Origin: Achromobacter insuavis
Lineage (GTDB): Bacteria > Pseudomonadota > Gammaproteobacteria > Burkholderiales > Burkholderiaceae_B
DNA: 64,000 nucleotides
NCBI RefSeq assembly: GCF_902859645.1
Contig: NZ_CADIJR010000017.1
Coordinates: 1 to 64,000 of the forward strand
Reading direction: 5' to 3'
In this document: piece by piece, positions 1-64,000 of the stretch
How positions within the stretch are numbered: the stretch's first letter is position 1
Layout: each line of letters starts with the position of its first letter
Position numbers and translations under genes: made by a program
Notes under the pieces: generated by a model
What the model saw: only the letters and a program-made list of their open reading frames with translations
Databases searched by the model: none
Told to the model about the DNA's origin: nothing

Positions 1-1
1 C

Positions 2-1255
<1,254 letters not shown>

Positions 1256-1270
1256 CGCGGCCCCGCGACC

Positions 1271-2116
1271 ATGCCCCAGTCCCCACCGAACAAGGCGCAG
1301 ACCGACGATATCGAGCAGCGGCTGCTGCTCGACGCGATCTATCACCAGTACCACTACGATTTCCGCGCCTACGCGCAGGCCTCGCTCAAGCGGCGCCTGC
1401 AGAGCGCGCTGTCCCACTTCGGCTGCAAGACCCTGTCGCAGCTGCAGGACCGCGTGCTGCATGAGCCTTCGGTGTTCACCGGCCTGCTGCAATTCCTGAC
1501 GGTGCAGGTCAGCGACATGTTCCGCGACCCCAGCTACTTCCGGGCGCTGCGCCGCGAAGTGGTGCCGATCCTGCGCACCTATCCCTCGATCAAGGTGTGG
1601 GTGGCCGGCTGCAGCGCCGGCGAAGAGGTCTATTCGCTCGCCATCCTGCTGCACGAGGAAGGCCTGCTGGACCGCGCCCTGATCTACGCGACCGACATCA
1701 ACCCGCAGGCGCTGCGCGCGGCCGAACAGGGCGTGTTCGACCTGGAGCGGGTCGCCGCCTTCACCCGCAACCACGCCGAGTCCGGCGGCCACGGCTCGCT
1801 GTCCGACTACTACACCGCGCGCTACGGCCGCGTGGTGTTCGACAAGCAGCTGCGCGAACACATGGTGTTCTCCGACCACAGCCTGGCCACCGACAGCGTG
1901 TTCGCCGAGGTGCACCTGGTGTCGTGCCGCAACGTGCTTATCTATTTCGAGCGCGATCTGCAGAACCGCGCGCTGCGCCTGTTCCATGACGCGCTGGTGC
2001 ATCGCGGCTTCATGGGCCTGGGCTCGCGCGAATCGGTGCGCTTTTCCGCCCAGGCCGACGGCTTCGACGACTTCGTGCTCGAAGACCGCATCTACCGCAA
2101 GAAGGCGGGCCTGTGA
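1271..2116 (+). CDS. CheR-type protein-glutamate O-methyltransferase
   Basis: A 281-residue SAM-dependent methyltransferase of the CheR family. The N-terminal third is the helical CheR_N region. The SAM site is VAGCSAGEE at about residue 110, with a second binding segment YATDINPQ near 138 and the typical SCRNVLIYF motif near 218. CheR enzymes methylate glutamates on chemoreceptor-like signalling proteins. No chemoreceptor lies next to it, and the neighbours are a hybrid kinase and a CheB-only protein, so it probably serves a kinase-linked adaptation system rather than the flagellar one (inference). It starts 15 bases after the upstream stop and overlaps the next gene by four bases (GTGA), which indicates translational coupling. 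Confidence 0.93.
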   Translation: MPQSPPNKAQTDDIEQRLLLDAIYHQYHYDFRAYAQASLKRRLQSALSHFGCKTLSQLQDRVLHEPSVFTGLLQFLTVQVSDMFRDPSYFRALRREVVPILRTYPSIKVWVAGCSAGEEVYSLAILLHEEGLLDRALIYATDINPQALRAAEQGVFDLERVAAFTRNHAESGGHGSLSDYYTARYGRVVFDKQLREHMVFSDHSLATDSVFAEVHLVSCRNVLIYFERDLQNRALRLFHDALVHRGFMGLGSRESVRFSAQADGFDDFVLEDRIYRKKAGL

Positions 2117-2724
2117 GCGCCCCGACGCCGGATCGCCGCGACGCGGCGGGCGCCTGGGACGCCATCGTCATCGGCGGCTCGTCGGGCGCCATCGAGGTCC
2201 TGAACCTGCTGCTGCCCGCCCTGCCGGCCGGCCTGCGCGCGGCCGTTATCGTGCTGCTGCACCTGCCGCGCGACCGCCGCAGCCTCTTGGTCGACATCTT
2301 CCGCGACCGCTGCGCGCTGCCGCTGTGCGAGGCCGAGGACCAACAGGCGATCCAGCCGGGACAGCTGTATTTCGCGCCGCCCGACTACCACCTGCTGGTC
2401 GACCACGGGCCGCGCCTGGCGCTGTCAATCGGCCCGCTGGTGCATTTCTCGCGGCCGTCGATCGACGTGCTGTTCCAATCCGCCGCCGACGGCTACGGCG
2501 AGCGGCTGCTGGGCATCCTGCTGTCGGGCGCCAATGAGGACGGCGCCGCCGGCCTGGCCGCGATCCACGCCGCCGGCGGCCGCGCCGTGGTCCAGGCGCC
2601 GGACACCGCCGCCGTGCGCGCCATGCCCGACGCCGCCCTGGCGCGCATCGACGCCCCCCTGGTCCTGGCGCCTGACGCCATCGCGGCGCTGCTGTCGCAA
2701 TTGCCCGCGCAGCCGCGGCCCTGA
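2113..2724 (+). CDS. Stand-alone CheB-type methylesterase domain protein
   Basis: A 203-residue CheB catalytic domain without the N-terminal receiver domain of chemotaxis CheB. The expected catalytic triad can be placed: Ser in GGSSG (residues 21-25), His50 in VLLHLPRD and Asp143 in NEDGAAG. CheB esterases hydrolyse glutamyl methyl esters or deamidate glutamines. Because the receiver is missing, its activity must be controlled in another way, perhaps by docking to the neighbouring receiver-bearing kinases (inference). The start is GTG, overlapping the CheR stop. Confidence 0.92.
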   Translation: MSAPTPDRRDAAGAWDAIVIGGSSGAIEVLNLLLPALPAGLRAAVIVLLHLPRDRRSLLVDIFRDRCALPLCEAEDQQAIQPGQLYFAPPDYHLLVDHGPRLALSIGPLVHFSRPSIDVLFQSAADGYGERLLGILLSGANEDGAAGLAAIHAAGGRAVVQAPDTAAVRAMPDAALARIDAPLVLAPDAIAALLSQLPAQPRP

Positions 2725-2744
2725 TCCCCCTACTCCAAGACACC

Positions 2745-3881
2745 ATGCTATTGACACCTGCCAAACCCTCGGACGACCGCATCAAGTGCCTATTGGTCGA
2801 CGATGTGCCCGAGAACCTGGTGGCGCTGGAGGCGCTGCTGGCGAGCGACCGGGTCGACGTGCTCAAGGCGCAGTCGGGCCCGCAGGCGCTGGAACTGCTG
2901 CTGAACCACCCAGACGTGGCGCTGGCGCTGCTCGACGTGCAGATGCCCGACATGAACGGCTTCGAGCTGGCCGAGCTGATCCGCGGCAGCGAACGCACCC
3001 GCCACATTCCGCTGATCTTCATCACCGCCGGCTCGCGCGAACAGAACTGGCAGTTCCGCGGCTACGAGAGCGGCGCGGTGGACTTCCTCTACAAGCCGGT
3101 CGACCCCTACATGCTGCGCAGCAAGGCGAACGTGTTCTTCGAGTTGCACGAACGCCGGCGCGCGCTGGCGCAGCAGCTGGAAGCGCGCACCGAGGCCCTG
3201 CGGGTCAACGACATGTTCATGGCCGTGCTCAGCCACGACCTGCGCACACCGCTGCAGGCCGTCATCATGGGCGCCTCGATGCTGGAGCGCCAGGGCGGCG
3301 ACGCGCGCGTGGTCAGCCTGGCGCAACGCATGCTGCAAAGCGGCGAGCGCATGAAGCACCTGATCGAGGACCTGCTCGACGTGACGCGCATCCGCCAGGC
3401 GGGCGGCCTGGCCCTGGCGCCCGCGCGCATCAGCATGGAAACGCTGGTCAGCCGCACGCTGGATGAATTGCGCACCGGCTTCGCCGACCGCCAGATCGAG
3501 GCCGAATGCCACGGCGACCCGGTCGGCGACTGGGACGGCGAGCGCATCGCGCAGGTGCTGGCCAATCTGCTCGGCAACGCCCTGCACCACGGCGCCCGCG
3601 ACGTCCCGGTGCGGGTCGAGGTGGACGGCTCCGCCGCCGATCGGGTGGTGGTCACGGTCAGCAACGGCGGCAGCATTCCCGCGGAACTGCTGCCGCAGCT
3701 GTTCAACCCGTTCCGCAGCGGCGCGCGGCCGGCCGGGGGCCATCGCGGCCTGGGCCTGGGGCTGTTCATCGCGCAGCAGGTGGCGCAATCGCATGGCGGC
3801 CGCATCAGCGCCGAATCGCGCGACGCCATCACCCGCTTCCGCGTGGCGCTGCCACGGCAGGCGTCGACCGCTCAGGGTTGA
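2745..3881 (+). CDS. Receiver-histidine kinase fusion protein
   Basis: A 378-residue soluble protein with no membrane segment. An N-terminal receiver domain (acceptor Asp64 in LLDVQMPD, Lys117 in YKPVD) is joined by a short coiled linker rich in Glu, Arg and Ala to a HisKA domain (phospho-His164 in VLSHDLRTPL) and a HATPase domain (N box NLLGNALHHG near 275, G box GLGLGLF near 335). This receiver-first architecture is typical of kinases that take phosphoryl signals from another kinase. It follows the CheB-like gene by 20 bases and probably shares its transcript. It completes the hybrid kinase/CheR/CheB module at the left edge. Confidence 0.92.
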   Translation: MLLTPAKPSDDRIKCLLVDDVPENLVALEALLASDRVDVLKAQSGPQALELLLNHPDVALALLDVQMPDMNGFELAELIRGSERTRHIPLIFITAGSREQNWQFRGYESGAVDFLYKPVDPYMLRSKANVFFELHERRRALAQQLEARTEALRVNDMFMAVLSHDLRTPLQAVIMGASMLERQGGDARVVSLAQRMLQSGERMKHLIEDLLDVTRIRQAGGLALAPARISMETLVSRTLDELRTGFADRQIEAECHGDPVGDWDGERIAQVLANLLGNALHHGARDVPVRVEVDGSAADRVVVTVSNGGSIPAELLPQLFNPFRSGARPAGGHRGLGLGLFIAQQVAQSHGGRISAESRDAITRFRVALPRQASTAQG

Positions 3882-3959
3882 GGCCCGGCCCCGCGCCCCA
3901 TGAGCCCCGCGCGCCCGGGCCAAGGCGGCGCGCATCGCCGGATCGGGGACCTGGACCGC

Positions 3960-3990
3960 GCAACGACGCCGGAGTTTTCGGTAGTATGTC
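3960..3990 (+). promoter_or_regulatory. Possible autoregulatory ECF promoter upstream of the sigma gene
   Basis: GCAACGA is followed after 14 bases by GTAGTATG. It resembles, with mismatches and one extra spacer base, the GCATCCA-N13-CCCGTATA element found twice downstream in the same cluster. ECF sigma genes are commonly autoregulated. The match is too weak to be certain. Confidence 0.3.
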
Positions 3991-4075
3991 GCCATGGTGC
4001 CGCGGCGCGTTCCCGCCGCCGCCCCCCTCCCGCGCATTCTGCGGCCGCACGCCAATGTGACCCCGGATATTCGTC

Positions 4076-4621
4076 ATGCCCGACCCGATACGTCTGCAGG
4101 CCTTGATACAGGATTGCGCGCGCGGCCAGGAATCCGCGCTGGCCGAACTCTATCGCCAAACGTCCCCGCATCTGTTTGCCCTCGCCGTCCGTATATTGCG
4201 ACGAAGCGACTGGGCGGAAGAAGTCCTCCAGGACAGCTTCATCAATATCTGGCGCAACGCCGCCCGCTATTCTTCGGAACAGAGCCAAGTCATGACCTGG
4301 ATGACCCGCATCGTGCGCAACCGCTGTATCGACCTGCTGCGCAGGCCGGACCTGGAGCGCCCGGACGCCGACGGCGAACTGACGCTGGCCTGGGCGGATG
4401 ACGCGCCCGGCCCCTTCGAGCGCCTGCAGACCGACCAGGACGCCCGGCGCCTGGCCGACTGCCTCAAACAGCTGGAAGGCCAGCAGCGCGCGGCCATCGC
4501 GCTGTCCTTCTTCGATGACCTGAGCCACAGCGAGATCGCCCGGCGCCTGCAGGCGCCGCTGGGCACGATCAAGAGCTGGGTGCGGCGGGGCATGGAACGG
4601 CTCAAGAGGTGCCTGTCATGA
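4076..4621 (+). CDS. ECF-family RNA polymerase sigma factor
   Basis: A 181-residue group IV sigma factor. Region 2 spans about residues 20-90 (LYRQTSPHLFALAVRIL, then DSFINIWRN and WMTRIVRNRCIDLLR). Region 4, with its helix-turn-helix (SHSEIARRL, then GTIKSWVRRGMERLK), occupies the last 60 residues. It belongs with the SigK-like ECF factors that pair with RskA-type anti-sigma proteins, and the next gene, overlapping by ATGA, is such an anti-sigma factor. The lipid-modification genes that follow are its likely regulon, supported by a promoter element shared by two downstream transcription units. Confidence 0.94.
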   Translation: MPDPIRLQALIQDCARGQESALAELYRQTSPHLFALAVRILRRSDWAEEVLQDSFINIWRNAARYSSEQSQVMTWMTRIVRNRCIDLLRRPDLERPDADGELTLAWADDAPGPFERLQTDQDARRLADCLKQLEGQQRAAIALSFFDDLSHSEIARRLQAPLGTIKSWVRRGMERLKRCLS

Positions 4622-5289
4622 ACTACCGCGATCCGCAATTGCGCGCCCGGCTGGCGGCCGACTATGTCTCGGGCGCCATGCGCGGCGGCGCCCGCCGCCG
4701 CTTCGAGGGCCTGATGGCCGCCGATGCCAACCTGCGCCGGCAGGTGCGGGGCTGGGAAGACGACATCTACCCCCTGCTCTGGTCGCTGCCGGGCAGGACG
4801 CCGCCTGGCCGCGTCTGGCGCGCCATCGAATCGCGCCTGCGCCCCGGCGCCGCCCCCTGGTGGCGCGGCCTGGCGTTCTGGCGCATCGCCAGCGGCGCGC
4901 TGGCCGCCCTGCTGGTGGCCGGCGTCGTCATCTACCCCATGCAGGTGGACCGCGCCGCCCGCGCGCAGCTGATGGCCGTGCTGCAAAGCCCCGAGGCGCA
5001 GGCCATGCTGGTGGTGCGCGCCGATGAAGCCGGCGGCCTGCGCATCCAGGCGCTGCAGAACCTGGCCACGCGCGCCGGCGACAAGGCGCTGGAACTCTGG
5101 GCCATCCCGCCCGGCCAGGCGCCGCAGTCGGTCGGGCTGGTGTCGCCCGAGGGCCTGACGGCGCTGCGCCGCGCCCAGGGCCTGGCCGGCGTGCAGCAAC
5201 TGGCCATCACGCTGGAACCGCCGGGCGGCTCGCCCACCGGCGCGCCCACCGGACCGGTCATCATGAGCGGCGACGTGCTCAGGATCTGA
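4618..5289 (+). CDS. RskA-type membrane anti-sigma factor
   Basis: A 223-residue protein. A short cytoplasmic N-terminal domain (about residues 1-85, with ADYVSGAM and RRFEGLMAAD typical of anti-sigma domains) is followed by one membrane helix at about 88-107 and a periplasmic RskA-like domain, including LELWAIPPGQAPQSVG. The N-terminal domain lacks the His-x3-Cys-x2-Cys zinc motif and the protein lacks the C-terminal cupin of ChrR. The ATG at 4618 is preferred over the GTG nine bases upstream because it makes the usual ATGA overlap with the sigma gene and has AAGAGG at a good distance. It presumably holds the sigma factor inactive at the inner membrane until an envelope signal triggers release (family knowledge). 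Confidence 0.9.
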   Translation: MNYRDPQLRARLAADYVSGAMRGGARRRFEGLMAADANLRRQVRGWEDDIYPLLWSLPGRTPPGRVWRAIESRLRPGAAPWWRGLAFWRIASGALAALLVAGVVIYPMQVDRAARAQLMAVLQSPEAQAMLVVRADEAGGLRIQALQNLATRAGDKALELWAIPPGQAPQSVGLVSPEGLTALRRAQGLAGVQQLAITLEPPGGSPTGAPTGPVIMSGDVLRI

Positions 5290-5292
5290 CCC

Positions 5293-5320
5293 GCATCCAA
5301 CCCGGGCCCCGGCCCGTATA
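5293..5320 (+). promoter_or_regulatory. Putative ECF promoter, GCATCCA-N13-CCCGTATA
   Basis: GCATCCA at 5293-5299 and CCCGTATA at 5313-5320 are separated by exactly 13 bases, with the next start codon 28 bases downstream. The same two blocks with the same spacing recur at 7030-7057 before the desaturase gene. The layout suits an ECF -35/-10 pair. Confidence 0.6.
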
Positions 5321-5348
5321 GAGGGGTGTCCCCGTTGCGGAGCACCCC

Positions 5349-6248
5349 ATGTCTTCCTGGATCGGCCCGGGCCCGCGCGGCCTGCTGGAGATGCTGCTGG
5401 CGGCCGGCCTGGCGCTGTGCCTGCTGGCCGCCTGTTCGCCCCTGACCCTGCTCAACGGCGCGGTGCCCGACGGCGCCAGCCGCGCCACATCCGGGCTGGC
5501 CTATGGCCCGCTGCCGCGCCAGCGCCTGGACATCCACGCCCCGCTGAACGCCGCCGGCGCGCCGGTGGTGGTGTTCTTCTACGGCGGCAGCTGGCGCAGC
5601 GGCGAACGCGCCGACTACCGCTTTGCCGGCGACGCGCTGGCCTCGCGCGGCATCATTGCCGTCATCGCCGACTACCGCCTCTACCCCGAGGTCGCCTATC
5701 CCGAATTCCTGCGGGACGCCGCGCTGGCGGTGGCCTGGATTCAGCGGCATATCGGCGCCTATGGCGGCGACCCGGGCCGGCTGTTCGTGGCCGGCCACAG
5801 CGCCGGCGGCTATATCGCCGCCATGCTGGCGCTGGACCCGCGCTGGCTGCGGGATGCCGGCTCCGCGCCTGGCACGCTGGCCGGCTGGATCGGCCTGGCC
5901 GGCCCCTACGACTTCCTGCCGATCACCGCGCGCGACGTGCGACCGGTCTTCCTGTTCCCCGACACGCCGGCCGATTCGCAGCCCATCCGCCACGCCAGCG
6001 CCGCGGCCCCGCCGGGCCTGCTGTTGACCGGCGCCGCCGACACCGAGGTGGACCCGCAACGCAACAGCGCCGCCCTGGCGCGCACCCTGCGCGCCGCGGG
6101 GGCCTGCGCGCGCCTGGTCGAGTACCCCGGCCTCGGCCACAAGCTGCTGGTCGGCGCGCTGGCGCGGCCCCTGCGCTGGCGCGCGCCGGTGCTGGACGAC
6201 ATCGCCGCCTTCGTGGCCCGCCCCTGCGCGCCCTCTCCAGGAGAATGA
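5349..6248 (+). CDS. Lipoprotein alpha/beta hydrolase (carboxylesterase-like)
   Basis: A 299-residue predicted lipoprotein: a hydrophobic N-terminus ends in the lipobox LAAC, with the lipidated Cys at residue 29. The fold is an alpha/beta hydrolase of the BD-FAE/carboxylesterase type. YGGSW at 78-82 forms the oxyanion region, the nucleophile is Ser151 in GHSAGG, the acid is probably Asp231 (GAADTEVDP) and the His is 264 (PGLGHKLL). It sits between the sigma/anti-sigma pair and the lipid genes, behind a candidate ECF promoter, so an envelope-facing lipase or esterase role is reasonable. The substrate is unknown. Confidence 0.85.
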   Translation: MSSWIGPGPRGLLEMLLAAGLALCLLAACSPLTLLNGAVPDGASRATSGLAYGPLPRQRLDIHAPLNAAGAPVVVFFYGGSWRSGERADYRFAGDALASRGIIAVIADYRLYPEVAYPEFLRDAALAVAWIQRHIGAYGGDPGRLFVAGHSAGGYIAAMLALDPRWLRDAGSAPGTLAGWIGLAGPYDFLPITARDVRPVFLFPDTPADSQPIRHASAAAPPGLLLTGAADTEVDPQRNSAALARTLRAAGACARLVEYPGLGHKLLVGALARPLRWRAPVLDDIAAFVARPCAPSPGE

Positions 6249-6250
6249 CC

Positions 6251-7015
6251 ATGCGCCCCGACCTGCCGCTGGCTCTGCTGCTTGCCCTGATCCTGCCGCT
6301 GGCACCGCTGGGCGCCCAGGCGGCCAACGAACATTACCTGGGCTACGCCTATGCCGCGCACGGCGGCGCCGAGCGCTACCGCGAGGAGCACTGGGTCGTC
6401 AGGGACGGCGCGCGGCAGACCCGGCTGGTGCTGTACCGCTGTCCGGACGGCGCCGCCTTCGCGCGCAAATGGGTGCGGGGCGGCGTCGACGATCCCGCGC
6501 CCGATTTCGCGCTGTTTGACCAGCGCGACGGCTACCGCGAAGGCGTCAGCAGCCGCGGCGCCGAGCGCCACGCCTACGTGCAGGCGCGCGCCAGCGCCAC
6601 CACGCGCAGCCAGGCGCTGCCGCCGGCCGAGGATGCCGTGATCGACGCCGGCTTCGACGCGTGGCTGCGCGCGCACTGGGATCCGCCCGCCACGCCCTTG
6701 CGGTTCCTGGTGCCCAGCCGGCTGGCCCTGATGCCGCTGGAGGTCCAGGCGCGCGATGTGCCCGGACAGCGCGAGCGCGTGTTCCGGCTGCGGCTGGATG
6801 CCTGGTACGGCTTCGCCGCGCCCCCGCTGCGCGTGACCTACGACCGCGACAGCCGGCGCCTGCGCCGCTTCGAGGGCCCCAGCAACCTGCGCGACGGCAA
6901 CGGCGGCACCCAGACCGTGCGGATCGAGTTCCCCGCCGACGCCGAACTGGCCCCGCCCACGCAACAGGACATGGACGCCGCCGCGGCCACGCCGTTGACG
7001 GGGCGTTGCGACTAA
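6251..7015 (+). CDS. Secreted protein of unknown function
   Basis: A 254-residue protein with a clear Sec signal peptide (hydrophobic run followed by LGAQAANE, cleavage near residue 23). No enzyme motif was recognised. The mature part is rich in aromatic and charged residues; its middle (YRCPDGAAFARKWV, then a late RLRRFEGPSNLRD) looks like a beta-rich domain. The start at 6251 is chosen over the ATG at 6245 because AGGAG at 6239-6243 is seven bases upstream of it. It follows the lipoprotein hydrolase with almost no gap and precedes the desaturase. Position suggests a periplasmic role in the lipid module, but this is inference only. Confidence 0.75.
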   Translation: MRPDLPLALLLALILPLAPLGAQAANEHYLGYAYAAHGGAERYREEHWVVRDGARQTRLVLYRCPDGAAFARKWVRGGVDDPAPDFALFDQRDGYREGVSSRGAERHAYVQARASATTRSQALPPAEDAVIDAGFDAWLRAHWDPPATPLRFLVPSRLALMPLEVQARDVPGQRERVFRLRLDAWYGFAAPPLRVTYDRDSRRLRRFEGPSNLRDGNGGTQTVRIEFPADAELAPPTQQDMDAAAATPLTGRCD

Positions 7016-7029
7016 GGGTTTTCACTAGC

Positions 7030-7057
7030 GCATCCAGCCGGCGCGCCCGCCCGTATA
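7030..7057 (+). promoter_or_regulatory. Putative ECF promoter, GCATCCA-N13-CCCGTATA
   Basis: Second exact copy of both blocks, with the same 13-base spacer as at 5293. It lies 27 bases before the desaturase start and would launch the long overlapping lipid operon. Confidence 0.6.
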
Positions 7058-7083
7058 TCCCCGCAAGCCTCGAACAGGACACG

Positions 7084-8016
7084 ATGATGCGCCCCGAACT
7101 CTCTCGCTGGACCGCCTCGATGCGCCGCTGGGTCGATACCCAGGCGGCGAGCGCGTCCGACGGCCCGCCCGACCGCATCGACTGGACCCGCGCCCTGCCC
7201 TTCGCGCTGCTGCACGCGGGCTGCCTGGGGGTGATAGCGACCGGCGTGTCGCCGGTGGCGCTGGCCGTGGCGGCGGCGCTCTACGTCCTGCGCATGTTCG
7301 CCCTGACCGGCTTCTACCACCGCTATTTCTCGCATCGCACCTTCCGCACCTCGCGCGCCATGCAGCTGGTCTTCGCCATCCTCGGCGCCTCCTGCGCCCA
7401 GCGCGGTCCCCTGTGGTGGGCGGCGCACCACCGCCACCATCATCGCCACGCCGACGACGACCAGGACCTGCACTCGCCCGCCCGCCACGGATTCTGGTGG
7501 AGCCACATGGGGTGGTTCCTGACGCCGCGCGCCTTCGCCACCGACCTGGCGCGCGTGCCGGACCTGCGCCGCTACCGCGAACTGCGCTGGCTCGACCGCT
7601 TCGACGCCGCCGTGCCCATCGCGCTGGCGCTGCTGTGCTACGCCCTGGGCGCCGCGCTCGAACGCCTCGCCCCCGGCCTGGGCACCAGCGGACCGCAGAT
7701 GCTGGTGTGGGGCTTCTTCATCTCGACGGTGGCGCTGTTCCACGCCACCGTCACCATCAATTCGCTGGCGCATCGCTACGGCAAGCGCCGCTACGACACC
7801 GCCGACGACAGCCGCAACAACGCCTGGCTGGCGCTGCTGACCTTCGGCGAAGGCTGGCACAACAACCACCATTTCTATCCCGGCTCGGCGCGCCAGGGCT
7901 TTCGCGCCCGCGAAATCGACCTGACCTGGTACGGGCTGCGCCTGCTGGCGGCCGCCGGCCTGATCTGGGACCTGAAACCCGTGCCGGCCTGGGTGCTGGC
8001 GCGCGCCAAGGAATGA
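7084..8016 (+). CDS. Membrane fatty-acid desaturase (acyl-CoA desaturase family)
   Basis: A 310-residue integral membrane di-iron desaturase with the three histidine boxes of the delta-9 family: HRYFSH (79-84), HHRHHH (115-120) and HNNHH (about 259-263). Hydrophobic stretches between the boxes provide the usual four membrane helices. The start is one of two adjacent ATGs (7084 or 7087), both near AGGA at 7076-7079. These enzymes use oxygen to introduce a double bond into acyl chains. Here the gene heads an operon containing two acyl-chain methyltransferases, so the product may be a modified methylated or conjugated chain rather than a simple monounsaturate (inference). Confidence 0.9.
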   Translation: MMRPELSRWTASMRRWVDTQAASASDGPPDRIDWTRALPFALLHAGCLGVIATGVSPVALAVAAALYVLRMFALTGFYHRYFSHRTFRTSRAMQLVFAILGASCAQRGPLWWAAHHRHHHRHADDDQDLHSPARHGFWWSHMGWFLTPRAFATDLARVPDLRRYRELRWLDRFDAAVPIALALLCYALGAALERLAPGLGTSGPQMLVWGFFISTVALFHATVTINSLAHRYGKRRYDTADDSRNNAWLALLTFGEGWHNNHHFYPGSARQGFRAREIDLTWYGLRLLAAAGLIWDLKPVPAWVLARAKE

Positions 8017-8018
8017 CC

Positions 8019-9284
8019 ATGCGCATCGCCATCATCGGTTCGGGCATCGCGGGGCTGGTCTGCGCCTGGAAGCTGGGCCGGGACCATGATGTGACGCTGT
8101 ACGAGGCCAATGACTACCTGGGCGGCCACACGCACACCCACGACGTCGAGCAGGACGGCCAGCGCTACGCGGTCGACAGCGGTTTCATCGTGCACAACCC
8201 GGTCAACTACCCGCATTTCACGGCCATGCTCGACGAGCTGGGCGTGTGCTCGCAGCCCACCACCATGAGCTTCTCGGTGCACCAGGAGGCCAGCCGCCTG
8301 GAATACAACGCGACTTCGCTCGACACCCTGTTCTGCCAGCGCCGCAACCTGCTGTCGCCGCGCTTCCTGGGCATGGTGCGCGACCTGCTGCGCTTCTACC
8401 GCGAGGCGCCGGCGCTGCTGGCCGGCGACGAGCCCGGCCCGACGCTGGGCGAGTACCTGGCACGGCACCGCTACGGCCAGGCGTTCCAGGCCGACCACCT
8501 GATCCCGATGGCGTCGGCGCTGTGGTCCTCGCCCGCCGCGCGCATCCTGGAATTCCCGGCTCGCTACCTGGTGCAGTTCATGGCCAACCACCAGATGCTG
8601 CAGGTCGACCCGCGGCCCCAATGGCGCGTGGTGCAGGGCGGGTCCAGCCGCTACATCCGCGCCCTGCGCGAGCGCTGGAACGTGCGGGTGCGCCTGAACT
8701 GCCCGGTGTACCAGGTCACGCGCCAGGCCGACGGCGTCACCCTGGCCTCGTGCGAGGGCCGGCCGCGCTACGACCAGGTGGTGTTCGCCTGCCACAGCGA
8801 CCAGGCCCTGAAACTGCTGGCCGCGCCCAGCGCGGCCGAGCGCGAGGTGCTCGGCGCGATCACCTATCAGCACAACGACGTCGTGCTGCACACGGATGCG
8901 CGCTTGCTGCCGCGCCACCGCAAGGCCTGGGCGGCGTGGAATGCCTACGTGCCGGCCGATCCCTCGGCGCCGTGCTCGGTCAGCTACTGCATGAACCTGC
9001 TGCAGGGCCTGCAATCGCGCCGGCCGTTCATCGTCACGCTCAATCGCGGCGACGCCATCGATCCGGCGCGGGTGCTGGCCCGCATGCGCTACCACCACCC
9101 GGTCTACACGCTGGCGTCGGTGGCCGCCCAGGCGCGCCGCGACGAGATCTCCGGCCGCCAGCGCTGCTGGTACGCGGGCGCCTACTGGGGCTGGGGCTTT
9201 CACGAAGACGGCGTGGCCAGCGCGTTGGACGTGGTGCGCGGCATCCAGTCGCGCGCCGCGGCGCTCTCGGCGGAGGCCGCATGA
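8019..9284 (+). CDS. FAD-dependent amine-oxidase-like oxidoreductase
   Basis: A 421-residue flavoprotein of the NAD(P)-binding/amine oxidase superfamily. The N-terminus is a dinucleotide-binding fold (IIGSGIAGL, then the acidic [10 protein letters not shown]), and the conserved [13 protein letters not shown] follows near residue 50. There is no signal peptide. AAGGA just before the second ATG supports the start at 8019. Proteins of this kind occur immediately before DUF1365 and CFA-like genes in many proteobacterial photo-oxidative stress clusters, which is exactly the order here. The substrate has not been established to my knowledge; action on a membrane acyl chain is the usual guess. Confidence 0.88.
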
Positions 9285-10057
9285 ACGGCCACAGCGCCCT
9301 GTACGAAGGCCGCGTGACGCACCGGCGCCACGTGCCGCATGCGCACGGCTTCAGCTACCGCATGGCGCAGCTCTATCTGGACCTGGACGAGGTCGACCAG
9401 GTGTTCAAGGACCGCTGGCTGTGGTCGGTGGACCGGCCCAACCTGGCCGAATGGCGCCGCCGCGATTATCTCGACGGCGATGCCGGACTGCCGCTGGCGC
9501 AGGCCGTGCGGGCGCGGCTGCGGGCCGACCTGGGCGAAGCGCCGGCCGGACCGATCCGGCTGCTGGCCCATCCGCGCTACGCCGGCTATGTCTTCAACCC
9601 GGTCAGCTTCTACTACTGCTACGAAGCCGACGGCGTGACCCTGGCCGCCATCCTGGCCGAGATCACCAACACGCCGTGGAAGCAGCGCCATTGCATCGTC
9701 CTGCCGGTCGAGAGCGCCGACCGCCGCGGCGACGCCATGGCCTGGCGCTTCGACAAGCGCTTCCACGTCTCGCCCTTCATGCCGATGGACTGCGTCTATG
9801 ACTGGCGCTTCAACGCGCCGGGCGAGGACCTGCGGGTGCATATGCGGGTCAACCGCCAGGGCCAGCCGCAATTCGACGCCCGCCTGCACCTGCAACGCCG
9901 CGCACTCGACGGCGCGGCGCTGGCGCGCCTGCTGTGGCGCTTTCCCCTGATGACTCTGCAGGTCATCGGCGGCATCCACTGGCAGGCCTTGCGCCTCTGG
10001 CTCAAACGCAACCCGATCCACGACCATCCCGGCACGCCCGACGGAGAACCGCAATGA
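9281..10057 (+). CDS. DUF1365 family protein
   Basis: A 258-residue member of DUF1365. Typical features are the opening [41 protein letters not shown] near residue 100, and the late [11 protein letters not shown]. No transmembrane helix was seen. The family is uncharacterised biochemically but almost always sits between the flavin oxidoreductase and the CFA-like methyltransferase, with which it overlaps here by ATGA on both sides. A role as a partner protein in acyl-chain modification is likely from context only. Confidence 0.9.
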
Positions 10058-11328
10058 AAGCCATGACGCCATCCGAACAGGCCGCCATCGCGGCGACCCG
10101 CCCGCCCGGCGCGCTGGAGCGCCTGCTGCGCAAGCGCCTGTTCGCCAGCCTCTCGACGCTGACCGGCGGCCGGCTGGCGATCGAGGACAGCCTGGGCAGC
10201 GCCACGCTCGGCCAGGGCGAGCCGGTGGTGCGCCTGACCATCCGCGACATGGCCTTCTACCGCCTGGTGGCCACGCAGGGCAGCGTCGGCGCGGGCGAGG
10301 CGTATGGCGACGGCATGTGGACCTGCGACGATCTGGTCGCCCTGGTGCGCCTGCTGGTGCGCAACCGCGACACGCTGGACGGCATGGAATCCGGGCTGGC
10401 GCGCGTGGCCGGCTGGTTGCTCAGGCGCTGGCATGCCGGCAACCGCAACACCCACGAAGGCAGCCGCCGCAACATCGCCGCGCACTACGACCTCGGCAAC
10501 GATTTCTTCTCGCTGTTCCTGTCGCCCGACCTGATGTATTCATCGGCCCTGTGGGCCGGCGCCGACGACACGCTGGAAGAGGCGTCGCGGCGCAAGCTCG
10601 ACACCATCTGCCGCAAGCTCGAACTCGGCCCGCGCGACCGCGTGGTCGAGATCGGCAGCGGCTGGGGCGGTTTCGCCATCCATGCCGCGCGCCACTACGG
10701 CTGCCACGTCACCACCGCCACCATCTCGCGCGAACAGCACGCCCTGGCGCTGGCGCGGGTGCGCGCCGCCGGCCTGGACGATCGCGTCAGCGTGGTGCTG
10801 CAGGACTACCGCGACCTGCAGGGCCGCTACGACAAGCTGGTGTCGATCGAGATGATCGAGGCCATCGGCGCGCAATACCTCGAGACCTATTTCGCCAAGG
10901 TCACCGACCTGCTCGCGCCGCACGGCCGCGCATTGATCCAGGCCATCACCATCGAGGACCACCGCTACCAGCAGGCGCTGGGCGAAGTGGATTTCATCAA
11001 GCGCCACATCTTCCCCGGCAGCTTCATCCCCTCGATCGAGGCGATGCTGCGCGCCAAGACGCGCGCCAGCGACCTGGCCCTGGTGCACCTGGAGGACTTC
11101 GGCCTGTCGTACGCGCGCACCCTGCAAGCCTGGCGCCAGCGCTTCCTGGCGCACCTGCCCGAAGTGCGGGGACAGGGCTTCGACAGCCGCTTCTGCCGCC
11201 TGTGGGAGTTCTACCTGGCGTACTGCGAAGGCGGCTTCCGCGAACGCTCCATCGGCGTCTCGCATCTGTTGCTGACCCACCCCGGCGCCCGCGGCACGGG
11301 CGAACGCTGGGTCCAGGCGGGTGTGTGA
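10054..11328 (+). CDS. cfa: Cyclopropane-fatty-acyl-phospholipid synthase family methyltransferase
   Basis: A 424-residue SAM-dependent methyltransferase of the CFA synthase family. The N-terminal lipid-binding region is followed by the family signature [16 protein letters not shown], the SAM motif [11 protein letters not shown] near residue 200, and the late segments [10 protein letters not shown]-like and [12 protein letters not shown]. These enzymes transfer a methylene or methyl group to the double bond of phospholipid acyl chains. The gene is overlapped by its neighbours on both sides. A second, more distant CFA-like protein is encoded 1.3 kb downstream, so the products of the two probably differ (inference). 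The symbol reflects family membership, not a proven activity. Confidence 0.9.
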
Positions 11329-11840
11329 TGCGCTTCTGGGCCAACCTGCTCGGCTACCAGCTGGTCTGGTTCAGCGCCGTCATCGGCGCCGGCCGCGGCC
11401 TGGCCTGGCCGGGCGTGGCCTCGGCCCTGGTCTTCATTGCCGCGCAACTGGCCTGCTCGGTCACGTGGCGCGCCGACCTGAAGCTGGCCGCCGCCGCGCT
11501 GCTGTGCGGCTGCCTGCTCGATGGCGCGCTGTCGGCGCTGGGCTGGTCGGTCTACGCCGCCGATGCCTGGCCCGCGCCGCGCTGGATCCTGGCGCTGTGG
11601 GCGGCCTTCGCCCTGACGCTGAATCATTCGCTGGCCTACCTGCGGCCGCGCCGCTGGCTGGCCTGCGGGTTCGGCGCCATCGGCGGGCCATTGGCCTACT
11701 GGGGCGCCGCGCGCGGCTGGCAGGCGGTGCAGTTCGACGCGCCCGCCTGGCGCGCCGTTGCCGCGCTGGCGCTGGGCTGGGGCCTGATCCTGCCCGCGCT
11801 GACCCGCTGGGCGCAGCGCTGGACGCGGGAGGCCGCATGA
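11328..11840 (+). CDS. DUF2878 family membrane protein
   Basis: A 170-residue integral membrane protein, almost entirely hydrophobic with four or five predicted helices. The sequence ([20 protein letters not shown] at the start, LTLNHSLAYLR in the middle) matches the DUF2878 type that accompanies CFA/DUF1365/DUF1295 genes. It starts within the stop of the CFA gene (TGATG) and ends overlapping the next gene by ATGA. Its function is unknown; it may anchor or support the lipid-modifying enzymes at the inner membrane. Confidence 0.85.
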   Translation: MRFWANLLGYQLVWFSAVIGAGRGLAWPGVASALVFIAAQLACSVTWRADLKLAAAALLCGCLLDGALSALGWSVYAADAWPAPRWILALWAAFALTLNHSLAYLRPRRWLACGFGAIGGPLAYWGAARGWQAVQFDAPAWRAVAALALGWGLILPALTRWAQRWTREAA

Positions 11841-12604
11841 ATCCCCTGTCGCAATGGCTGATCATCGCCGTCGTCATGGTCATCGCCATGGCGCTGGCCT
11901 GGGCCTGGCAACGCCGCCACGCCAACGCGGGCATCGTCGACGTGGTCTGGGCCGCCGGCATGGGCGCCAGCGCCCTGCTGGCCGCCGCCACCGGCCAGGG
12001 CGACTGGGCGCCCCGGGCCTGCCTGGCCGTGATGGCCGGCGTCTGGTCGCTGCGGCTGGCCTGGCATCTGTGGCGGCGGGTCCGGCAAGGCGAGGACGGC
12101 CGCTACCGCGCGCTGCGCGAACACTGGGGCGGTCATCAGGGCAAGTTCTTCGGCCTGTTCATGTTCCAGGCCGGGCTGGTGATGCTGTTCAGCCTGCCTT
12201 TCCTGGCGGTGGGCACGAGCGCCGCGCGCGGCCTGCCCGTCGCGCTGGGCCTGGCGATCTGGCTGGCGGCGCTGGCCGGTGAAGTCATCGCCGACCGCCA
12301 GCTCGACCGCTTCCGCGACGATCCGGCCCATCGCGGCCAGACCTGCCGCGACGGCCTGTGGCGCTACTCGCGCCATCCCAACTATTTCTTCGAATGGTGC
12401 CATTGGTTCGCCTACGTCGCGCTGGCCTGGGGCTCGCCCCTGGCCTGGCTGGCGTGGCTGGGCCCCGTGCTGATGTACGTCTTCCTGCGCTGGATCAGCG
12501 GCATCCCCTTCACCGAGCAACAGGCCCTGCGCACGCGCGGCGACGACTACCGCGCGTACCAGCGCCGCACCTCGGCCTTCTTCCCGTGGTTCCCCAAATC
12601 CTGA
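11837..12604 (+). CDS. DUF1295 / steroid 5-alpha-reductase-like membrane protein
   Basis: A 255-residue polytopic membrane protein. Its C-terminal half carries the features shared by DUF1295 proteins and the isoprenylcysteine methyltransferase/steroid 5-alpha-reductase group: GLWRYSRHPNYFFEW near residue 175, and a final block with IPFTEQQALRTRGDDYRAY. The family is predicted to reduce or methylate hydrophobic substrates in the bilayer. Its consistent place between CFA-like genes supports action on modified acyl chains, but no substrate can be named from sequence. Confidence 0.88.
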   Translation: MNPLSQWLIIAVVMVIAMALAWAWQRRHANAGIVDVVWAAGMGASALLAAATGQGDWAPRACLAVMAGVWSLRLAWHLWRRVRQGEDGRYRALREHWGGHQGKFFGLFMFQAGLVMLFSLPFLAVGTSAARGLPVALGLAIWLAALAGEVIADRQLDRFRDDPAHRGQTCRDGLWRYSRHPNYFFEWCHWFAYVALAWGSPLAWLAWLGPVLMYVFLRWISGIPFTEQQALRTRGDDYRAYQRRTSAFFPWFPKS

Positions 12605-12615
12605 CGAGGCCCGCC

Positions 12616-13698
12616 ATGACGACCGCCAGCCTGCACGACCTTCCGCTTGCCGCCGACCGCCCCGCGCCCGGCCTGCTTGGCCTGGCCGAACGCGGCCTGG
12701 TGCCCGACGCGCTGCTGCGCCTGGGCATCCGCCGCCTGTGCGCCGAACGCCTGGCCGCCGAATACGCCGGCGGCATCGACGCCTGGACGGCGCGCAACCA
12801 GGACCTGATCGCGCGCCTGCGCGCCAGCGCGGTGGCCATCCACACCGACGCCGCCAACGCCCAGCACTACGAACTGCCGACCACGTTCTTCCAGCTCTGC
12901 CTGGGCGCCCGCATGAAGTATTCCGGCTGCCTGTATCCGACCGGCGCCGAGACCCTGGACCAGGCCGAGGCCGCCATGCTGCGCCTGTACGGCGAACGCG
13001 CCGAGCTGACCGACGGCCAGGACATCCTGGAACTGGGCTGCGGCTGGGGCTCGCTGACCCTGTGGATGGCCGAACACTATCCCAACGCCCGCATCACCGC
13101 CGTGTCCAACTCGGCCACCCAGCGCCAGCACATCGAAGCGCGCTGCCGCGAACGCGGCTGGGCGCACGTGCGCGTCATCACCTGCGACGTGAACACGCTG
13201 GCGTTGCCGGCGGCCGCCTACGACCGCTGCGTCTCGGTGGAGATGTTCGAACACATGCGCAATTACCAGGACCTGCTGGCGCGCATCGGCCAATGGCTGC
13301 GCCCCGGCGGCAAGCTGTTCGTGCACATCTTCGCGCACCGCGAGCGCGCCTATCCGTTCGAGACCGAAGGCGCCGGCAACTGGATGGGACGCCACTTCTT
13401 CACCGGCGGCATCATGCCGGCGGCCGACACGCTGCTGCACTTCCAGCGCGACCTGCAATTGCAGGAAAAGTGGTTTCTCGACGGCACGCACTACGCGCGC
13501 ACGGCCAACCACTGGCTGGCCAACCAGGACGCCCGCGCCGCGCAGGCCCGGGCGGTGCTGGCGCAGGCCTATGGCCCGCAGCTGGCGCCGTTGTGGCACC
13601 AGCGCTGGCGCATGTTCTGGATGGCCTGCGCCGAGCTGTTCGGCTACGACGACGGCCAGCAATGGGGCGTGGCCCACTACCGCTTCACGCGCCCCTGA
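12616..13698 (+). CDS. Second CFA-like SAM-dependent methyltransferase
   Basis: A 360-residue class I methyltransferase related to CFA and mycolic-acid methyltransferases but clearly different from the protein encoded at 10054. The SAM site is ILELGCGWGSLTLW near residue 138. YELPTTFFQLCLG and MKYSGCLYP replace the HYDLGNDFF-type signature, and SVEMFEHMRNYQ and FVHIFAHRE are typical for this branch. The opening (LLGLAERGLVPDALLRLGIR) is also characteristic of the branch. It starts 11 bases after DUF1295. Methylation of an unsaturated or furan-type acyl chain would fit the pathway context, but this is inference. Confidence 0.88.
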   Translation: MTTASLHDLPLAADRPAPGLLGLAERGLVPDALLRLGIRRLCAERLAAEYAGGIDAWTARNQDLIARLRASAVAIHTDAANAQHYELPTTFFQLCLGARMKYSGCLYPTGAETLDQAEAAMLRLYGERAELTDGQDILELGCGWGSLTLWMAEHYPNARITAVSNSATQRQHIEARCRERGWAHVRVITCDVNTLALPAAAYDRCVSVEMFEHMRNYQDLLARIGQWLRPGGKLFVHIFAHRERAYPFETEGAGNWMGRHFFTGGIMPAADTLLHFQRDLQLQEKWFLDGTHYARTANHWLANQDARAAQARAVLAQAYGPQLAPLWHQRWRMFWMACAELFGYDDGQQWGVAHYRFTRP

Positions 13699-13708
13699 GG
13701 AGACCGCC

Positions 13709-14224
13709 ATGTTGCGCGCCCTGTGTATCGCCGCGATGGGCCTGCTGGCGGGCTGCGCCGGGCCCGCGCCCATGCCGCCCGTGGCCCATGTCGACCTGCC
13801 GCGCTTCATGGGCGACTGGTACGTCATCGCGCACATCCCCAGCTGGCCCGAGCGCAACGCCTACGACGCGGTCGAAAGCTACCGGCCGCTGCCCGATGGC
13901 CGCATCCAGACCGACTTCCGCTACCGCAAGGGCAGCTTCGACGCCGAGGTGAGCACCATGCACCCGGTGGCCACGGTGCGGCCGGACACCGGCAACGCGG
14001 TCTGGGGCATGCAGTTCATCTGGCCGATCCAGGCGGAATACGTCATCGCCTACCTGGACGACGCCTACCAGACCACCATCATCGGCCGCTCCAAGCGCGA
14101 CTACGTGTGGATCATGGCGCGCGTTCCCTGCCTGAGCGATGACGCCTACGCGCAGCTGGCCGAGCGCGTCGCGGCGCTGGGCTACACGGAACCGCTGCGC
14201 AAGGTGCCGCAGCGCTGCCAATAG
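13709..14224 (+). CDS. blc: Outer-membrane lipocalin lipoprotein (Blc family)
   Basis: A 171-residue lipoprotein with lipobox LLAGC (Cys16) and the lipocalin signature around DLPRFMGDWYVIAHIP, followed by the beta-barrel strands and the closing segment WIMARVPCLSDDAY. Bacterial lipocalins of the Blc type bind fatty acids or lysophospholipids at the outer membrane. It starts 10 bases after the second methyltransferase and appears to end the operon, so it could carry, store or scavenge the unusual lipid made by the upstream enzymes (inference). Confidence 0.92.
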   Translation: MLRALCIAAMGLLAGCAGPAPMPPVAHVDLPRFMGDWYVIAHIPSWPERNAYDAVESYRPLPDGRIQTDFRYRKGSFDAEVSTMHPVATVRPDTGNAVWGMQFIWPIQAEYVIAYLDDAYQTTIIGRSKRDYVWIMARVPCLSDDAYAQLAERVAALGYTEPLRKVPQRCQ

Positions 14225-14230
14225 GCGAGA

Positions 14231-14258
14231 CCGGCCCGCGACGCCGCCAAGGGGCCGG
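14231..14258. terminator. Possible bidirectional terminator hairpin
   Basis: CCGGCCC (14231-14237) and GGGCCGG (14252-14258) can pair around a 14-base loop in the 47-base gap between two convergent genes. There is no good T-tract on either side, so it is a weak call. Confidence 0.3.
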
Positions 14259-14271
14259 CGGCTTGCCATCG

Positions 14272-16545
14272 TCAGAAGTCCATCGACGCCGACAGCATGA
14301 AGGTGCGCGGCGCGCCCAGCGCCAGGCTCGACAGCTGCGGCATGCCCCAATACGCCTTGTTGGTCAGGTTGTTGACGCTGGCCCGCAGGACCAGCGGACG
14401 GTCGACCACCCTGGTGGCGTAGCGCGCGCCGACGTCATAGGTGGTGCGGCCGGCCACCGACAGCGAATTGTCGGCGCTGATGTACTGCTTGGACACCGCG
14501 GTCGCGTTGGCGGTCAGCGTCAGCCCCTGCACGGCCGGCACATCCCACTCGATGCCCAGCTTGCCCTGCAGCTTGGGCACGCCGGTCGCCTGCCTGCCCT
14601 CGTTGACGGCCAGCGCGGCCTTGGTGACCTTCGGGTCGATGTACGCCACGCCGCCCATCAGGCGCACGCCGCGCAGCGGTTCGCCGAAGAAGCCCCATTC
14701 CACGCCCCGGTTGCGCTGTTCGCCGCCGAACGAAAACACGTTGGTGACGGGATTGGTGTAGCTGCTCGGCCGCGTGATCTCGAACACGCTCAAGGTATGG
14801 GTGAAGTCACCGAAGTCGACCTTGATGCCAGCCTCCTTCTGCTTGGTCTTGTACGGCGCGAACAGCTCGCCGGCGTTGGCGGCGGTGACCGGCGCCGTCT
14901 GCCCCTTGCTCAGTCCCTCGATGTAGTTGGCGTACAGCGAGACATTGTCGGTGGCCTTGAACAGGATCGCCGCCGCGGGCGTGGTGGCGCTGGCGTCATA
15001 GCGGCTGGTGCGCGCGCCCGTGGCCACATTGAAGGTATCCGAACGCACCTCCTGGCGGCGCGCGCCCAGCGTCAGCTGCACCCGGTCCTCGGCGAACGAC
15101 AACGTGTCCGCCAGGCCGTAGCTGATCAGGCGCGTCTCGGTATGCAGGATCGCCGGCCAGACGCCATCGACCTCCGGCCCCCAGACCGGCTTGTAGATGT
15201 TGGTGGTCCAGTCCGCGCCCGGCACCGAGCGGCGGCCGTAGTCGCGTTCGGTATCGGTGTAGTAGGTGGTGTTCAGCACCCACTGGTGCTTGATGCCGCC
15301 CGTCTGCAGCTTGCCCTTGACCCCAGCCTCCCCGGTGGTCTTCCTGATGTGCATGTTCAATTGGCCGATGGTGGTGCGCAGGTCGCCCGCGGCATTGAGC
15401 ACCTGAGCGGAGATGGCGCCGTTGTAGGTGTACTCGGACCGGCTGGTGCCGACCGCGGCGTACGCCATCAGGTTGTCGCTCAGGTCGACTTCGCCGCGCA
15501 CCATGGCGCCGCGATCGCGGTTGTGCACATACGCCCAGTCCGGGTTCAGCAAGGTGTCGGCCTTGGGCGGCCTGGGCACGGCCACGCCGGGCGCCAGGTT
15601 GATGCCGCGGGTCACGCCGTCCACGCGCTCGTCGCTGTCGTACAGATCCGCCGACACGCGCACGCGCTCGCTGCGCCAGTCCAGCCCCACGGCGGCCAGT
15701 TGCGCCTTCTTGTCCTGGTCCTTGATCGCGCCGGCGCCATCGCGATAGACGCCGTTGAAGCGGATGCCGAACTGCTTGTCCTCGCCGAAGCGGCGTCCCA
15801 TGTCCAGGTGGCCGCCGAACTGCGCGTCCGACATGTAGGTCGCGGTCAGGCGCGTCAACGGCTCATCGCCGGCGCGCTTGGGCACCAGGTTGACGGTGCC
15901 GCCCACCGAGCCGCCCGGCGGCATGCCGTTGAGCAGGGCCGACGGCCCCTTCAGCACCTCGATGCGCTCGAACATTTCCGGCGTGGTGCGGTAGTACGGC
16001 GCCATGCCGAACAGTCCGCCGAAGGAGATGTCGGTGGTGCTGGAGCTGAAGCCGCGGATCGAGTAGTTCTCGCTCCAGGCGCCGGTGACGCCGTTGCTGA
16101 ACACCGACGGGTCGGTGCGGGCGATCACGTCGGTGATGTCCTGGGCCTGCAGGTCCTGGATGTACTTGTCGGTATAGCTGATGACCGAGAACGGCGTGCT
16201 CATGAAGTCCCGCTCGCCCAGGAAGCCGGCGCGGCCGCCGTACGTGACCTGGCCGCCGGCATAGGGCGCGGCGGGCTCCTCGGACTGGCCCGTGACGCGT
16301 ACCGCCGGCAGCGTCTTGACCCCGGCGCCGGACTCGCCCGCTGGCGCCTGCGTCGCCGTTTCGCTGGTTCGGGCGCGGCCATCGACGGCCTCCTGGGCCA
16401 GCGCGGCAGGGGCCGCGGCCAGGGCGGCGCCGGCCGTCAGGCCGAACAGGGCCGCGGTCAGGACATTGAAGGGAAAGACGGTCCTGGCATTCGCGGCGTG
16501 CGATGAAGGACGTGCGACGCGGCCGCTATGGCGACGTTTGCTCAT
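14272..16545 (-). CDS. TonB-dependent siderophore receptor
   Basis: An outer-membrane receptor of 757 residues from the preferred start. The ATG at 16545 has GGAG upstream; an in-frame ATG at 16611 would add 22 unlikely residues. A long twin-arginine-like, then hydrophobic signal region ends near AALAQEA. The plug domain includes IEVLKGPSALLNGMPPGGSV and the barrel ends in an aromatic residue (SASMDF), as expected for insertion by BAM. There is no N-terminal STN signalling domain, unlike the other two receptors in the window. It lies downstream of the siderophore ABC genes on the same strand, with a 127-base gap that holds its own Fur-like site. Confidence 0.93.
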   Translation of the reverse strand: MSKRRHSGRVARPSSHAANARTVFPFNVLTAALFGLTAGAALAAAPAALAQEAVDGRARTSETATQAPAGESGAGVKTLPAVRVTGQSEEPAAPYAGGQVTYGGRAGFLGERDFMSTPFSVISYTDKYIQDLQAQDITDVIARTDPSVFSNGVTGAWSENYSIRGFSSSTTDISFGGLFGMAPYYRTTPEMFERIEVLKGPSALLNGMPPGGSVGGTVNLVPKRAGDEPLTRLTATYMSDAQFGGHLDMGRRFGEDKQFGIRFNGVYRDGAGAIKDQDKKAQLAAVGLDWRSERVRVSADLYDSDERVDGVTRGINLAPGVAVPRPPKADTLLNPDWAYVHNRDRGAMVRGEVDLSDNLMAYAAVGTSRSEYTYNGAISAQVLNAAGDLRTTIGQLNMHIRKTTGEAGVKGKLQTGGIKHQWVLNTTYYTDTERDYGRRSVPGADWTTNIYKPVWGPEVDGVWPAILHTETRLISYGLADTLSFAEDRVQLTLGARRQEVRSDTFNVATGARTSRYDASATTPAAAILFKATDNVSLYANYIEGLSKGQTAPVTAANAGELFAPYKTKQKEAGIKVDFGDFTHTLSVFEITRPSSYTNPVTNVFSFGGEQRNRGVEWGFFGEPLRGVRLMGGVAYIDPKVTKAALAVNEGRQATGVPKLQGKLGIEWDVPAVQGLTLTANATAVSKQYISADNSLSVAGRTTYDVGARYATRVVDRPLVLRASVNNLTNKAYWGMPQLSSLALGAPRTFMLSASMDF

Positions 16546-16620
16546 GGGATGCTCCGTTCGGTTGAGCGTGGGTTGGCCTTCATCGGTTTTCTGCACTGCG
16601 AATGAAAACAATGAAGCGAA

Positions 16621-16636
16621 TGGGAATCGTTAATCA
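16621..16636 (-). promoter_or_regulatory. Candidate Fur box upstream of the TonB receptor
   Basis: On the minus strand the sequence TGATTAACGATTCCCA shares the core AACGATTCYCA with the strong Fur box at 55757. It lies about 75 bases upstream of the receptor start, in an AT-rich stretch. Confidence 0.55.
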
Positions 16637-16672
16637 ATAAAATCCGGGGCGCCGAAGCGCCGGCCGCTCGAG

Positions 16673-17674
16673 TCAGTCGCGGTAGCCCTGCATCACGTCG
16701 TCGATCACGATGCGCAGCGAATTCACGCTGGCGGCGGTGACGTACCAAGCCTCGGCATCGGCAAAGACCACGCGGCCGTTCTTCCAGGCGGGCGTCTGGC
16801 GCAGCAGGGGGTTGCCCAGCGTCTCGGCGTTCAGGACCGGCCGGCGTTCCATCACGGCGGTGCGGTCCACCACGTAGATGACATCGGGATTGGCCTGCTG
16901 GATGAACTCGCTCGAGATCGGCTGGCCATGCAGGCCGGCCTCGCCGCCCGGGCCGGCCGGTTTCACGCCCAGCGCATTGAAGACGAAGCCGTAGCGGGAC
17001 TGCGTGCCGAAAGACGTGAAGGCGCCGTTGTTGTGCAGCACGATCAGCGCCTTCTCGGGACGGTCCTGGATCAAGCGCCTGGCTTGCTGCACCTTCTCGT
17101 CCAGCGCCGCCGCCTGCTGGCGCGCCAGGTCTTCCTTCTCGAAGATCCGCCCGAGCGTCATCAGGTGGTCCTTGATGACCTCGATGTGATTGACCTGGCT
17201 GTCGCGGTAATCCACGTCGAAATGGATCGTCGGCGCGATCTGGCTCAGTTCCTTGTAGTGGTTGGCCTGCAGCGACGTGATCAGGATCAGGTCCGGCTTG
17301 GCCGCGTGCACCCGCTCCAGGTTCGGCTGCACGATCGCGCCCATATCGCGCACGTCCGGCGCGTCCTTGTATTGCGCCAGGAAGTGCGGCACGAAATCCT
17401 TCGGCATGCCGGCCACGGGCACCCCCAGCAGGTCCAGGAAATCGACCTCGTTCATGTCCAGCGCCACCACGCGCTGCGGCCGCTTGTCGATGACGGTGGT
17501 GCCGAGCTTGTGCTGCACCGTGACGGCCGCATAGGCCGGTTGCGCGGCGGCGCTGGGCGCATCGGGCGCACGCGCGGCCTGGGGCGGATCCGCCGCCTCC
17601 CGGCCGCAGCCCTGCACCGCGATCGTGGCGGCCGCCAGCAGGGCCAGCGCCCAGGATCTGTGCTTGAAGGTCAT
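16673..17674 (-). CDS. Siderophore-binding lipoprotein of an ABC importer (FatB/CeuE type)
   Basis: A 333-residue periplasmic binding protein anchored as a lipoprotein (VQGC lipobox near residue 22). It has the class III helical-backbone fold used for ferric siderophores: KRPQRVVALDMNEVDFL near residue 65, GAIVQPNLERVHAAKPDLIL, then FGTQSRYGFVFNALGV. It resembles the FatB/CeuE/YclQ group. The start overlaps the stop of the ATPase gene by ATGA. It delivers the ferric siderophore, after passage through the TonB receptor, to the FecCD permease pair encoded upstream. Confidence 0.92.
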   Translation of the reverse strand: MTFKHRSWALALLAAATIAVQGCGREAADPPQAARAPDAPSAAAQPAYAAVTVQHKLGTTVIDKRPQRVVALDMNEVDFLDLLGVPVAGMPKDFVPHFLAQYKDAPDVRDMGAIVQPNLERVHAAKPDLILITSLQANHYKELSQIAPTIHFDVDYRDSQVNHIEVIKDHLMTLGRIFEKEDLARQQAAALDEKVQQARRLIQDRPEKALIVLHNNGAFTSFGTQSRYGFVFNALGVKPAGPGGEAGLHGQPISSEFIQQANPDVIYVVDRTAVMERRPVLNAETLGNPLLRQTPAWKNGRVVFADAEAWYVTAASVNSLRIVIDDVMQGYRD

Positions 17675-18447
17675 GTCAATTCTCCCGATGGGTTGAAGTA
17701 GTTGCACAGGCGTCCGCGCGCGCCGTGCGTGATCTCGAAATCCAGCCCATACAGTTCCCGCAAGCGGTCCTCGGTCACGACCTGCCGCACCGTGCCGGCG
17801 CAATGCACCGCGCCATCCTTCATGGCGACGATGTGGTCGGAGTAGCTGGCCGCGAAGTTGATGTCGTGCACCACCAGGATGACGGTGCGGCCGTGCGTGT
17901 CGCACAGGCGGCGCAACGCCCGCATGATCTGCACGGCGTGTTTGATGTCCAGGTTGTTCAGCGGCTCGTCGAGCAGCAGATAGTCGGTCTGCTGGGCGAT
18001 GGTCATGGCCAGGAACGCCATCTGCCGCTGGCCGCCGCTCAACTCGTCGAGATAGGCCTGCCGCAGCGGCCCCAGCGACAGGAACGCGATGGCCTCGTCG
18101 ATCACCCCCCGGTCCTGCGGCGTCAGCGCGCCGCGGCTGTAGGGGAAGCGCCCGAACGCCACCAGTTCTTCCACCGTCAGGCGCAGGTTGAAATCGGGCG
18201 ACTGACGCAGCGTGGCGACGCGCTTGGCGTAGTCGCCGATGCGAATACCCGACACGTCGCGGCCGTCGATCAGGATGTCGCCACGGGTCGGCTCCAGCAG
18301 CCGCGCCATCATCATCAGCAAGGTTGTCTTGCCGGCGCCGTTGGGGCCGATCAGCGAGGTCAGCCGCCCCGCCGGAAACTGCGCGCTGACGTCGGACAGC
18401 ACCGCCCGCGCGCCATAGTGTTTGGAAAGATGCTTGACGGTAATCAT
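17671..18447 (-). CDS. Ferric-siderophore ABC transporter ATPase
   Basis: A 258-residue nucleotide-binding protein of the FepC/YclP group. Walker A is GPNGAGKTT (34-42), the signature is LSGGQRQMAFLAM, Walker B is YLLLDEPLNNLD and the switch His is in VVHDINFA. It overlaps the permease gene before it and the binding-protein gene after it by four bases each, so the subunits are made together. It energises import through the two permeases encoded at 18444-20332. Confidence 0.94.
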   Translation of the reverse strand: MITVKHLSKHYGARAVLSDVSAQFPAGRLTSLIGPNGAGKTTLLMMMARLLEPTRGDILIDGRDVSGIRIGDYAKRVATLRQSPDFNLRLTVEELVAFGRFPYSRGALTPQDRGVIDEAIAFLSLGPLRQAYLDELSGGQRQMAFLAMTIAQQTDYLLLDEPLNNLDIKHAVQIMRALRRLCDTHGRTVILVVHDINFAASYSDHIVAMKDGAVHCAGTVRQVVTEDRLRELYGLDFEITHGARGRLCNYFNPSGELT

Positions 18448-19394
18448 GCAGTGCCCCGCGCCCGCGCCATCAGTGCCAGGAACCAGGCGCCGCACACCAG
18501 GTTGACCAGGATGCCGACGGTGGTCCGATAGTTGAAAAGATGCTCGACCGCCAACTGGGCCAGCAGGAACAGGCCGATCGCGATGGCGCAGCCGGTGGGC
18601 AGGGTGACCCGGTGGCGACGCGTGCGCGCCAGCGCATAGGCCATGTTGGCGACGAAGATGCCCATGAACGCCGTGGGTCCCAGCAGGCTGGTCGATACCG
18701 CGACCAGCGTGGCGATCAGCGCCAGATGCCGCCGCACCTGGCGCTGATAATCCACGCCCAGCGACATCGCCTGATCGCGTCCGAGCGACATCACATCCAG
18801 CGTCGGCAAGGTCTTCAGGCCGGCCAGGCACACGCCCGCCACCAGCAGGCCCGACACCAGCAACTGCGCCGGTTCGGTCTTGTTGAACGACGCCTGGGAG
18901 AACCCCAGCAGGATCGAGAACTCGCCGGGGCTGGTCTTGAGCTGCACGAACTGCGTGAAGGTGCCGATCACCATCGTCAGCACCAACCCCACCAGCAGCA
19001 GGAAATAGACGTTCTGCCGGCCCTGGCGGAACAATCCGCGATGGATCAGCCACGAATAGCCCAGCATCACCGCCACGGACAGGAAGAAATTGCCGTTCGC
19101 CCCCAGCAGCACCAGGCTCTGCGCCCCCAGCGCCAGCACCAGCAGCGATTGCAGCAACAGGTAGACCGCCTCGTAGCCCATGATGGCCGGCGTCAGGATG
19201 CGGTTGCCCGTCAGCGTCTGGAACACGATCGACGACCAGGCGATGGCCACGCCGCCGATCAGCATGGCCGCCAGCCGCGCGAGCCGCTTGGGGATGACGT
19301 AGTCGAAATCGAAGCCGGCGCCCAGGAACAGGAACGCCAGCGCCAGGGCGATGACGAGCAGCCAGGCCAGTTGCCGTGGAGCCCGGCGCATCAT
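18444..19394 (-). CDS. FecCD-family siderophore permease, subunit 2
   Basis: A 316-residue permease with about nine hydrophobic helices and FecCD landmarks: IVFQTLTGNRILTPAIMG in the first third, TLDVMSLGRDQAMSLGVDY at the coupling helix region, and LLGPTAFMGIFVANMA in the conserved cytoplasmic loop. It resembles FatC/CeuC/YclO. ATGATG at the start overlaps the stop of the first permease. It probably forms a heterodimer with the product of the preceding gene. Confidence 0.93.
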   Translation of the reverse strand: MMRRAPRQLAWLLVIALALAFLFLGAGFDFDYVIPKRLARLAAMLIGGVAIAWSSIVFQTLTGNRILTPAIMGYEAVYLLLQSLLVLALGAQSLVLLGANGNFFLSVAVMLGYSWLIHRGLFRQGRQNVYFLLLVGLVLTMVIGTFTQFVQLKTSPGEFSILLGFSQASFNKTEPAQLLVSGLLVAGVCLAGLKTLPTLDVMSLGRDQAMSLGVDYQRQVRRHLALIATLVAVSTSLLGPTAFMGIFVANMAYALARTRRHRVTLPTGCAIAIGLFLLAQLAVEHLFNYRTTVGILVNLVCGAWFLALMARARGTA

Positions 19395-20332
19395 CGGTGC
19401 TTCCAGAAGATCAGCGCCAGGAACAGGAGGCCGCCCAGCCCGCCCGCGGTCAGGCCGATCGGCACCTCGAACGGGTGGATCAACAGGCGGCCAAGCACGT
19501 CGCAGGCCAGCAGCAACGACGCGCCGCCCAGCGCCACCACCGGCAGGGTGCGGCTCAGGTTGTCGCCGTAATGCAGCGCCACCAGATTCGGCACCACCAG
19601 GCCGACGAAGGGAATCGCGCCGACCGTGATGACCGTGGCGGACACCGTCACGGCCACCAGCATCAGCCCCAGCGCCACGGTGGCGCCATAGTTCAGCCCC
19701 AGGCTCGACGCCACGCCCTCGCCCATGCCCAGCACGGTGAAACGGTGCGCGTACAGATACGTCAACGCGACGATCGGCAGGATCAGGTAGATGATTTCGT
19801 AGTTCCCCTGCACGATCCGGGAGAAATCGCCCAGCATCCAGCCCTGCATGCTCTGCAGGATGTTGTGGCGATAGGCATGGAACTCGGCCAGCGCGCTCAG
19901 CACGCCGCCGTACATCAGGCCGATCACCGGCACCAGCACGGTGTTCTTGAACTTCACGCGGCGCACGATCGCCACGAAGAGCAGGCTGGCGGCCAGGCAG
20001 AACGCCAGCGCGAACAGCATCCGCACGGTCGCGCCGGCGGCGGGCGCCAGCGTCAGCGACACCAGGATGCCGAACTTGGCGGCGTCCAGCCCGCCCGAGG
20101 TGGCGGGTTCGACGAACTTGTTGCGCACCACGTGCTGCAGGATCACGCCGCAGACCGACAGCCCCACGCCCGTCAGCACCAGCGCCGCCAGGCGCGGCAG
20201 CCGGCTCGCCGTCAGCGTCAGCCAGGCGTCGCCCGACAGCGACAACACCTGCGACCATGCCATCTGCCGCGCGCCCACCAGCAGCGACGCGCCGCACAGC
20301 ACGATGAACACGCCGATCAACCCCGCACGCAT
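19391..20332 (-). CDS. FecCD-family siderophore permease, subunit 1
   Basis: A 313-residue permease with FecCD landmarks: TASRLPRLAALVLTGVGLSV (start of the family pattern), GVILQHVVRNKFVEPATSG and VGAIPFVGLVVPNLVAL. It resembles FatD/CeuB/YclN. Its start overlaps the end of the second ABC half-transporter gene by ATGA, which joins the export-fold transporters and the classical importer in a single transcript. Confidence 0.93.
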   Translation of the reverse strand: MRAGLIGVFIVLCGASLLVGARQMAWSQVLSLSGDAWLTLTASRLPRLAALVLTGVGLSVCGVILQHVVRNKFVEPATSGGLDAAKFGILVSLTLAPAAGATVRMLFALAFCLAASLLFVAIVRRVKFKNTVLVPVIGLMYGGVLSALAEFHAYRHNILQSMQGWMLGDFSRIVQGNYEIIYLILPIVALTYLYAHRFTVLGMGEGVASSLGLNYGATVALGLMLVAVTVSATVITVGAIPFVGLVVPNLVALHYGDNLSRTLPVVALGGASLLLACDVLGRLLIHPFEVPIGLTAGGLGGLLFLALIFWKHR

Positions 20333-22101
20333 CAGCCGCCCGCCTCGTCCGGCGCCGCGGCGGCGATGCGCCAGCCCTTGGCGGCCCGACGCTGCGCCAG
20401 GAATCGCGCATAGCGCCCCTGGCTCGCGCGCAGCAGCGTGGGCGACCCCTGTTCGACAATGCGGCCCGCTTCCAGCACCACGACCTGGTCGGCCATCGCC
20501 ACCGTGGAGAGCTGATGGGCAATCACCACCAGCGTGCAGCGGCCGCGCAACCGCGCCAGCGCCTCGGTGACGACGATCTGGTTCTCGGCATCCAGCGCCG
20601 CGGTCGCCTCGTCCACCAGCAGGATCGGGGCGGCGCTGATCAAGGCGCGGGCAATGGCGACGCGCTGGCGTTCGCCGCCGGACAGGCGCGCGCCGCCCTC
20701 GCCCACCGCCGTGTCCAGGCCTTGCGGCAGCCGTTCGGCAATCGCCGCCACGCCTGCCTGCCGCGCGGCATCCATGACCTCGGCGTCGCTGGCGTCCGGC
20801 TTGCCGACGCGGATGTTGTCGGCGATGCTGCCCGAAAACAGATAGTTGTCCTGGAAGATCTGGCGGATCTGGCCGGCCAGGCGCGCGCTGGCGATCTGCC
20901 TCACATCGACGCCGCCGACGCTGACGCTGCCCGCGGTCGCGTCGAAAAAGCGGGCGATCAGCCGCGCCAGTGTGGTCTTGCCGGAACCGGACTCGCCGAT
21001 CAGGGCGACCATGCTGCCCGGCGCGATGCGCAGCGTCACGCCGCGCAATACGTCCGCTTCCTCCGGCGCGTAGCGGAAGTCCACCTCGCGCAGTTCGATC
21101 GCGCCATCGCGCGGCGCCTGCGGCGTCCCGGGCTCCGGCAGCGGCTGCACCGCGAACAGCGCCGCGATGGCATCGAGCTGGCCGCGCGCGCCGCGCAGCA
21201 CTTCGCCATAGCCCGCCACTTCCAGCAGCGCGTCGACGTAGCGGGCCGCCAGCACCAGCGAGACAATGACCGCCGCGGCCGCGCCGGGCGCCAGCGGGCC
21301 GCCCGCGAGATCGTTGGCCCACCACACCGCCGCCATCAGCATGGCGGCGAATGCCGCCTGCGCGGCCCAGGCATTCAGGACGGCCGACCCCGCCGACAAC
21401 CAGATCAACCGCGCGCCGGCCTGGCGCTGGCGTTCGACCGCCTGCTCCAGCAAGCGCAGGCCACCGCCGTCGCCATTGAACGCGCGCAGCACGGACTGCG
21501 CCTGGGCGAACTCCACCACGCGCTGGCTGGCATCGGCAAAGCTGCGATGGAACGCGTCGTCCGCCCGCCGCGACATGGCGGCCGTCAATGCCAGGACGCC
21601 GGCCAGCAGCGGCAGCGCCAGCAGCGCGATCACGCCCAGCAGCCAGTGCTGCGCGAACAGCGCCACCACCAGCACCATCGGCGTCACGATCCCGGTGAGC
21701 ACCGGCGTGAACACGTGCGCGGGAAGCTGGGCCACCGCCATCATGCCCTGCGTGACCACATGCCCCAGACGCGCCGTGTTCGCCGGCGTGAACCATCCGA
21801 CCGGCAACCGCGCCACGTGCTCGCCCAGGCGATGGCGGCCGCTTTGCAGGATGGCCACGCCCACGCGCACGCCGGCCCGCTCCACCTGGCGCCGCAACAG
21901 CCAGCAAACCGCCACCTCGGCCGCGAGCAGCGCCAGCCAAGGCGCCATCCGCCGCACGTCGCCGTCGAGCAGATGGATCAGCACCGGCGCCAGCGAGGCG
22001 ATGGCCACCCCGCACAGCACGCCATAGGCGATGGCCATCCCGGCATAGCGCCGCAGCACGGACGCCTCCTTGCCCAGCAACAGCAGGAACGTCTTCAGCA
22101 T
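20332..22101 (-). CDS. ABC half-transporter B (export fold; YbtPQ/IrtAB-like)
   Basis: A 589-residue fusion of a six-helix type IV (exporter-fold) membrane domain (about 1-300) and a nucleotide-binding domain with Walker A GESGSGKTT, signature LSGGERQRVAIARAL and Walker B LLVDEAT. The companion gene upstream encodes a similar half, so a heterodimer is expected. Such pairs beside ferric-siderophore genes (YbtP/YbtQ of yersiniabactin, IrtA/IrtB of mycobactin) take part in import despite the exporter fold. The same role here is inferred from context; siderophore export remains possible. It overlaps the gene before it by seven bases. Confidence 0.88.
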   Translation of the reverse strand: MLKTFLLLLGKEASVLRRYAGMAIAYGVLCGVAIASLAPVLIHLLDGDVRRMAPWLALLAAEVAVCWLLRRQVERAGVRVGVAILQSGRHRLGEHVARLPVGWFTPANTARLGHVVTQGMMAVAQLPAHVFTPVLTGIVTPMVLVVALFAQHWLLGVIALLALPLLAGVLALTAAMSRRADDAFHRSFADASQRVVEFAQAQSVLRAFNGDGGGLRLLEQAVERQRQAGARLIWLSAGSAVLNAWAAQAAFAAMLMAAVWWANDLAGGPLAPGAAAAVIVSLVLAARYVDALLEVAGYGEVLRGARGQLDAIAALFAVQPLPEPGTPQAPRDGAIELREVDFRYAPEEADVLRGVTLRIAPGSMVALIGESGSGKTTLARLIARFFDATAGSVSVGGVDVRQIASARLAGQIRQIFQDNYLFSGSIADNIRVGKPDASDAEVMDAARQAGVAAIAERLPQGLDTAVGEGGARLSGGERQRVAIARALISAAPILLVDEATAALDAENQIVVTEALARLRGRCTLVVIAHQLSTVAMADQVVVLEAGRIVEQGSPTLLRASQGRYARFLAQRRAAKGWRIAAAAPDEAGG

Positions 22102-23894
22102 GACGCCCCCGCCTGTTCCGCCGCCACGTCGTAGCCGCCCAGCGCCCACAGCCGGGCATAGCGGCCGCCCTGCGCCAGCAGCGCGTCGTGCCGGCCCTGC
22201 TCGACGATGGCGCCGTCCTCCAGAACCAGAATGCGGTCGGCGTGCATCACCGTATCCAGCCGATGGGCGATCACCATCAGCGTGCGCCCTTGCGCGAAAC
22301 GCGACAGCGCCTCCTGGATCGCCACCTCGTTGCCGGCATCGGCCGCCGCCGTGGCCTCGTCGCACACCAGCACCGGCGCGTCGAGCAACACGGCGCGCGC
22401 GATGCTCACGCGCTGGCGTTCGCCACCCGACAGTTGGGCGTCCTCGCCGACCACCGAGTCGTAGCCGCGCGGCAGCGCCAGGATGCGTTCATGGATGTTG
22501 GCGGCGCGCGCGGCGGCCTCGACCTCCTGGCGGCTGGCCGCCGGCCGACCCAGCGCGATGTTGTCGTGGATGCTGGCGTGGATCAGGCGCACTTCCTGCA
22601 ACACGAAGCCGATGCGCCGGTAGAGCTGCGTGGTCTCGATGTGCCGCAGGTCCACCCCGCCCAACGTGATGCGCCCCTCGGCCGGATCGAAGAACCGCAG
22701 CAACAGCCGCGCCAGCGTGGACTTGCCCGCGCCCGACGTGCCGACGACGGCCGTAACGGTGCCGGGTTGCAGCGTGAAACTGATGTTCGACAACGCCGGG
22801 CGCGCCTCGCCGTAGGCATAGCCGACATTCTCGAAGCGCACCTCGTGGCCGGCCGGCGTCTCGCGCCGGCCGCTCCCGGGCGCTGCCAGCACCGGTGTCC
22901 GCAGCAGCGCCAGCACGCGCTGCGCGGCGGCCGTGGCGCTGCCCAGGTCGTGCAGCAGCGTATGCAGCAGCAGCACCGGCGCGCAGATGCCCGGCGCCAC
23001 CAGCGCGAACGGCAACACGTCCACCGGCGCGATCCAGCCCAGGCCGACGAACACGGCGCCGCTGGCCAGCACCCCCCCCAGCACCGTGACCGGAGCGATC
23101 ATGGCGTGCGCATGGGCCATCGCCGCCACCAGCGGACGCGTGAAGCGGCGGAAGGCCTCGGCGAGTCCATCCACGGCCTCGTGGTAGCCGCGATGCGCCT
23201 TGCCATCGACGCCGAACGCCTTGACCACCGGCATCCCGCCGACGAACTCGACGGTCGCGCCGTTCAGGCGCTCGAGCCGGGTGACGAAGGTCTGCATCTC
23301 GGCGCCGCCGGCCTTCATGGCGCGGCGCAGGAACAGGAAGAACCCCGGAAATGGCAGCAACGCCGCCAGCGCCATGCGCCAGTCCAGCGCGAACAGGTAG
23401 ATGACCGACAGCCCGATGGCGCCCGCCGCGCGGCCCACCGCCGTGTAGAAATGCGCGGTCAGGCTGTGCAGCGTGGCGATGTCATCCTGCATCGCCTGCT
23501 TGACCTCGCCCGACGCGCGGCCGGTGAACCAGCCCAGCGGCGCCTGCGCCAGCCGCCGCGCCACGGCCAGGCGCAGGTGATGCGTGATGCGGTTGTCGGC
23601 CAGATGCGCGGTCAGCTCGCCGGCGGACACCAGCGCCATGCCGGCGAACAGGCAAGCCACGCTGGCGCCCGCCACCCACCAGAGTTCGGCCCGCCGCGAC
23701 GCCTGGGCGGCATCCGCCGCATCGAGGCCGGCCAGCAGCAGCTGGGCGATGTGCGCGATACCCGCCAGCGGCGCCAGCGTCAGCATGGCGCCCACCGAGG
23801 CCAGCGCCGCCGCGGCGATCAGTTGCCCGCGGATCGGGGACAACACTTGCCTGAGCGGGCCAGGTGTGGCCGCGGCGACTGCGGACGTGCTCAT
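22095..23894 (-). CDS. ABC half-transporter A (export fold; YbtPQ/IrtAB-like)
   Basis: A 599-residue half-transporter with an exporter-fold membrane domain (helices between about 25 and 310) and a C-terminal ATPase with Walker A GTSGAGKST, signature LSGGERQRVSIARAV and Walker B VLVCDEAT. It is the first gene of the siderophore operon and starts 25 bases from a Fur-like site. Both halves have complete ATPase motifs by eye. There is no siderophore-interacting (ferric-reductase) domain fused to it, unlike IrtA. Confidence 0.88.
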   Translation of the reverse strand: MSTSAVAAATPGPLRQVLSPIRGQLIAAAALASVGAMLTLAPLAGIAHIAQLLLAGLDAADAAQASRRAELWWVAGASVACLFAGMALVSAGELTAHLADNRITHHLRLAVARRLAQAPLGWFTGRASGEVKQAMQDDIATLHSLTAHFYTAVGRAAGAIGLSVIYLFALDWRMALAALLPFPGFFLFLRRAMKAGGAEMQTFVTRLERLNGATVEFVGGMPVVKAFGVDGKAHRGYHEAVDGLAEAFRRFTRPLVAAMAHAHAMIAPVTVLGGVLASGAVFVGLGWIAPVDVLPFALVAPGICAPVLLLHTLLHDLGSATAAAQRVLALLRTPVLAAPGSGRRETPAGHEVRFENVGYAYGEARPALSNISFTLQPGTVTAVVGTSGAGKSTLARLLLRFFDPAEGRITLGGVDLRHIETTQLYRRIGFVLQEVRLIHASIHDNIALGRPAASRQEVEAAARAANIHERILALPRGYDSVVGEDAQLSGGERQRVSIARAVLLDAPVLVCDEATAAADAGNEVAIQEALSRFAQGRTLMVIAHRLDTVMHADRILVLEDGAIVEQGRHDALLAQGGRYARLWALGGYDVAAEQAGASC

Positions 23895-23918
23895 GAAATC
23901 GGACTACCCAGATGTTGG

Positions 23919-23933
23919 TGATAATTATTTGCA
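23919..23933 (-). promoter_or_regulatory. Candidate Fur box of the siderophore ABC operon
   Basis: TGATAATTATTTGCA (minus strand TGCAAATAATTATCA) matches the 7-1-7 Fur pattern on its left arm and partly on the right. It lies just upstream of the operon start at 23894. Confidence 0.55.
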
Positions 23934-23938
23934 TGACT

Positions 23939-23981
23939 ATAAACTAAATATTGAATTAGTTGCATTGCAATAAACTAAATA
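23939..23981. promoter_or_regulatory. Candidate TetR operator cluster
   Basis: ATAAACTAAATA occurs twice (23939-23950 and 23970-23981), 31 bases apart. Between them AACTAAAT-ATTG-AATTAGTT (23942-23961) is an inverted repeat with one mismatch per arm. This is the only region between the divergent siderophore operon and the TetR gene. Confidence 0.5.
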
Positions 23982-24034
23982 ATCGTGCGCGGGTTAAAGT
24001 GACGGATAGCCGCCGCCACCACCAAGGACCAGAC

Positions 24035-24655
24035 ATGAACCCGCCAGAGCGCCGTCCGGCGCGGGGCCGCCCGCCCACCATCACCCTGGAGCGGATCGCC
24101 GACGCCGGCATAGCGATGGGCTTGCCCAACCTCACCTTCGTCGGCGTCGCCGCCGCGCTGGGCGTCAGCCACATGGCGCTCTACAAGCACGTGCCGAGCC
24201 TGGAGGCGCTCAAGCGCCTGATCGCCGAGGAGATCTTCAAGCGCTGGCAGATCCCGCAAGCCAGCGGCAACGACCGCGGCGGGCTGAAGGAATACCTGAC
24301 CGTGTTCACCGCGTCGGTGCGCGAGTTCGTCAAGGCGCATCCGGGCGTGACGCCCTACGTGATCCGGCGGCTGGCGGCCACGCCGTCAATGATCGCCAAG
24401 ATCGAGGGGCACCAGCGCCACATCGCCCATGCCTACGGCATTTCAAGGGAACAGGCGCGCATGCTGCTGGCGACCGTGGCGTTCCATTGCATGGCGGTGG
24501 CCGACACGGTGTATTCGGTAGCCGGCCTGGAACCGGTGGTCGAGGCGGCGCGCGCCGCCGAAGAGGCCGAGATGGAAGCGGAACTCGATCAGGGCATGCA
24601 GGCGCTGATCATCGGCGTGCTGGCGGTGTTGGAAAGCGAGACGCCGCGGACCTGA
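24035..24655 (+). CDS. TetR-family transcriptional regulator
   Basis: A 206-residue regulator. The N-terminal helix-turn-helix spans about residues 15-60 (TLERIADAGIAMGLPNLTFV, ending in MALYKHVPSLEAL), and the C-terminal ligand domain is entirely helical. The start at 24035 has AAGGA six bases upstream; a longer in-frame start at 23960 would run through the operator repeats. It is divergent from the siderophore operon, which it could control together with Fur; the repeats in the shared gap support this. The ligand is unknown, but a siderophore is a fair guess. Confidence 0.85.
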   Translation: MNPPERRPARGRPPTITLERIADAGIAMGLPNLTFVGVAAALGVSHMALYKHVPSLEALKRLIAEEIFKRWQIPQASGNDRGGLKEYLTVFTASVREFVKAHPGVTPYVIRRLAATPSMIAKIEGHQRHIAHAYGISREQARMLLATVAFHCMAVADTVYSVAGLEPVVEAARAAEEAEMEAELDQGMQALIIGVLAVLESETPRT

Positions 24656-24668
24656 CGCGGCGGGGCTG

Positions 24669-25613
24669 TCACGGCCCGCTTCGTCCTTGCTCCAGCTCGC
24701 CAGGCTCCAGGAAGAACTGGCGGTTCCCTTCCAGCCGCCCGACGATGAAGTCCACGAACGTGCGCACGCGCAGCGGCTGCTCGGTGCGGCGGCCGTAGTA
24801 CAGGTAGATGCCCTCGAGATAGACCACGTGCCGCAGCAGCAGCGGCACCAGCCGGCCGGCGCGGATGTGCGGCACGGCGCTGAAGCTGCCCAGCTGGCCA
24901 ATGGCCTCGCCCGCCAGCACGGTCTGGGCCTCGGCGTCGATATCGTTCATGCACAGCGCCGGCGTGATCTCGCGGTAGACCTGCTCGCCGTCGACCTGGA
25001 ATGCCCACGGCGCGAGCTTGCCGGTGTTGGCGTGGATGTATCCGGTGCAGCGATGCCGCGCCAGATCGTCGATATCCGCGGGCGCGCCGTGGCGCGCCAG
25101 GTAGTCGGGCGACGCGCAGATCAGCAGCTGGATCGGCACCAGCCGCCGCGCCACGGTGCCCGCCGCCGGCAGCGAGCCGCCGCGAAAACCCACGTCGGCC
25201 CGGTCGGTGACCAGATCGGTGAAGCGGTCATCGAAATGCACATCGAGCTGCACGCCGGGATATTCGCGCGCGAACGCCAGCACGTGCTGCCACAGCATGC
25301 AGTGGATCAGCGCCCGCGGCGCGCTGATGCGCAGCGGGCCGTTGATCTCGTCGCCCGCGCGCCGCGCATCCGCCAGCGCGTCCGACAGCAGCCCCAGAGC
25401 CGGACTGGCATTGTCGAGCAGCCGCTGTCCCGCCTCGGTCAGGCTCAGCTTGCGCGTGGTCCGGCGCAGCAGCTGCACGCCCAGCGCTTTCTCCAGCTGC
25501 ATCACCGCGTGGCTCGCCGCCTGCGGCGAAATGCCCTGGTCCACCGCCGCCTTGCGCAGGCTGCCCAGCATGGCGGTGCGCACGAAGATGGTCAGGGCGC
25601 GGACTTCATTCAT
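24669..25613 (-). CDS. LysR-family transcriptional regulator
   Basis: A 314-residue LysR regulator with a winged helix at residues 1-60 (SLRKAAVDQGISPQAASHA, then LEKALGVQLLRRTTRKLSLT) and a periplasmic-binding-like effector domain from about 90. It is divergent from an SDR gene with a 135-base gap containing GAATAG-type palindromes. LysR proteins usually repress themselves and activate the divergent gene when bound to a metabolite, so this one probably controls the SDR at 25749. Confidence 0.92.
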   Translation of the reverse strand: MNEVRALTIFVRTAMLGSLRKAAVDQGISPQAASHAVMQLEKALGVQLLRRTTRKLSLTEAGQRLLDNASPALGLLSDALADARRAGDEINGPLRISAPRALIHCMLWQHVLAFAREYPGVQLDVHFDDRFTDLVTDRADVGFRGGSLPAAGTVARRLVPIQLLICASPDYLARHGAPADIDDLARHRCTGYIHANTGKLAPWAFQVDGEQVYREITPALCMNDIDAEAQTVLAGEAIGQLGSFSAVPHIRAGRLVPLLLRHVVYLEGIYLYYGRRTEQPLRVRTFVDFIVGRLEGNRQFFLEPGELEQGRSGP

Positions 25614-25670
25614 GGCGGGTCTCCCGGCCGGCCGGGGCGGCCAATTGGCAAATAAAAGTTGTTTATCATT

Positions 25671-25690
25671 CTATTGAATAGCCGCTATTC
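25671..25690. promoter_or_regulatory. Candidate LysR binding site
   Basis: CTATTGAATAGCCGCTATTC contains two overlapping palindromes, CTATT-G-AATAG and GAATAG-CCG-CTATTC. It lies between the divergent LysR and SDR start codons, where LysR recognition sites are expected. Confidence 0.5.
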
Positions 25691-25748
25691 GGAACACCCA
25701 CGGCTCTCTACCATGCGTTTCACCCCATCCCCCTGACAGGAGAAACGC

Positions 25749-26603
25749 ATGAACACCCCGACGAATTTCAAGAAAGTCTGGTTCATCACCGGCGCCTCGC
25801 GCGGCCTGGGCGCGCTGATCGCCAAGGCCGCCCTGGCCGACGGCAATGCCGTGGTCGCCGCCGGCCGCGATACCGCCGCCATCATCGAACGCCTGGGCCA
25901 GTCGCCCAGCCTGCTGCCGGTCGCGCTGGACGTGACCCGCCCCGAGCAGGCCCAGGCGGCGGTCGCCGCCGCGCTGGACGCCTTCGGCCGCATCGACGTG
26001 CTGGTCAACAACGCCGGCTTCGGCCTGCTGGGCGCGGTCGAGGAATCCAGCGACGCTGACGTGCGCCGCATGTACGACACCAACGTCTTCGGCCTGCTCA
26101 ACGTGACCCGCGCGGTGCTGCCGGCCATGCGCGCGCGCCGCGCCGGCCATGTCATCAACATCTCGTCCATCGGCGGCTTCCGCTCGGGCGCCGGCTTCGG
26201 CGCGTACTGCTCGACCAAGTTCGCCGTCGAGGGGTTGACCGAGGCCCTGCGCGACGAGCTGGCGCCGCTGGGCATCCACGCCACCGTGGTCGAGCCCGGC
26301 TACTTCCGCACCGACTTCCTGGATGCCACCTCGCTGGTGGTCGCGCCGGGCGAGATCGCCGACTACGCGGCCACGTCGGGCCAGGTGCGCCAGAAGGCCG
26401 TGCACCTGAACCATCAGCAGCCCGGCGACCCCGTCAAATTGGCTGCGGCCATGGTCGAATTGGCCAACGCCGCCGAACCGCCGCTGCGCCTGCCGCTGGG
26501 CAGCGACACCCTGGCGGCCATCGCCGACAAGCAGGCCTACGTGGCCCGCGAGACGCAGGCCTGGGAAGCGCTGGCGCGCTCGACCGATTTCGCCGCGGGC
26601 TGA
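25749..26603 (+). CDS. Short-chain dehydrogenase/reductase
   Basis: A 284-residue classical SDR. The nucleotide-binding motif is TGASRGLG (residues 12-19), followed by NNAG (near 88), the catalytic Ser in NISSIGG and the YxxxK motif YCSTK (near 157). A basic residue after the glycine motif suggests preference for NADP(H). AGGAG lies six bases before the start. The substrate cannot be named. It is divergent from the LysR gene, its likely regulator. Confidence 0.92.
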   Translation: MNTPTNFKKVWFITGASRGLGALIAKAALADGNAVVAAGRDTAAIIERLGQSPSLLPVALDVTRPEQAQAAVAAALDAFGRIDVLVNNAGFGLLGAVEESSDADVRRMYDTNVFGLLNVTRAVLPAMRARRAGHVINISSIGGFRSGAGFGAYCSTKFAVEGLTEALRDELAPLGIHATVVEPGYFRTDFLDATSLVVAPGEIADYAATSGQVRQKAVHLNHQQPGDPVKLAAAMVELANAAEPPLRLPLGSDTLAAIADKQAYVARETQAWEALARSTDFAAG

Positions 26604-26650
26604 ATCCGCCGCGCCTGCCCCCCTGCCGCGTGCCGCGTGTCAGGCACTAG

Positions 26651-26666
26651 ACTACCGACCGGTAGT
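26651..26666. promoter_or_regulatory. Candidate TetR operator (ACTACCG-AC-CGGTAGT)
   Basis: A perfect inverted repeat with seven-base arms and a two-base spacer lies 85 bases before the TetR gene at 26751, in a stretch that also carries TAGTTTAAAGT promoter-like sequence. Confidence 0.6.
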
Positions 26667-26750
26667 TAGTTTAAAGTCCGCCCACCTGAAGGCCGGCCAT
26701 CAACGGCGCCCGCCCCCGGCCTTCAGCGGATCGACCAGGACTTCCCCGCC

Positions 26751-27359
26751 ATGACACGCACCCCTTCCGTCCAGCGCATCCTCGACGCCGCGCTCGGCCA
26801 CTTCGCCAACCAGGGCTACGATGGCGCATCGCTCGCCGATATCGCCGACACCGTCGGCATCCGCAAGGCCTCGCTCTATACGCATTTCGCCAGCAAGGAC
26901 GCCCTGTACCGCGAGATCTTCACCGACGCGCTGGCGCTGGAAATGCAGCTGGCGCGGGACTGCTTCGACGCCGAGGCCGGCAACGCCCTGCCCGGCTCCG
27001 CCTATTGCGCCCATCTGGTCGGGCGCCATGGCGACTCCCTGCACCTGCGCTTCCTGCTGCGCGCCAGCTACGTCCCGCCCGAGACGCTCGAGACCGCCAT
27101 CACCGCCGACTACGAAACCTATCTGGCGCAGTTGCGCGCGGACTTCGACGCCCGGCTGCGCGCCTGGGTCGGCAAGCGCGCCCGTCTGTCGAAGGCGGCC
27201 GCGGCGCGCTACGCCGAGGCCTACCTGGGCATGATCGATGCCGTGCAGGTCAAGCTGGTCTACACCAATGCCGATCAGGCGGGGCAGCGGCTGGCCGCCA
27301 TGCAACGCCTGCAGGCCGACGCCCTGGCGCACGCCATCGGGCCGGAGCGCGCGGCATGA
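26751..27359 (+). CDS. TetR-family transcriptional regulator
   Basis: A 202-residue TetR protein with an N-terminal HTH (residues 7-55: [38 protein letters not shown]) and a C-terminal all-helical domain. It overlaps the MFS efflux gene by ATGA and has a palindrome upstream, the usual layout of a self-repressing efflux regulator that responds to the pump substrate. Confidence 0.9.
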
Positions 27360-28576
27360 GCGGCGCCGCCACGACCCAACGCGGCGGCCTGATCGGCGCC
27401 GGCCTGATCCTGCTGCTGGCGCTGCTGACCGCGCTCGACGCCATGGCGATCGACATGTACCTGCCGGGCATGCCCGCCATCGCCGAGGACTTCGGCGTAT
27501 CGGCCGGACGCATCCAGCAGACGCTTTCCGTATTCCTGGCGGGGCTGGCCATCGGCCAGGCCCTGTACGGCCCGCTGCTGGACCGCTACGGCCGCCGCCT
27601 GCCGCTGCTGGCCGGCGTGGCCATCTTCGTCGCGGGCTCGGTGATGGCGGCCCTCGCGTCGACGGTGGAATGGCTGCTGGCCGCCCGCTTCGTGCAGGCG
27701 CTGGGCGCGGCGGCGGGCCTGGTGACGCCGCGCGCCATCGTCGCCGACCTGTGCGGCGTGACCGAGTCGGCGCGCATCTTCTCGCTCTTGATGCAGGTCA
27801 TGATGATCGCCCCCATCGCCGCGCCGATCCTGGGCGGCAGCCTGCTCGCGCATGGCGGCTGGCGCGGCATCTTCTGGGTGTTGGCGGGCCTGGGCGCGGC
27901 CGGACTGGCGTGGGGCTGGCGCGCGCTGCCCGACTCGCTGCCGGCCGAGCGCCGCGCGCCGCTGCATGCCGGCGCCATCCTGCGCGCCTATGGCCGGCAG
28001 CTGCGGCATCCGGCCTTCATGGCCTATACGCTGGCCGGCGGCTTCATCCTGGGGTCGCTGTTCAACTACATCAGCGCGTCGGCCTTCGTGTTCACCGGCC
28101 ACTTCGGGCTGAGCGCCACGCAGTTCAGCTATCTGTTCGCCGGCAACTCGGTGGCGCTGGTGCTGGGCGGCATGATCAGCAACCGGCTGCTTGACCAAAG
28201 ACGCTCCGCCGCTGCCATCCTGCTGGCGGGCATCGCGGCACACGCGCTGGCGGGGCTGGTCCTGTTCCTGCTGGCGCGGGCCGGCCAGGCGTCGTTCGCC
28301 GTGTACGCGGGCCTGCTGGCCGTCGCCGTCGGCGCGCTCGGGCTGGTCTTCGGCAACCTCACCGCCCTGACCATGAGCCACGCCGGCAAGCAGGCGGGCG
28401 TGGCGTCGGCGCTGATGGGCACGCTGCACTACCTGATGTCGGCCGCCATCGGCTACTCCGTCAGCCTGGCGCCGCAAGGGCCCGCGCTGCTGCCGCTGGC
28501 GATCTGCGCCTGCGGCGCGCTGGCCGCGGGCCTGTGCATGATCGCCATGGCGTCGGCCAAATCGCAGCACCGGTAA
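27356..28576 (+). CDS. Bcr/CflA-type MFS drug efflux transporter
   Basis: A 406-residue major facilitator with 12 predicted helices. The first loop motif is [15 protein letters not shown], and helix 1 carries the [10 protein letters not shown] sequence characteristic of the Bcr/CflA (DHA1) drug transporters. It is translationally coupled to the TetR gene before it. The substrate is unknown; bicyclomycin, sulfonamides and chloramphenicol are family substrates in other bacteria. Confidence 0.92.
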
Positions 28577-28643
28577 ACTGAGCCGGCTTCCCGGCGCCAA
28601 CGATGCCGGCCGAACGTTCACGCAATCCGGAGAGCTTCATTCC

Positions 28644-29318
28644 ATGATCCGTCATCTGGTCTCTGCCGCAGCCCTCGCCGTGGCAGGCAGCGCCACCGCA
28701 GCCAGCCCCTCCTTCAACTGCGCCAAAGCCACCACCCCCGTCGAAAAATCCCTATGCGCCAACTCGGCGCTGGCAGACCAGGACGCGGCCATCGCGCAGC
28801 AATACAAAGCGGTGCGCGGCAAGCTCGACGCCGAGGCCGCCAAGTCGCTGACCAACGACCAGCGCTACTTCCTGGCGGTGCGCGACCAGATCTATGCCGA
28901 CCCCTACTCCGGCAGCACGCCGGCCAAGGCGATCGGCGCCAGCATGCGGTCCCGCCTGGCGTTCCTGAAGGCCATCAACCCGCAGCCACCCGCCGGCTTC
29001 GTCGGCAAGTGGAAGAACATCGAAGGCGAAATCGAGATCAAGCAGGGCGCCGATGGCCAGTTGTTCGTGGAAGCCAACTCGGCCCAGCCCTACAACGGCC
29101 GCTGGGTCTGCGACCTGAGCGGCAAGGGGGTCGTCTCCGGCGACAGCCTGCACGTCACCTACCAGGATGGCCCGCCCTGGGTGCTGTCGCTGACGCGCCG
29201 CGGCGCGGTGCTGGCGGCCCGCGAGATACCGCCCCCCGGCGTCAAGCAGGACGGCTTCGGCCCGCCCTTCTGCGGCATGAACGGCAGCCTGGGCGAGGAC
29301 TGGTTCGCGGTGCGCTGA
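28644..29318 (+). CDS. Secreted LprI-like (DUF1311) protein
   Basis: A 224-residue exported protein with a signal peptide ending near SATAAS. The N-terminal part matches the lysozyme-inhibitor LprI/DUF1311 pattern: FNCAKATTPVEKSLCANSALADQD with two Cys, then an amphipathic helix and NDQRYFLAVRDQ. The C-terminal half (GFVGKWKNIEGEIEIKQG onward) looks like a small beta-barrel domain with two further Cys. Family members inhibit lysozyme in mycobacteria, but most proteobacterial relatives are untested. A second protein with the same N-terminal domain lies at 50763. Confidence 0.8.
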   Translation: MIRHLVSAAALAVAGSATAASPSFNCAKATTPVEKSLCANSALADQDAAIAQQYKAVRGKLDAEAAKSLTNDQRYFLAVRDQIYADPYSGSTPAKAIGASMRSRLAFLKAINPQPPAGFVGKWKNIEGEIEIKQGADGQLFVEANSAQPYNGRWVCDLSGKGVVSGDSLHVTYQDGPPWVLSLTRRGAVLAAREIPPPGVKQDGFGPPFCGMNGSLGEDWFAVR

Positions 29319-29347
29319 CCAACGACAACACGCAAGGAGCACGCATC

Positions 29348-29755
29348 ATGTTCAGTCATATCACCGTCGGCGTCAGCGACCTGGCGCGCGCCTCGGACTT
29401 CTACGACGCCATCCTCGAGCCGCTCGGCCTGCGCCAGCGGCCGGTCACGCCGGACGGCGGTCCCGCATCGCGCTGCTGGATCGTTCCCGGCGCGACATTG
29501 CCGCGCTTCTATGCCTATGCGCCGTTCAACGGGCAACCCCCGAGCGCCGGCAACGGCAGCATGGTGGCTTTCCTCGCACCCGACGCACAGGCAGTGGACC
29601 GCGCCCATGCCGCCGGCCTGGCCGCGGGCGGCGCGGATGAGGGAGCTCCCGGTCCCCGGCCGCATTACGGCGACGGCTACTACGGCGCCTATCTGCGCGA
29701 CCCCGACGGCAACAAGATCCATCTCGTGTATCGCGGGGATCTTCCCCGGCGTTGA
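29348..29755 (+). CDS. VOC/glyoxalase-family protein
   Basis: A 135-residue single vicinal-oxygen-chelate module opening with FSHITVGVSDLARASDFYDA and closing with the usual LRDPDGNKIHLVYRG. The start has AAGGAG upstream. Metal ligands probably include His4 and a C-terminal Asp or Glu, but cannot be fixed without alignment. Members include lactoylglutathione lyase-like and antibiotic-resistance proteins; this one cannot be assigned a substrate. It is followed by a long palindrome rather than another co-directional overlap. Confidence 0.85.
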   Translation: MFSHITVGVSDLARASDFYDAILEPLGLRQRPVTPDGGPASRCWIVPGATLPRFYAYAPFNGQPPSAGNGSMVAFLAPDAQAVDRAHAAGLAAGGADEGAPGPRPHYGDGYYGAYLRDPDGNKIHLVYRGDLPRR

Positions 29756-29780
29756 GGTATCACATATCGCGATAACGGAG

Positions 29781-29816
29781 TTCATATGACCGCCGCGGCC
29801 GCGGCGGTTATATGAA
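29781..29816. repeat. 36-base near-perfect palindrome
   Basis: Two 18-base arms beginning TTCATAT and ending ATATGAA meet with no loop; only one position mismatches (a G/T pair in RNA). The GC-rich core CCGCCGCGG-CCGCGGCGG is flanked by TATCGCGATA at 29765-29774 and ACATATGT at 29823-29830. It could be a terminator for the VOC gene or an operator for the gene at 29891. Confidence 0.7.
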
Positions 29817-29890
29817 TATGGGACATATGTATTTCTCCCGGCGCGCCGCGCTGGCTAGGATGCAGGCGTCAGTCAATCACCGTATCCATC

Positions 29891-30442
29891 GTGTCCCGCC
29901 TTTCTCCCCCGGATCCGAGCAAGCTCGATCCCGACACCGCCGCCCTCTACCAACAGCTGCTCAAAGACTACGGCCCCTACGCCAACATGCTTGGCGCGTT
30001 CCTGCCGCGGCCGCCGGCGCTCAGGCATCTGTTCTCCTATCTCGTCGCGTCCAAGAAGGATGGCCTGATTTCGCCGCGCCATCTCGAAATCGCCTTGCTG
30101 GCCGCCTCCAAGGCGCATGCCTGCCACTACTGCGTGGCGCTGCATGAACCCAAGCTGGCGTCGCAGGGCATTTCGCAGGAGGCCATCGACCGCCTGCTGG
30201 AACCGCAGGTGCCGGGCCTGGACGACCATGATCTGGCCGTGCGCGACTACGCCGTGGCGGTGACGCTGGACGCCGCGCGCATCAGCGACGAACTGCGCGC
30301 CCGCGTCAGCCGCTATTACGACGAAGCCGGCGTGGTCGAATTGACGATCCGCATCGCGCTGTGCAGTTTCTTCAAGCGATTCAACGAAGCCCTGGAAGTG
30401 CCGGCCGAAGACGTGGTGGCTTTCGAACTGTCGTCCACCTGA
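29891..30442 (+). CDS. AhpD-like / carboxymuconolactone decarboxylase-family protein
   Basis: A 183-residue all-helical protein with the AhpD-type redox motif: Cys78-x-x-Cys81 in HACHYCVALHE, preceded by a conserved acidic residue and followed by His85. The start is GTG with a poor ribosome site. AhpD-like proteins act as peroxidases or thiol-disulfide adaptors; peroxidase-related members are 170-190 residues, matching this length. It lies only 11 bases before the ABC ATPase gene and is probably co-transcribed with the importer, which suggests a linked substrate or redox step (inference). Confidence 0.85.
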   Translation: MSRLSPPDPSKLDPDTAALYQQLLKDYGPYANMLGAFLPRPPALRHLFSYLVASKKDGLISPRHLEIALLAASKAHACHYCVALHEPKLASQGISQEAIDRLLEPQVPGLDDHDLAVRDYAVAVTLDAARISDELRARVSRYYDEAGVVELTIRIALCSFFKRFNEALEVPAEDVVAFELSST

Positions 30443-30453
30443 GCGGGTCCCGC

Positions 30454-31248
30454 ATGTCGAGCGTTTCCGTTCCCAAGCTGCAGGTCCGCGGCATCAGCAA
30501 GCATTTCCATGGCGACCAGGGCAGCGTGCAGGTGCTGGACGACATCAGCCTGGAGGCCGCCAGCGGCGAATTCGTCAGCATCATCGGCCCCTCGGGCTGC
30601 GGCAAATCCACCCTGTTCAACATCCTCACCGGCCTGCTGGAGCCCGACAGCGGCAGCATCGCGCTCGATGGCAAGCCGGTGGCCGACCTGCGCGGCCGCG
30701 TCGGCTACATGCTGCAGCGCGACCTGCTGATGCCCTGGCGCACGGTGCTGGACAACGTGATCGTCGGGCTGGAAGTGCGCGGCACGCCGCGCGCCGAATC
30801 GGTCGAGCGCGCCCGCGAATACCTGCACACCTTCGGCCTGCTGCAGTTCCAGGACAGCTACCCCAAGGCCCTGTCGGGCGGCATGCGGCAGCGCGTGGCG
30901 CTGGCCCGCACGCTGCTGCCCGATCCCGACGTGCTGCTGCTGGACGAACCCTTCTCCGCCCTGGACTACCAGACGCGCCTGTTCCTGGAAACCATGCTCG
31001 CCGACACGGCGCGCAGGCAGGGCAAGACCGTGGTGCTGGTGACGCACGACATCGACGAAGCCATCGCGCTGTCGCAACGCATCTTCGTCCTGAGCGCCCG
31101 GCCCGGCCGCCTCAAGCGCGTCCATGACATCGCGCTGGGCGCGCAGGCATCGCCGCTGGCGGCGCGGCGCGATCCGCGCTTCTCTTCCTATTTCGACACC
31201 CTCTGCCAGGAACTGGACATCCAGACCGGGCAGGCGGAGGCCGCATGA
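30454..31248 (+). CDS. ABC importer ATPase (nitrate/sulfonate/taurine-like)
   Basis: A 264-residue ATPase of the SsuB/TauB group: Walker A GPSGCGKST, LMPWRTVLDNV at the Q-loop region, signature LSGGMRQRVALARTL, Walker B LLLLDEPFSALD and the switch His in VTHDIDEA. It overlaps the permease gene by ATGA. Together with the next two genes it forms a complete importer for a small organic anion or pyrimidine-like solute. Confidence 0.93.
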   Translation: MSSVSVPKLQVRGISKHFHGDQGSVQVLDDISLEAASGEFVSIIGPSGCGKSTLFNILTGLLEPDSGSIALDGKPVADLRGRVGYMLQRDLLMPWRTVLDNVIVGLEVRGTPRAESVERAREYLHTFGLLQFQDSYPKALSGGMRQRVALARTLLPDPDVLLLDEPFSALDYQTRLFLETMLADTARRQGKTVVLVTHDIDEAIALSQRIFVLSARPGRLKRVHDIALGAQASPLAARRDPRFSSYFDTLCQELDIQTGQAEAA

Positions 31249-32072
31249 GCACCACCCTGTCCACGCCCGCGCCCGCCGCGCCGCGTCCGCGCCGCTTGCG
31301 CCCGCCCGTGCTGGTCGCCCAGCTCGCCATCCTGGTCATCCTGTTCGGCAGCTGGGAACTGGGCGTGCGCGCGGGCTACATCAACGGCTTCCTGTTCGGC
31401 TCGCCGGCCGGCGTGGTGGACGCCGCCTGGAAGCTGATCCGCTCCGGCGAACTGGCCGAACATGCGGCCTACACGCTGTGGGCGTCGGCCCTGGGCTTCG
31501 TGGTCGGCACCGCCCTGGGGACCGTGCCCGGCCTGTCGCTGTGGTATTCGCCCTACGCCGCCAAGGTAGTGGAGCCGATCCTGGTGGCCATCAACAGCGT
31601 TCCCAAGATCGCCTTCGCCCCGCTGGTCATCCTGTGGTTCGGCACCGGCGTCATCTCCAAGGTGGCGCTGTCGATCTCGCTGACCGCCATCGTCGCGCTG
31701 CTGGCCGCCTTCCAGGCCGCCAAGGACACCGACCCGGACATCCAGCGCATGATGGTGTCGCTGGGCGCCACCAAGGGCCAGGTGTTCGGCAAGGTGGTGG
31801 TGCCCGCCGCCCTGCCCTACATCATCAGCACCTTCCGCATCAATATCGGCTTCGCGCTGGTCGGCACCGTGGTGGGCGAATTCATTTCGTCCAAGTACGG
31901 CATCGGCCACGTCATCTTCGTGGCTTCGTCGCTGTATGACCTGAACACGGTCTGGGTCGGCATCTTCACGCTCATGCTGCTGGGCTTCGTGCTCTACGCC
32001 GGCGTGGACATCGCCGAGAAACGACTGCTGCGCTGGAAAGACCAGACCTACGCCACCCAATTCAAACTCTGA
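31245..32072 (+). CDS. ABC importer permease (SsuC/TauC type)
   Basis: A 275-residue permease with about six helices and the BPD_transp_1 coupling motif (LGATKGQVFGKVVVPAALPY near residue 170). It overlaps the ATPase gene and precedes the binding-protein gene by nine bases. It belongs to the nitrate/sulfonate/bicarbonate permease group. Confidence 0.93.
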   Translation: MSTTLSTPAPAAPRPRRLRPPVLVAQLAILVILFGSWELGVRAGYINGFLFGSPAGVVDAAWKLIRSGELAEHAAYTLWASALGFVVGTALGTVPGLSLWYSPYAAKVVEPILVAINSVPKIAFAPLVILWFGTGVISKVALSISLTAIVALLAAFQAAKDTDPDIQRMMVSLGATKGQVFGKVVVPAALPYIISTFRINIGFALVGTVVGEFISSKYGIGHVIFVASSLYDLNTVWVGIFTLMLLGFVLYAGVDIAEKRLLRWKDQTYATQFKL

Positions 32073-32081
32073 TCCCGCCCC

Positions 32082-33041
32082 ATGAAGCGTACCCGCCTGG
32101 CGCTCGCCGCCGCCCTGTCTCTTTTCAGCCTGGCCGCCCACGCCAACGACAAAGCCGTGGTGTCCGCGGCGTTCAAGTCGGTCTTCTACCTGCCGGTGTA
32201 CTTCGCCGAAGAGCACGGCTATTTCAAGGAAGAAGGCCTGGACGTACGCATCGACGTCGCCTCGTCCTCGACCAACGCCCTGGCCGCGGTCATCTCCAGG
32301 AGCGCCGACTTCTCGCTGCATGGCCCCGAATGGACCGCCATCTCGTTCGGCCGCGGCGCGCCCGTCAAGGTCGTGGGCGGCACGCTCAACCGCCTGGGCG
32401 TCTGGCTGACGTGCAAGTCCTCCTTCGCCTTCAAGGACTTCACCAGCCTGAAGGGCGCCACGGTCGCCACCGGCGCCATGCCGACCACCAGCACCTCGGC
32501 CTTCCTGAAGATCGTCCGCAAGGCCGGCCTCGATCCGAAGCGCGACCTGAACCTGCTGGAAGTGCCGTTGGGCAACGAGGTCGGCCCGCTGGCGGCCGGC
32601 CAGGCCGACTGCGCCGTGCTGTACGAGCCGGGCGCCTCGCAGGCCGAGGCCCAGGGCTACAAGGTGGTGTCCGCCTTCTCGCGCGAGATCGGCCCCTACA
32701 CCTTCTCGGCCATCTCGACCCGGCAGGATATCGACCCCAAGGTGTCGCAAAAGCTGGTCTCGGGACTGGACCGCGCGCTCAAGGCCATCCGCAAGGATCC
32801 CGAGGCGGCGGTGCAGAGCGGCCTGAAGCTGTTCCCCAACCTGCCGCCCGAGGTGGTGCGCAAGTCGGTGACGCGCCTGATCGAGGACGGCGTGTTCGCC
32901 GACTCCGTGGCCATCCCGCCGCAGGCGCTGACCGATGCGCTGCAGACGCAGGTGGACCTGGGCAACCTGGACAAGATCCCCGCCGATCCGCGCTGGCTGG
33001 ACCTGGACTGGGCCAACCGCATCGCGGGCAAGGCCTACTGA
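32082..33041 (+). CDS. ABC importer substrate-binding protein (NMT1/THI5-like)
   Basis: A 319-residue periplasmic binding protein with a signal peptide (LSLFSLAAHAND). It has the NMT1/THI5-like fold: FKSVFYLPVYFAEEHGYFKEEGLDV at the start (the first half of the pattern), SADFSLHGPEWTAISFGRG and GATVATGAMPTTSTSAF. This fold serves transporters for sulfonates, nitrate, riboflavin and hydroxymethylpyrimidine-like compounds; none can be chosen from sequence. It is the last gene of the importer operon. Confidence 0.9.
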   Translation: MKRTRLALAAALSLFSLAAHANDKAVVSAAFKSVFYLPVYFAEEHGYFKEEGLDVRIDVASSSTNALAAVISRSADFSLHGPEWTAISFGRGAPVKVVGGTLNRLGVWLTCKSSFAFKDFTSLKGATVATGAMPTTSTSAFLKIVRKAGLDPKRDLNLLEVPLGNEVGPLAAGQADCAVLYEPGASQAEAQGYKVVSAFSREIGPYTFSAISTRQDIDPKVSQKLVSGLDRALKAIRKDPEAAVQSGLKLFPNLPPEVVRKSVTRLIEDGVFADSVAIPPQALTDALQTQVDLGNLDKIPADPRWLDLDWANRIAGKAY

Positions 33042-33129
33042 GCGCTGGCGGCGCCGAGCCCGCCGCCGGGCGCGGATGCGGGCCGGCGATCCCCCCGGCG
33101 GCCTGCCCCCGCCGGCTCTTAACAATTCG

Positions 33130-33158
33130 TTGACGCCACCCGGCCTACAGTCCATCAT
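33130..33158 (+). promoter_or_regulatory. Possible sigma-70 promoter for the CLC gene
   Basis: TTGACG is followed after 17 bases by CATCAT in the 171-base gap between the importer operon and the CLC gene. The -35 is good and the -10 weak. Confidence 0.3.
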
Positions 33159-33212
33159 CATCAATCGAAAGCGGGCCCCCGCCGCTCGCCGTCGACAGGA
33201 GCCCATCCTGGT

Positions 33213-34520
33213 ATGAATGAAGCGCCGGCTGACGATCCCCCCGCATCCCTCCCCCGATTCCTGCTCGCCATCCTCCTGACCGGCCTGACCGCCGGCCTGG
33301 GCGGCATGCTGCTGGGCATGTTGCTGCACGCCGTGCAGCACCTGGCGTACGGCTACAGCCTGGACCGCATCGTCGGGACCGAAACCTTCCTCCAGGGCGT
33401 CGAAGCCGCCAGCGACGTCCGCCGCCTGGCGGTGTTGATGCTGTGCGGCCTGGTGGCCGGCGGCGGCTGGTGGCTGGTCTACCGCTTCGGACGGCCGCTG
33501 GTCAGCGTGACACAGGCGGTGCAGGACCCCGCCGCCCGCATGCCGGCCAGGACCACCCTGGCGCATGCCCTGCTGCAGATCGTGACCGTCGGGCTGGGAT
33601 CGCCCCTGGGGCGCGAAGTGGCGCCGCGCGAGGTCGGCGCGCTGGCGGCCGGCGGCGTATCGGCATGGCTGCGCCTGCCGCCCGACCAGCGCCGGTTGAT
33701 CGTCGCGTGCGGCGCGGGCGCGGGCCTGGCCGCCGTGTACAACGTGCCGCTGGGCGCGGCGCTGTTCGTGCTGGAAGTATTGCTGGGCACGTTCGCGTGG
33801 CCCGCGGCGGCCGTGGCACTGGCCACATGCAGCATCGGCGCCGTCGTCGCCTGGATCGGGCTGGGCAACGAAATCCAATACGCGGTGCCGCCGATGACGG
33901 CGGGCGCCAGCCTGATCGTCTGGGCGGTGCTGGCCGGGCCGGTCTTCGGCGTGGCGGCGCACGCTTTCGTGCAACTGACATCGGCCGCGCGGCGCCAGGC
34001 GGCGCGCGGCTGGCGGCTGCCGCTGGCGGCACTGGTGAACTTCACGCTGATCGGCGTCCTGGCGGTCTTCCTGCCGGCGCTGCTGGGCAACGGCAAGGGC
34101 CCGGCCCAGCTGGGCTTCAGCAGCGAACTGACCCTGGGCATGGCGGCCCTGCTGCTGGTGTTGAAGGTGGCGATCACCAGCGGTTCGCTGCGCGCCGGCG
34201 CGTCCGGCGGCCTGCTGACGCCGGGCATCGCCATCGGCGCCCTGCTGGCGGTGGTGCTGGGCGGCGCCTGGAACCTGATCTGGCCCGACGCGCCGCCCGG
34301 CGCCTACGCCGTGGTGGGCGCGGCGGCCTTCCTGGCGGCCTCGATGCGCATGCCGCTGACGGCCACCGTCCTGCTCCTGGAATTCACGCGCGTGGACCAG
34401 GGGTTCCTGGTGCCGATGATCCTGGCGGTGGCCGGCGCCACCGCCACCCACCATTTTTGCGCGGCCCGGACCGCCCGGACGCCGGCAGCGGCTGGCGCGC
34501 CGCTGCGCGGCTCGACATGA
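33213..34520 (+). CDS. CLC-family chloride channel or antiporter
   Basis: A 435-residue membrane protein with about ten hydrophobic helices. CLC motifs are recognisable: GLGSPLGREVAPREVGA at about residue 127 takes the place of the canonical GxxxGREGP, keeping the gating Glu but lacking the GP; LAAVYNVPLGAALFVLE and SGGLLTPGIAIGALL follow. No CBS domain is present. It ends 10 bases before a molybdopterin oxidoreductase gene, so the pair is probably one transcript. Ion selectivity (chloride, nitrate or another anion) cannot be read from the altered filter. Confidence 0.88.
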   Translation: MNEAPADDPPASLPRFLLAILLTGLTAGLGGMLLGMLLHAVQHLAYGYSLDRIVGTETFLQGVEAASDVRRLAVLMLCGLVAGGGWWLVYRFGRPLVSVTQAVQDPAARMPARTTLAHALLQIVTVGLGSPLGREVAPREVGALAAGGVSAWLRLPPDQRRLIVACGAGAGLAAVYNVPLGAALFVLEVLLGTFAWPAAAVALATCSIGAVVAWIGLGNEIQYAVPPMTAGASLIVWAVLAGPVFGVAAHAFVQLTSAARRQAARGWRLPLAALVNFTLIGVLAVFLPALLGNGKGPAQLGFSSELTLGMAALLLVLKVAITSGSLRAGASGGLLTPGIAIGALLAVVLGGAWNLIWPDAPPGAYAVVGAAAFLAASMRMPLTATVLLLEFTRVDQGFLVPMILAVAGATATHHFCAARTARTPAAAGAPLRGST

Positions 34521-34530
34521 AGAGGCTCAC

Positions 34531-36798
34531 ATGACATCACGCAACCTGACCGGCATCCAACGCTACGACGCGCCCGCCGGCGGCTGGGGCGCGCTCAAGG
34601 CCACCGCGCAAGCCATCGCGGACCAGATGCGGATCGCCGAGGCGCCGGTGCTGCTGTTTCGCACCAACAAGCCCGACGGTTTCGACTGTCCCGGCTGCGC
34701 GTGGCCGGACAAGGCCCACACCTCGACCTTCCAGTTCTGCGAAAACGGCGCCAAGGCCGTGACCTGGGAAGCCACCAAGAAACGCGTGACGCCGGAATTC
34801 TTCGCCGCGCACACCGTGACCGAGCTGCTGACCTGGTCCGATCACGACCTGGAAGACGCCGGCCGGCTGACGCACCCGCTGCGCTACGATGCCGCCACCG
34901 ACACCTATCAGCCGATTGAATGGGACGCCGCGTTCCAGCACATCGGGCGCACCCTCGCCAACCTGTCCGATCCGGATTCGGTCGAGTTCTACACCTCGGG
35001 CCGCGCCTCGAACGAAGCGGCGTTCCTGTTCAGCCTGTATGCCCGCGAGTACGGCACCAACAATTTCCCCGATTGCTCGAACATGTGCCACGAGGCCACC
35101 AGCGTCGGGCTGCCGCAGACCATCGGCATCGGCAAGGGCACGGTATCGCTGGACGACTTCGACGCCTGCGACCTGATCATCTCGATGGGCCACAACCCCG
35201 GCACGAACCATCCGCGCATGATGGGCACGCTGCACGAATGCGCCCGCCGCGGCGTGCCCATCATCGTCTTCAACCCGCTGCGCGAGCGCGCGCTGGAACG
35301 CTTCGCCGATCCGCAGAACCCGATCGAGATGGGCACGCTGGGCTCGACCCGCATCGCGTCCACGTACTACCAGGTGCGCGTGGGCGGGGACGCCGCCGCG
35401 CTCAAGGGCATCATGAAGGCGCTGCTGACGCTGGACCGGCAGGCGCCCGGCGCGATCGACCACGCCTTCATCGCCGAACACACCCACGGCTTCGACGCCT
35501 ACGTCGCGGACCTGGACGCCACCGCGTGGGCCGACATCGAGTGCGCCAGCGGGCTGACGCGCGCCAACCTGGAGCAGGTCGCCGCGGCCTACGCCAAGTC
35601 CAACGCCACCATCGTGACCTACGGCATGGGCATCACCCAGCACGCGCGCGGCACCCAGAACGTGCAGCAGATCGCCGCGCTGCTGCTCATGCGCGGCAAC
35701 TTCGGCCGGCCGGGCGCCGGCATCTGCCCGCTGCGCGGCCACTCCAACGTGCAGGGCAACCGCACCGTCGGCATCACCGAGAAGATCGACCCGGTGATGT
35801 TCGACAACATCGAGAAGACCTTCGGCTTCCGGCCGCCCGAGCGCCACGGACACGACGCGGTCGACGCCATGAAGGCGATGGTGAACGGCGACGCCCGCGT
35901 GCTGATCTGCCTGGGCGGCAATATCGCCATGGCGCTGTCCGACACCGAACAATGCGAGACGGGCATGCGCCGGCTGGACCTGGCGGTGCACATGAACACC
36001 AAGCTGAACCGCTCGCACCTGCTGATCGGCCGCGACGCCATCATCCTGCCGGTGCTGGGCCGCACCGAAAGCGACGTGCAGGCCAGCGGCGCGCAATCCA
36101 TCACCGTCGAGGACTCGATGTCGATGGTGCACGCCTCGCGCGGCAAGCTCGCGCCGGCCTCCGAACACCTGCGGTCCGAACCCGCCATCATCGCCGGCAT
36201 GGCGGCGGCGACGCTACCGGACACGCGCGTGCCGTGGCTCCACCTGGTCGAGGACTACAGCCGCATCCGCGACCTGATCGAAAAGGTCTACCCGGACTTT
36301 CGCGGCTACAACGAACGCATCCTCAAGCCGGGCGGATTCCGCCTGCCGCTGCCGCCCACCGAACGCATCTGGAAAACGAAGTCGGGCAAGGCCGAGTTCC
36401 TGCCGTTCAAGGGCCTGCAAGAGGATCCGGGCGCGGTCGCGGCGGGCGCGCTGACGTTGACCACGCTGCGCAGCCACGACCAGTACAACACCACCATCTA
36501 CGGCCTGGACGACCGCTATCGCGGCGTGTTCGGCCGGCGCGACGTGCTGTTCATGCATGCCGACGACCTGGCGCGCCACGGCCTGAAGCACGGCGACAAG
36601 GTGGACCTGCACAGCGGCCTGCCGGGCCAGGCGCACCGCCACCTGCAACTGACCGCGATCGCCTACGACATCGCGCCCGGCTCGGTCGGCGCCTACTACC
36701 CCGAGGCCAACAACCTGTGCCCGCTGGACTACCAGGACAAGCAGAGCGGCACGCCCAGCTACAAGTCGATTCCGGTGGTGATCAGGAAGGCCGCGTGA
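34531..36798 (+). CDS. FdhF/YdeP-type molybdopterin oxidoreductase
   Basis: A 755-residue molybdopterin enzyme of the YdeP branch of formate-dehydrogenase-like proteins. The N-terminal FDCPGCAWPD, the Cys-containing NMCHEATSVG near residue 190 and the GHNPGTNHPRM segment are typical of the branch. The C-terminal molydop-binding domain ends the protein (DQYNTTIYGLDDRYRG, later PGSVGAYYPEANNLCPLD). There is no twin-arginine signal, so the enzyme is cytoplasmic, and only scattered Cys remain where formate dehydrogenases bind a 4Fe-4S cluster. AGAGG lies five bases before the start. YdeP is linked to acid resistance in E. coli; the reaction is not established. Confidence 0.92.
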   Translation: MTSRNLTGIQRYDAPAGGWGALKATAQAIADQMRIAEAPVLLFRTNKPDGFDCPGCAWPDKAHTSTFQFCENGAKAVTWEATKKRVTPEFFAAHTVTELLTWSDHDLEDAGRLTHPLRYDAATDTYQPIEWDAAFQHIGRTLANLSDPDSVEFYTSGRASNEAAFLFSLYAREYGTNNFPDCSNMCHEATSVGLPQTIGIGKGTVSLDDFDACDLIISMGHNPGTNHPRMMGTLHECARRGVPIIVFNPLRERALERFADPQNPIEMGTLGSTRIASTYYQVRVGGDAAALKGIMKALLTLDRQAPGAIDHAFIAEHTHGFDAYVADLDATAWADIECASGLTRANLEQVAAAYAKSNATIVTYGMGITQHARGTQNVQQIAALLLMRGNFGRPGAGICPLRGHSNVQGNRTVGITEKIDPVMFDNIEKTFGFRPPERHGHDAVDAMKAMVNGDARVLICLGGNIAMALSDTEQCETGMRRLDLAVHMNTKLNRSHLLIGRDAIILPVLGRTESDVQASGAQSITVEDSMSMVHASRGKLAPASEHLRSEPAIIAGMAAATLPDTRVPWLHLVEDYSRIRDLIEKVYPDFRGYNERILKPGGFRLPLPPTERIWKTKSGKAEFLPFKGLQEDPGAVAAGALTLTTLRSHDQYNTTIYGLDDRYRGVFGRRDVLFMHADDLARHGLKHGDKVDLHSGLPGQAHRHLQLTAIAYDIAPGSVGAYYPEANNLCPLDYQDKQSGTPSYKSIPVVIRKAA

Positions 36799-36843
36799 CG
36801 CCTTGCCCGCCGCGCGCACCAGCGCAGGCGGGCGCCCCTGATC

Positions 36844-37941
36844 TCATCGCCCGACCACCGGGCAGCTCGCCGGCAGCGGCCGGTCGAACAGCACCGCGAT
36901 GCCGCATGCCGAGGTGAACATCCCCAGGTTGTCATGGCCCACGCCCGGCACTTCCACGACCTTCTGGTTCAAGCCGGCGGGATGCCTGCGCGTCAGGTAA
37001 TCGAAATAGGCGCGGCCCCGCTCCAGCCGGTTGGGGCCTTGCGCCATGCCGCCGCAGGAGCGGTCGATGAAGTGGGTGTAGGGATCGGTGTCCGCCTGGC
37101 CCAGCAGGTACACCACGTTCCGCGCGGCGTATCTCGATTCCACCGCCGCGGGGTCCTGCGAGGCGACATAAGGCGGACCGCCTTCGAGCTGGTACTTCCA
37201 TCTGGTCGCGGCGGGACAGGCGCCGCCGGCCGGCAACGCGGGGCGGTCATCGCTGAAGTACACGTAGCTGGAGGGATTGGCGACCACGTAGCGCAGGGGA
37301 ATGCCGCGCCGCGCCAATGCGCCGCCGCCCCGCCCCACGGCCGCATAGCGTTGCAGGATCTGCGCGCCCGCGGAATGCCCCATCACGACCACGCGCTTCA
37401 GGGCGGGATAGCGCTTCTTGTCCGCGAAGTGATCCAGCAGCGCGTCGATCGCCTCGAACGAGCTGAGCGGCGCCGGACCGATGGCCGGCTCGCCGCTTTT
37501 CCAGCCTTCCTGGGTCCACCTCAGGGTCTGCGCCGGCATCGAGAATTTCTCGACATCCGGCGCGGTCAGGAACTGGGGCGCGACGACCATCACGCCGCCC
37601 GCCGACCGGCCCGCCCCCGCCACGATCTCCTTGCCGGTGCCGAAATACGTATCCGCGTTGCGCAGCGTGCCATGGATCACGATCATCACCGTCGAGATCG
37701 TCGGCGCCGGCGCATGGATATCGGCGGAGGCATAGAGCGGCAACGCGCCTTCTCCGGCGGCGCCCTTGACCGCCAGCGCCTGGTCCGCCACGTGTTTCAC
37801 GGGCGCCTCCAGCTTCGACGCCTTGGGTGCGGCAGGCGCGACAGGCGCGGCCTGGCGCGTGCCACAGCCAGCCGCCGCCAGCAGCAGCGGGCCGCACAAC
37901 AGGCTCCATTTGATAACCGAAAGGCACTTTGCCGCTCTCAT
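36844..37941 (-). CDS. Lipoprotein alpha/beta hydrolase
   Basis: A 365-residue predicted lipoprotein (LLLAAAGC lipobox, Cys at about residue 26). The hydrolase core has IHGTLRNAD near the oxyanion site, the nucleophile Ser in VVMGHSAGAQ, and the late His in VPGVGHDNLGMF. It is convergent with the YdeP-like gene and divergent from the FecI-like sigma gene, so it stands alone. The substrate is unknown. The fold and signal resemble secreted esterases of unknown role in related bacteria. Confidence 0.82.
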   Translation of the reverse strand: MRAAKCLSVIKWSLLCGPLLLAAAGCGTRQAAPVAPAAPKASKLEAPVKHVADQALAVKGAAGEGALPLYASADIHAPAPTISTVMIVIHGTLRNADTYFGTGKEIVAGAGRSAGGVMVVAPQFLTAPDVEKFSMPAQTLRWTQEGWKSGEPAIGPAPLSSFEAIDALLDHFADKKRYPALKRVVVMGHSAGAQILQRYAAVGRGGGALARRGIPLRYVVANPSSYVYFSDDRPALPAGGACPAATRWKYQLEGGPPYVASQDPAAVESRYAARNVVYLLGQADTDPYTHFIDRSCGGMAQGPNRLERGRAYFDYLTRRHPAGLNQKVVEVPGVGHDNLGMFTSACGIAVLFDRPLPASCPVVGR

Positions 37942-38093
37942 GGGTCCACTCCTGGTCGACTGCGAAGACTGACGATTGGCAGGGATTATGCCCCCGTCTC
38001 CTGTTTGCCACGAGTGCTGGCGAACCGGTATGGCTACATGCTACGCTTTGCCACCCGGAATCAGCACCCGCCGCTTTTTTTTGGCATTTTTCC

Positions 38094-38576
38094 ATGCGCA
38101 AATTCGCGGAGCTATACGAACAGAATCATTCCTGGCTGAAGGCTTGGCTCAGAAAGCGCCTTGGCAACCCGGACACCGCCGCCGACCTGGCACACGATAC
38201 GTTCGAACGCGTATTGACCAAGCCTCCCGCCGAGGAACTGAACGAGCCTCGGGCCTACCTCACCGTGGTCGCCAAGGGCCTGGTCGCGCATTGGTATCGC
38301 CGCAAGGCGATCGAGCAAACGTACCTGGATGCACTCGCGCTTGAACCCGAAGACTACGTTCCTTCAGTCGAGTCCCAGGCGGAAATCCTGGAGCGCCTGT
38401 TCGAGATCGATGCCATGCTGAGTAAACTTCCGGGCAAGGCCCGAGAGGCCTTTCTGATGTCCCAGGTCGATGGACTGACCTACCAGGAAATTGCCGACAA
38501 GCTGAACGTATCGCTTAGCACCGTGAAGCGTTACATGGTGATGGGTTTCGCTCAATGCCTGGCCACTCTGACATGA
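38094..38576 (+). CDS. FecI-like ECF sigma factor (iron-uptake type), system 1
   Basis: A 160-residue sigma factor of the FecI group. Region 2 (LYEQNHSWLKAWLRKRLGN, DTAADLAHDTFERVL) and region 4 (SKLPGKAREAFLMSQVDGLT, YQEIADKLNVSLSTVKRYM) cover nearly the whole protein. It overlaps the FecR gene by ATGA and the TonB receptor gene follows. No convincing Fur box was found in the 150 bases upstream, which is unusual for this family. It should direct RNA polymerase to a promoter activated by the cognate receptor. Confidence 0.93.
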   Translation: MRKFAELYEQNHSWLKAWLRKRLGNPDTAADLAHDTFERVLTKPPAEELNEPRAYLTVVAKGLVAHWYRRKAIEQTYLDALALEPEDYVPSVESQAEILERLFEIDAMLSKLPGKAREAFLMSQVDGLTYQEIADKLNVSLSTVKRYMVMGFAQCLATLT

Positions 38577-39532
38577 CACAAGCAACGACCCGAGCCAACC
38601 TGATCCAGGAAGCGGCGACCTGGATGATGCGGCTTTCCGACGAAGGCGCCACCGAGGCCGACTGGACGGCCTGGCGTCAATGGACGCAGCAAAGCGACGA
38701 ACACCGCAAGTACGCGCACCTGACGGAATCGCTGACGGCGAAGCTGCAGACCGTGCCGGGAAGCGTCGGCCGCGCTGCGTTGAACGCGCCCAAGGCCGCG
38801 GCAAGACGGACGGCGCTCAAGACACTTGCGTTCCTTTTGCTGGCCGCGCCGACGGGCTACGTGGTCACCCGCCTGCCCTGGCAAGCCTGGAATGCCGAGT
38901 ACCGCTCCAGCACCGGCGAACAGCGCCTGATCGCGCTGCCGGACGGCGGCACCTTGACACTGGACACCGCCAGCGCGGCCAATGTCGTCTACGACGATCA
39001 GCGTCGCAGCGTGCAAGTCGTGGCGGGCAGGGCCTACATCGTCACGGCCGCCGACAGCGCCCAGCCGCCCCGGCCGTTCCTGGTACAGACCCGGTTTGGA
39101 CAGGTGCGCGCCCTGGGCACACGTTTCGAAGTGCAGTTGGGCGACCGCGAAGAGCAGGTCGCCGTTTTCGAGGGCGCGGTGGAGATCACGCCGAAAGATT
39201 CCGCGACCTCGGCACAGGTTCTGCAGGCCGGATGGAAAACGACGTTCACGCGGAACCAGGTGCAACCGGCGGCGCGTTCACTCTCTCAGGCCGATCCGCT
39301 CTGGCTGCAAAAGCGCATCCAGGTCGACAACGTGCCGCTGGGACAATTGATCGAGGAACTGGGACGCTACCGGCCGGGCATCCTGCGCTGCGACCCCGAC
39401 GTGGCGGCGCTGCCCGTTTCGGGAACGTACCGCCTGGACGATACGGACCTTGCGTTGCGGTTGCTGGCCGAGGCGCTGCCGGTCCGCGTCACGCGGCGCA
39501 CCGCCTACTGGGTCACGGTCGGTCCCCGCTAG
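38573..39532 (+). CDS. FecR-like transmembrane anti-sigma regulator, system 1
   Basis: A 319-residue FecR family protein. The cytoplasmic N-terminal domain carries the characteristic Trp-rich pattern (AATWMMRLSDEG, DWTAWRQWTQQSDEHR). One membrane helix lies near residue 95 (LKTLAFLLLAAPTGYVV). The periplasmic part has the FecR core (GTLTLDTASAANVVY, FGQVRALGTRFEVQ) and a C-terminal STN-like half (NVPLGQLIEELGRYRPG). It receives the signal from the receptor encoded downstream and controls the sigma factor. The ATG at 38573 overlapping the sigma stop is preferred to the GTG-type start 18 bases earlier. Confidence 0.93.
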   Translation: MTQATTRANLIQEAATWMMRLSDEGATEADWTAWRQWTQQSDEHRKYAHLTESLTAKLQTVPGSVGRAALNAPKAAARRTALKTLAFLLLAAPTGYVVTRLPWQAWNAEYRSSTGEQRLIALPDGGTLTLDTASAANVVYDDQRRSVQVVAGRAYIVTAADSAQPPRPFLVQTRFGQVRALGTRFEVQLGDREEQVAVFEGAVEITPKDSATSAQVLQAGWKTTFTRNQVQPAARSLSQADPLWLQKRIQVDNVPLGQLIEELGRYRPGILRCDPDVAALPVSGTYRLDDTDLALRLLAEALPVRVTRRTAYWVTVGPR

Positions 39533-39543
39533 GCCGAGGCCGC

Positions 39544-41871
39544 ATGCGTTCCTGCCGGCCCGCCGCGGCACTGCCACCCTTGAGGCTACCGCTGAGGCGG
39601 GTCCTGCTCGCCAGTTTCCTGGCGACAGCCTGTGCCCTGCCAGCCATCGGTCACGCCCAACCGCGAGCGGCCATCCCTGGGCCTGCGGTCTTTTCCATTC
39701 CCGCCGGGCCGCTGTCGGCCGCGCTGGATCGATTCGCCAATGCCGCCGATCTCTCCCTGTCCTACGATCCCGCGCTGATACGGGACAAGCACAGCCCTGG
39801 CCTGTCCGGCGCCTACACCGTCGATGCGGCGTTCGCGGAATTGTTGCGCGGTACCGGCCTGACCGCGACGGCATTGGGACAGGCCGGCTATGTATTGCGG
39901 ACCACCGCAGCGGCAAAGGACGGCGTTTCGGGGGCTGCCACGTTGCGTCCGGTGCAGGTCGAGGGCATTCCGCCTGAAGAAGGCTATGCCGCGTCGACAA
40001 GCACTCTGGCCACCGGAACCGACACGCCGATCAAACAGATCCCCCAATCCATCCACATACTGACCCGGCAGATCATCGAAGACCAGCAGCCCCAGACGCT
40101 CTTCGATTTGCTGCGCAACGTGCCGGGCGTCAGCAACAACCCGCAGTTCTACGGCTTTGACAACGACGCCTACGACATGCGCGGCTACGGCTCGCGCCTT
40201 CTGCTGGACGGCATCGCGCCACAGTTCGGCTTCCGTATCCCCGCCATCGGCGTGGAACGGGTGGAAGTGCTCAAGGGCATTGACTCGGCGGCGATGGGCG
40301 ATATCACCCACGGCGGCGTGGTCAACGTCATGCTGAAGCGCCCGCAGGCCGAGTCCGTCCGGGAAATCCGCGCGGAGGCCGGATCCCGGGGCCGCGCGGG
40401 AGTGTCGATGGATGTCGCCGGCACCGCGCCCGACAACACCCGCCTGCAGTACCGCCTGATTCTTTCGACCACCCGGGCGGACGGCAATACCGCGGGGTAC
40501 CGGGGGTTGCGTGAAACCTACCTTGCTCCCTCTGCCGCGTGGGACGACGGTACGACGCGCATCGAACTGGGCCTGCAGTATTCGCAGGGCCGCCTGCCGA
40601 CAAGCCCTTTCACGGTCACGGTGAACGGACGCCCGGCCACGTTGTCCGGCCCTATCGCCAACGCGGATGATCACACGAACTACGAACAAACCCGCCCATA
40701 CTTCGCACTGCGCCAGCAACTGAACGACAACTGGTCTTTCAACGGCAGCGCCAGCGTCACCCGGCAGCGCCATACGGAATACGCCTACCGGCTGGGGCCC
40801 GCCAATCCGCAGGGCGGGGCCTACTACCTGCCATTCCGCGAGGACAGCAGCCAGCGCAACACCGTCGTCGACGGCCATCTGCAGGGCAGGTTCGACACCG
40901 GCCGCGCCACCCACGACGTCACGACCGGCCTGTCCTATTACGCAAGCTCGGTCGACACCACGATCGCGTCGGGGGATCTTTTCCCGGGCAACGTCTTCTC
41001 CCCCCGGGTCCCGTTCCCGTCTTCGGACATCACGCCCAATATCGAGCGCCTGTCCAATTCGCCGCTGCGCTCCTCGCGCGCCTATGCCCAGGATTTCATG
41101 ACCCTGGACAAGCGCTGGCATGTGATGGCCGGGATTGCGCTGAATCAATTGCCGCAAGAGGGCGGACCGACCGAGCGCGCCTGGACGCCAAAGCTGGGCC
41201 TGAGCTTCGACGTCTCAGACACGATGTCGCTCTACGGCGCGTACTCGCGCGGCTTCTCCACCTACCAGCCCGCGGCGCAAGGCACCGCGAGCGTACGGCC
41301 CATCCGCAGCAAGACCCTCGAAGCGGGAATGAAGTTCGACTGGCCCGACCGCCCGCTCAACGCGTCCATTGCCCTTTTTCAGACATCGCTCGACCATTAC
41401 CTCGAACCCATACCGGACTCTCCCCTGTACCGACAGGTTGACAGCGGCAGAAGCCGAGGATTGGAACTCAGCCTGCAGGGTCAATTGACGGCAGCCTGGC
41501 AAACCGTCGCCAGCTATACGTACACGGACTTCCGGCCCGCGGCCAACCAGGTGAATCCCATACCCAGGCACATGGCCAGCCTGTGGGCCAAATACACGTT
41601 CCTGGACCCGGCCTGGAGCGGTTGGGGTCTGGGCGCCGGCGTGTATGTACAGAGCGGATATGCCGGCGACGGCCAGGGATTCGGCGACTTCCGCATCGCG
41701 GGGCAGGCCCGCACCGATGTCAGTCTGTTCTACCGTCGCGACCGTTTCAGCGCCACCCTGGGCGTGCGAAACCTGTTCGACCGGACCCTGTACGCCGGCC
41801 ATGCCGTGGCCACACGCATCTACCTGGATCCAGGGAGAACGGTGCTGCTGACAACGGCCTACCGGTTCTGA
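39544..41871 (+). CDS. TonB-dependent siderophore receptor with STN signalling domain, system 1
   Basis: A 775-residue outer-membrane transducer. After the signal peptide comes an STN domain (about residues 45-125: FSIPAGPLSAALDRFANAA, LSLSYDPALI), then the plug (PIKQIPQSIHILTRQI, ERVEVLKGIDSAAMGD) and a beta-barrel ending in the aromatic TTAYRF. It resembles ferric-siderophore receptors such as FpvA/FoxA; the ligand is unknown. It begins 11 bases after fecR, so unlike fecA-type genes it has no room for its own promoter and is probably on the sigma/FecR transcript, or has a promoter inside fecR. Confidence 0.93.
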   Translation: MRSCRPAAALPPLRLPLRRVLLASFLATACALPAIGHAQPRAAIPGPAVFSIPAGPLSAALDRFANAADLSLSYDPALIRDKHSPGLSGAYTVDAAFAELLRGTGLTATALGQAGYVLRTTAAAKDGVSGAATLRPVQVEGIPPEEGYAASTSTLATGTDTPIKQIPQSIHILTRQIIEDQQPQTLFDLLRNVPGVSNNPQFYGFDNDAYDMRGYGSRLLLDGIAPQFGFRIPAIGVERVEVLKGIDSAAMGDITHGGVVNVMLKRPQAESVREIRAEAGSRGRAGVSMDVAGTAPDNTRLQYRLILSTTRADGNTAGYRGLRETYLAPSAAWDDGTTRIELGLQYSQGRLPTSPFTVTVNGRPATLSGPIANADDHTNYEQTRPYFALRQQLNDNWSFNGSASVTRQRHTEYAYRLGPANPQGGAYYLPFREDSSQRNTVVDGHLQGRFDTGRATHDVTTGLSYYASSVDTTIASGDLFPGNVFSPRVPFPSSDITPNIERLSNSPLRSSRAYAQDFMTLDKRWHVMAGIALNQLPQEGGPTERAWTPKLGLSFDVSDTMSLYGAYSRGFSTYQPAAQGTASVRPIRSKTLEAGMKFDWPDRPLNASIALFQTSLDHYLEPIPDSPLYRQVDSGRSRGLELSLQGQLTAAWQTVASYTYTDFRPAANQVNPIPRHMASLWAKYTFLDPAWSGWGLGAGVYVQSGYAGDGQGFGDFRIAGQARTDVSLFYRRDRFSATLGVRNLFDRTLYAGHAVATRIYLDPGRTVLLTTAYRF

Positions 41872-41908
41872 CGTCACCGTCGCCGCCCCCAACGCCCGCC
41901 GACGGCGC

Positions 41909-44524
41909 TCACTCGCAGCGACTGTCTACGGCCGTCCACATCCGCGCGGCCGGCGCCGGCGGCGTCGCCGGCAACGTCACCGCCAGGCGGCATTGGCCGC
42001 CCTCGCCTTGCGCCCAGACGACCCGGTACGTCGACGCCCCCGCCGCCGCGTTGCGCAGCAGCAGCCGGCCGGCCTGCGCCACCGTGCCGACGTCGTTGCC
42101 CGCCGAGTCGACGACCCGTGCGCCGAACGGCACCGGGTCGCCGCCGGACAACCGCGCCCGCACCAGCACGGCCTGGCCGCCGCCCTCGGTCTCGAACGTC
42201 ACCGGCACGACCGCGCCCGCGGTCGGCGCCACGTGCTGAATGGTCGACTTCAGCGCCACGCTCAAGGGCAGGCCCTTGGGATCGACTTCGATTTCATTGC
42301 TGGCGAACGGTGTCAGATTGGAGACGACCGCGCGGCCCCAGGGATCGATGCGCAACCCGCTGCCGCTGGCCACCCGCGCGCCGGCGGCATGCCGGGCTTC
42401 GACCACGACGGCGGTATCGCCCAGCGCGGGCGTGAATACGACGCCACCGCCATATGCCACCACGCCTCCCGACACCGTGGCGCCATACTGCGAGAACCCG
42501 CGTCCGCCCGATGCATTTGCCGCCATGGTGGCGTAGGGCGATGCGTAAGCCGCGCTGCCCCCCGCCACGGAGGACGCTGCCGCCCCCCCCAGGCTGCGAC
42601 TCGCATTCACGCCATAGGTCAGGGCGCCGTCCTCGCCCGTCGCCCCGGTGACCGACTGTTGAACATCGGTGCGGCCGCGGAAATTGTTCTGCACGTTCGT
42701 CGAGGCATACAACTGCCGTGCGCCGCTGCCGATGGGGATGCCGATATTGAGCATCGCCACGTTGTCCCAGCGCTGCGATGAGGCATCGTACTGACGGGCA
42801 AGCGACAGGCCGGCGCTGACCCGGCCGATGCTGGTGCTGTAGCCCGCCTGGAACTGCGTGTCCCGGCCCGGGCGGTTCCAGTAGTCCTGCGAAGACCCGC
42901 TCAGGTAGAAAGATCCCCAGCCCGACGGCAGCTGCTGATTCACCGTCAATTGCAGACGGCCGCGCAGGAATCCCCCGGTCGGATTGCCGCCGGAGAGACT
43001 GTCGGCGCTGTCGCGGCGGGCGTCGCGGTCGCCGTGGCGCAGCGACATCGCATCGCGCAGGTCGAGATAACCGCGGCTGGAGTAACGGTAGGCCGCCACG
43101 GTGATGTTGGTGTCGGTCGGCGCGATCAGCTTGCTATACGACAAGCGCACGCTGTGACCGGATCGCTTTCCTTGCGCGCCCAGCTCGGCGCGCGACTGCG
43201 TCGCGTCCAGGCCCACCGCGCCCCACTCCAGGTTCAACGCCACGCCGGCCATGCCCGCGGCGTAATCGCGGCTGGCGATCACGCCGCCATAGCCCGTCAG
43301 CATGTTGGTGAATCCGTGCTGCAGCGTGGCCTGCATCACATAGGGCCGATCGCCTCGCATCAAGGGATCCCGGTACGCGCCCGCCACCAACCCGTAACGG
43401 GTCACGCCGGGCCGCAAGGCATTCACCGCCGCCGCATAAGGCACGCTCGCCTGGTGCACACTGCCATCCGCCTCCGTGACCTCGACGATCAACTCGCCGC
43501 CATATCCCATCGGATACAGGTCGTCGATGACGAAAGCCCCCGGCGCCACGTTGGTTTCATAGATGACGCTGCCGTTCTGCCGCACGCGCACCACGGCATT
43601 GCTGCGCGCGATACCTGTCACGCGGGGCGCATAGCCGCGCTGGCTCTGCGGCAACATCCGGTCATCGGTCGACAGTTGCACGCCGCGAAAGCCGAAACTG
43701 TCGAACAGCGCGCCGTCCGTGTACGCGTCACCCATCACCAACTGGCTGCCCATCGACCGGATCGCGCGCTGCACGTTCGTCTGCACGCTTCGATAGCGCG
43801 AATCCGCGGCGGAGCCGGTCGTCAGGTTGCCGCTATGGCGCAGGCGCCAGGGCCCGGCGTTCAACCCGCCGGACAGTCCCAGGTATCCCTGCGACACCGC
43901 ATGCCCCTGCTGGTCGGACCGGAAATAGTTGGCGTTGTACTGCAACAGGCCGGCGGGCACGCCGTCCGTCCAATAGCGCGGGTCGATGTAGCCGCGCGGC
44001 TGGCGCTTCATCGCCGCCTGCGGGACCGTCACGTCCAGCCGCTGCTCGCCCGTATCGAAGGCCGCCGTCGCGCCGGGCACCCAGGCATCGACCGGCGCAC
44101 AGGCCTGCGGCGTCTCCCTGCCCGGCGCCGCAGCCGGAATCGCGCCGCCCGCCCGCGCGTCAACCGCATTCAAATCGACGCCGGCGCGCTCGAGCAGCTC
44201 CCGATCAAAGCAGGGCAGCGCATTGCCGTGGCGAGCGCCGACCGGCTTGAGCGTGACCTGGACGCTCCCCAACTGCATGCCATTGACGGAAAGATCCGCT
44301 CGATACGTACCCGGCGCGGCGACGTTGCCGCGGTTGTAGCGGGCCAGGTCCACGGGCGCGCCGCGGTTCACGAGGAACTGCGGATTGAATTCCACCTCGG
44401 CCATCTGCATGGGTTCGCCCTCGGCCGCCCCGAACGCTTGCGCGGTTGCCAGAGCCAGCAGGGCCGCCAGGCGGCATGGGTGCGGCACGCGCCGCGCGTC
44501 ATTCTGTGTTTTTCTCGTTTTCAC
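41909..44524 (-). CDS. Fimbrial outer-membrane usher
   Basis: An 871-residue PapC/FimD-type usher starting at GTG. After the signal peptide comes the N-terminal chaperone-binding domain (EVEFNPQFLVNRGAPVDLAR), then the 24-strand barrel with its plug (RGYAPRVTGIARSNAVVRVRQ region; FVIDDLYPMGYGGELIVEV). Two C-terminal domains follow (TNEIEVDPKGLPLSV-like ASNEIEVDPKGLP, then PFGARVVDSAGNDVG). It secretes and assembles the pilin and adhesin encoded upstream in the same operon. It is somewhat longer than average and appears intact. Confidence 0.94.
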   Translation of the reverse strand: MKTRKTQNDARRVPHPCRLAALLALATAQAFGAAEGEPMQMAEVEFNPQFLVNRGAPVDLARYNRGNVAAPGTYRADLSVNGMQLGSVQVTLKPVGARHGNALPCFDRELLERAGVDLNAVDARAGGAIPAAAPGRETPQACAPVDAWVPGATAAFDTGEQRLDVTVPQAAMKRQPRGYIDPRYWTDGVPAGLLQYNANYFRSDQQGHAVSQGYLGLSGGLNAGPWRLRHSGNLTTGSAADSRYRSVQTNVQRAIRSMGSQLVMGDAYTDGALFDSFGFRGVQLSTDDRMLPQSQRGYAPRVTGIARSNAVVRVRQNGSVIYETNVAPGAFVIDDLYPMGYGGELIVEVTEADGSVHQASVPYAAAVNALRPGVTRYGLVAGAYRDPLMRGDRPYVMQATLQHGFTNMLTGYGGVIASRDYAAGMAGVALNLEWGAVGLDATQSRAELGAQGKRSGHSVRLSYSKLIAPTDTNITVAAYRYSSRGYLDLRDAMSLRHGDRDARRDSADSLSGGNPTGGFLRGRLQLTVNQQLPSGWGSFYLSGSSQDYWNRPGRDTQFQAGYSTSIGRVSAGLSLARQYDASSQRWDNVAMLNIGIPIGSGARQLYASTNVQNNFRGRTDVQQSVTGATGEDGALTYGVNASRSLGGAAASSVAGGSAAYASPYATMAANASGGRGFSQYGATVSGGVVAYGGGVVFTPALGDTAVVVEARHAAGARVASGSGLRIDPWGRAVVSNLTPFASNEIEVDPKGLPLSVALKSTIQHVAPTAGAVVPVTFETEGGGQAVLVRARLSGGDPVPFGARVVDSAGNDVGTVAQAGRLLLRNAAAGASTYRVVWAQGEGGQCRLAVTLPATPPAPAARMWTAVDSRCE

Positions 44525-44606
44525 GGCAATCCGCCATCGACAGGACGCACGGCTCCCCGACGCGCCGACAGCGCGCCGTGATCCGACATCAATCAGGGAA
44601 AAAGGA

Positions 44607-45359
44607 TCAGTGCATGACGCGGGGCCGCGTCGAGGCCTCGCCAGTAACGAGGCCGCCGTAATCGTTCACGACTTCGTAGCGCACCTGGACGCCCGCCGGC
44701 GCCGTAAGCCTGCCCTTGAGCGGCACCCGGCGCGTTTCGCCCGGCGCCACCATCAGGCCGTCATCGAACAAGGCCTTTTCGCCGCCAGCGGCGGCCTGGA
44801 TCGTCGTGAACGTCACGTGATAGGCGCTGGGGTTGTGCACGCTCAGCACATAGCCGCCGGCCTCGCCATCGAGCGACCACACCGCTTGCGCCGGCGCATC
44901 GACCGCCTGCCCCGGCAACTGGCCAGGCCGGAAGAACACTTTGATCCGCGAGCGGAACGCGAACTGCAGATGATTGGCGGTCTGCGCATCCGACGGCTTC
45001 GGCGGAATCTCCAGCACGTTGAGCCAAAAGACGGACTCCCGGTCCTGCGGCAACGGTTCCCCGGTATAGGCCACGCGCAACGTCTGGCCTTTCTCGGGAT
45101 CGATGCGCGATACGGGCGGTGTTATCAGGAATGGCGCGCTGGCCTCGGACGGTGCGGCGTCCGCATCGCCGCTATCGGCCCAGACCTGCACCAACGCGGG
45201 GGTCTTGCCTTCGTTGGACAGCTTGACGGTGACCTCCTGGTCGCCCGCCGGATAAACGACACGCGTGCCCGAGATCACGACGGACGCCACGGCCGGAATA
45301 CTGATCGAGGCCAGCGCAGCGGCGGCGAAGGCCAACGAACGGAACAGAAAAGTACGCAC
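44607..45359 (-). CDS. Periplasmic fimbrial chaperone (PapD family)
   Basis: A 250-residue exported chaperone with a signal peptide (FAAAALASISIPAVASVV). The first Ig-like domain has the G1/F1 features GTRVVYPAGDQEVTVKLSNEG and QTLRVAYTGEPLPQDRESVFWLN, where the conserved Arg and the alternating hydrophobic strand bind pilins. The second domain contains FRPGQLPGQAVDAP and VHNPSAYHVTF. It starts at GTG. It stands between pilin and usher and feeds subunits to the usher by donor-strand complementation. Confidence 0.94.
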   Translation of the reverse strand: MRTFLFRSLAFAAAALASISIPAVASVVISGTRVVYPAGDQEVTVKLSNEGKTPALVQVWADSGDADAAPSEASAPFLITPPVSRIDPEKGQTLRVAYTGEPLPQDRESVFWLNVLEIPPKPSDAQTANHLQFAFRSRIKVFFRPGQLPGQAVDAPAQAVWSLDGEAGGYVLSVHNPSAYHVTFTTIQAAAGGEKALFDDGLMVAPGETRRVPLKGRLTAPAGVQVRYEVVNDYGGLVTGEASTRPRVMH

Positions 45360-45427
45360 GATTTCTCAACTCTTTTCGTCTTGGAGGACCATGCCGGCGC
45401 AGCGCCCGCCGCGCCGGCGCGCCCGCC

Positions 45428-45964
45428 TTACTGATAGGCCAGCGTGTACGTGACCGTGGTGGTGACCGGGCCGGCATCCACCGCGCCCGCCGCGAAGTAC
45501 TGGGCAACGTACGACAGCGTGGCGCTGCCGCCGGTGAGGTTGACCGGCGCGCTGTTCTGCGCCGCCGCGGCCGCGCCGACAACAATGGGCGTGTTGTCCC
45601 CCTTGTTCAGCAACTGCACCTCGACGTTGGCGGCGCCGCCCGCGGCCGTGTTCTTCAGATTGCCGTTCGGGCGTACCGTGCTGCCGGGCTCGAAATACGT
45701 CGACACCTTCGTGGCGGAGCCGGTACAGTTGGTCAGCGAAATGCTGAACGCCGTGGGCCCGGCGGTCGCGCCCGGATTGGCCAGGCGCGTCTTCGACACG
45801 GAAGGCAAGGTCACCGTGAAATCGCCATTGTCCTGGCCGTTGATCTTGCAGGTGGTGTCCGTGATCGAACCGTTGAACGTGATCGTGCCGTCGACGGCGA
45901 ACGCCGATTGCGATGCCAGCGCGCCGACAGCCAGGAACAGAGCGGAATAAAGAGAAGTCTTCAT
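45428..45964 (-). CDS. Major fimbrial subunit (type 1 pilin family)
   Basis: A 178-residue pilin. The signal peptide ends near ASQSAFAVD, and the mature start DGTITFNGSITDTTCKI resembles Bordetella-type and type 1 pilins. The disulfide Cys pair is in DTTCKI and SLTNCTGS, and the C-terminus ends in the chaperone-recognition pattern with penultimate aromatic (TVTYTLAYQ). The start at 45964 is preferred; a longer frame to 46069 lacks a signal peptide at its N-terminus. It has its own upstream box (46052-46078) and could therefore be made in excess over the adhesin. Confidence 0.93.
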   Translation of the reverse strand: MKTSLYSALFLAVGALASQSAFAVDGTITFNGSITDTTCKINGQDNGDFTVTLPSVSKTRLANPGATAGPTAFSISLTNCTGSATKVSTYFEPGSTVRPNGNLKNTAAGGAANVEVQLLNKGDNTPIVVGAAAAAQNSAPVNLTGGSATLSYVAQYFAAGAVDAGPVTTTVTYTLAYQ

Positions 45965-46051
45965 ATCAATGAGGGATAGTGAGCCAGGAGAGGAGAGAAC
46001 CGGGCAGCGCTCCCGTGTCGCTGCTTCTGCGTTGCAGGTTCTGTCTGGTAG

Positions 46052-46078
46052 GCCACTTGAGCCGATCAAAAAGGCTCA
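46052..46078 (-). promoter_or_regulatory. Fimbria/EAL shared box, copy 1 (pilin promoter)
   Basis: On the minus strand CCTTTT-N7-CTCAAGTGGC, preceded by TGAG and followed by CTACCAG, lies 88 bases before the pilin start. The same two blocks with the same spacing occur before the adhesin and before the divergent EAL gene. Confidence 0.6.
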
Positions 46079-46155
46079 GACTCGAACGGATTAATTTGTA
46101 ACGGCCATCGCGCCCAGCGTTCGCCGCGCGAAATGGCCGGCCGCCCCCGGGCGGC

Positions 46156-47265
46156 TTAACGGTAAAGCAACGTGAAAATCAGCGTGCCGTTCGCAGTCCC
46201 TGGCTTGATAGCCGCCCCTGTCTGGACATAGGACGCATAAAAGTCCGCACTGTAGGAGCCGCCCGTTGCCGGCGCGTACTGGGCGACTTCATACCCAGGC
46301 GCTCCGAACGCCATCGGCTTGCCATTCGACACGCTGACGAGCTTGAGCCCCAGCCCCTGCGCCGTCGACTCCGCGCTCAGGGCGATGACGCCGTTGTTGG
46401 CGTCAACGACGCCCGATGGCGCGCTGAATTGCAGCCCGATGCGCTGCAGCCCGGCAGGGCAGTTATTGATGGGGACCGAGAATTTGACCCTGGGGGTCTC
46501 CGAGCCGACCCCCTTGAACGACTTCGTTGTGTACTGGCCCAGCGGCACGGTCACGTTCGACGTGGTGCAACTCTTCACGGAGACGGCTACGGCGTTGACC
46601 CGAAAAGACGCATTGGGCCCCGGGCTGACGATGGGGTTGTTAATGTCGGCCCCTCCCATGATGGGGCGCGTCAGCAGCACGTCGCCGGGCAGGGAGACCA
46701 TGCCCGGCTGGATATCTCCGGTTTTGACCAACATGGCGGTCATCGCATTGAAGCCGTACGGTTGCCGGCCATTGTTGTCCGGACCGGCGCAGGTCCGCCA
46801 TCGCGATCCGCCGTTTCCCGTCATATCCACCCGTCCGGCCGGCGGTTGCGGGCCGCAGCCCCCGACGACAAACTGCCCGGAGAACGCAATGCCGACCCCT
46901 GGCAGGTTGGTCGCATGGACCTTGTAGGTCCCGCCGCCATTGGCGGGGTTCTGAACCGTCACGTTGGTCTGTGTCAGCCCCACGATGCGGATGTCGATGC
47001 CCGCGACCGAATTGGCCGTGATATCGCACGCATAGATGGTGTTCATTCCCGTCCAATCGGCCGTCGCCAGCAGCGTTCCCACCGGCGCATCGCGGGGCAC
47101 CGAGATCGCGCTGGGAAACGTCACTGAAAAGAGTCCGCCATTCGCGAGCGTGCACGTCGTTACGGCACCTGCCTGTAACGGCGCGCCGAAGAAAAGGATG
47201 ATGGCCAGCGCCGCAAGCCAGCGCAACGGCGCGGCACGGGGTGGCAGAAGCGGGGTACTGAACAT
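46156..47265 (-). CDS. Fimbrial tip adhesin-like two-domain subunit
   Basis: A 369-residue exported protein with a signal peptide (FFGAPLQAGAVTT). The C-terminal half (from about residue 215) is a pilin domain: VSVKSCTTSNVTVPLGQY and INNCPAGLQRIGLQF hold the Cys pair, and the end GTLIFTLLYR fits the chaperone motif. The N-terminal half (TCTLANGGLFSVTFPSAI, GIAFSGQFVVGGCG) is therefore probably the receptor-binding domain. It is the first gene of the fimbrial operon, whereas tip adhesins are usually last. The receptor cannot be predicted. Confidence 0.88.
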   Translation of the reverse strand: MFSTPLLPPRAAPLRWLAALAIILFFGAPLQAGAVTTCTLANGGLFSVTFPSAISVPRDAPVGTLLATADWTGMNTIYACDITANSVAGIDIRIVGLTQTNVTVQNPANGGGTYKVHATNLPGVGIAFSGQFVVGGCGPQPPAGRVDMTGNGGSRWRTCAGPDNNGRQPYGFNAMTAMLVKTGDIQPGMVSLPGDVLLTRPIMGGADINNPIVSPGPNASFRVNAVAVSVKSCTTSNVTVPLGQYTTKSFKGVGSETPRVKFSVPINNCPAGLQRIGLQFSAPSGVVDANNGVIALSAESTAQGLGLKLVSVSNGKPMAFGAPGYEVAQYAPATGGSYSADFYASYVQTGAAIKPGTANGTLIFTLLYR

Positions 47266-47346
47266 GGATTGCCCTCTTGGCGACGCTTTGAAATCAGTGG
47301 AATCGCGACCCGGTCGGAAGTGCTTTCGAGCCGCTTGCCCTGGGAT

Positions 47347-47373
47347 GCCACTTGAGACGCGAAAAAAGGTTCA
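47347..47373 (-). promoter_or_regulatory. Fimbria/EAL shared box, copy 2 (adhesin promoter)
   Basis: Minus strand TGAACCTTTT-N7-CTCAAGTGGC followed by ATCCCAG, 82 bases before the adhesin start. Confidence 0.6.
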
Positions 47374-47454
47374 TTGCGCGCCCACATCGAACGCGCCCGC
47401 CTCCCGCAGGACCCGAGCCGATTTATCTGGTTACATATTTTTCGGCAAAAGCAC

Positions 47455-47480
47455 GGACCTTTTCGTTGCGCTGAAGTGGC
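47455..47480 (+). promoter_or_regulatory. Fimbria/EAL shared box, copy 3 (EAL promoter)
   Basis: Plus strand GGACCTTTT-N7-CTGAAGTGGC followed by ATACCCG, 47 bases before the EAL start. It is the mirror orientation of the other copies and matches the direction of transcription of its own gene. Confidence 0.6.
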
Positions 47481-47527
47481 ATACCCGGAGAAGCCGCACC
47501 GCGGTCCACTACAAGCGAAAGGAAATC

Positions 47528-48913
47528 ATGGCGACGAAGTCCCGCCCAATCTCAAGAACACCGCGCCAAGGCGCTTCCGTCGACCGGCGTCATGAGACCT
47601 TCGGCCGCCAGAAAGAACCCGTGCCCGACCTCCTCGCAGCCGGGCAAGCCGCCATGCGCCCCACCGATGGCAATCCGTCGGCGATCCTGCTTGCGCCCTA
47701 TACGGCGGTGCGCGCGGCGTGCATCTATATTGACGGCCTGCCCGATCTGTTCGCGGCCTACGGCACTGCCTGCGTGCAGCGAGCCATCGATCGTGCATTG
47801 CCCGAACGGCTGGCCGCCATCGGCATTGACGCCCATCGCATTGCACGTATCGGTCAACATGCCGTTGTCACGCTGGCGGACCACGCGCCGCCCTGCTCGC
47901 CCGACGATGATGTGCTGCTTGAGCGGATCAAGGCGGCCGTCTCCTGCGAGCCGCTGGAGTGCGAAGGTCACCGCATCCTGCTCAAGGTACTGGTCACCCT
48001 GGGGGTGCCCGAGACCTGTCTGGAGGCGTCTCCGTTCGATACGGCGCGCTATCCCGCTCACGCCTGGCCCCCGCTGCCGGAAACCACCCAATCCCTGAAC
48101 GCGCGGCTCACGGCGTTTCGCAACGACATGGACATGGCGACGGCGTTCTTCGACGATGTCCATTCCGGCCATGTCACCCTGGCCTTCCAGCCCGTCATCG
48201 TGTCGTCGAGCCTCCGGGTGCCGCTCTACCACGAAGCCCTGCTGCGTCGCATCGACGGCAACACCGCCACGACTTGCTATCCCGTCATCCAGGCGCTGGA
48301 ACGGCTGGGCCTTGTCGCCCGACTGGACCGCAGCGTGCTTTGGACCGCCATCGGCCTGCTTGAACGCCACCCGGATATCTGCCTGGGAGCCAACGTATCG
48401 GCGCTGTCCTTGCAGCACGACGGTTGGTGGCGCGTCCTGCAGGATTATCTGGCGAGAAATCCCGGGATCGCCGAGCGCCTGACGCTCGAAATCACCGAGA
48501 CCAGCGCCATCACCAACGCCGAAGAGGCGGCCAATCTGTTGTTGTCATTGCGCGTGATGGGCTGCCGGATTGCCCTGGACGACATGGGCGCCGGCTACAG
48601 CACCATCAGCTTCCTGGCCGCAACGCGCCCGAATATCGTCAAGATCGACAAGACCTTCGTGACCCAGACGGAAGGCAAGCGCCAGCCCCAGACGCTGCTC
48701 AAGCACTTCGTGACACTGTGCTCGGACCTGAGCGCATGCGTCATCGCGGAAGGCATCGAAACCGAAGCTGACGTCGCCGCCGCCACGCAGGCGGGCGTGC
48801 ACGCGCTGCAGGGCTACCATCTGGGACGCCCGGAGTTGGCGCCCGCGTGGCTGGTCGGGCCGGCCTGTGTCAAGGACAGCTTCGCGCACGACCATCGGAC
48901 CTGGCAGGCATGA
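47528..48913 (+). CDS. Degenerate GGDEF-EAL protein, probable c-di-GMP phosphodiesterase
   Basis: A 461-residue soluble protein. Residues about 60-120 resemble a collapsed GGDEF domain (ACIYIDGLPDLFAAYG, then RIARIGQHAVVTL where RxGGDEF would be). The EAL domain runs from about 205 to 450 and keeps the catalytic set: EALLRR, the Asn in GANVSA, LEITET, ALDDMGAG, VKIDKTF, AEGIETE and LQGYHLGRP. It is therefore probably an active c-di-GMP phosphodiesterase. AAAGGA precedes the start. It is divergent from the fimbrial operon and shares a promoter box with it, so it may tune fimbriation or surface attachment. Confidence 0.92.
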   Translation: MATKSRPISRTPRQGASVDRRHETFGRQKEPVPDLLAAGQAAMRPTDGNPSAILLAPYTAVRAACIYIDGLPDLFAAYGTACVQRAIDRALPERLAAIGIDAHRIARIGQHAVVTLADHAPPCSPDDDVLLERIKAAVSCEPLECEGHRILLKVLVTLGVPETCLEASPFDTARYPAHAWPPLPETTQSLNARLTAFRNDMDMATAFFDDVHSGHVTLAFQPVIVSSSLRVPLYHEALLRRIDGNTATTCYPVIQALERLGLVARLDRSVLWTAIGLLERHPDICLGANVSALSLQHDGWWRVLQDYLARNPGIAERLTLEITETSAITNAEEAANLLLSLRVMGCRIALDDMGAGYSTISFLAATRPNIVKIDKTFVTQTEGKRQPQTLLKHFVTLCSDLSACVIAEGIETEADVAAATQAGVHALQGYHLGRPELAPAWLVGPACVKDSFAHDHRTWQA

Positions 48914-49046
48914 AATTGAATGAGCGCCGACAACCAGGTGGGCGGTGGAATCGTGCGGCGATGGGCTCCGCCCCCCCGTGGCGGCGCGGGAGAGATGTCT
49001 TGTCTTTATGTATGGTTTTTTTGCTGCAAAATCTCTCTCAGAAAGA

Positions 49047-49078
49047 CATACAAATCAAACGATTCAAGCATTTGTATG
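49047..49078. repeat. Inverted repeat CATACAAAT-N14-ATTTGTATG
   Basis: Perfect nine-base arms at 49047-49055 and 49070-49078 around a 14-base loop. The right arm is the first member of a TTGTATGG series. It could be an operator or a hairpin; no T-tract follows. Confidence 0.65.
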
Positions 49079-49100
49079 GATAGCTGAGGTAGAATTTCCA

Positions 49101-49143
49101 TTCTTGTATGGGATTTTTCTATAAAATCTGCCTTCTTGTATGG
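49101..49143. repeat. Direct repeats of TTCTTGTATGG with 32-base period
   Basis: TTCTTGTATGG occurs at 49101-49111 and 49133-49143. The related TTGTATGG at 49072-49079 is also exactly 32 bases before the first, and another TGTATGG lies at 49009. Only the 8-11 base core repeats, so it is not a CRISPR array. Confidence 0.65.
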
Positions 49144-49207
49144 AAATGGGCGCTCGCCGCGCCCGATGTGCCTGGATGCGCAGAGGCCGGCCCACAGGTC
49201 GTAAACA

Positions 49208-49384
49208 ATGCTGCTGAAGCAGCGTTTTGAGGAAATGATGAATTTTTGGGTCCCCGTAATCTTCGGTACGTTCAAGCTCCTCGTGTTGGGCACGGGCATG
49301 TTCCTCGCCATCAAGTCGCATTACGACGGAGAAAAGAAGGACAAGGAAAAGCAGAAGGCGCAAGAGGAGACGAAGGCTCCGTAG
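49208..49384 (+). CDS. Small single-pass membrane protein
   Basis: A 58-codon reading frame (ATG at 49208) with in-frame ATGs at 49235 and 49238, the shorter form having GAGGA just upstream. The protein has one hydrophobic helix (NFWVPVIFGTFKLLVLGTGM) followed by a strongly charged Lys/Glu-rich tail (GEKKDKEKQKAQEE). The helix-plus-charged-tail layout and a ribosome site favour a real gene, but no family was recognised. It is preceded by the TTGTATGG repeat region, which may regulate it. Confidence 0.5.
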   Translation: MLLKQRFEEMMNFWVPVIFGTFKLLVLGTGMFLAIKSHYDGEKKDKEKQKAQEETKAP

Positions 49385-49630
49385 TGGAGAGCTGGATGCT
49401 GCCGGGGACGTCCCGATCGAGACGCTCGATGCGGCCATCATGCGCGAACGTCATTGACGGAATGGAATTTGATGCGGATACACGCTAGCCCCCCGCAATG
49501 GCAGTCGGCATCTGGGCGGAAGCGCGCTTTCTAGGCGGATGGAGAAACTGGACGAACAGTTCTGCGAAGCGGCAGCATGAGACCGTCCATTGCGTTGAAG
49601 AGGATAACGATTGTAAGTCGCTGCGGGACG

Positions 49631-50509
49631 TCAGGTATTTACAGGCACGTCGTCCCACGACTCGCCGTAGCCCACCATCCAGCTCAATGCATAGCGGCGC
49701 TCCGTGACCACGCCAGCGTCCAGGTGGGCGGGGGTGGGTCGACCGCGCAGTTGTGCGTCGTGCACGTGCCAGTGCTCATCCTGCAGTCGGTGTTCCTCGT
49801 CCGCCACCTCATCGAGTGACCGCAGACACGCATTGGCGACGAAGTCGGCCGGAGCGGCTTTGGCCACTTGCACCAGCGGGATCGCCCAGATGTCCGCACG
49901 CTGGCAAGACGGCGGCAGCTCAGGCATGCCGCCCAGGGCCCACGCCAGCGGCACGATGGCCTCGGCGCGCCAACTGAAATTCACAAGGTCCTGATGCGCA
50001 GGCCGCTGCGCTTGTCCCAGGTAGAGGGCTTCTGCCGGGGAAAGCAATGCGATGACATCGTTTTGCTCGGCCCAGGCAATGCCTTCCACCGCAACGTCTT
50101 CACGTTCATCGGCACGCCACACCACGGCGATCAATGCCAGCAGTCGCTGCGCCACTTGCTCTGCGGTGCGGAACTCCGGTTCACGCCATTGACTCACTGG
50201 CGGCGGGCTCAACAGATTCCGCAACGATTTCTCGATGATCAGGTCGCGTTCATCGGGCCTCTTCTGGCAGACGGAGAAGAGAATGAAAAGAGGCCATCGC
50301 CACTTGCGGCCCGCGCCGTCCGTCCACACGATCCGTGAGTGCGTTGGGTCGCCGTACCAAACGCCCCGGACGCGAGGGCGGCGGGCATCGGGCACATGCC
50401 GGCCCACGGCCAGCAGACAATCCTTGCTGAACGCGATCAAGTCATTCTTGATGGCGTTCCGTTCGTTCTGCCGATCCCACCAGCGACGGAAAATATTGGG
50501 GGTTCTCAT
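49631..50509 (-). CDS. DUF4272 domain protein
   Basis: A 292-residue cytoplasmic protein. The C-terminal half matches the DUF4272 pattern: SWRAEAIVPLAWALGGMPELP, a central helical stretch (LRSLDEVADEEHRLQDEHWHVHD) and the closing VTERRYALSWMVGYGESWDDV with a final Asn-Thr. The N-terminal half (positively charged helix, then VRGVWYGDPTHSRIVWTDGA) is not recognised. The family's function is unknown. The surrounding patch has lower GC and looser spacing than the core genes, so acquisition by transfer is possible. Confidence 0.8.
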   Translation of the reverse strand: MRTPNIFRRWWDRQNERNAIKNDLIAFSKDCLLAVGRHVPDARRPRVRGVWYGDPTHSRIVWTDGAGRKWRWPLFILFSVCQKRPDERDLIIEKSLRNLLSPPPVSQWREPEFRTAEQVAQRLLALIAVVWRADEREDVAVEGIAWAEQNDVIALLSPAEALYLGQAQRPAHQDLVNFSWRAEAIVPLAWALGGMPELPPSCQRADIWAIPLVQVAKAAPADFVANACLRSLDEVADEEHRLQDEHWHVHDAQLRGRPTPAHLDAGVVTERRYALSWMVGYGESWDDVPVNT

Positions 50510-50762
50510 CGTGCGAACTGTAGTTGCCTATCTGAATGGCCAGTCCCGCCATCACGCATAGTAATCATCTTTCCGACCTGTGCTGCTCCACGAACATAGC
50601 CTCTGCGCCTGAACAAGATAGAAGGCCGCATCACCCTCCTGTTCACACAATTGCTACTTTTCAAATTGAGCGACCAAATTTCCAGGTTTGTTGAACTTCT
50701 ACAGGAGATGTATTGTGCTGTACGCAAGATACCATCGACATACAACCTGAGAAGTTAGGATC

Positions 50763-51500
50763 ATGACCCAGCCGCATTCAACACGCCCACCCGCTTACGC
50801 ACGGAAGACACGGTATGCACATGCGATGAAGCTGCTCTTTACGTTGGGCCTTGCAACGCTATGGACTGGCGCCCAAGCCGCCAGTTTTGATTGCAACAAG
50901 GCCGTGAGCGCTACGGAAAGGTTGATCTGCAGCGATGCCGAGACATCCGCGCTGGATGGAAAATTGCACGGGGCCTATGAAACGGCACTCGCCGCAACCG
51001 ATGCCTATGGCAAGAAAGAGTTGGCCAAAGAACAGCGCAACTGGATTAAATACGCTCGTGACATTTGCCAAGACAGCGCCTGCCTGCGGCAAGCATACAC
51101 AACCCGCATCGCTATGCTGGCGCGTAATGAGAAACATATTGCCAATGGCGAGGTGTACTCAGACTGCAAGCTGCCGGGCAACCAAACCGAATGCGTTAAT
51201 GTTGTGCCGATTCGCGATCCCAACTCCCGTGTTGAATCGTTCAACCAATCGTTGGCGCAGCAGAAGCAAAGCGGCCGAATCATCGGTTGTAGCCAGCTGG
51301 TTGACCTACCGGTTGGCGTCGCTGGGGGTAATCACAGTTTTGGCGGCTCCTGCGTATTGCAGGAAGGTACGCAGCGCAAGAACGTGAGGATCTGCAACGA
51401 CGATATGTTCGGGCATTTCCAAGTAGAGCCGTCCACGCCACAAGATGTCTCAGACAAGCGCTTGGTCGACTTTACTTACGCGCAATGCTATGGCGGTTGA
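50763..51500 (+). CDS. Secreted LprI-like (DUF1311) protein
   Basis: A 245-residue protein from the ATG at 50763, which has AGGA upstream; an internal ATG at 50826 would begin directly with a standard signal peptide (KLLFTLGLATLWTGAQAAS), so either start is possible. The LprI/DUF1311 domain follows: FDCNKAVSATERLICSDAE, LDGKLHGAYETAL, EQRNWIKYARDICQD and ACLRQAYTTRIAML. The C-terminal 120 residues contain several Cys (YSDCKLPGNQTECVN and others) and are not recognised. It shares its N-terminal domain with the protein at 28644 but not the C-terminal half. Confidence 0.8.
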   Translation: MTQPHSTRPPAYARKTRYAHAMKLLFTLGLATLWTGAQAASFDCNKAVSATERLICSDAETSALDGKLHGAYETALAATDAYGKKELAKEQRNWIKYARDICQDSACLRQAYTTRIAMLARNEKHIANGEVYSDCKLPGNQTECVNVVPIRDPNSRVESFNQSLAQQKQSGRIIGCSQLVDLPVGVAGGNHSFGGSCVLQEGTQRKNVRICNDDMFGHFQVEPSTPQDVSDKRLVDFTYAQCYGG

Positions 51501-51875
51501 TGGTAAGCCCCCGGGCCTATCCGTGATTTTGTGTGCGAGGCATATCATGAGGACTAAGGATCATGGATATGCCGATGACGAAGATACGCACAGCAGCCGC
51601 CCAGGCGGCGGCCCGTGGGCCGCTGCCTGAAGTACCGGCCGAGGCTGCCTGAGAAACGGCGCGTCACCCTGAACTTGACGCAGGAAATCGGACCTCCAGA
51701 GGCGAAATCCGGCTGGAGGCCGTGCCAGTCCTTGCATATCGAAGATTCTCGATTCCCAAACCGGATGACGTAAATCCCAAGTTGGGTGAATTTCGACACC
51801 TGATATTAGGGACGAATGCTTCCGCACAAATTCCAGGATCCCCCCCTGGCCATATGTAACAGCGGCCTGCCCCCC
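51501..51875. other. Intergenic stretch without recognised gene
   Basis: No coding signal was convincing. A 29-codon frame from 51563 (after AAGGATC) has no recognisable relative. Codon use and the absence of structure suggest spacer or decayed sequence before the groESL promoter. Confidence 0.5.
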
Positions 51876-51905
51876 CCTTGAACCCCGCGACATCATCCCT
51901 ATAAT
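51876..51905 (+). promoter_or_regulatory. groESL promoter (heat-shock sigma-like, overlapping sigma-70 -10)
   Basis: CCTTGAA at 51876-51882 and CATCCCTATAAT ending at 51905 resemble the sigma-32 pattern CTTGAA...CCCCAT. TTGAAC-N16-TATAAT is at the same time an acceptable sigma-70 promoter. It immediately precedes the CIRCE operator. Confidence 0.75.
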
Positions 51906-51931
51906 TAGCACTCGACTCCGGTGAGTGCTAA
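51905..51931. promoter_or_regulatory. CIRCE operator (HrcA binding site)
   Basis: TTAGCACTC-N9-GAGTGCTAA is a perfect match to CIRCE. It overlaps the last base of the -10 element and lies 58 bases before groES, so HrcA repression of groESL is expected. Confidence 0.96.
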
Positions 51932-51988
51932 CAGTCCTCCCGGGCCTAACCGATCATTCACTTTCTTCTTTAGTAACAGGAGTTCCTC

Positions 51989-52276
51989 ATGGCCTTGCGT
52001 CCCCTGGGCGATCGCGTGATCGTCAAACGCCTCGAAAACGAGCGTAAGACTGCGTCGGGCATCGTCATCCCCGACAGCGCCGCTGAAAAGCCTGACCAAG
52101 GTGAAGTCGTGGCCGTCGGCCCCGGCAAGAAGACCGAAGACGGCAAGATCCTGCCGGTCGACCTGAAGGCTGGCGACAAGGTTCTGTTCGGCAAGTACGC
52201 CGGCCAGTCCGTCAAGGTTGACGGCGAAGAACTGCTCGTCATCCGCGAGGACGAAATCCTCGCCGTGGTCCAGTAA
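51989..52276 (+). CDS. groES: Co-chaperonin GroES
   Basis: A 95-residue co-chaperonin of standard length. [19 protein letters not shown] opens the protein, the mobile loop contains [18 protein letters not shown], and [20 protein letters not shown] closes the beta-barrel. It forms the seven-membered lid over GroEL. ACAGGAG precedes the start. Codon use is more biased than in neighbouring genes, as expected for a highly expressed gene. Confidence 0.98.
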
Positions 52277-52310
52277 ACCCTGCCTCAAACGAATTTTCGA
52301 AGGAAGCTAA

Positions 52311-53954
<1,644 letters not shown>

Positions 53955-54013
53955 GTCCCGCTTCCCCTGCAAGGCCTCCCCGGCTCCGGCCGGGGAACGC
54001 AGTACCCCGAAAG

Positions 54014-54048
54014 ACCCCCGGACCTTCGCCCCGGGGGTTTTTCTTTTT
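54014..54048 (+). terminator. Rho-independent terminator of groESL
   Basis: ACCCCCGG (54014-54021) pairs with CCGGGGGT (54031-54038) around a nine-base loop, followed by TTTTTCTTTTT. It lies about 60 bases after the groEL stop. Confidence 0.92.
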
Positions 54049-54155
54049 GTGGACCGGCCATCGCACCAGGCCTCGGAACGTTTGCCAACAAGTTCATGGT
54101 TTCGCGCCGGCGCATGCGTCCCTACAATGAAGGCTCCCTAGCCCGAGCCAGCCCC

Positions 54156-55133
54156 ATGCGCCTTCCCAATAGCCTGCGTGCCCTGCGTCCGTCGGAGATC
54201 GGCGGCCTGTTGATGGATTCCGCCAACCAGTGGTCGACCCATCGCGCCTCCAGCAAGGGCGCGGCGCTGGCCTTGTACATGGTGTTCTCGCTGGCGCCGA
54301 TGCTGATCCTGGTGATCGCGGTGGCCGGCGCTTTCTTCGGCGAGGACGCGGTGCGTTCGGAGCTGTTCGCGTCGCTGCGCGACCTGACCGGCGAGCGCGG
54401 CGCCGAGGTGATCCAGACGGTGCTGGCCAGCGCCCATGAATCGGGCGGCGGCTGGATCGCGGCGCTGATCTCGATCTTCGTGCTGATCTTCAGCGCCACC
54501 ACGGCCTTCGCCGAGCTCAAGGCCAGCCTGGACGACCTGTGGGAGGTGTCCGGCAACCAGAAGGGCGGCATCCAGGGCATGGTGCGCAGCCGCATGCTGT
54601 CGTTCGGCCTGGTGCTGGTGCTGGCGCTGTTCCTGCTGATTTCATTGACCGTGAACGCGGGCCTGGGCGCCGCGCGCAAGTACTACGGCGACCTGTGGAC
54701 GGCGTCGGCCTTCGCCACGGCGGCCGACTGGGCGTCGAGCCTGTTTTCGTTCTCGGTGGTGGTGGCGCTGTTCGCGGTGATCTTCAAGCTGCTGCCGAGC
54801 GCGCGGATCTCCTGGCGCGACGTGATTCCCGGCGCCATCGTCACGGCGGCGCTGTTCCTGGTGGGCAAGTGGGGCATCGGCGTGTACCTGAGCCGGGGCG
54901 CGGCGGTGTCGGCCTACGGCGCGGCCGGGTCGCTGATCGCGTTGCTGCTGTGGATCTATTACTCGGCGCAGATCTTCTTTTTCGGGGCGGTGTTCACGCG
55001 GCAGTTCGCGCTGCGCTTCGGCCGCGCGGCTCAGCCCAAGGCGCCCGCGGCCTCCACGGCGTCGAGTCCGGATTCGGCGCCGGCCGCGCCGGCATCCGCT
55101 CCCCCGGCATCACCGCCGTCGGACAGGCCTTAA
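54156..55133 (+). CDS. YihY/BrkB-family membrane protein
   Basis: A 325-residue inner-membrane protein with six predicted helices and the YihY/BrkB family core: GAALALYMVFSLAPMLILVI near residue 35, FAELKASLDDLWEV in the middle, and SYGAAGSLIALLLWIYYSAQ-like AYGAAGSLIALLLWIYYSAQ near the end. The C-terminal 45 residues are an Ala/Pro/Ser-rich tail. The start at 54156 is preferred; an in-frame ATG at 54096 adds a charged stretch. The family was once called ribonuclease BN by error; its function is unclear, with a proposed role in Bordetella serum resistance for BrkB. Confidence 0.9.
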   Translation: MRLPNSLRALRPSEIGGLLMDSANQWSTHRASSKGAALALYMVFSLAPMLILVIAVAGAFFGEDAVRSELFASLRDLTGERGAEVIQTVLASAHESGGGWIAALISIFVLIFSATTAFAELKASLDDLWEVSGNQKGGIQGMVRSRMLSFGLVLVLALFLLISLTVNAGLGAARKYYGDLWTASAFATAADWASSLFSFSVVVALFAVIFKLLPSARISWRDVIPGAIVTAALFLVGKWGIGVYLSRGAAVSAYGAAGSLIALLLWIYYSAQIFFFGAVFTRQFALRFGRAAQPKAPAASTASSPDSAPAAPASAPPASPPSDRP

Positions 55134-55180
55134 CCAGGCGCCGCCTCCTCCGATCCGCCAGGCGCGGGCCTTTCCCGCCC

Positions 55181-55666
55181 TCACGGCGCCTCGGACGATT
55201 CCAGCCCCGCCATCAGGCGCAGGCAGCGCAGGAACACGGGCCGCAGTTCCTCCGGGATCGGCGCCAGCACCTGCGCCTCCACCTGCGCATCACGCGGCAG
55301 CACCCGCGCCAGCAGCGCCATGCCCTCGTCCGTGATCTCCAGCGCATAGGCGCGGCCGTCCTCGGCCGAGCGCGTGCGCCGCACATAGCCCTTGGCGGTC
55401 ATGCGGGCGATCATTTCGGCGAAGGAATTGCGGTCCAGCGCGATCAGTTCGGCGATGCGGCTCTGGGTCGCGCCCGGATTCTGGTGGACGGTGATCAGCA
55501 GGGCCTTCTGGCGCGGCGTCAGGTCCTCGTCCGGAAAGGCCTGCGCGAACAGCGCCTCGGCCCGGAAGTGGGCGCGGCGCAGCAGGTGCGAAGCCACCTG
55601 GGTCAGGTCGAATTGCTGAAGGGCCCGGGCGCTGGCCGGGCGGACGGATCGGGCGGGAGGAGTCAT
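55181..55666 (-). CDS. MarR-family transcriptional regulator
   Basis: A 161-residue winged-helix regulator from the preferred ATG at 55666 (a longer frame to 55747 adds 27 Pro/Gly-rich residues without MarR similarity). The core is DLTPRQKALLITVHQNPGAT, SRIAELIALDRNSFAEMIAR (recognition helix) and the wing YVRRTRSAEDGRAYALEIT. MarR proteins repress efflux or catabolic genes and respond to phenolic compounds. It is convergent with the BrkB-like gene; no target gene is obvious nearby. Confidence 0.88.
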   Translation of the reverse strand: MTPPARSVRPASARALQQFDLTQVASHLLRRAHFRAEALFAQAFPDEDLTPRQKALLITVHQNPGATQSRIAELIALDRNSFAEMIARMTAKGYVRRTRSAEDGRAYALEITDEGMALLARVLPRDAQVEAQVLAPIPEELRPVFLRCLRLMAGLESSEAP

Positions 55667-55756
55667 CGGGGATCCACGGAGTCGGCCCGCCGATTGTAGT
55701 GGGCCGGGAACCCTCGGGGCTGGCGCTGCCGGCGAAGGCACGTACAATCCGCAGGG

Positions 55757-55771
55757 TGATAACGATTCTCA
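55757..55771. promoter_or_regulatory. Fur box of FecI system 2
   Basis: TGATAACGATTCTCA matches the Fur 7-1-7 consensus (TGATAATNATTATCA) closely and lies 19 bases before the start of the sigma gene at 55790. Iron-replete repression of the whole signalling system is expected. Confidence 0.85.
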
Positions 55772-55789
55772 CTTCCTGATATATCCACC

Positions 55790-56323
55790 ATGTCCGGACC
55801 GAACGTCCTGCCGGCCTTCCACAGTCTTTATGCGGCGCATCACGGCTGGTTGCGCGCCTGGCTGCTGCGCAAGCTGAAATGCCGTTTCCACGCCGAGGAC
55901 ATTGCCCACGACGCGTTCCTGCGCCTGCTGCGGCGTGGCGGCCTGGAAACTGCGGACCAGCCGCGCGCCCTGCTCGCCACCACGGCGAACCGGCTGGTGA
56001 TCGATGAACGGCGCCGCCGGGACATCGAACAGGCCTACCTGGCGCTGCACGCCGAGCAGCACGCAATGGCCACGGAGGCCTCAGCCGAACAGGTCGCCAT
56101 GGCCGTGCAGGCCCTGGCGGCGATCAGCCAGGCCATCGAGCGCCTGCCGCACAATGCGGCGCAGGCCTTTCTCATGAGCCTGTACGACGGCATGTCCCAA
56201 CATGACATCGCGCGGGTCCTGCGGGTGTCGGAACGCTCGGTCAAGCTGTACATCGCCCAGGCCTTGCTGGCCTGCCACGACGTGCTGGCCGACTCGGCCC
56301 CACTCAGCGGCCATGCTGTTTGA
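55790..56323 (+). CDS. FecI-like ECF sigma factor, system 2
   Basis: A 177-residue FecI-type sigma factor. Region 2: LYAAHHGWLRAWLLRKLKC, AEDIAHDAFLRLL. Region 4: AIERLPHNAAQAFLMSLYDG, QHDIARVLRVSERSVKLYI. It overlaps the FecR gene by 11 bases and sits just behind a strong Fur box. It should activate the receptor promoter when the receptor binds its ferric siderophore. Confidence 0.94.
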   Translation: MSGPNVLPAFHSLYAAHHGWLRAWLLRKLKCRFHAEDIAHDAFLRLLRRGGLETADQPRALLATTANRLVIDERRRRDIEQAYLALHAEQHAMATEASAEQVAMAVQALAAISQAIERLPHNAAQAFLMSLYDGMSQHDIARVLRVSERSVKLYIAQALLACHDVLADSAPLSGHAV

Positions 56324-57308
56324 CGAGGCCGCCGGCCCGTCCGGCGAAGCGGCACTGCCTCGCGCCGCGCTGGAACAGGCGGCGCATTGGCACAGCGTGA
56401 TGGACGGGGCTCCGAGCGCCGAAGAGACCCGCGCGTTCGAGCAATGGCGCGCCGCCCACCCCGATCACGAGCGCGCCTGGCAACGCATGCAGGCGCTGTG
56501 GGGCCTGCTGGCTGCGCCGGCTCGACAAGCTCCTGGGCCCCGCTTGAGCGCCCTGCTGCACGAAACCCGCGCGCGGCGCCGCAAGCGTCGCGGCCCGGCC
56601 GTGCGCGCGGCGGCGTTCGCCCTGGCCGCGTTGGCGCCTGCGTGGTGGGCCCTGCATGCCCAACTGCCGTGGCTGGCCGCCGACCTGCGCAGTGGCGTGG
56701 GCGAACACCGCACGATCGAACTGAGCGACGGCAGCCGCCTGACGCTCAACACCGACAGCGCAGTCGACATCGTCTATAGCGCACAGGAACGCCGCATCGT
56801 ACTTCGGCAGGGCGAGATCCTGGCGGAAGTGGCACCGGGCCAGGCCAGCCGGCCCTTCGTCGTCGACACCCGCGACGGCAGCGCCACGGCGCTGGGCACG
56901 CGCTACATTGTCCGCCTGCTGCCCGATGCCACCCGCGTGACGGTGACCGAATCACACGTCAAGGCGTGTCCTGCGCGGCCCGGCGCAGCCTGCCAGGATG
57001 CCGCGGCCGGCCAGACGCTCGACATCCGTCCCGACGCGGTCGGCCCGCCGCGGACCGCCCCGCGCGATGCCGAGGCCTGGACCCAGGGCCGCCTGTCGGT
57101 CAGCGATACGCCCTTGCCGCAGGTGCTCGACGAACTGGCGCGCCACCGCCGCGGCCTGCTGCTTTACGACGCGCGGGCGCTGGCCGACTTGCGGGTGTCG
57201 GCGGTGCTGCCGCTGGACGGCGACGCCGCACTGGCGTCGCTGCAGGAGAACCTGCCCATCCGCGTGCGCCACTACGGCCCCTGGGTGCAGCGGATCGAAC
57301 GCCGCTAG
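56313..57308 (+). CDS. FecR-like transmembrane anti-sigma regulator, system 2
   Basis: A 331-residue FecR protein. The cytoplasmic domain has EQAAHWHSVMDGAP, RAFEQWRAAHPDHERAWQRM and RARRRKRRGPAV. The membrane helix is near residue 95 (RAAAFALAALAPAWWAL), and the periplasmic core contains SRLTLNTDSAVDIVYSAQ and SATALGTRYIVRL, ending in an STN-like module (DTPLPQVLDELARHRRGLL). An insert with two Cys (VKACPARPGAACQD) is not present in the system 1 FecR. It couples the receptor to the sigma factor. Confidence 0.93.
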   Translation: MLFDEAAGPSGEAALPRAALEQAAHWHSVMDGAPSAEETRAFEQWRAAHPDHERAWQRMQALWGLLAAPARQAPGPRLSALLHETRARRRKRRGPAVRAAAFALAALAPAWWALHAQLPWLAADLRSGVGEHRTIELSDGSRLTLNTDSAVDIVYSAQERRIVLRQGEILAEVAPGQASRPFVVDTRDGSATALGTRYIVRLLPDATRVTVTESHVKACPARPGAACQDAAAGQTLDIRPDAVGPPRTAPRDAEAWTQGRLSVSDTPLPQVLDELARHRRGLLLYDARALADLRVSAVLPLDGDAALASLQENLPIRVRHYGPWVQRIERR

Positions 57309-57388
57309 CGCGGGCGACAACCGGATATCGGTATTCCGAACAAAGTTGTAACCGCCATTTCCCTTTTTGACGCGTGGCTCGTCATCTC

Positions 57389-57410
57389 CTCCATGCACAA
57401 CCGCATGGAG
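57389..57410 (+). promoter_or_regulatory. Hairpin that sequesters the receptor ribosome site
   Basis: CTCCATGC (57389-57396) and GCATGGAG (57403-57410) form a perfect eight-base stem with a six-base loop. The right arm contains the GGAG that should serve the ATG at 57418. Confidence 0.55.
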
Positions 57411-57417
57411 CATTGCG

Positions 57418-59802
57418 ATGTACCCGAGACGATTGCGCCGGTCGCTGGCCGGCCTGACCCTGTTGCTGCAGACGGTGGCCCATGCTGCCGGCGAGGCGCC
57501 GATTCCGGCCGGACCGCTGGACGACGCGCTGGGCGCCTATGCCCAGCGCCACGGACTGGTGATTTCCTACGATGCCGCGCTGACGCGCGGCCTGCGCAGC
57601 CCGGGCCTGCCGGCGCCGACGGGCTCCGATGCGGACCTGTCCGGCCTGCTGCAAGGCACCGGCCTGTCGGCGCGCCGTAACGCCGAAGGCCGGTTGCAGG
57701 TCTTCCGCACGCCTGCGCCGGGCGCGGTGGAACTGGCGCCGATCACGGTGCCGGGCCTGCGCGAATCCGCGTTCGGACCGGTGGACGGACTGGTCGCCAC
57801 CCGCAGCGCCTCCGGCTCCAAGACCGATGCCGCGCTGCTGGAAACCCCGCAGGCCATCAACGTCGTCAGCCGCGCCGAGATGGATCGTCGACCGGTTCGC
57901 AGCACCGCCGAGGCGCTGGCCTACACCCCCGGCGTCAATGCCGCCTGGGCGGGCTATGACGTGCGCTTCGACGTGATCCAGTTGCGCGGCTTCAACGCCA
58001 ACTACGCCACATACCAGGACGGCTTGCGCACCGCCACCGGCGAATACGTGATTCCCCGGCTCAACCCGTACGGCGCCGAACGCATCGAAGTGCTCAAGGG
58101 GCCGGCCTCGGTCCTCTACGGCCAGAATACGCCGGGCGGCCTGGTCAACTACGTCACCAAGGCGCCGCCCGATGCGCGCCAGGGCGAGGTCCAGCTCGAA
58201 GGCGGCAACAACGGCCACAAGCAAGGCGCCTTCGACCTGGGCGGCCCGCTGAACGAGGCGGCGACGCTGCGCTACCGGCTGACCGGGCTGTATCGCGATG
58301 CCGACGCCTCGCTCGACCATGTGTCCGAGACCAACCGCTATATCGCCCCGGCCTTCACCTGGGCGCCGAATGCCGACACCAGCTTCACCCTGCGCCTGCA
58401 ATACCAGCGCGACCGCGTGGATGGCTGGACCGGTTATTTCCTGCCGGCCGAGGGCACGCTGTACGACAACCCGAACGGCGGCCTGAAGCGTTCGCGCTTT
58501 CCGGGCGAACCGGGCGTGGATCGCTGGGACGTGGAACAACGCTCGGTCGGATACCGCCTGGATCATCGCCTGGACTCGACCTGGAAGGTCAGCCAGAACC
58601 TGCGCTACGCCGAGATCGACTTCAGCGCCCGCAACAGTTTCCTGAACGGCTTCCTCGACGCCGACAGGCGGCTGGTTGATCGCAGCTATGTCGGCTGGAA
58701 GGAACAGGTCTACGCCTTCTCCGTCGACAACCAAGTGCAGGCCGATTTCGACACCGGCCCGCTGTCGCACACCGTGCTGGCCGGGCTGGACCTGCGCCGC
58801 ACCAACAACGGCTACCGCTTCTACATGGGGTCTCTGGGTCCGCTGGACCTGTACCGCCCCGTCTATGGCCAACGGCCGCAGGACATCGCCGAATACACCA
58901 ACACCCGCACCCGCGCCACGCAGATCGGCTACTACCTGCAGGACCAGATCCGCGCGGGCCAATGGGCCTTCACCGGCGGCGTGCGCCACGACCACGCCTG
59001 GAATCGCAAGCAGGGCATCAACTTCGGCAGCGACGCGGCCAATGCCCAGGACGACACGGCCTGGACCGGACGCGCCGGCGTGGTCTACCTGGCGCGTAAC
59101 GGCCTGGCGCCCTATATCAGTTATTCAACGTCGTTCGACCCCGCCATCGGCGCGACCCGCTCCGGCACGCCGTTCAAGCCGACCAAGGGCGAGCAGTACG
59201 AAGCGGGTATCAAGTACGAGCCGCCCGGCCAGAAGGCCTTGATCACCCTGTCCGTGTTCCAGCTGACGCAGAAGAACGTGATCGCCACCGATCCGGCCAA
59301 CCCCGCCTTCAGCGTGCAGACGGGCGAAGCGCGCGTGCGCGGTCTGGAACTGGAAGGCAAGGCGGAACTGGGTGGCGGCTGGAACGTGATCGCCTCCTAT
59401 GGCTACAGCCAGGGCGAAGTCACCCGCAACACGCCCGATGCGATGGGCATCAACACCGAGGGCAACGCGCTGCAGAATCTGCCACGCCACCAGGCCGCGC
59501 TGTGGGCCGACCACCGCTTTGGTGGCATCGCCCAGGGCCTGAGCGCCGGCCTGGGGGTGCGCTATCGCGGCAGCACCTATGGCGATGCCAACAACACCCT
59601 CGCGATGAAACCGGTGACGTTGGTGGACGCGCGCCTGGCCTACGACCTGGGCGCGCTGGACCCGTCGTTCAAAGGCTTGGCCGTTGCCCTGTCCGCCACC
59701 AACCTGTTCGACCGCCGCTACGTGGCCAGTTGCGGCAGCACGACATCGTGCTACTGGGGCCAGGAGCGCCAGGTGTACGGCACGCTGAGCTACCGCTGGT
59801 AA
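57418..59802 (+). CDS. TonB-dependent siderophore receptor with STN domain, system 2 (FhuA/FpvA-like)
   Basis: A 794-residue outer-membrane transducer. The preferred start at 57418 has GGAG eight bases upstream; a longer frame to 57367 would add 17 residues. The signal peptide ends near HAAGEA. The STN domain (IPAGPLDDALGAYAQRHGLV) is followed by the plug (RIEVLKGPASVLYGQNTPGG) and a barrel ending in TLSYRW. Features such as FYMGSLGPLDLYRPVYG are shared with FhuA-like hydroxamate receptors, so a ferric hydroxamate is a possible ligand (moderate). There is a 109-base gap after fecR, room for a sigma-specific promoter. Confidence 0.93.
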   Translation: MYPRRLRRSLAGLTLLLQTVAHAAGEAPIPAGPLDDALGAYAQRHGLVISYDAALTRGLRSPGLPAPTGSDADLSGLLQGTGLSARRNAEGRLQVFRTPAPGAVELAPITVPGLRESAFGPVDGLVATRSASGSKTDAALLETPQAINVVSRAEMDRRPVRSTAEALAYTPGVNAAWAGYDVRFDVIQLRGFNANYATYQDGLRTATGEYVIPRLNPYGAERIEVLKGPASVLYGQNTPGGLVNYVTKAPPDARQGEVQLEGGNNGHKQGAFDLGGPLNEAATLRYRLTGLYRDADASLDHVSETNRYIAPAFTWAPNADTSFTLRLQYQRDRVDGWTGYFLPAEGTLYDNPNGGLKRSRFPGEPGVDRWDVEQRSVGYRLDHRLDSTWKVSQNLRYAEIDFSARNSFLNGFLDADRRLVDRSYVGWKEQVYAFSVDNQVQADFDTGPLSHTVLAGLDLRRTNNGYRFYMGSLGPLDLYRPVYGQRPQDIAEYTNTRTRATQIGYYLQDQIRAGQWAFTGGVRHDHAWNRKQGINFGSDAANAQDDTAWTGRAGVVYLARNGLAPYISYSTSFDPAIGATRSGTPFKPTKGEQYEAGIKYEPPGQKALITLSVFQLTQKNVIATDPANPAFSVQTGEARVRGLELEGKAELGGGWNVIASYGYSQGEVTRNTPDAMGINTEGNALQNLPRHQAALWADHRFGGIAQGLSAGLGVRYRGSTYGDANNTLAMKPVTLVDARLAYDLGALDPSFKGLAVALSATNLFDRRYVASCGSTTSCYWGQERQVYGTLSYRW

Positions 59803-59857
59803 TGCCGCGCGATCCCGGCAGCCGGCCCGCGGGGGCTGGCCCCGAGGGTTGCCCCCA

Positions 59858-59886
59858 TTGACTTGCGCTCGGCCGCTGCCTACTAT
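59858..59886 (+). promoter_or_regulatory. Sigma-70 promoter of the aminomuconate genes
   Basis: TTGACT (59858-59863) and TACTAT (59881-59886) are spaced by 17 bases, and the dehydrogenase start is 50 bases downstream. Confidence 0.6.
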
Positions 59887-59897
59887 CGCCCAATATC

Positions 59898-59911
59898 GTA
59901 CGTATACGTAC
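59898..59911. promoter_or_regulatory. Perfect palindrome GTACGTATACGTAC, candidate operator
   Basis: A 14-base perfect palindrome lies about 12 bases after the -10 element, covering the initially transcribed region and ending 25 bases before the start codon at 59937. This placement suits a repressor. Confidence 0.6.
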
Positions 59912-59936
59912 TTAATTTGGCACGAGAAGACAGGCC

Positions 59937-61394
59937 ATGACGATCCGCCAGCTGCGCAACTACATCGACGGCCGCTTCGAAGACGGCGCGTCCACCTTCG
60001 ACAAACACAGTCCGGTGGATCACGCGCTGATCGCCCAGGCGCACGAAGCCAGCCGCGAGCAGGTCGACCGGGCCGTCGCCGCCGCCCATCGCGCCCTGCC
60101 CGCCTGGGCCGCGCTGCCGGTGGTCCAGCGCACCGACCACCTGCTGGCGCTGGCCGACGGCATCAACCGCCGCTTCGATGATTTCCTGCAGGCCGAGATC
60201 GGCGACACCGGCAAGCCGGTGTCCTGGGCCGGCCAGATCGACATTCCGCGCGGCGCCGCCAACTTCCGCGCCTTCGCCGAGCTGGCGCGCACGCTGGACA
60301 TGGAAAGCTACATGACCGACACGCCCGACGGCCGCCAGGCGCTGAACTACGCCTACCGCAAGCCGCTGGGCGTGGTCGGCGTGATCTCGCCGTGGAACCT
60401 GCCGCTGCTGCTGCTGACCTGGAAGGTGGCGCCGGCGCTGGCGTTCGGCAACACCGTCATCATGAAGCCGTCGGAGGTCACGCCCTCCACCGCCACGCTG
60501 CTGGCCGAGGTCGCGCACGACACGGGTCTTCCGCCCGGCGTGCTGAACCTGACGCATGGCTTCGGGCCGGGCTCGGCGGGCGAGTTCATCACCACGCATC
60601 CGGACATCGACGGCATCACCTTCACCGGCGAATCGGCCACCGGCGCGGCCATCATGCGCGCCGTGGCGCCGGGCGTGAAGCCGGTGTCGTTCGAGCTGGG
60701 CGGCAAGAACGCGGCGCTGGTGTTCGCCGACGCCGATTTCGAGGCGGCGGTCGACGGCACCGCGCGCTCGGTGTTCGCCAACTGCGGCCAGGTCTGCCTG
60801 TGCACCGAACGCGTGTACGTGCAGCGCCCGATCTACGAACGCTTCGTCGCCGCGCTGGCCGAGCACGCGCGGGCGCTGCGCATCGGCTGGCCCGATGATG
60901 CCGACACCGGCATGGGGCCGCTGGTGTCGCGCGAACACCGGGACAAGGTGCTGTCGTATTTCGCCCTGGCGCGCGAGGAAGGCGCGACGGTCGTCACCGG
61001 CGGCGGCGTGCCGGTGTTCGGCGATGCGCGCGACGCCGGCGCCTACGTGCAGCCGACCATCTGGACCGGCCTGCCCGAGAGCGCGCGCTGCATCAAGGAA
61101 GAAGTGTTCGGCCCGGTCTGCCACGTGGCGCCGTTCGACACCGAGGAAGAGGCCATCCGCCTGGCCAACGACACCCGCTACGGCCTGGCCGCCGCCGTCT
61201 GGACCCGGGACCTGACCCGCGGCCACCGCGTCGCGCAGGCCATGAAGGTGGGGCTGGCCTGGGTCAACTGCTGGTTCCTGCGCGACCTGCGCACGCCGTT
61301 CGGCGGCAGCGGCCTGTCCGGCATCGGCCGCGAAGGCGGCCGCCATTCGCTGCATTTCTACACCGAACCCACCAACGTCTGCATCAAGCTGTGA
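59937..61394 (+). CDS. nbaE: 2-aminomuconate 6-semialdehyde dehydrogenase
   Basis: A 485-residue NAD-dependent aldehyde dehydrogenase. The catalytic residues are Asn154 (SPWNLP), Glu253 (FELGGKN) and Cys287 (GQVC), within the family's usual length. The sequence type (NYIDGRF opening, [52 protein letters not shown]) is that of 2-hydroxymuconic and 2-aminomuconic semialdehyde dehydrogenases. The neighbours decide the substrate: a RidA-type deaminase, 3-hydroxyanthranilate dioxygenase and ACMS decarboxylase all belong to the aminomuconate route. It oxidises 2-aminomuconate semialdehyde to 2-aminomuconate. Confidence 0.92.
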
Positions 61395-61420
61395 GCCACA
61401 GCGCCTTCAAGGACACCGCC

Positions 61421-61852
61421 ATGACCCAATCCTCCACCCGCGCCACCGTCGTCGCCGGCAAGGCCACGCCGCGCGGCAAGTATCCCCACATCAAGCGCGC
61501 CGGCGACTTCCTGTTCGTCTCCGGCACCAGCTCGCGCCTGCCCGACAACCGCATCGCCGGCGCCGAGGTCGACGCCATGGGCACCACCACGCTCGACATC
61601 CGGGCGCAGACGCGCGCGGTGATCGAGAACATCCGCGACATCCTGGCCAGCGCCGGCGCGGACCTGGCGGACGTGGTCGAGATCAGTACTTTCCTGGTCA
61701 ACATGAACGACTTCGGTGGCTACAATCAGGTCTACGGCGAGTTCTTCGACGCCGATGGGCCGGCACGCACCACCGTGGCGGTGCATCAGTTGCCGCACCC
61801 GCAATTGCTGATTGAGATCAAGGCGGTCGCCTACAAGCCGCTGGCGCGCTGA
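61421..61852 (+). CDS. nbaF: 2-aminomuconate deaminase (RidA/YjgF family)
   Basis: A 143-residue RidA-superfamily protein. The catalytic Arg116 (GPARTTVAV) and the later Glu ([10 protein letters not shown]) are present. The opening [23 protein letters not shown] and length match aminomuconate deaminases (AmnD/NbaF) better than general RidA. AAGGA supports the ATG at 61421; a GTG at 61391 overlapping the dehydrogenase stop is less likely. It hydrolyses 2-aminomuconate to 4-oxalocrotonate and ammonia. Confidence 0.9.
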
Positions 61853-61947
61853 CCGGCACCCGCGCGGCCATGGCGCCAGACCGCCTCCCGGCTTTTCCCT
61901 CGGAACAGGATCGCCGCCCCGGCCGCCGCGCCGGGACGGCCGCGCGC

Positions 61948-62913
61948 ATGTCGAACTTCCGCATCACGCCCAACGCGCTCAGCCACAAACTGAAGCTGCA
62001 CCAGCTGCAGATCTTCGAACGCGTGCTGGCGCGCCGCTCGCTGTCGCGCGCCGCCAGCGAAATGCACCTGACCCAGCCCACCGTCACCAAGGCCATCCAC
62101 GACCTGGAAGCGTTCTTCGGCGCGACGCTGTTCGAGCGCTCCAACCGCGGCGTCACGCCGACCGAACTGGCGCTGGTGCTGGGCCGCCGCGTGCACGCCA
62201 TGATGGCCGAGATCCGCTACATGGCCGACGACATCGACGCGGTGCTGGGCGGCGCCAGCGGCCACGTGGTGGTGGGCACGCTGATCGCGGCCTCGGCCAA
62301 GCTGCTGCCCGAGGCCATCGCGAGGCTGATGACCGAGCACCCCGGCATCCAGGTCACGGTGCGCGAGGGGCCGTCGGCGCAGTTGCTGCCGGCGCTGGCC
62401 ACCGGCGACGTCGACATCGTGGTGGGCCGCCTGCCGGGCGCCGACATGGCGTCGATCTCGGGCGTCGCCGTCGACCACCACAAGCTCTACCGCGAGGACC
62501 TGTGCCTGGTGGCCGGCGCGCGCCACCCGCTGGCGGGCGCCGCGCGCGTGACGCTGGCCGAGCTGGCCGACCACATCTGGATCCTGCCCGCGCCCACCTC
62601 GCCGCTGCGCGCCTCGATCGAGCGCAGCTTCTTCGATGCCGGCGTGCGGCTGCCCACGCGCCACGTCGAATCGCTGTCGCTGCTGACCAATATCGGCATC
62701 CTGATGCACAGCGACGCGCTGGCCCTGATGCCCTACGACGCCGCGGCCCAGTTCCTGGCCATGGGCGTGCTGACGCGCCTGCCCACCGACGCCTTCGGCG
62801 CGTTCGGCGACGTCGGCTATTCGATCCGCGCCGACCGGCCGTTGACGCCGGCCTGCCTGCGGCTGGTCGACTACCTGAAACAGATCGCGGCGCAGCGCCC
62901 CGCCAGCGCCTGA
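61948..62913 (+). CDS. LysR-family regulator of the 3-hydroxyanthranilate genes
   Basis: A 321-residue LysR protein from the ATG at 61948 (a longer frame reaches 61870 but adds an Arg/Pro-rich stretch). The HTH is ILSRAASEMHLTQPTVTKAI-like SLSRAASEMHLTQPTVTKA, followed by LEAFFGATLFERSNRGVTPT. The effector domain has LIAASAKLLPEAIARLMTEH and ILPAPTSPLRASIERSFF, as in aromatic-catabolism (GbpR/PcaQ-like) regulators. It stands inside the cluster, between the deaminase and the dioxygenase, and probably activates it in response to a pathway intermediate. Confidence 0.9.
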   Translation: MSNFRITPNALSHKLKLHQLQIFERVLARRSLSRAASEMHLTQPTVTKAIHDLEAFFGATLFERSNRGVTPTELALVLGRRVHAMMAEIRYMADDIDAVLGGASGHVVVGTLIAASAKLLPEAIARLMTEHPGIQVTVREGPSAQLLPALATGDVDIVVGRLPGADMASISGVAVDHHKLYREDLCLVAGARHPLAGAARVTLAELADHIWILPAPTSPLRASIERSFFDAGVRLPTRHVESLSLLTNIGILMHSDALALMPYDAAAQFLAMGVLTRLPTDAFGAFGDVGYSIRADRPLTPACLRLVDYLKQIAAQRPASA

Positions 62914-62930
62914 GCGCCGACCACGGCATC

Positions 62931-62942
62931 CGGGATATCCCG
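62931..62942. promoter_or_regulatory. Palindrome CGGGATATCCCG
   Basis: A perfect 12-base palindrome in the 152-base gap before the dioxygenase gene, 18 bases after the LysR stop. GATAGATACCCCGCATATCC just downstream has a loose relation to it. Confidence 0.4.
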
Positions 62943-62963
62943 TTCAGGGAAACCCCGCGATAG

Positions 62964-63617
<654 letters not shown>

Positions 63618-63645
63618 CGCCCCCAACCTGTCATCCGCCCTCTTT

Positions 63646-64000
63646 ATGACCCTGAAAATCGATATGCACGCGCACTTCTTCCCGCCCATCACGCGGCAGG
63701 AAGCGGCCGCGCTGGACCCGGTGGACGCGCCCTGGCTGCGGCGCGACGGCGATGGCTCGACCGGCCAGATCATGGCCGGCGACCGCCCCTTCCGCCCGGT
63801 CGATGCCACGTTGTGGGACCCGGCCCTGCGCATTGCACAGATGGACCGCCACGGCGTCGACCTGCAGATCCTGTGCGCCACGCCGGTGATGTTCGGCTAC
63901 ACCTATCCCGCGCAGGCCGCGGCCGACTGGGCCGCGCGCATGAACGACCTGGCGCTGGAACATTGCGCCTTCGCGCCCGGCCGCCTCAAGGCGCTGGCGC
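63646..64000 (+). CDS. nbaD: 2-amino-3-carboxymuconate 6-semialdehyde decarboxylase (partial, runs off window)
   Basis: The first 118 codons of an amidohydrolase-superfamily decarboxylase; the frame is open at the right edge. [11 protein letters not shown] gives the metal-binding His-x-His. The next segments ([23 protein letters not shown], split by a short loop, then [24 protein letters not shown]) fit ACMSD. ACMSD is a zinc enzyme that decarboxylates the dioxygenase product to 2-aminomuconate semialdehyde, the substrate of the dehydrogenase at 59937. The remaining two thirds lie outside the window. Confidence 0.92.

Follow-up and report, generated by a model that had tools for sequence, protein, structure and literature searches.

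Candidate FecI-type sigma promoters before fimbrial genes and a divergent EAL-domain gene in Achromobacter insuavis

Three copies of a 23-base box, CCTTTT-N7-CTNAAGTGGC, stand before the pilin gene, the adhesin-like gene and a divergent EAL-domain gene in a 64,000-nucleotide stretch of Achromobacter insuavis DNA (NCBI RefSeq assembly GCF_902859645.1, contig NZ_CADIJR010000017.1; this whole stretch is called the window below), and judged from their letters and layout they are best read as FecI-type ECF sigma promoters. Most probably, such promoters would be read by the FecI-type sigma factor whose gene lies near the fimbrial genes (Table 1), which would thereby co-activate the pilin-chaperone-usher genes, the adhesin and the phosphodiesterase. 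Sigma factors of this type usually activate iron uptake, and the fimbriae of this bacterium may thus be under the control of cell-surface signalling. In an earlier note on this DNA, the box had not been recognised as a known motif and was ascribed to one regulator or an unusual promoter class; the promoter class is supported, since the layout is of the FecI-type ECF kind and linked FecI/FecR/FecA genes occur in two species, but the motif falls in a class already described, and no additional DNA-binding regulator has to be invoked.

The three copies were indeed present, exact at the positions and on the strands given in the earlier note and with identical internal spacing, and the similarity described past the box, [CA]T[AC]CC[AC]G, was genuine. 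The gap of 47 bases between box and start codon of the EAL gene was reproduced, whereas the gaps of 88 and 82 bases claimed for pilin and adhesin were measured as 87 and 81. In addition, sites 1 and 3, and also the A. pestifer site, carry GTTACA, which had been missed before, at a distance of exactly 28 bases upstream of CCTTTT; no GTTACA was present at the -35 place of site 2 (adhesin). The fourth site listed in Table 1 may be a chance match.

Table 1. Boxes, associated promoter elements and genes in the window
Feature	Position	Strand	Remark
Box 1, pilin side	46052..46074	-	-10 TGAGCCTTTT and downstream element CTCAAGTGGC, read as FecI-type promoter; profile score 19.35
Box 2, adhesin side	47347..47369	-	TGAACCTTTT-N7-CTCAAGTGGC; profile score 20.3
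Box 3, EAL side	47458..47480	+	CGGACCTTTT-N7-CTGAAGTGGC; profile score 6.6
Putative -35 of box 1, GTTACAAATTAAT	46090..46102	-	
Putative -35 of box 3, GTTACATATTTTT	47430..47442	+	
Possible weak fourth site, TGATCCTTTT-N7-TTGATGTCG	44582..44609	-	~80 bases 5' of usher start; score 15.9
FecI-type ECF sigma factor gene	38094..38576	+	Proposed reader of the boxes; 160 aa; PF04542 and PF08281 (regions 2 and 4 only)
FecR-type sigma regulator gene	38555..39532	+	PF04773, 73.5 bits
FecA-like TonB-dependent transducer gene	39544..41871	+	PF07660 (STN signalling domain), PF07715, PF00593
Usher gene	41909..44524	-	
PapD-type chaperone gene	44607..45359	-	
FimA-type pilin gene	45428..45964	-	
Adhesin-like gene	46156..47265	-	C-terminal fimbrial domain; first gene here, last fimbrial gene in nine related operons
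EAL-domain gene	47528..48913	+	Probable c-di-GMP phosphodiesterase; divergent from fimbrial genes

A search of the 6,822,063-base genome for the 23-base pattern returned these three exact matches only, together with four sites at two mismatches and 37 at three. At up to three mismatches there was no genome-wide excess, 44 matches being obtained against 284 for the reversed control pattern. When the ORF context of seven near matches was read (four with two mismatches, one with three, and two with one mismatch from sister genomes), a pilus or c-di-GMP gene stood behind none of them. The loose pattern is not decisive alone, because three of 100 shuffled windows also gave at least three matches with up to three mismatches. 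The exact block carries more weight: the best ungapped 23-base block common to the three upstream regions was the box itself, and its 15 invariant columns were attained in none of 240 dinucleotide shuffles, the maximum being 13. A search of a plasmid collection gave no match, and when the letters of the box were sought in print, the matches listed concerned other subjects only.

The reading as FecI-type promoters begins with the E. coli K-12 fecA promoter (GGAAAATAATTCTTATTTCGATTGTCCTTTTTACCCTTCTCGTTCGACTC, with CCTTTT-N7-CTC), whose layout, CCTTTT-N7-CTCGTTCG, matches that of the boxes. In box 1, box 2 and the A. pestifer box, the -10 TGNNCCTTTT is followed after 5-7 bases by a [CT]TC-type downstream element; in box 3, which scores weakly on its own, CCTTTT-N7-CTG is present. 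The CCTTTT would then be the 3' part of the -10 (TGNNCCTTTT), CTNAAGTGGC would be the downstream element just past the transcription start that FecI-type promoters require, and GTTACAAAT, about 25-28 bases upstream at two sites and absent at site 2, would be a weak and less critical -35. In the excerpt available of a mutagenesis study of fecA (PMC9249621), mutations in the -10 or past the start had strong effects, and those in the -35 far weaker ones; as far as that excerpt goes, this pattern agrees with what the boxes conserve, including the missing GTTACA at site 2. The downstream element AAGTGGC of the boxes differs from the CGTCCGG or CGTTCGG of most other FecI promoters read and from the GTTCGAC of E. 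coli fecA. A scan of 45900-47620 for sigma-70 promoters revealed none, and the spacings of sigma-54 and sigma-28 promoters were not found by eye.

In order to compare the boxes with other promoters, two profiles were used. The first was made from sequence only, with four sites (the three boxes and that of A. pestifer), and was run against 43 Achromobacter genomes under strict filters by which weak matches may be lost; it gave 19 new matches beyond the training sites. Six of these, the top five included, lay in loci of the order FecI-FecR-gap-TonB receptor, inside the gap before the receptor, and the other 13 were outside FecIRA loci. Four of these six gaps between fecR and receptor gene repeat the 13 bases of GTTACAAATTAAT with equal spacing, and one gap (L182) carried GTTACAAATTAAT, then TGAGCCTTTT, six bases and CTCGTCCGG, in alignment with box 1.

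The second profile was compiled from 12 fecR-fecA promoters, that of E. coli among them, with no member from the window or A. pestifer. A near-duplicate of the L182 locus (L184) was dropped, and seven of the 13 FecI loci in the series L205-L217 (L205, L206, L208, L209, L210, L212 and L216) were left out for want of a recognisable CTTTT-type site ahead of the receptor. Possession of CTTTT was a selection criterion for the training promoters, and any CCTTTT box gains by it, so this profile is partly circular for CTTTT and its independent part is the TG before CTTTT plus the downstream element. Read with that limit, it placed box 2 and then box 1 at the head of the 127,900 positions of the window, and in 31 kb of A. 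pestifer sequence the box of that species had the top score (16.3; next 14.2). On 100 shuffled windows, six positions attained 19.3, the largest score being 23.4. Box 3 reached a score that 56 of the 127,900 positions attained; since this is weak, its assignment depends on the exact match with the other two boxes and on the GTTACA spacing. These comparisons suggest that FecI-type promoters may be recognisable by the -10 together with the downstream element; the outputs of further FecI systems would then be easier to locate.

The FecI/FecR/FecA cassette of the window adjoins the fimbrial genes, with fecI 7.5 to 9 kb from the boxes, and in A. pestifer the corresponding cassette is directly divergent from the pilin gene, its FecI, FecR and FecA being 69, 55 and 50% identical to those of the window; the STN domain of the A. 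pestifer receptor falls just below the curated cut-off (27.3 vs 28.4 bits). A profile of the two FecI proteins, run over 268 family genomes, gave its own members 339 and 335 bits, and no other match exceeded 206. The two genomes, of 43 in the genus, that have the box profile are also those that have this FecI pair. No FecI-type promoter was visible before the receptor gene either in the window, where the gap between fecR and fecA is 11 bases, or in A. pestifer; a receptor gene lacking a FecI-dependent promoter is the departure of this cassette from the fec archetype. Upstream of fecI, the best candidate for a Fur box agreed at 9 of 19 bases and was not convincing.

A different FecI protein, or several, could instead read the boxes, in which case the fimbriae would be part of a broader regulon for iron or haem starvation and the FecIRA genes next to them would be a mere fellow traveller. 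The genome does hold at least five FecI-like matches at E<=1e-50, and because of them the assignment of the FecI at 38094-38576 to the boxes is drawn from linkage and co-occurrence. The window itself has a second FecI-FecR-receptor cassette (55790-59799, plus strand); the gap ahead of its receptor gene contains a sequence resembling a FecI-type promoter (CCCTTTTTGACGCGTGGCTCGT, near 57362, score 11.15), and the best-matching promoters elsewhere sit in other FecI-receptor loci. The AAGTGGC element, however, is shared with A. pestifer only, and of all FecI proteins found, the fimbria-linked one of that species is most closely related to the linked FecI of the window; we regard control by another FecI as unlikely.

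Homologous fimbrial operons were read from eight of the 26 other genus genomes that gave an adhesin match; there were nine of them, all in the order pilin-chaperone-usher-adhesin. The closest, that of A. pestifer (usher 63% identical), is the only one of the nine in which the EAL gene directly follows the adhesin; a weak EAL match lay some 4 kb from the operon at L085. The A. pestifer pilin promoter reads GTTACA-N22-CCATTT-N7-TTCGAGTGGC, with spacing equal to that of the window sites. Conservation at orthologous loci, which would be expected of a functional box, was therefore seen in this one species and not in the eight other, more distant operons (seven genomes), the box being absent from the 400 bases upstream of pilin in eight of the nine. 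An extended pattern with up to three mismatches matched 22 of the 268 family genomes; the matches of two of these, that of the window (with two sites) and that of A. pestifer, were at this locus, and the other 20 genomes had three mismatches each.

In A. pestifer one box stands ahead of the whole cluster, while in the window the cluster is in three units with one box each, and the same regulon is predicted for both. We infer the relative age of the one-cluster and the split arrangement from the nine operons with pilin first. We lean, with slightly better than even confidence, to the view that FecI/FecR/FecA has been rewired here, its dedicated output being an adhesive organelle and a c-di-GMP phosphodiesterase rather than the receptor, that each unit of a split ancestral cluster obtained its own copy of the sigma promoter so that the regulon stayed whole, and that an extracellular ligand would directly switch the fimbriae and tune c-di-GMP.

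In the proposed mechanism, binding of a ligand by the TonB-dependent transducer FecA would be relayed by FecR, and FecI would be set free. Together with RNA polymerase, FecI would initiate at the boxes, so that the pilin-chaperone-usher genes, the adhesin and the EAL gene would be transcribed in step, and the phosphodiesterase would lower c-di-GMP during fimbria production. The transcription starts and the sigma factor that would use them are inferred from the DNA, as are the signal and any effect on c-di-GMP. The columns that three relatives conserve include the residues taken to be catalytic in EAL domains, and the solved relatives of the EAL protein include active phosphodiesterases. A scan of genome contigs with the adhesin gave no relative. 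By eye, the pilin genes have no obvious Shine-Dalgarno sequence, neither in the window (45964-46000, minus strand) nor in A. pestifer (L083 near 13341, minus strand).

Among known systems, the proposed one resembles ferric citrate signalling by FecI/FecR/FecA of E. coli, which has an ECF sigma factor, a FecR and a TonB-dependent transducer with an STN domain, and a promoter of CCTTTT-N7-CTC plus a downstream element; unlike in E. coli fec, the visible FecI-type promoters of the window precede fimbrial and EAL genes and not the receptor gene. In Pseudomonas syringae B728a, a FecI-type sigma gene, ecf7, lies near the cupC chaperone-usher genes and is needed for full cupC expression, according to the part of that report at hand (PMC3597554), and by analogy this is a precedent for FecI-type control of chaperone-usher genes; the same part mentions no ECF promoter motif for cupC and no linked phosphodiesterase. 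The PUMA3/VreAIR system of Pseudomonas aeruginosa, in the extract consulted, is a case of surface signalling with an output beyond iron uptake (PMC2729926), but it differs from the window in that its receptor is described there as lacking a beta-barrel, and as output it names virulence genes, among them a two-partner secretion system, rather than chaperone-usher fimbriae. The type 3 fimbriae of Klebsiella (mrkABCDF and mrkHIJ) are like the window in having chaperone-usher genes with an EAL phosphodiesterase gene, mrkJ, nearby; in contrast, the activator of mrk is the PilZ protein MrkH, which acts through a 12-bp palindrome centred at -78.5, and the portions available of both sources note no ECF sigma promoter (PMC3161979, PMC3828302).

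In one literature collection, nothing was found that unites FecI/FecR/TonB-dependent signalling with chaperone-usher fimbriae and c-di-GMP. If true, the proposed control would provide a candidate sigma factor, a promoter open to testing and a route to an external signal for an Achromobacter fimbria, and it would join TonB-dependent surface signalling and c-di-GMP, control layers that are usually studied apart. It would also offer a clear case of a gene cluster that was broken up with its control retained through replicate promoters.

Alternatively, a different regulator tied to c-di-GMP could act on the box as an operator or as an RNA element of the 5' leader; an example would be the atypical OmpR-type protein encoded next to the EAL gene of A. 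pestifer. An OmpR-type regulator is linked to the EAL gene both in A. pestifer and in the genome G039, but in the window genome no protein stands out as its ortholog. A search of 45700-47800 with Rfam gave no match at E<=1, and the four leaders had no common fold and a stability not above that of shuffles (z -1.3 to +0.7); a short hairpin is formed by each of the two pilin boxes (window and A. pestifer) but not by boxes 2 and 3. The sigma-promoter reading already explains the layout of the box, and an operator or RNA element is very improbable. Genes for atypical OmpR-type winged-helix regulators near an EAL gene were seen at L083:6292-7263 and L084:3290-4150 (31% identity), and also near L144, L145 and L146.

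Phase variation, with boxes 2 and 3 as the inverted repeats of an invertible promoter that would express adhesin and EAL gene in turn, could be suspected from the inverted orientation of these boxes, the 88 bases between them, the GTTACA at box 3 but not at box 2, and the EAL relatives of other genera, which are preceded by 73-82-base segments between inverted palindromes and have a serine invertase gene close by. It is nevertheless the least credible reading and is rejected for the window because no serine recombinase (PF00239) was detected in the window genome or A. pestifer (control positive in 10 of 14 known genomes) and because A. pestifer has a single, unpaired box, with no second copy at up to two mismatches in 31 kb; moreover, the ten tyrosine recombinase matches of the genome all lie off the window's contig, the N7 parts of boxes 2 and 3 differ, and box 1 before pilin carries the same element.

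Apart from the FecI-type promoters proposed for the window, several features were observed elsewhere. Among 20 EAL loci read outside Achromobacter, in other genera of the family, apparent invertible promoters were seen upstream of EAL relatives at L143, L144, L145, L147, L149, L152, L153, L154, L157 and L161, and in part at L162; the inverted form of the segments was not seen. Their palindromes were near GACAAAAGG-N4-CCTTTTGTC and paired 95-104 bases apart, with complementary centre dinucleotides in all ten of ten pairs. A serine recombinase gene was close to the EAL relative in 11 of 23 loci tested, and PF00239 was confirmed in four of four tested. Genes for large surface adhesins were found 3' of the EAL gene, of YadA type in L147 and an autotransporter in L143. 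An intergenic-looking sequence around ACACCTTTTTGTCGGCTGAAGCCGC in four sister genomes (L195, L196, L197 and L200) gave a weak match to the box profile and is not beside FecIRA genes. Finally, in a more distant genome (L169:7933-10346), an EAL gene, a response regulator gene and a second, partial EAL gene stand ahead of an adhesin-like gene, and two palindromes about 915 bases apart have cores that are reverse complements of each other.
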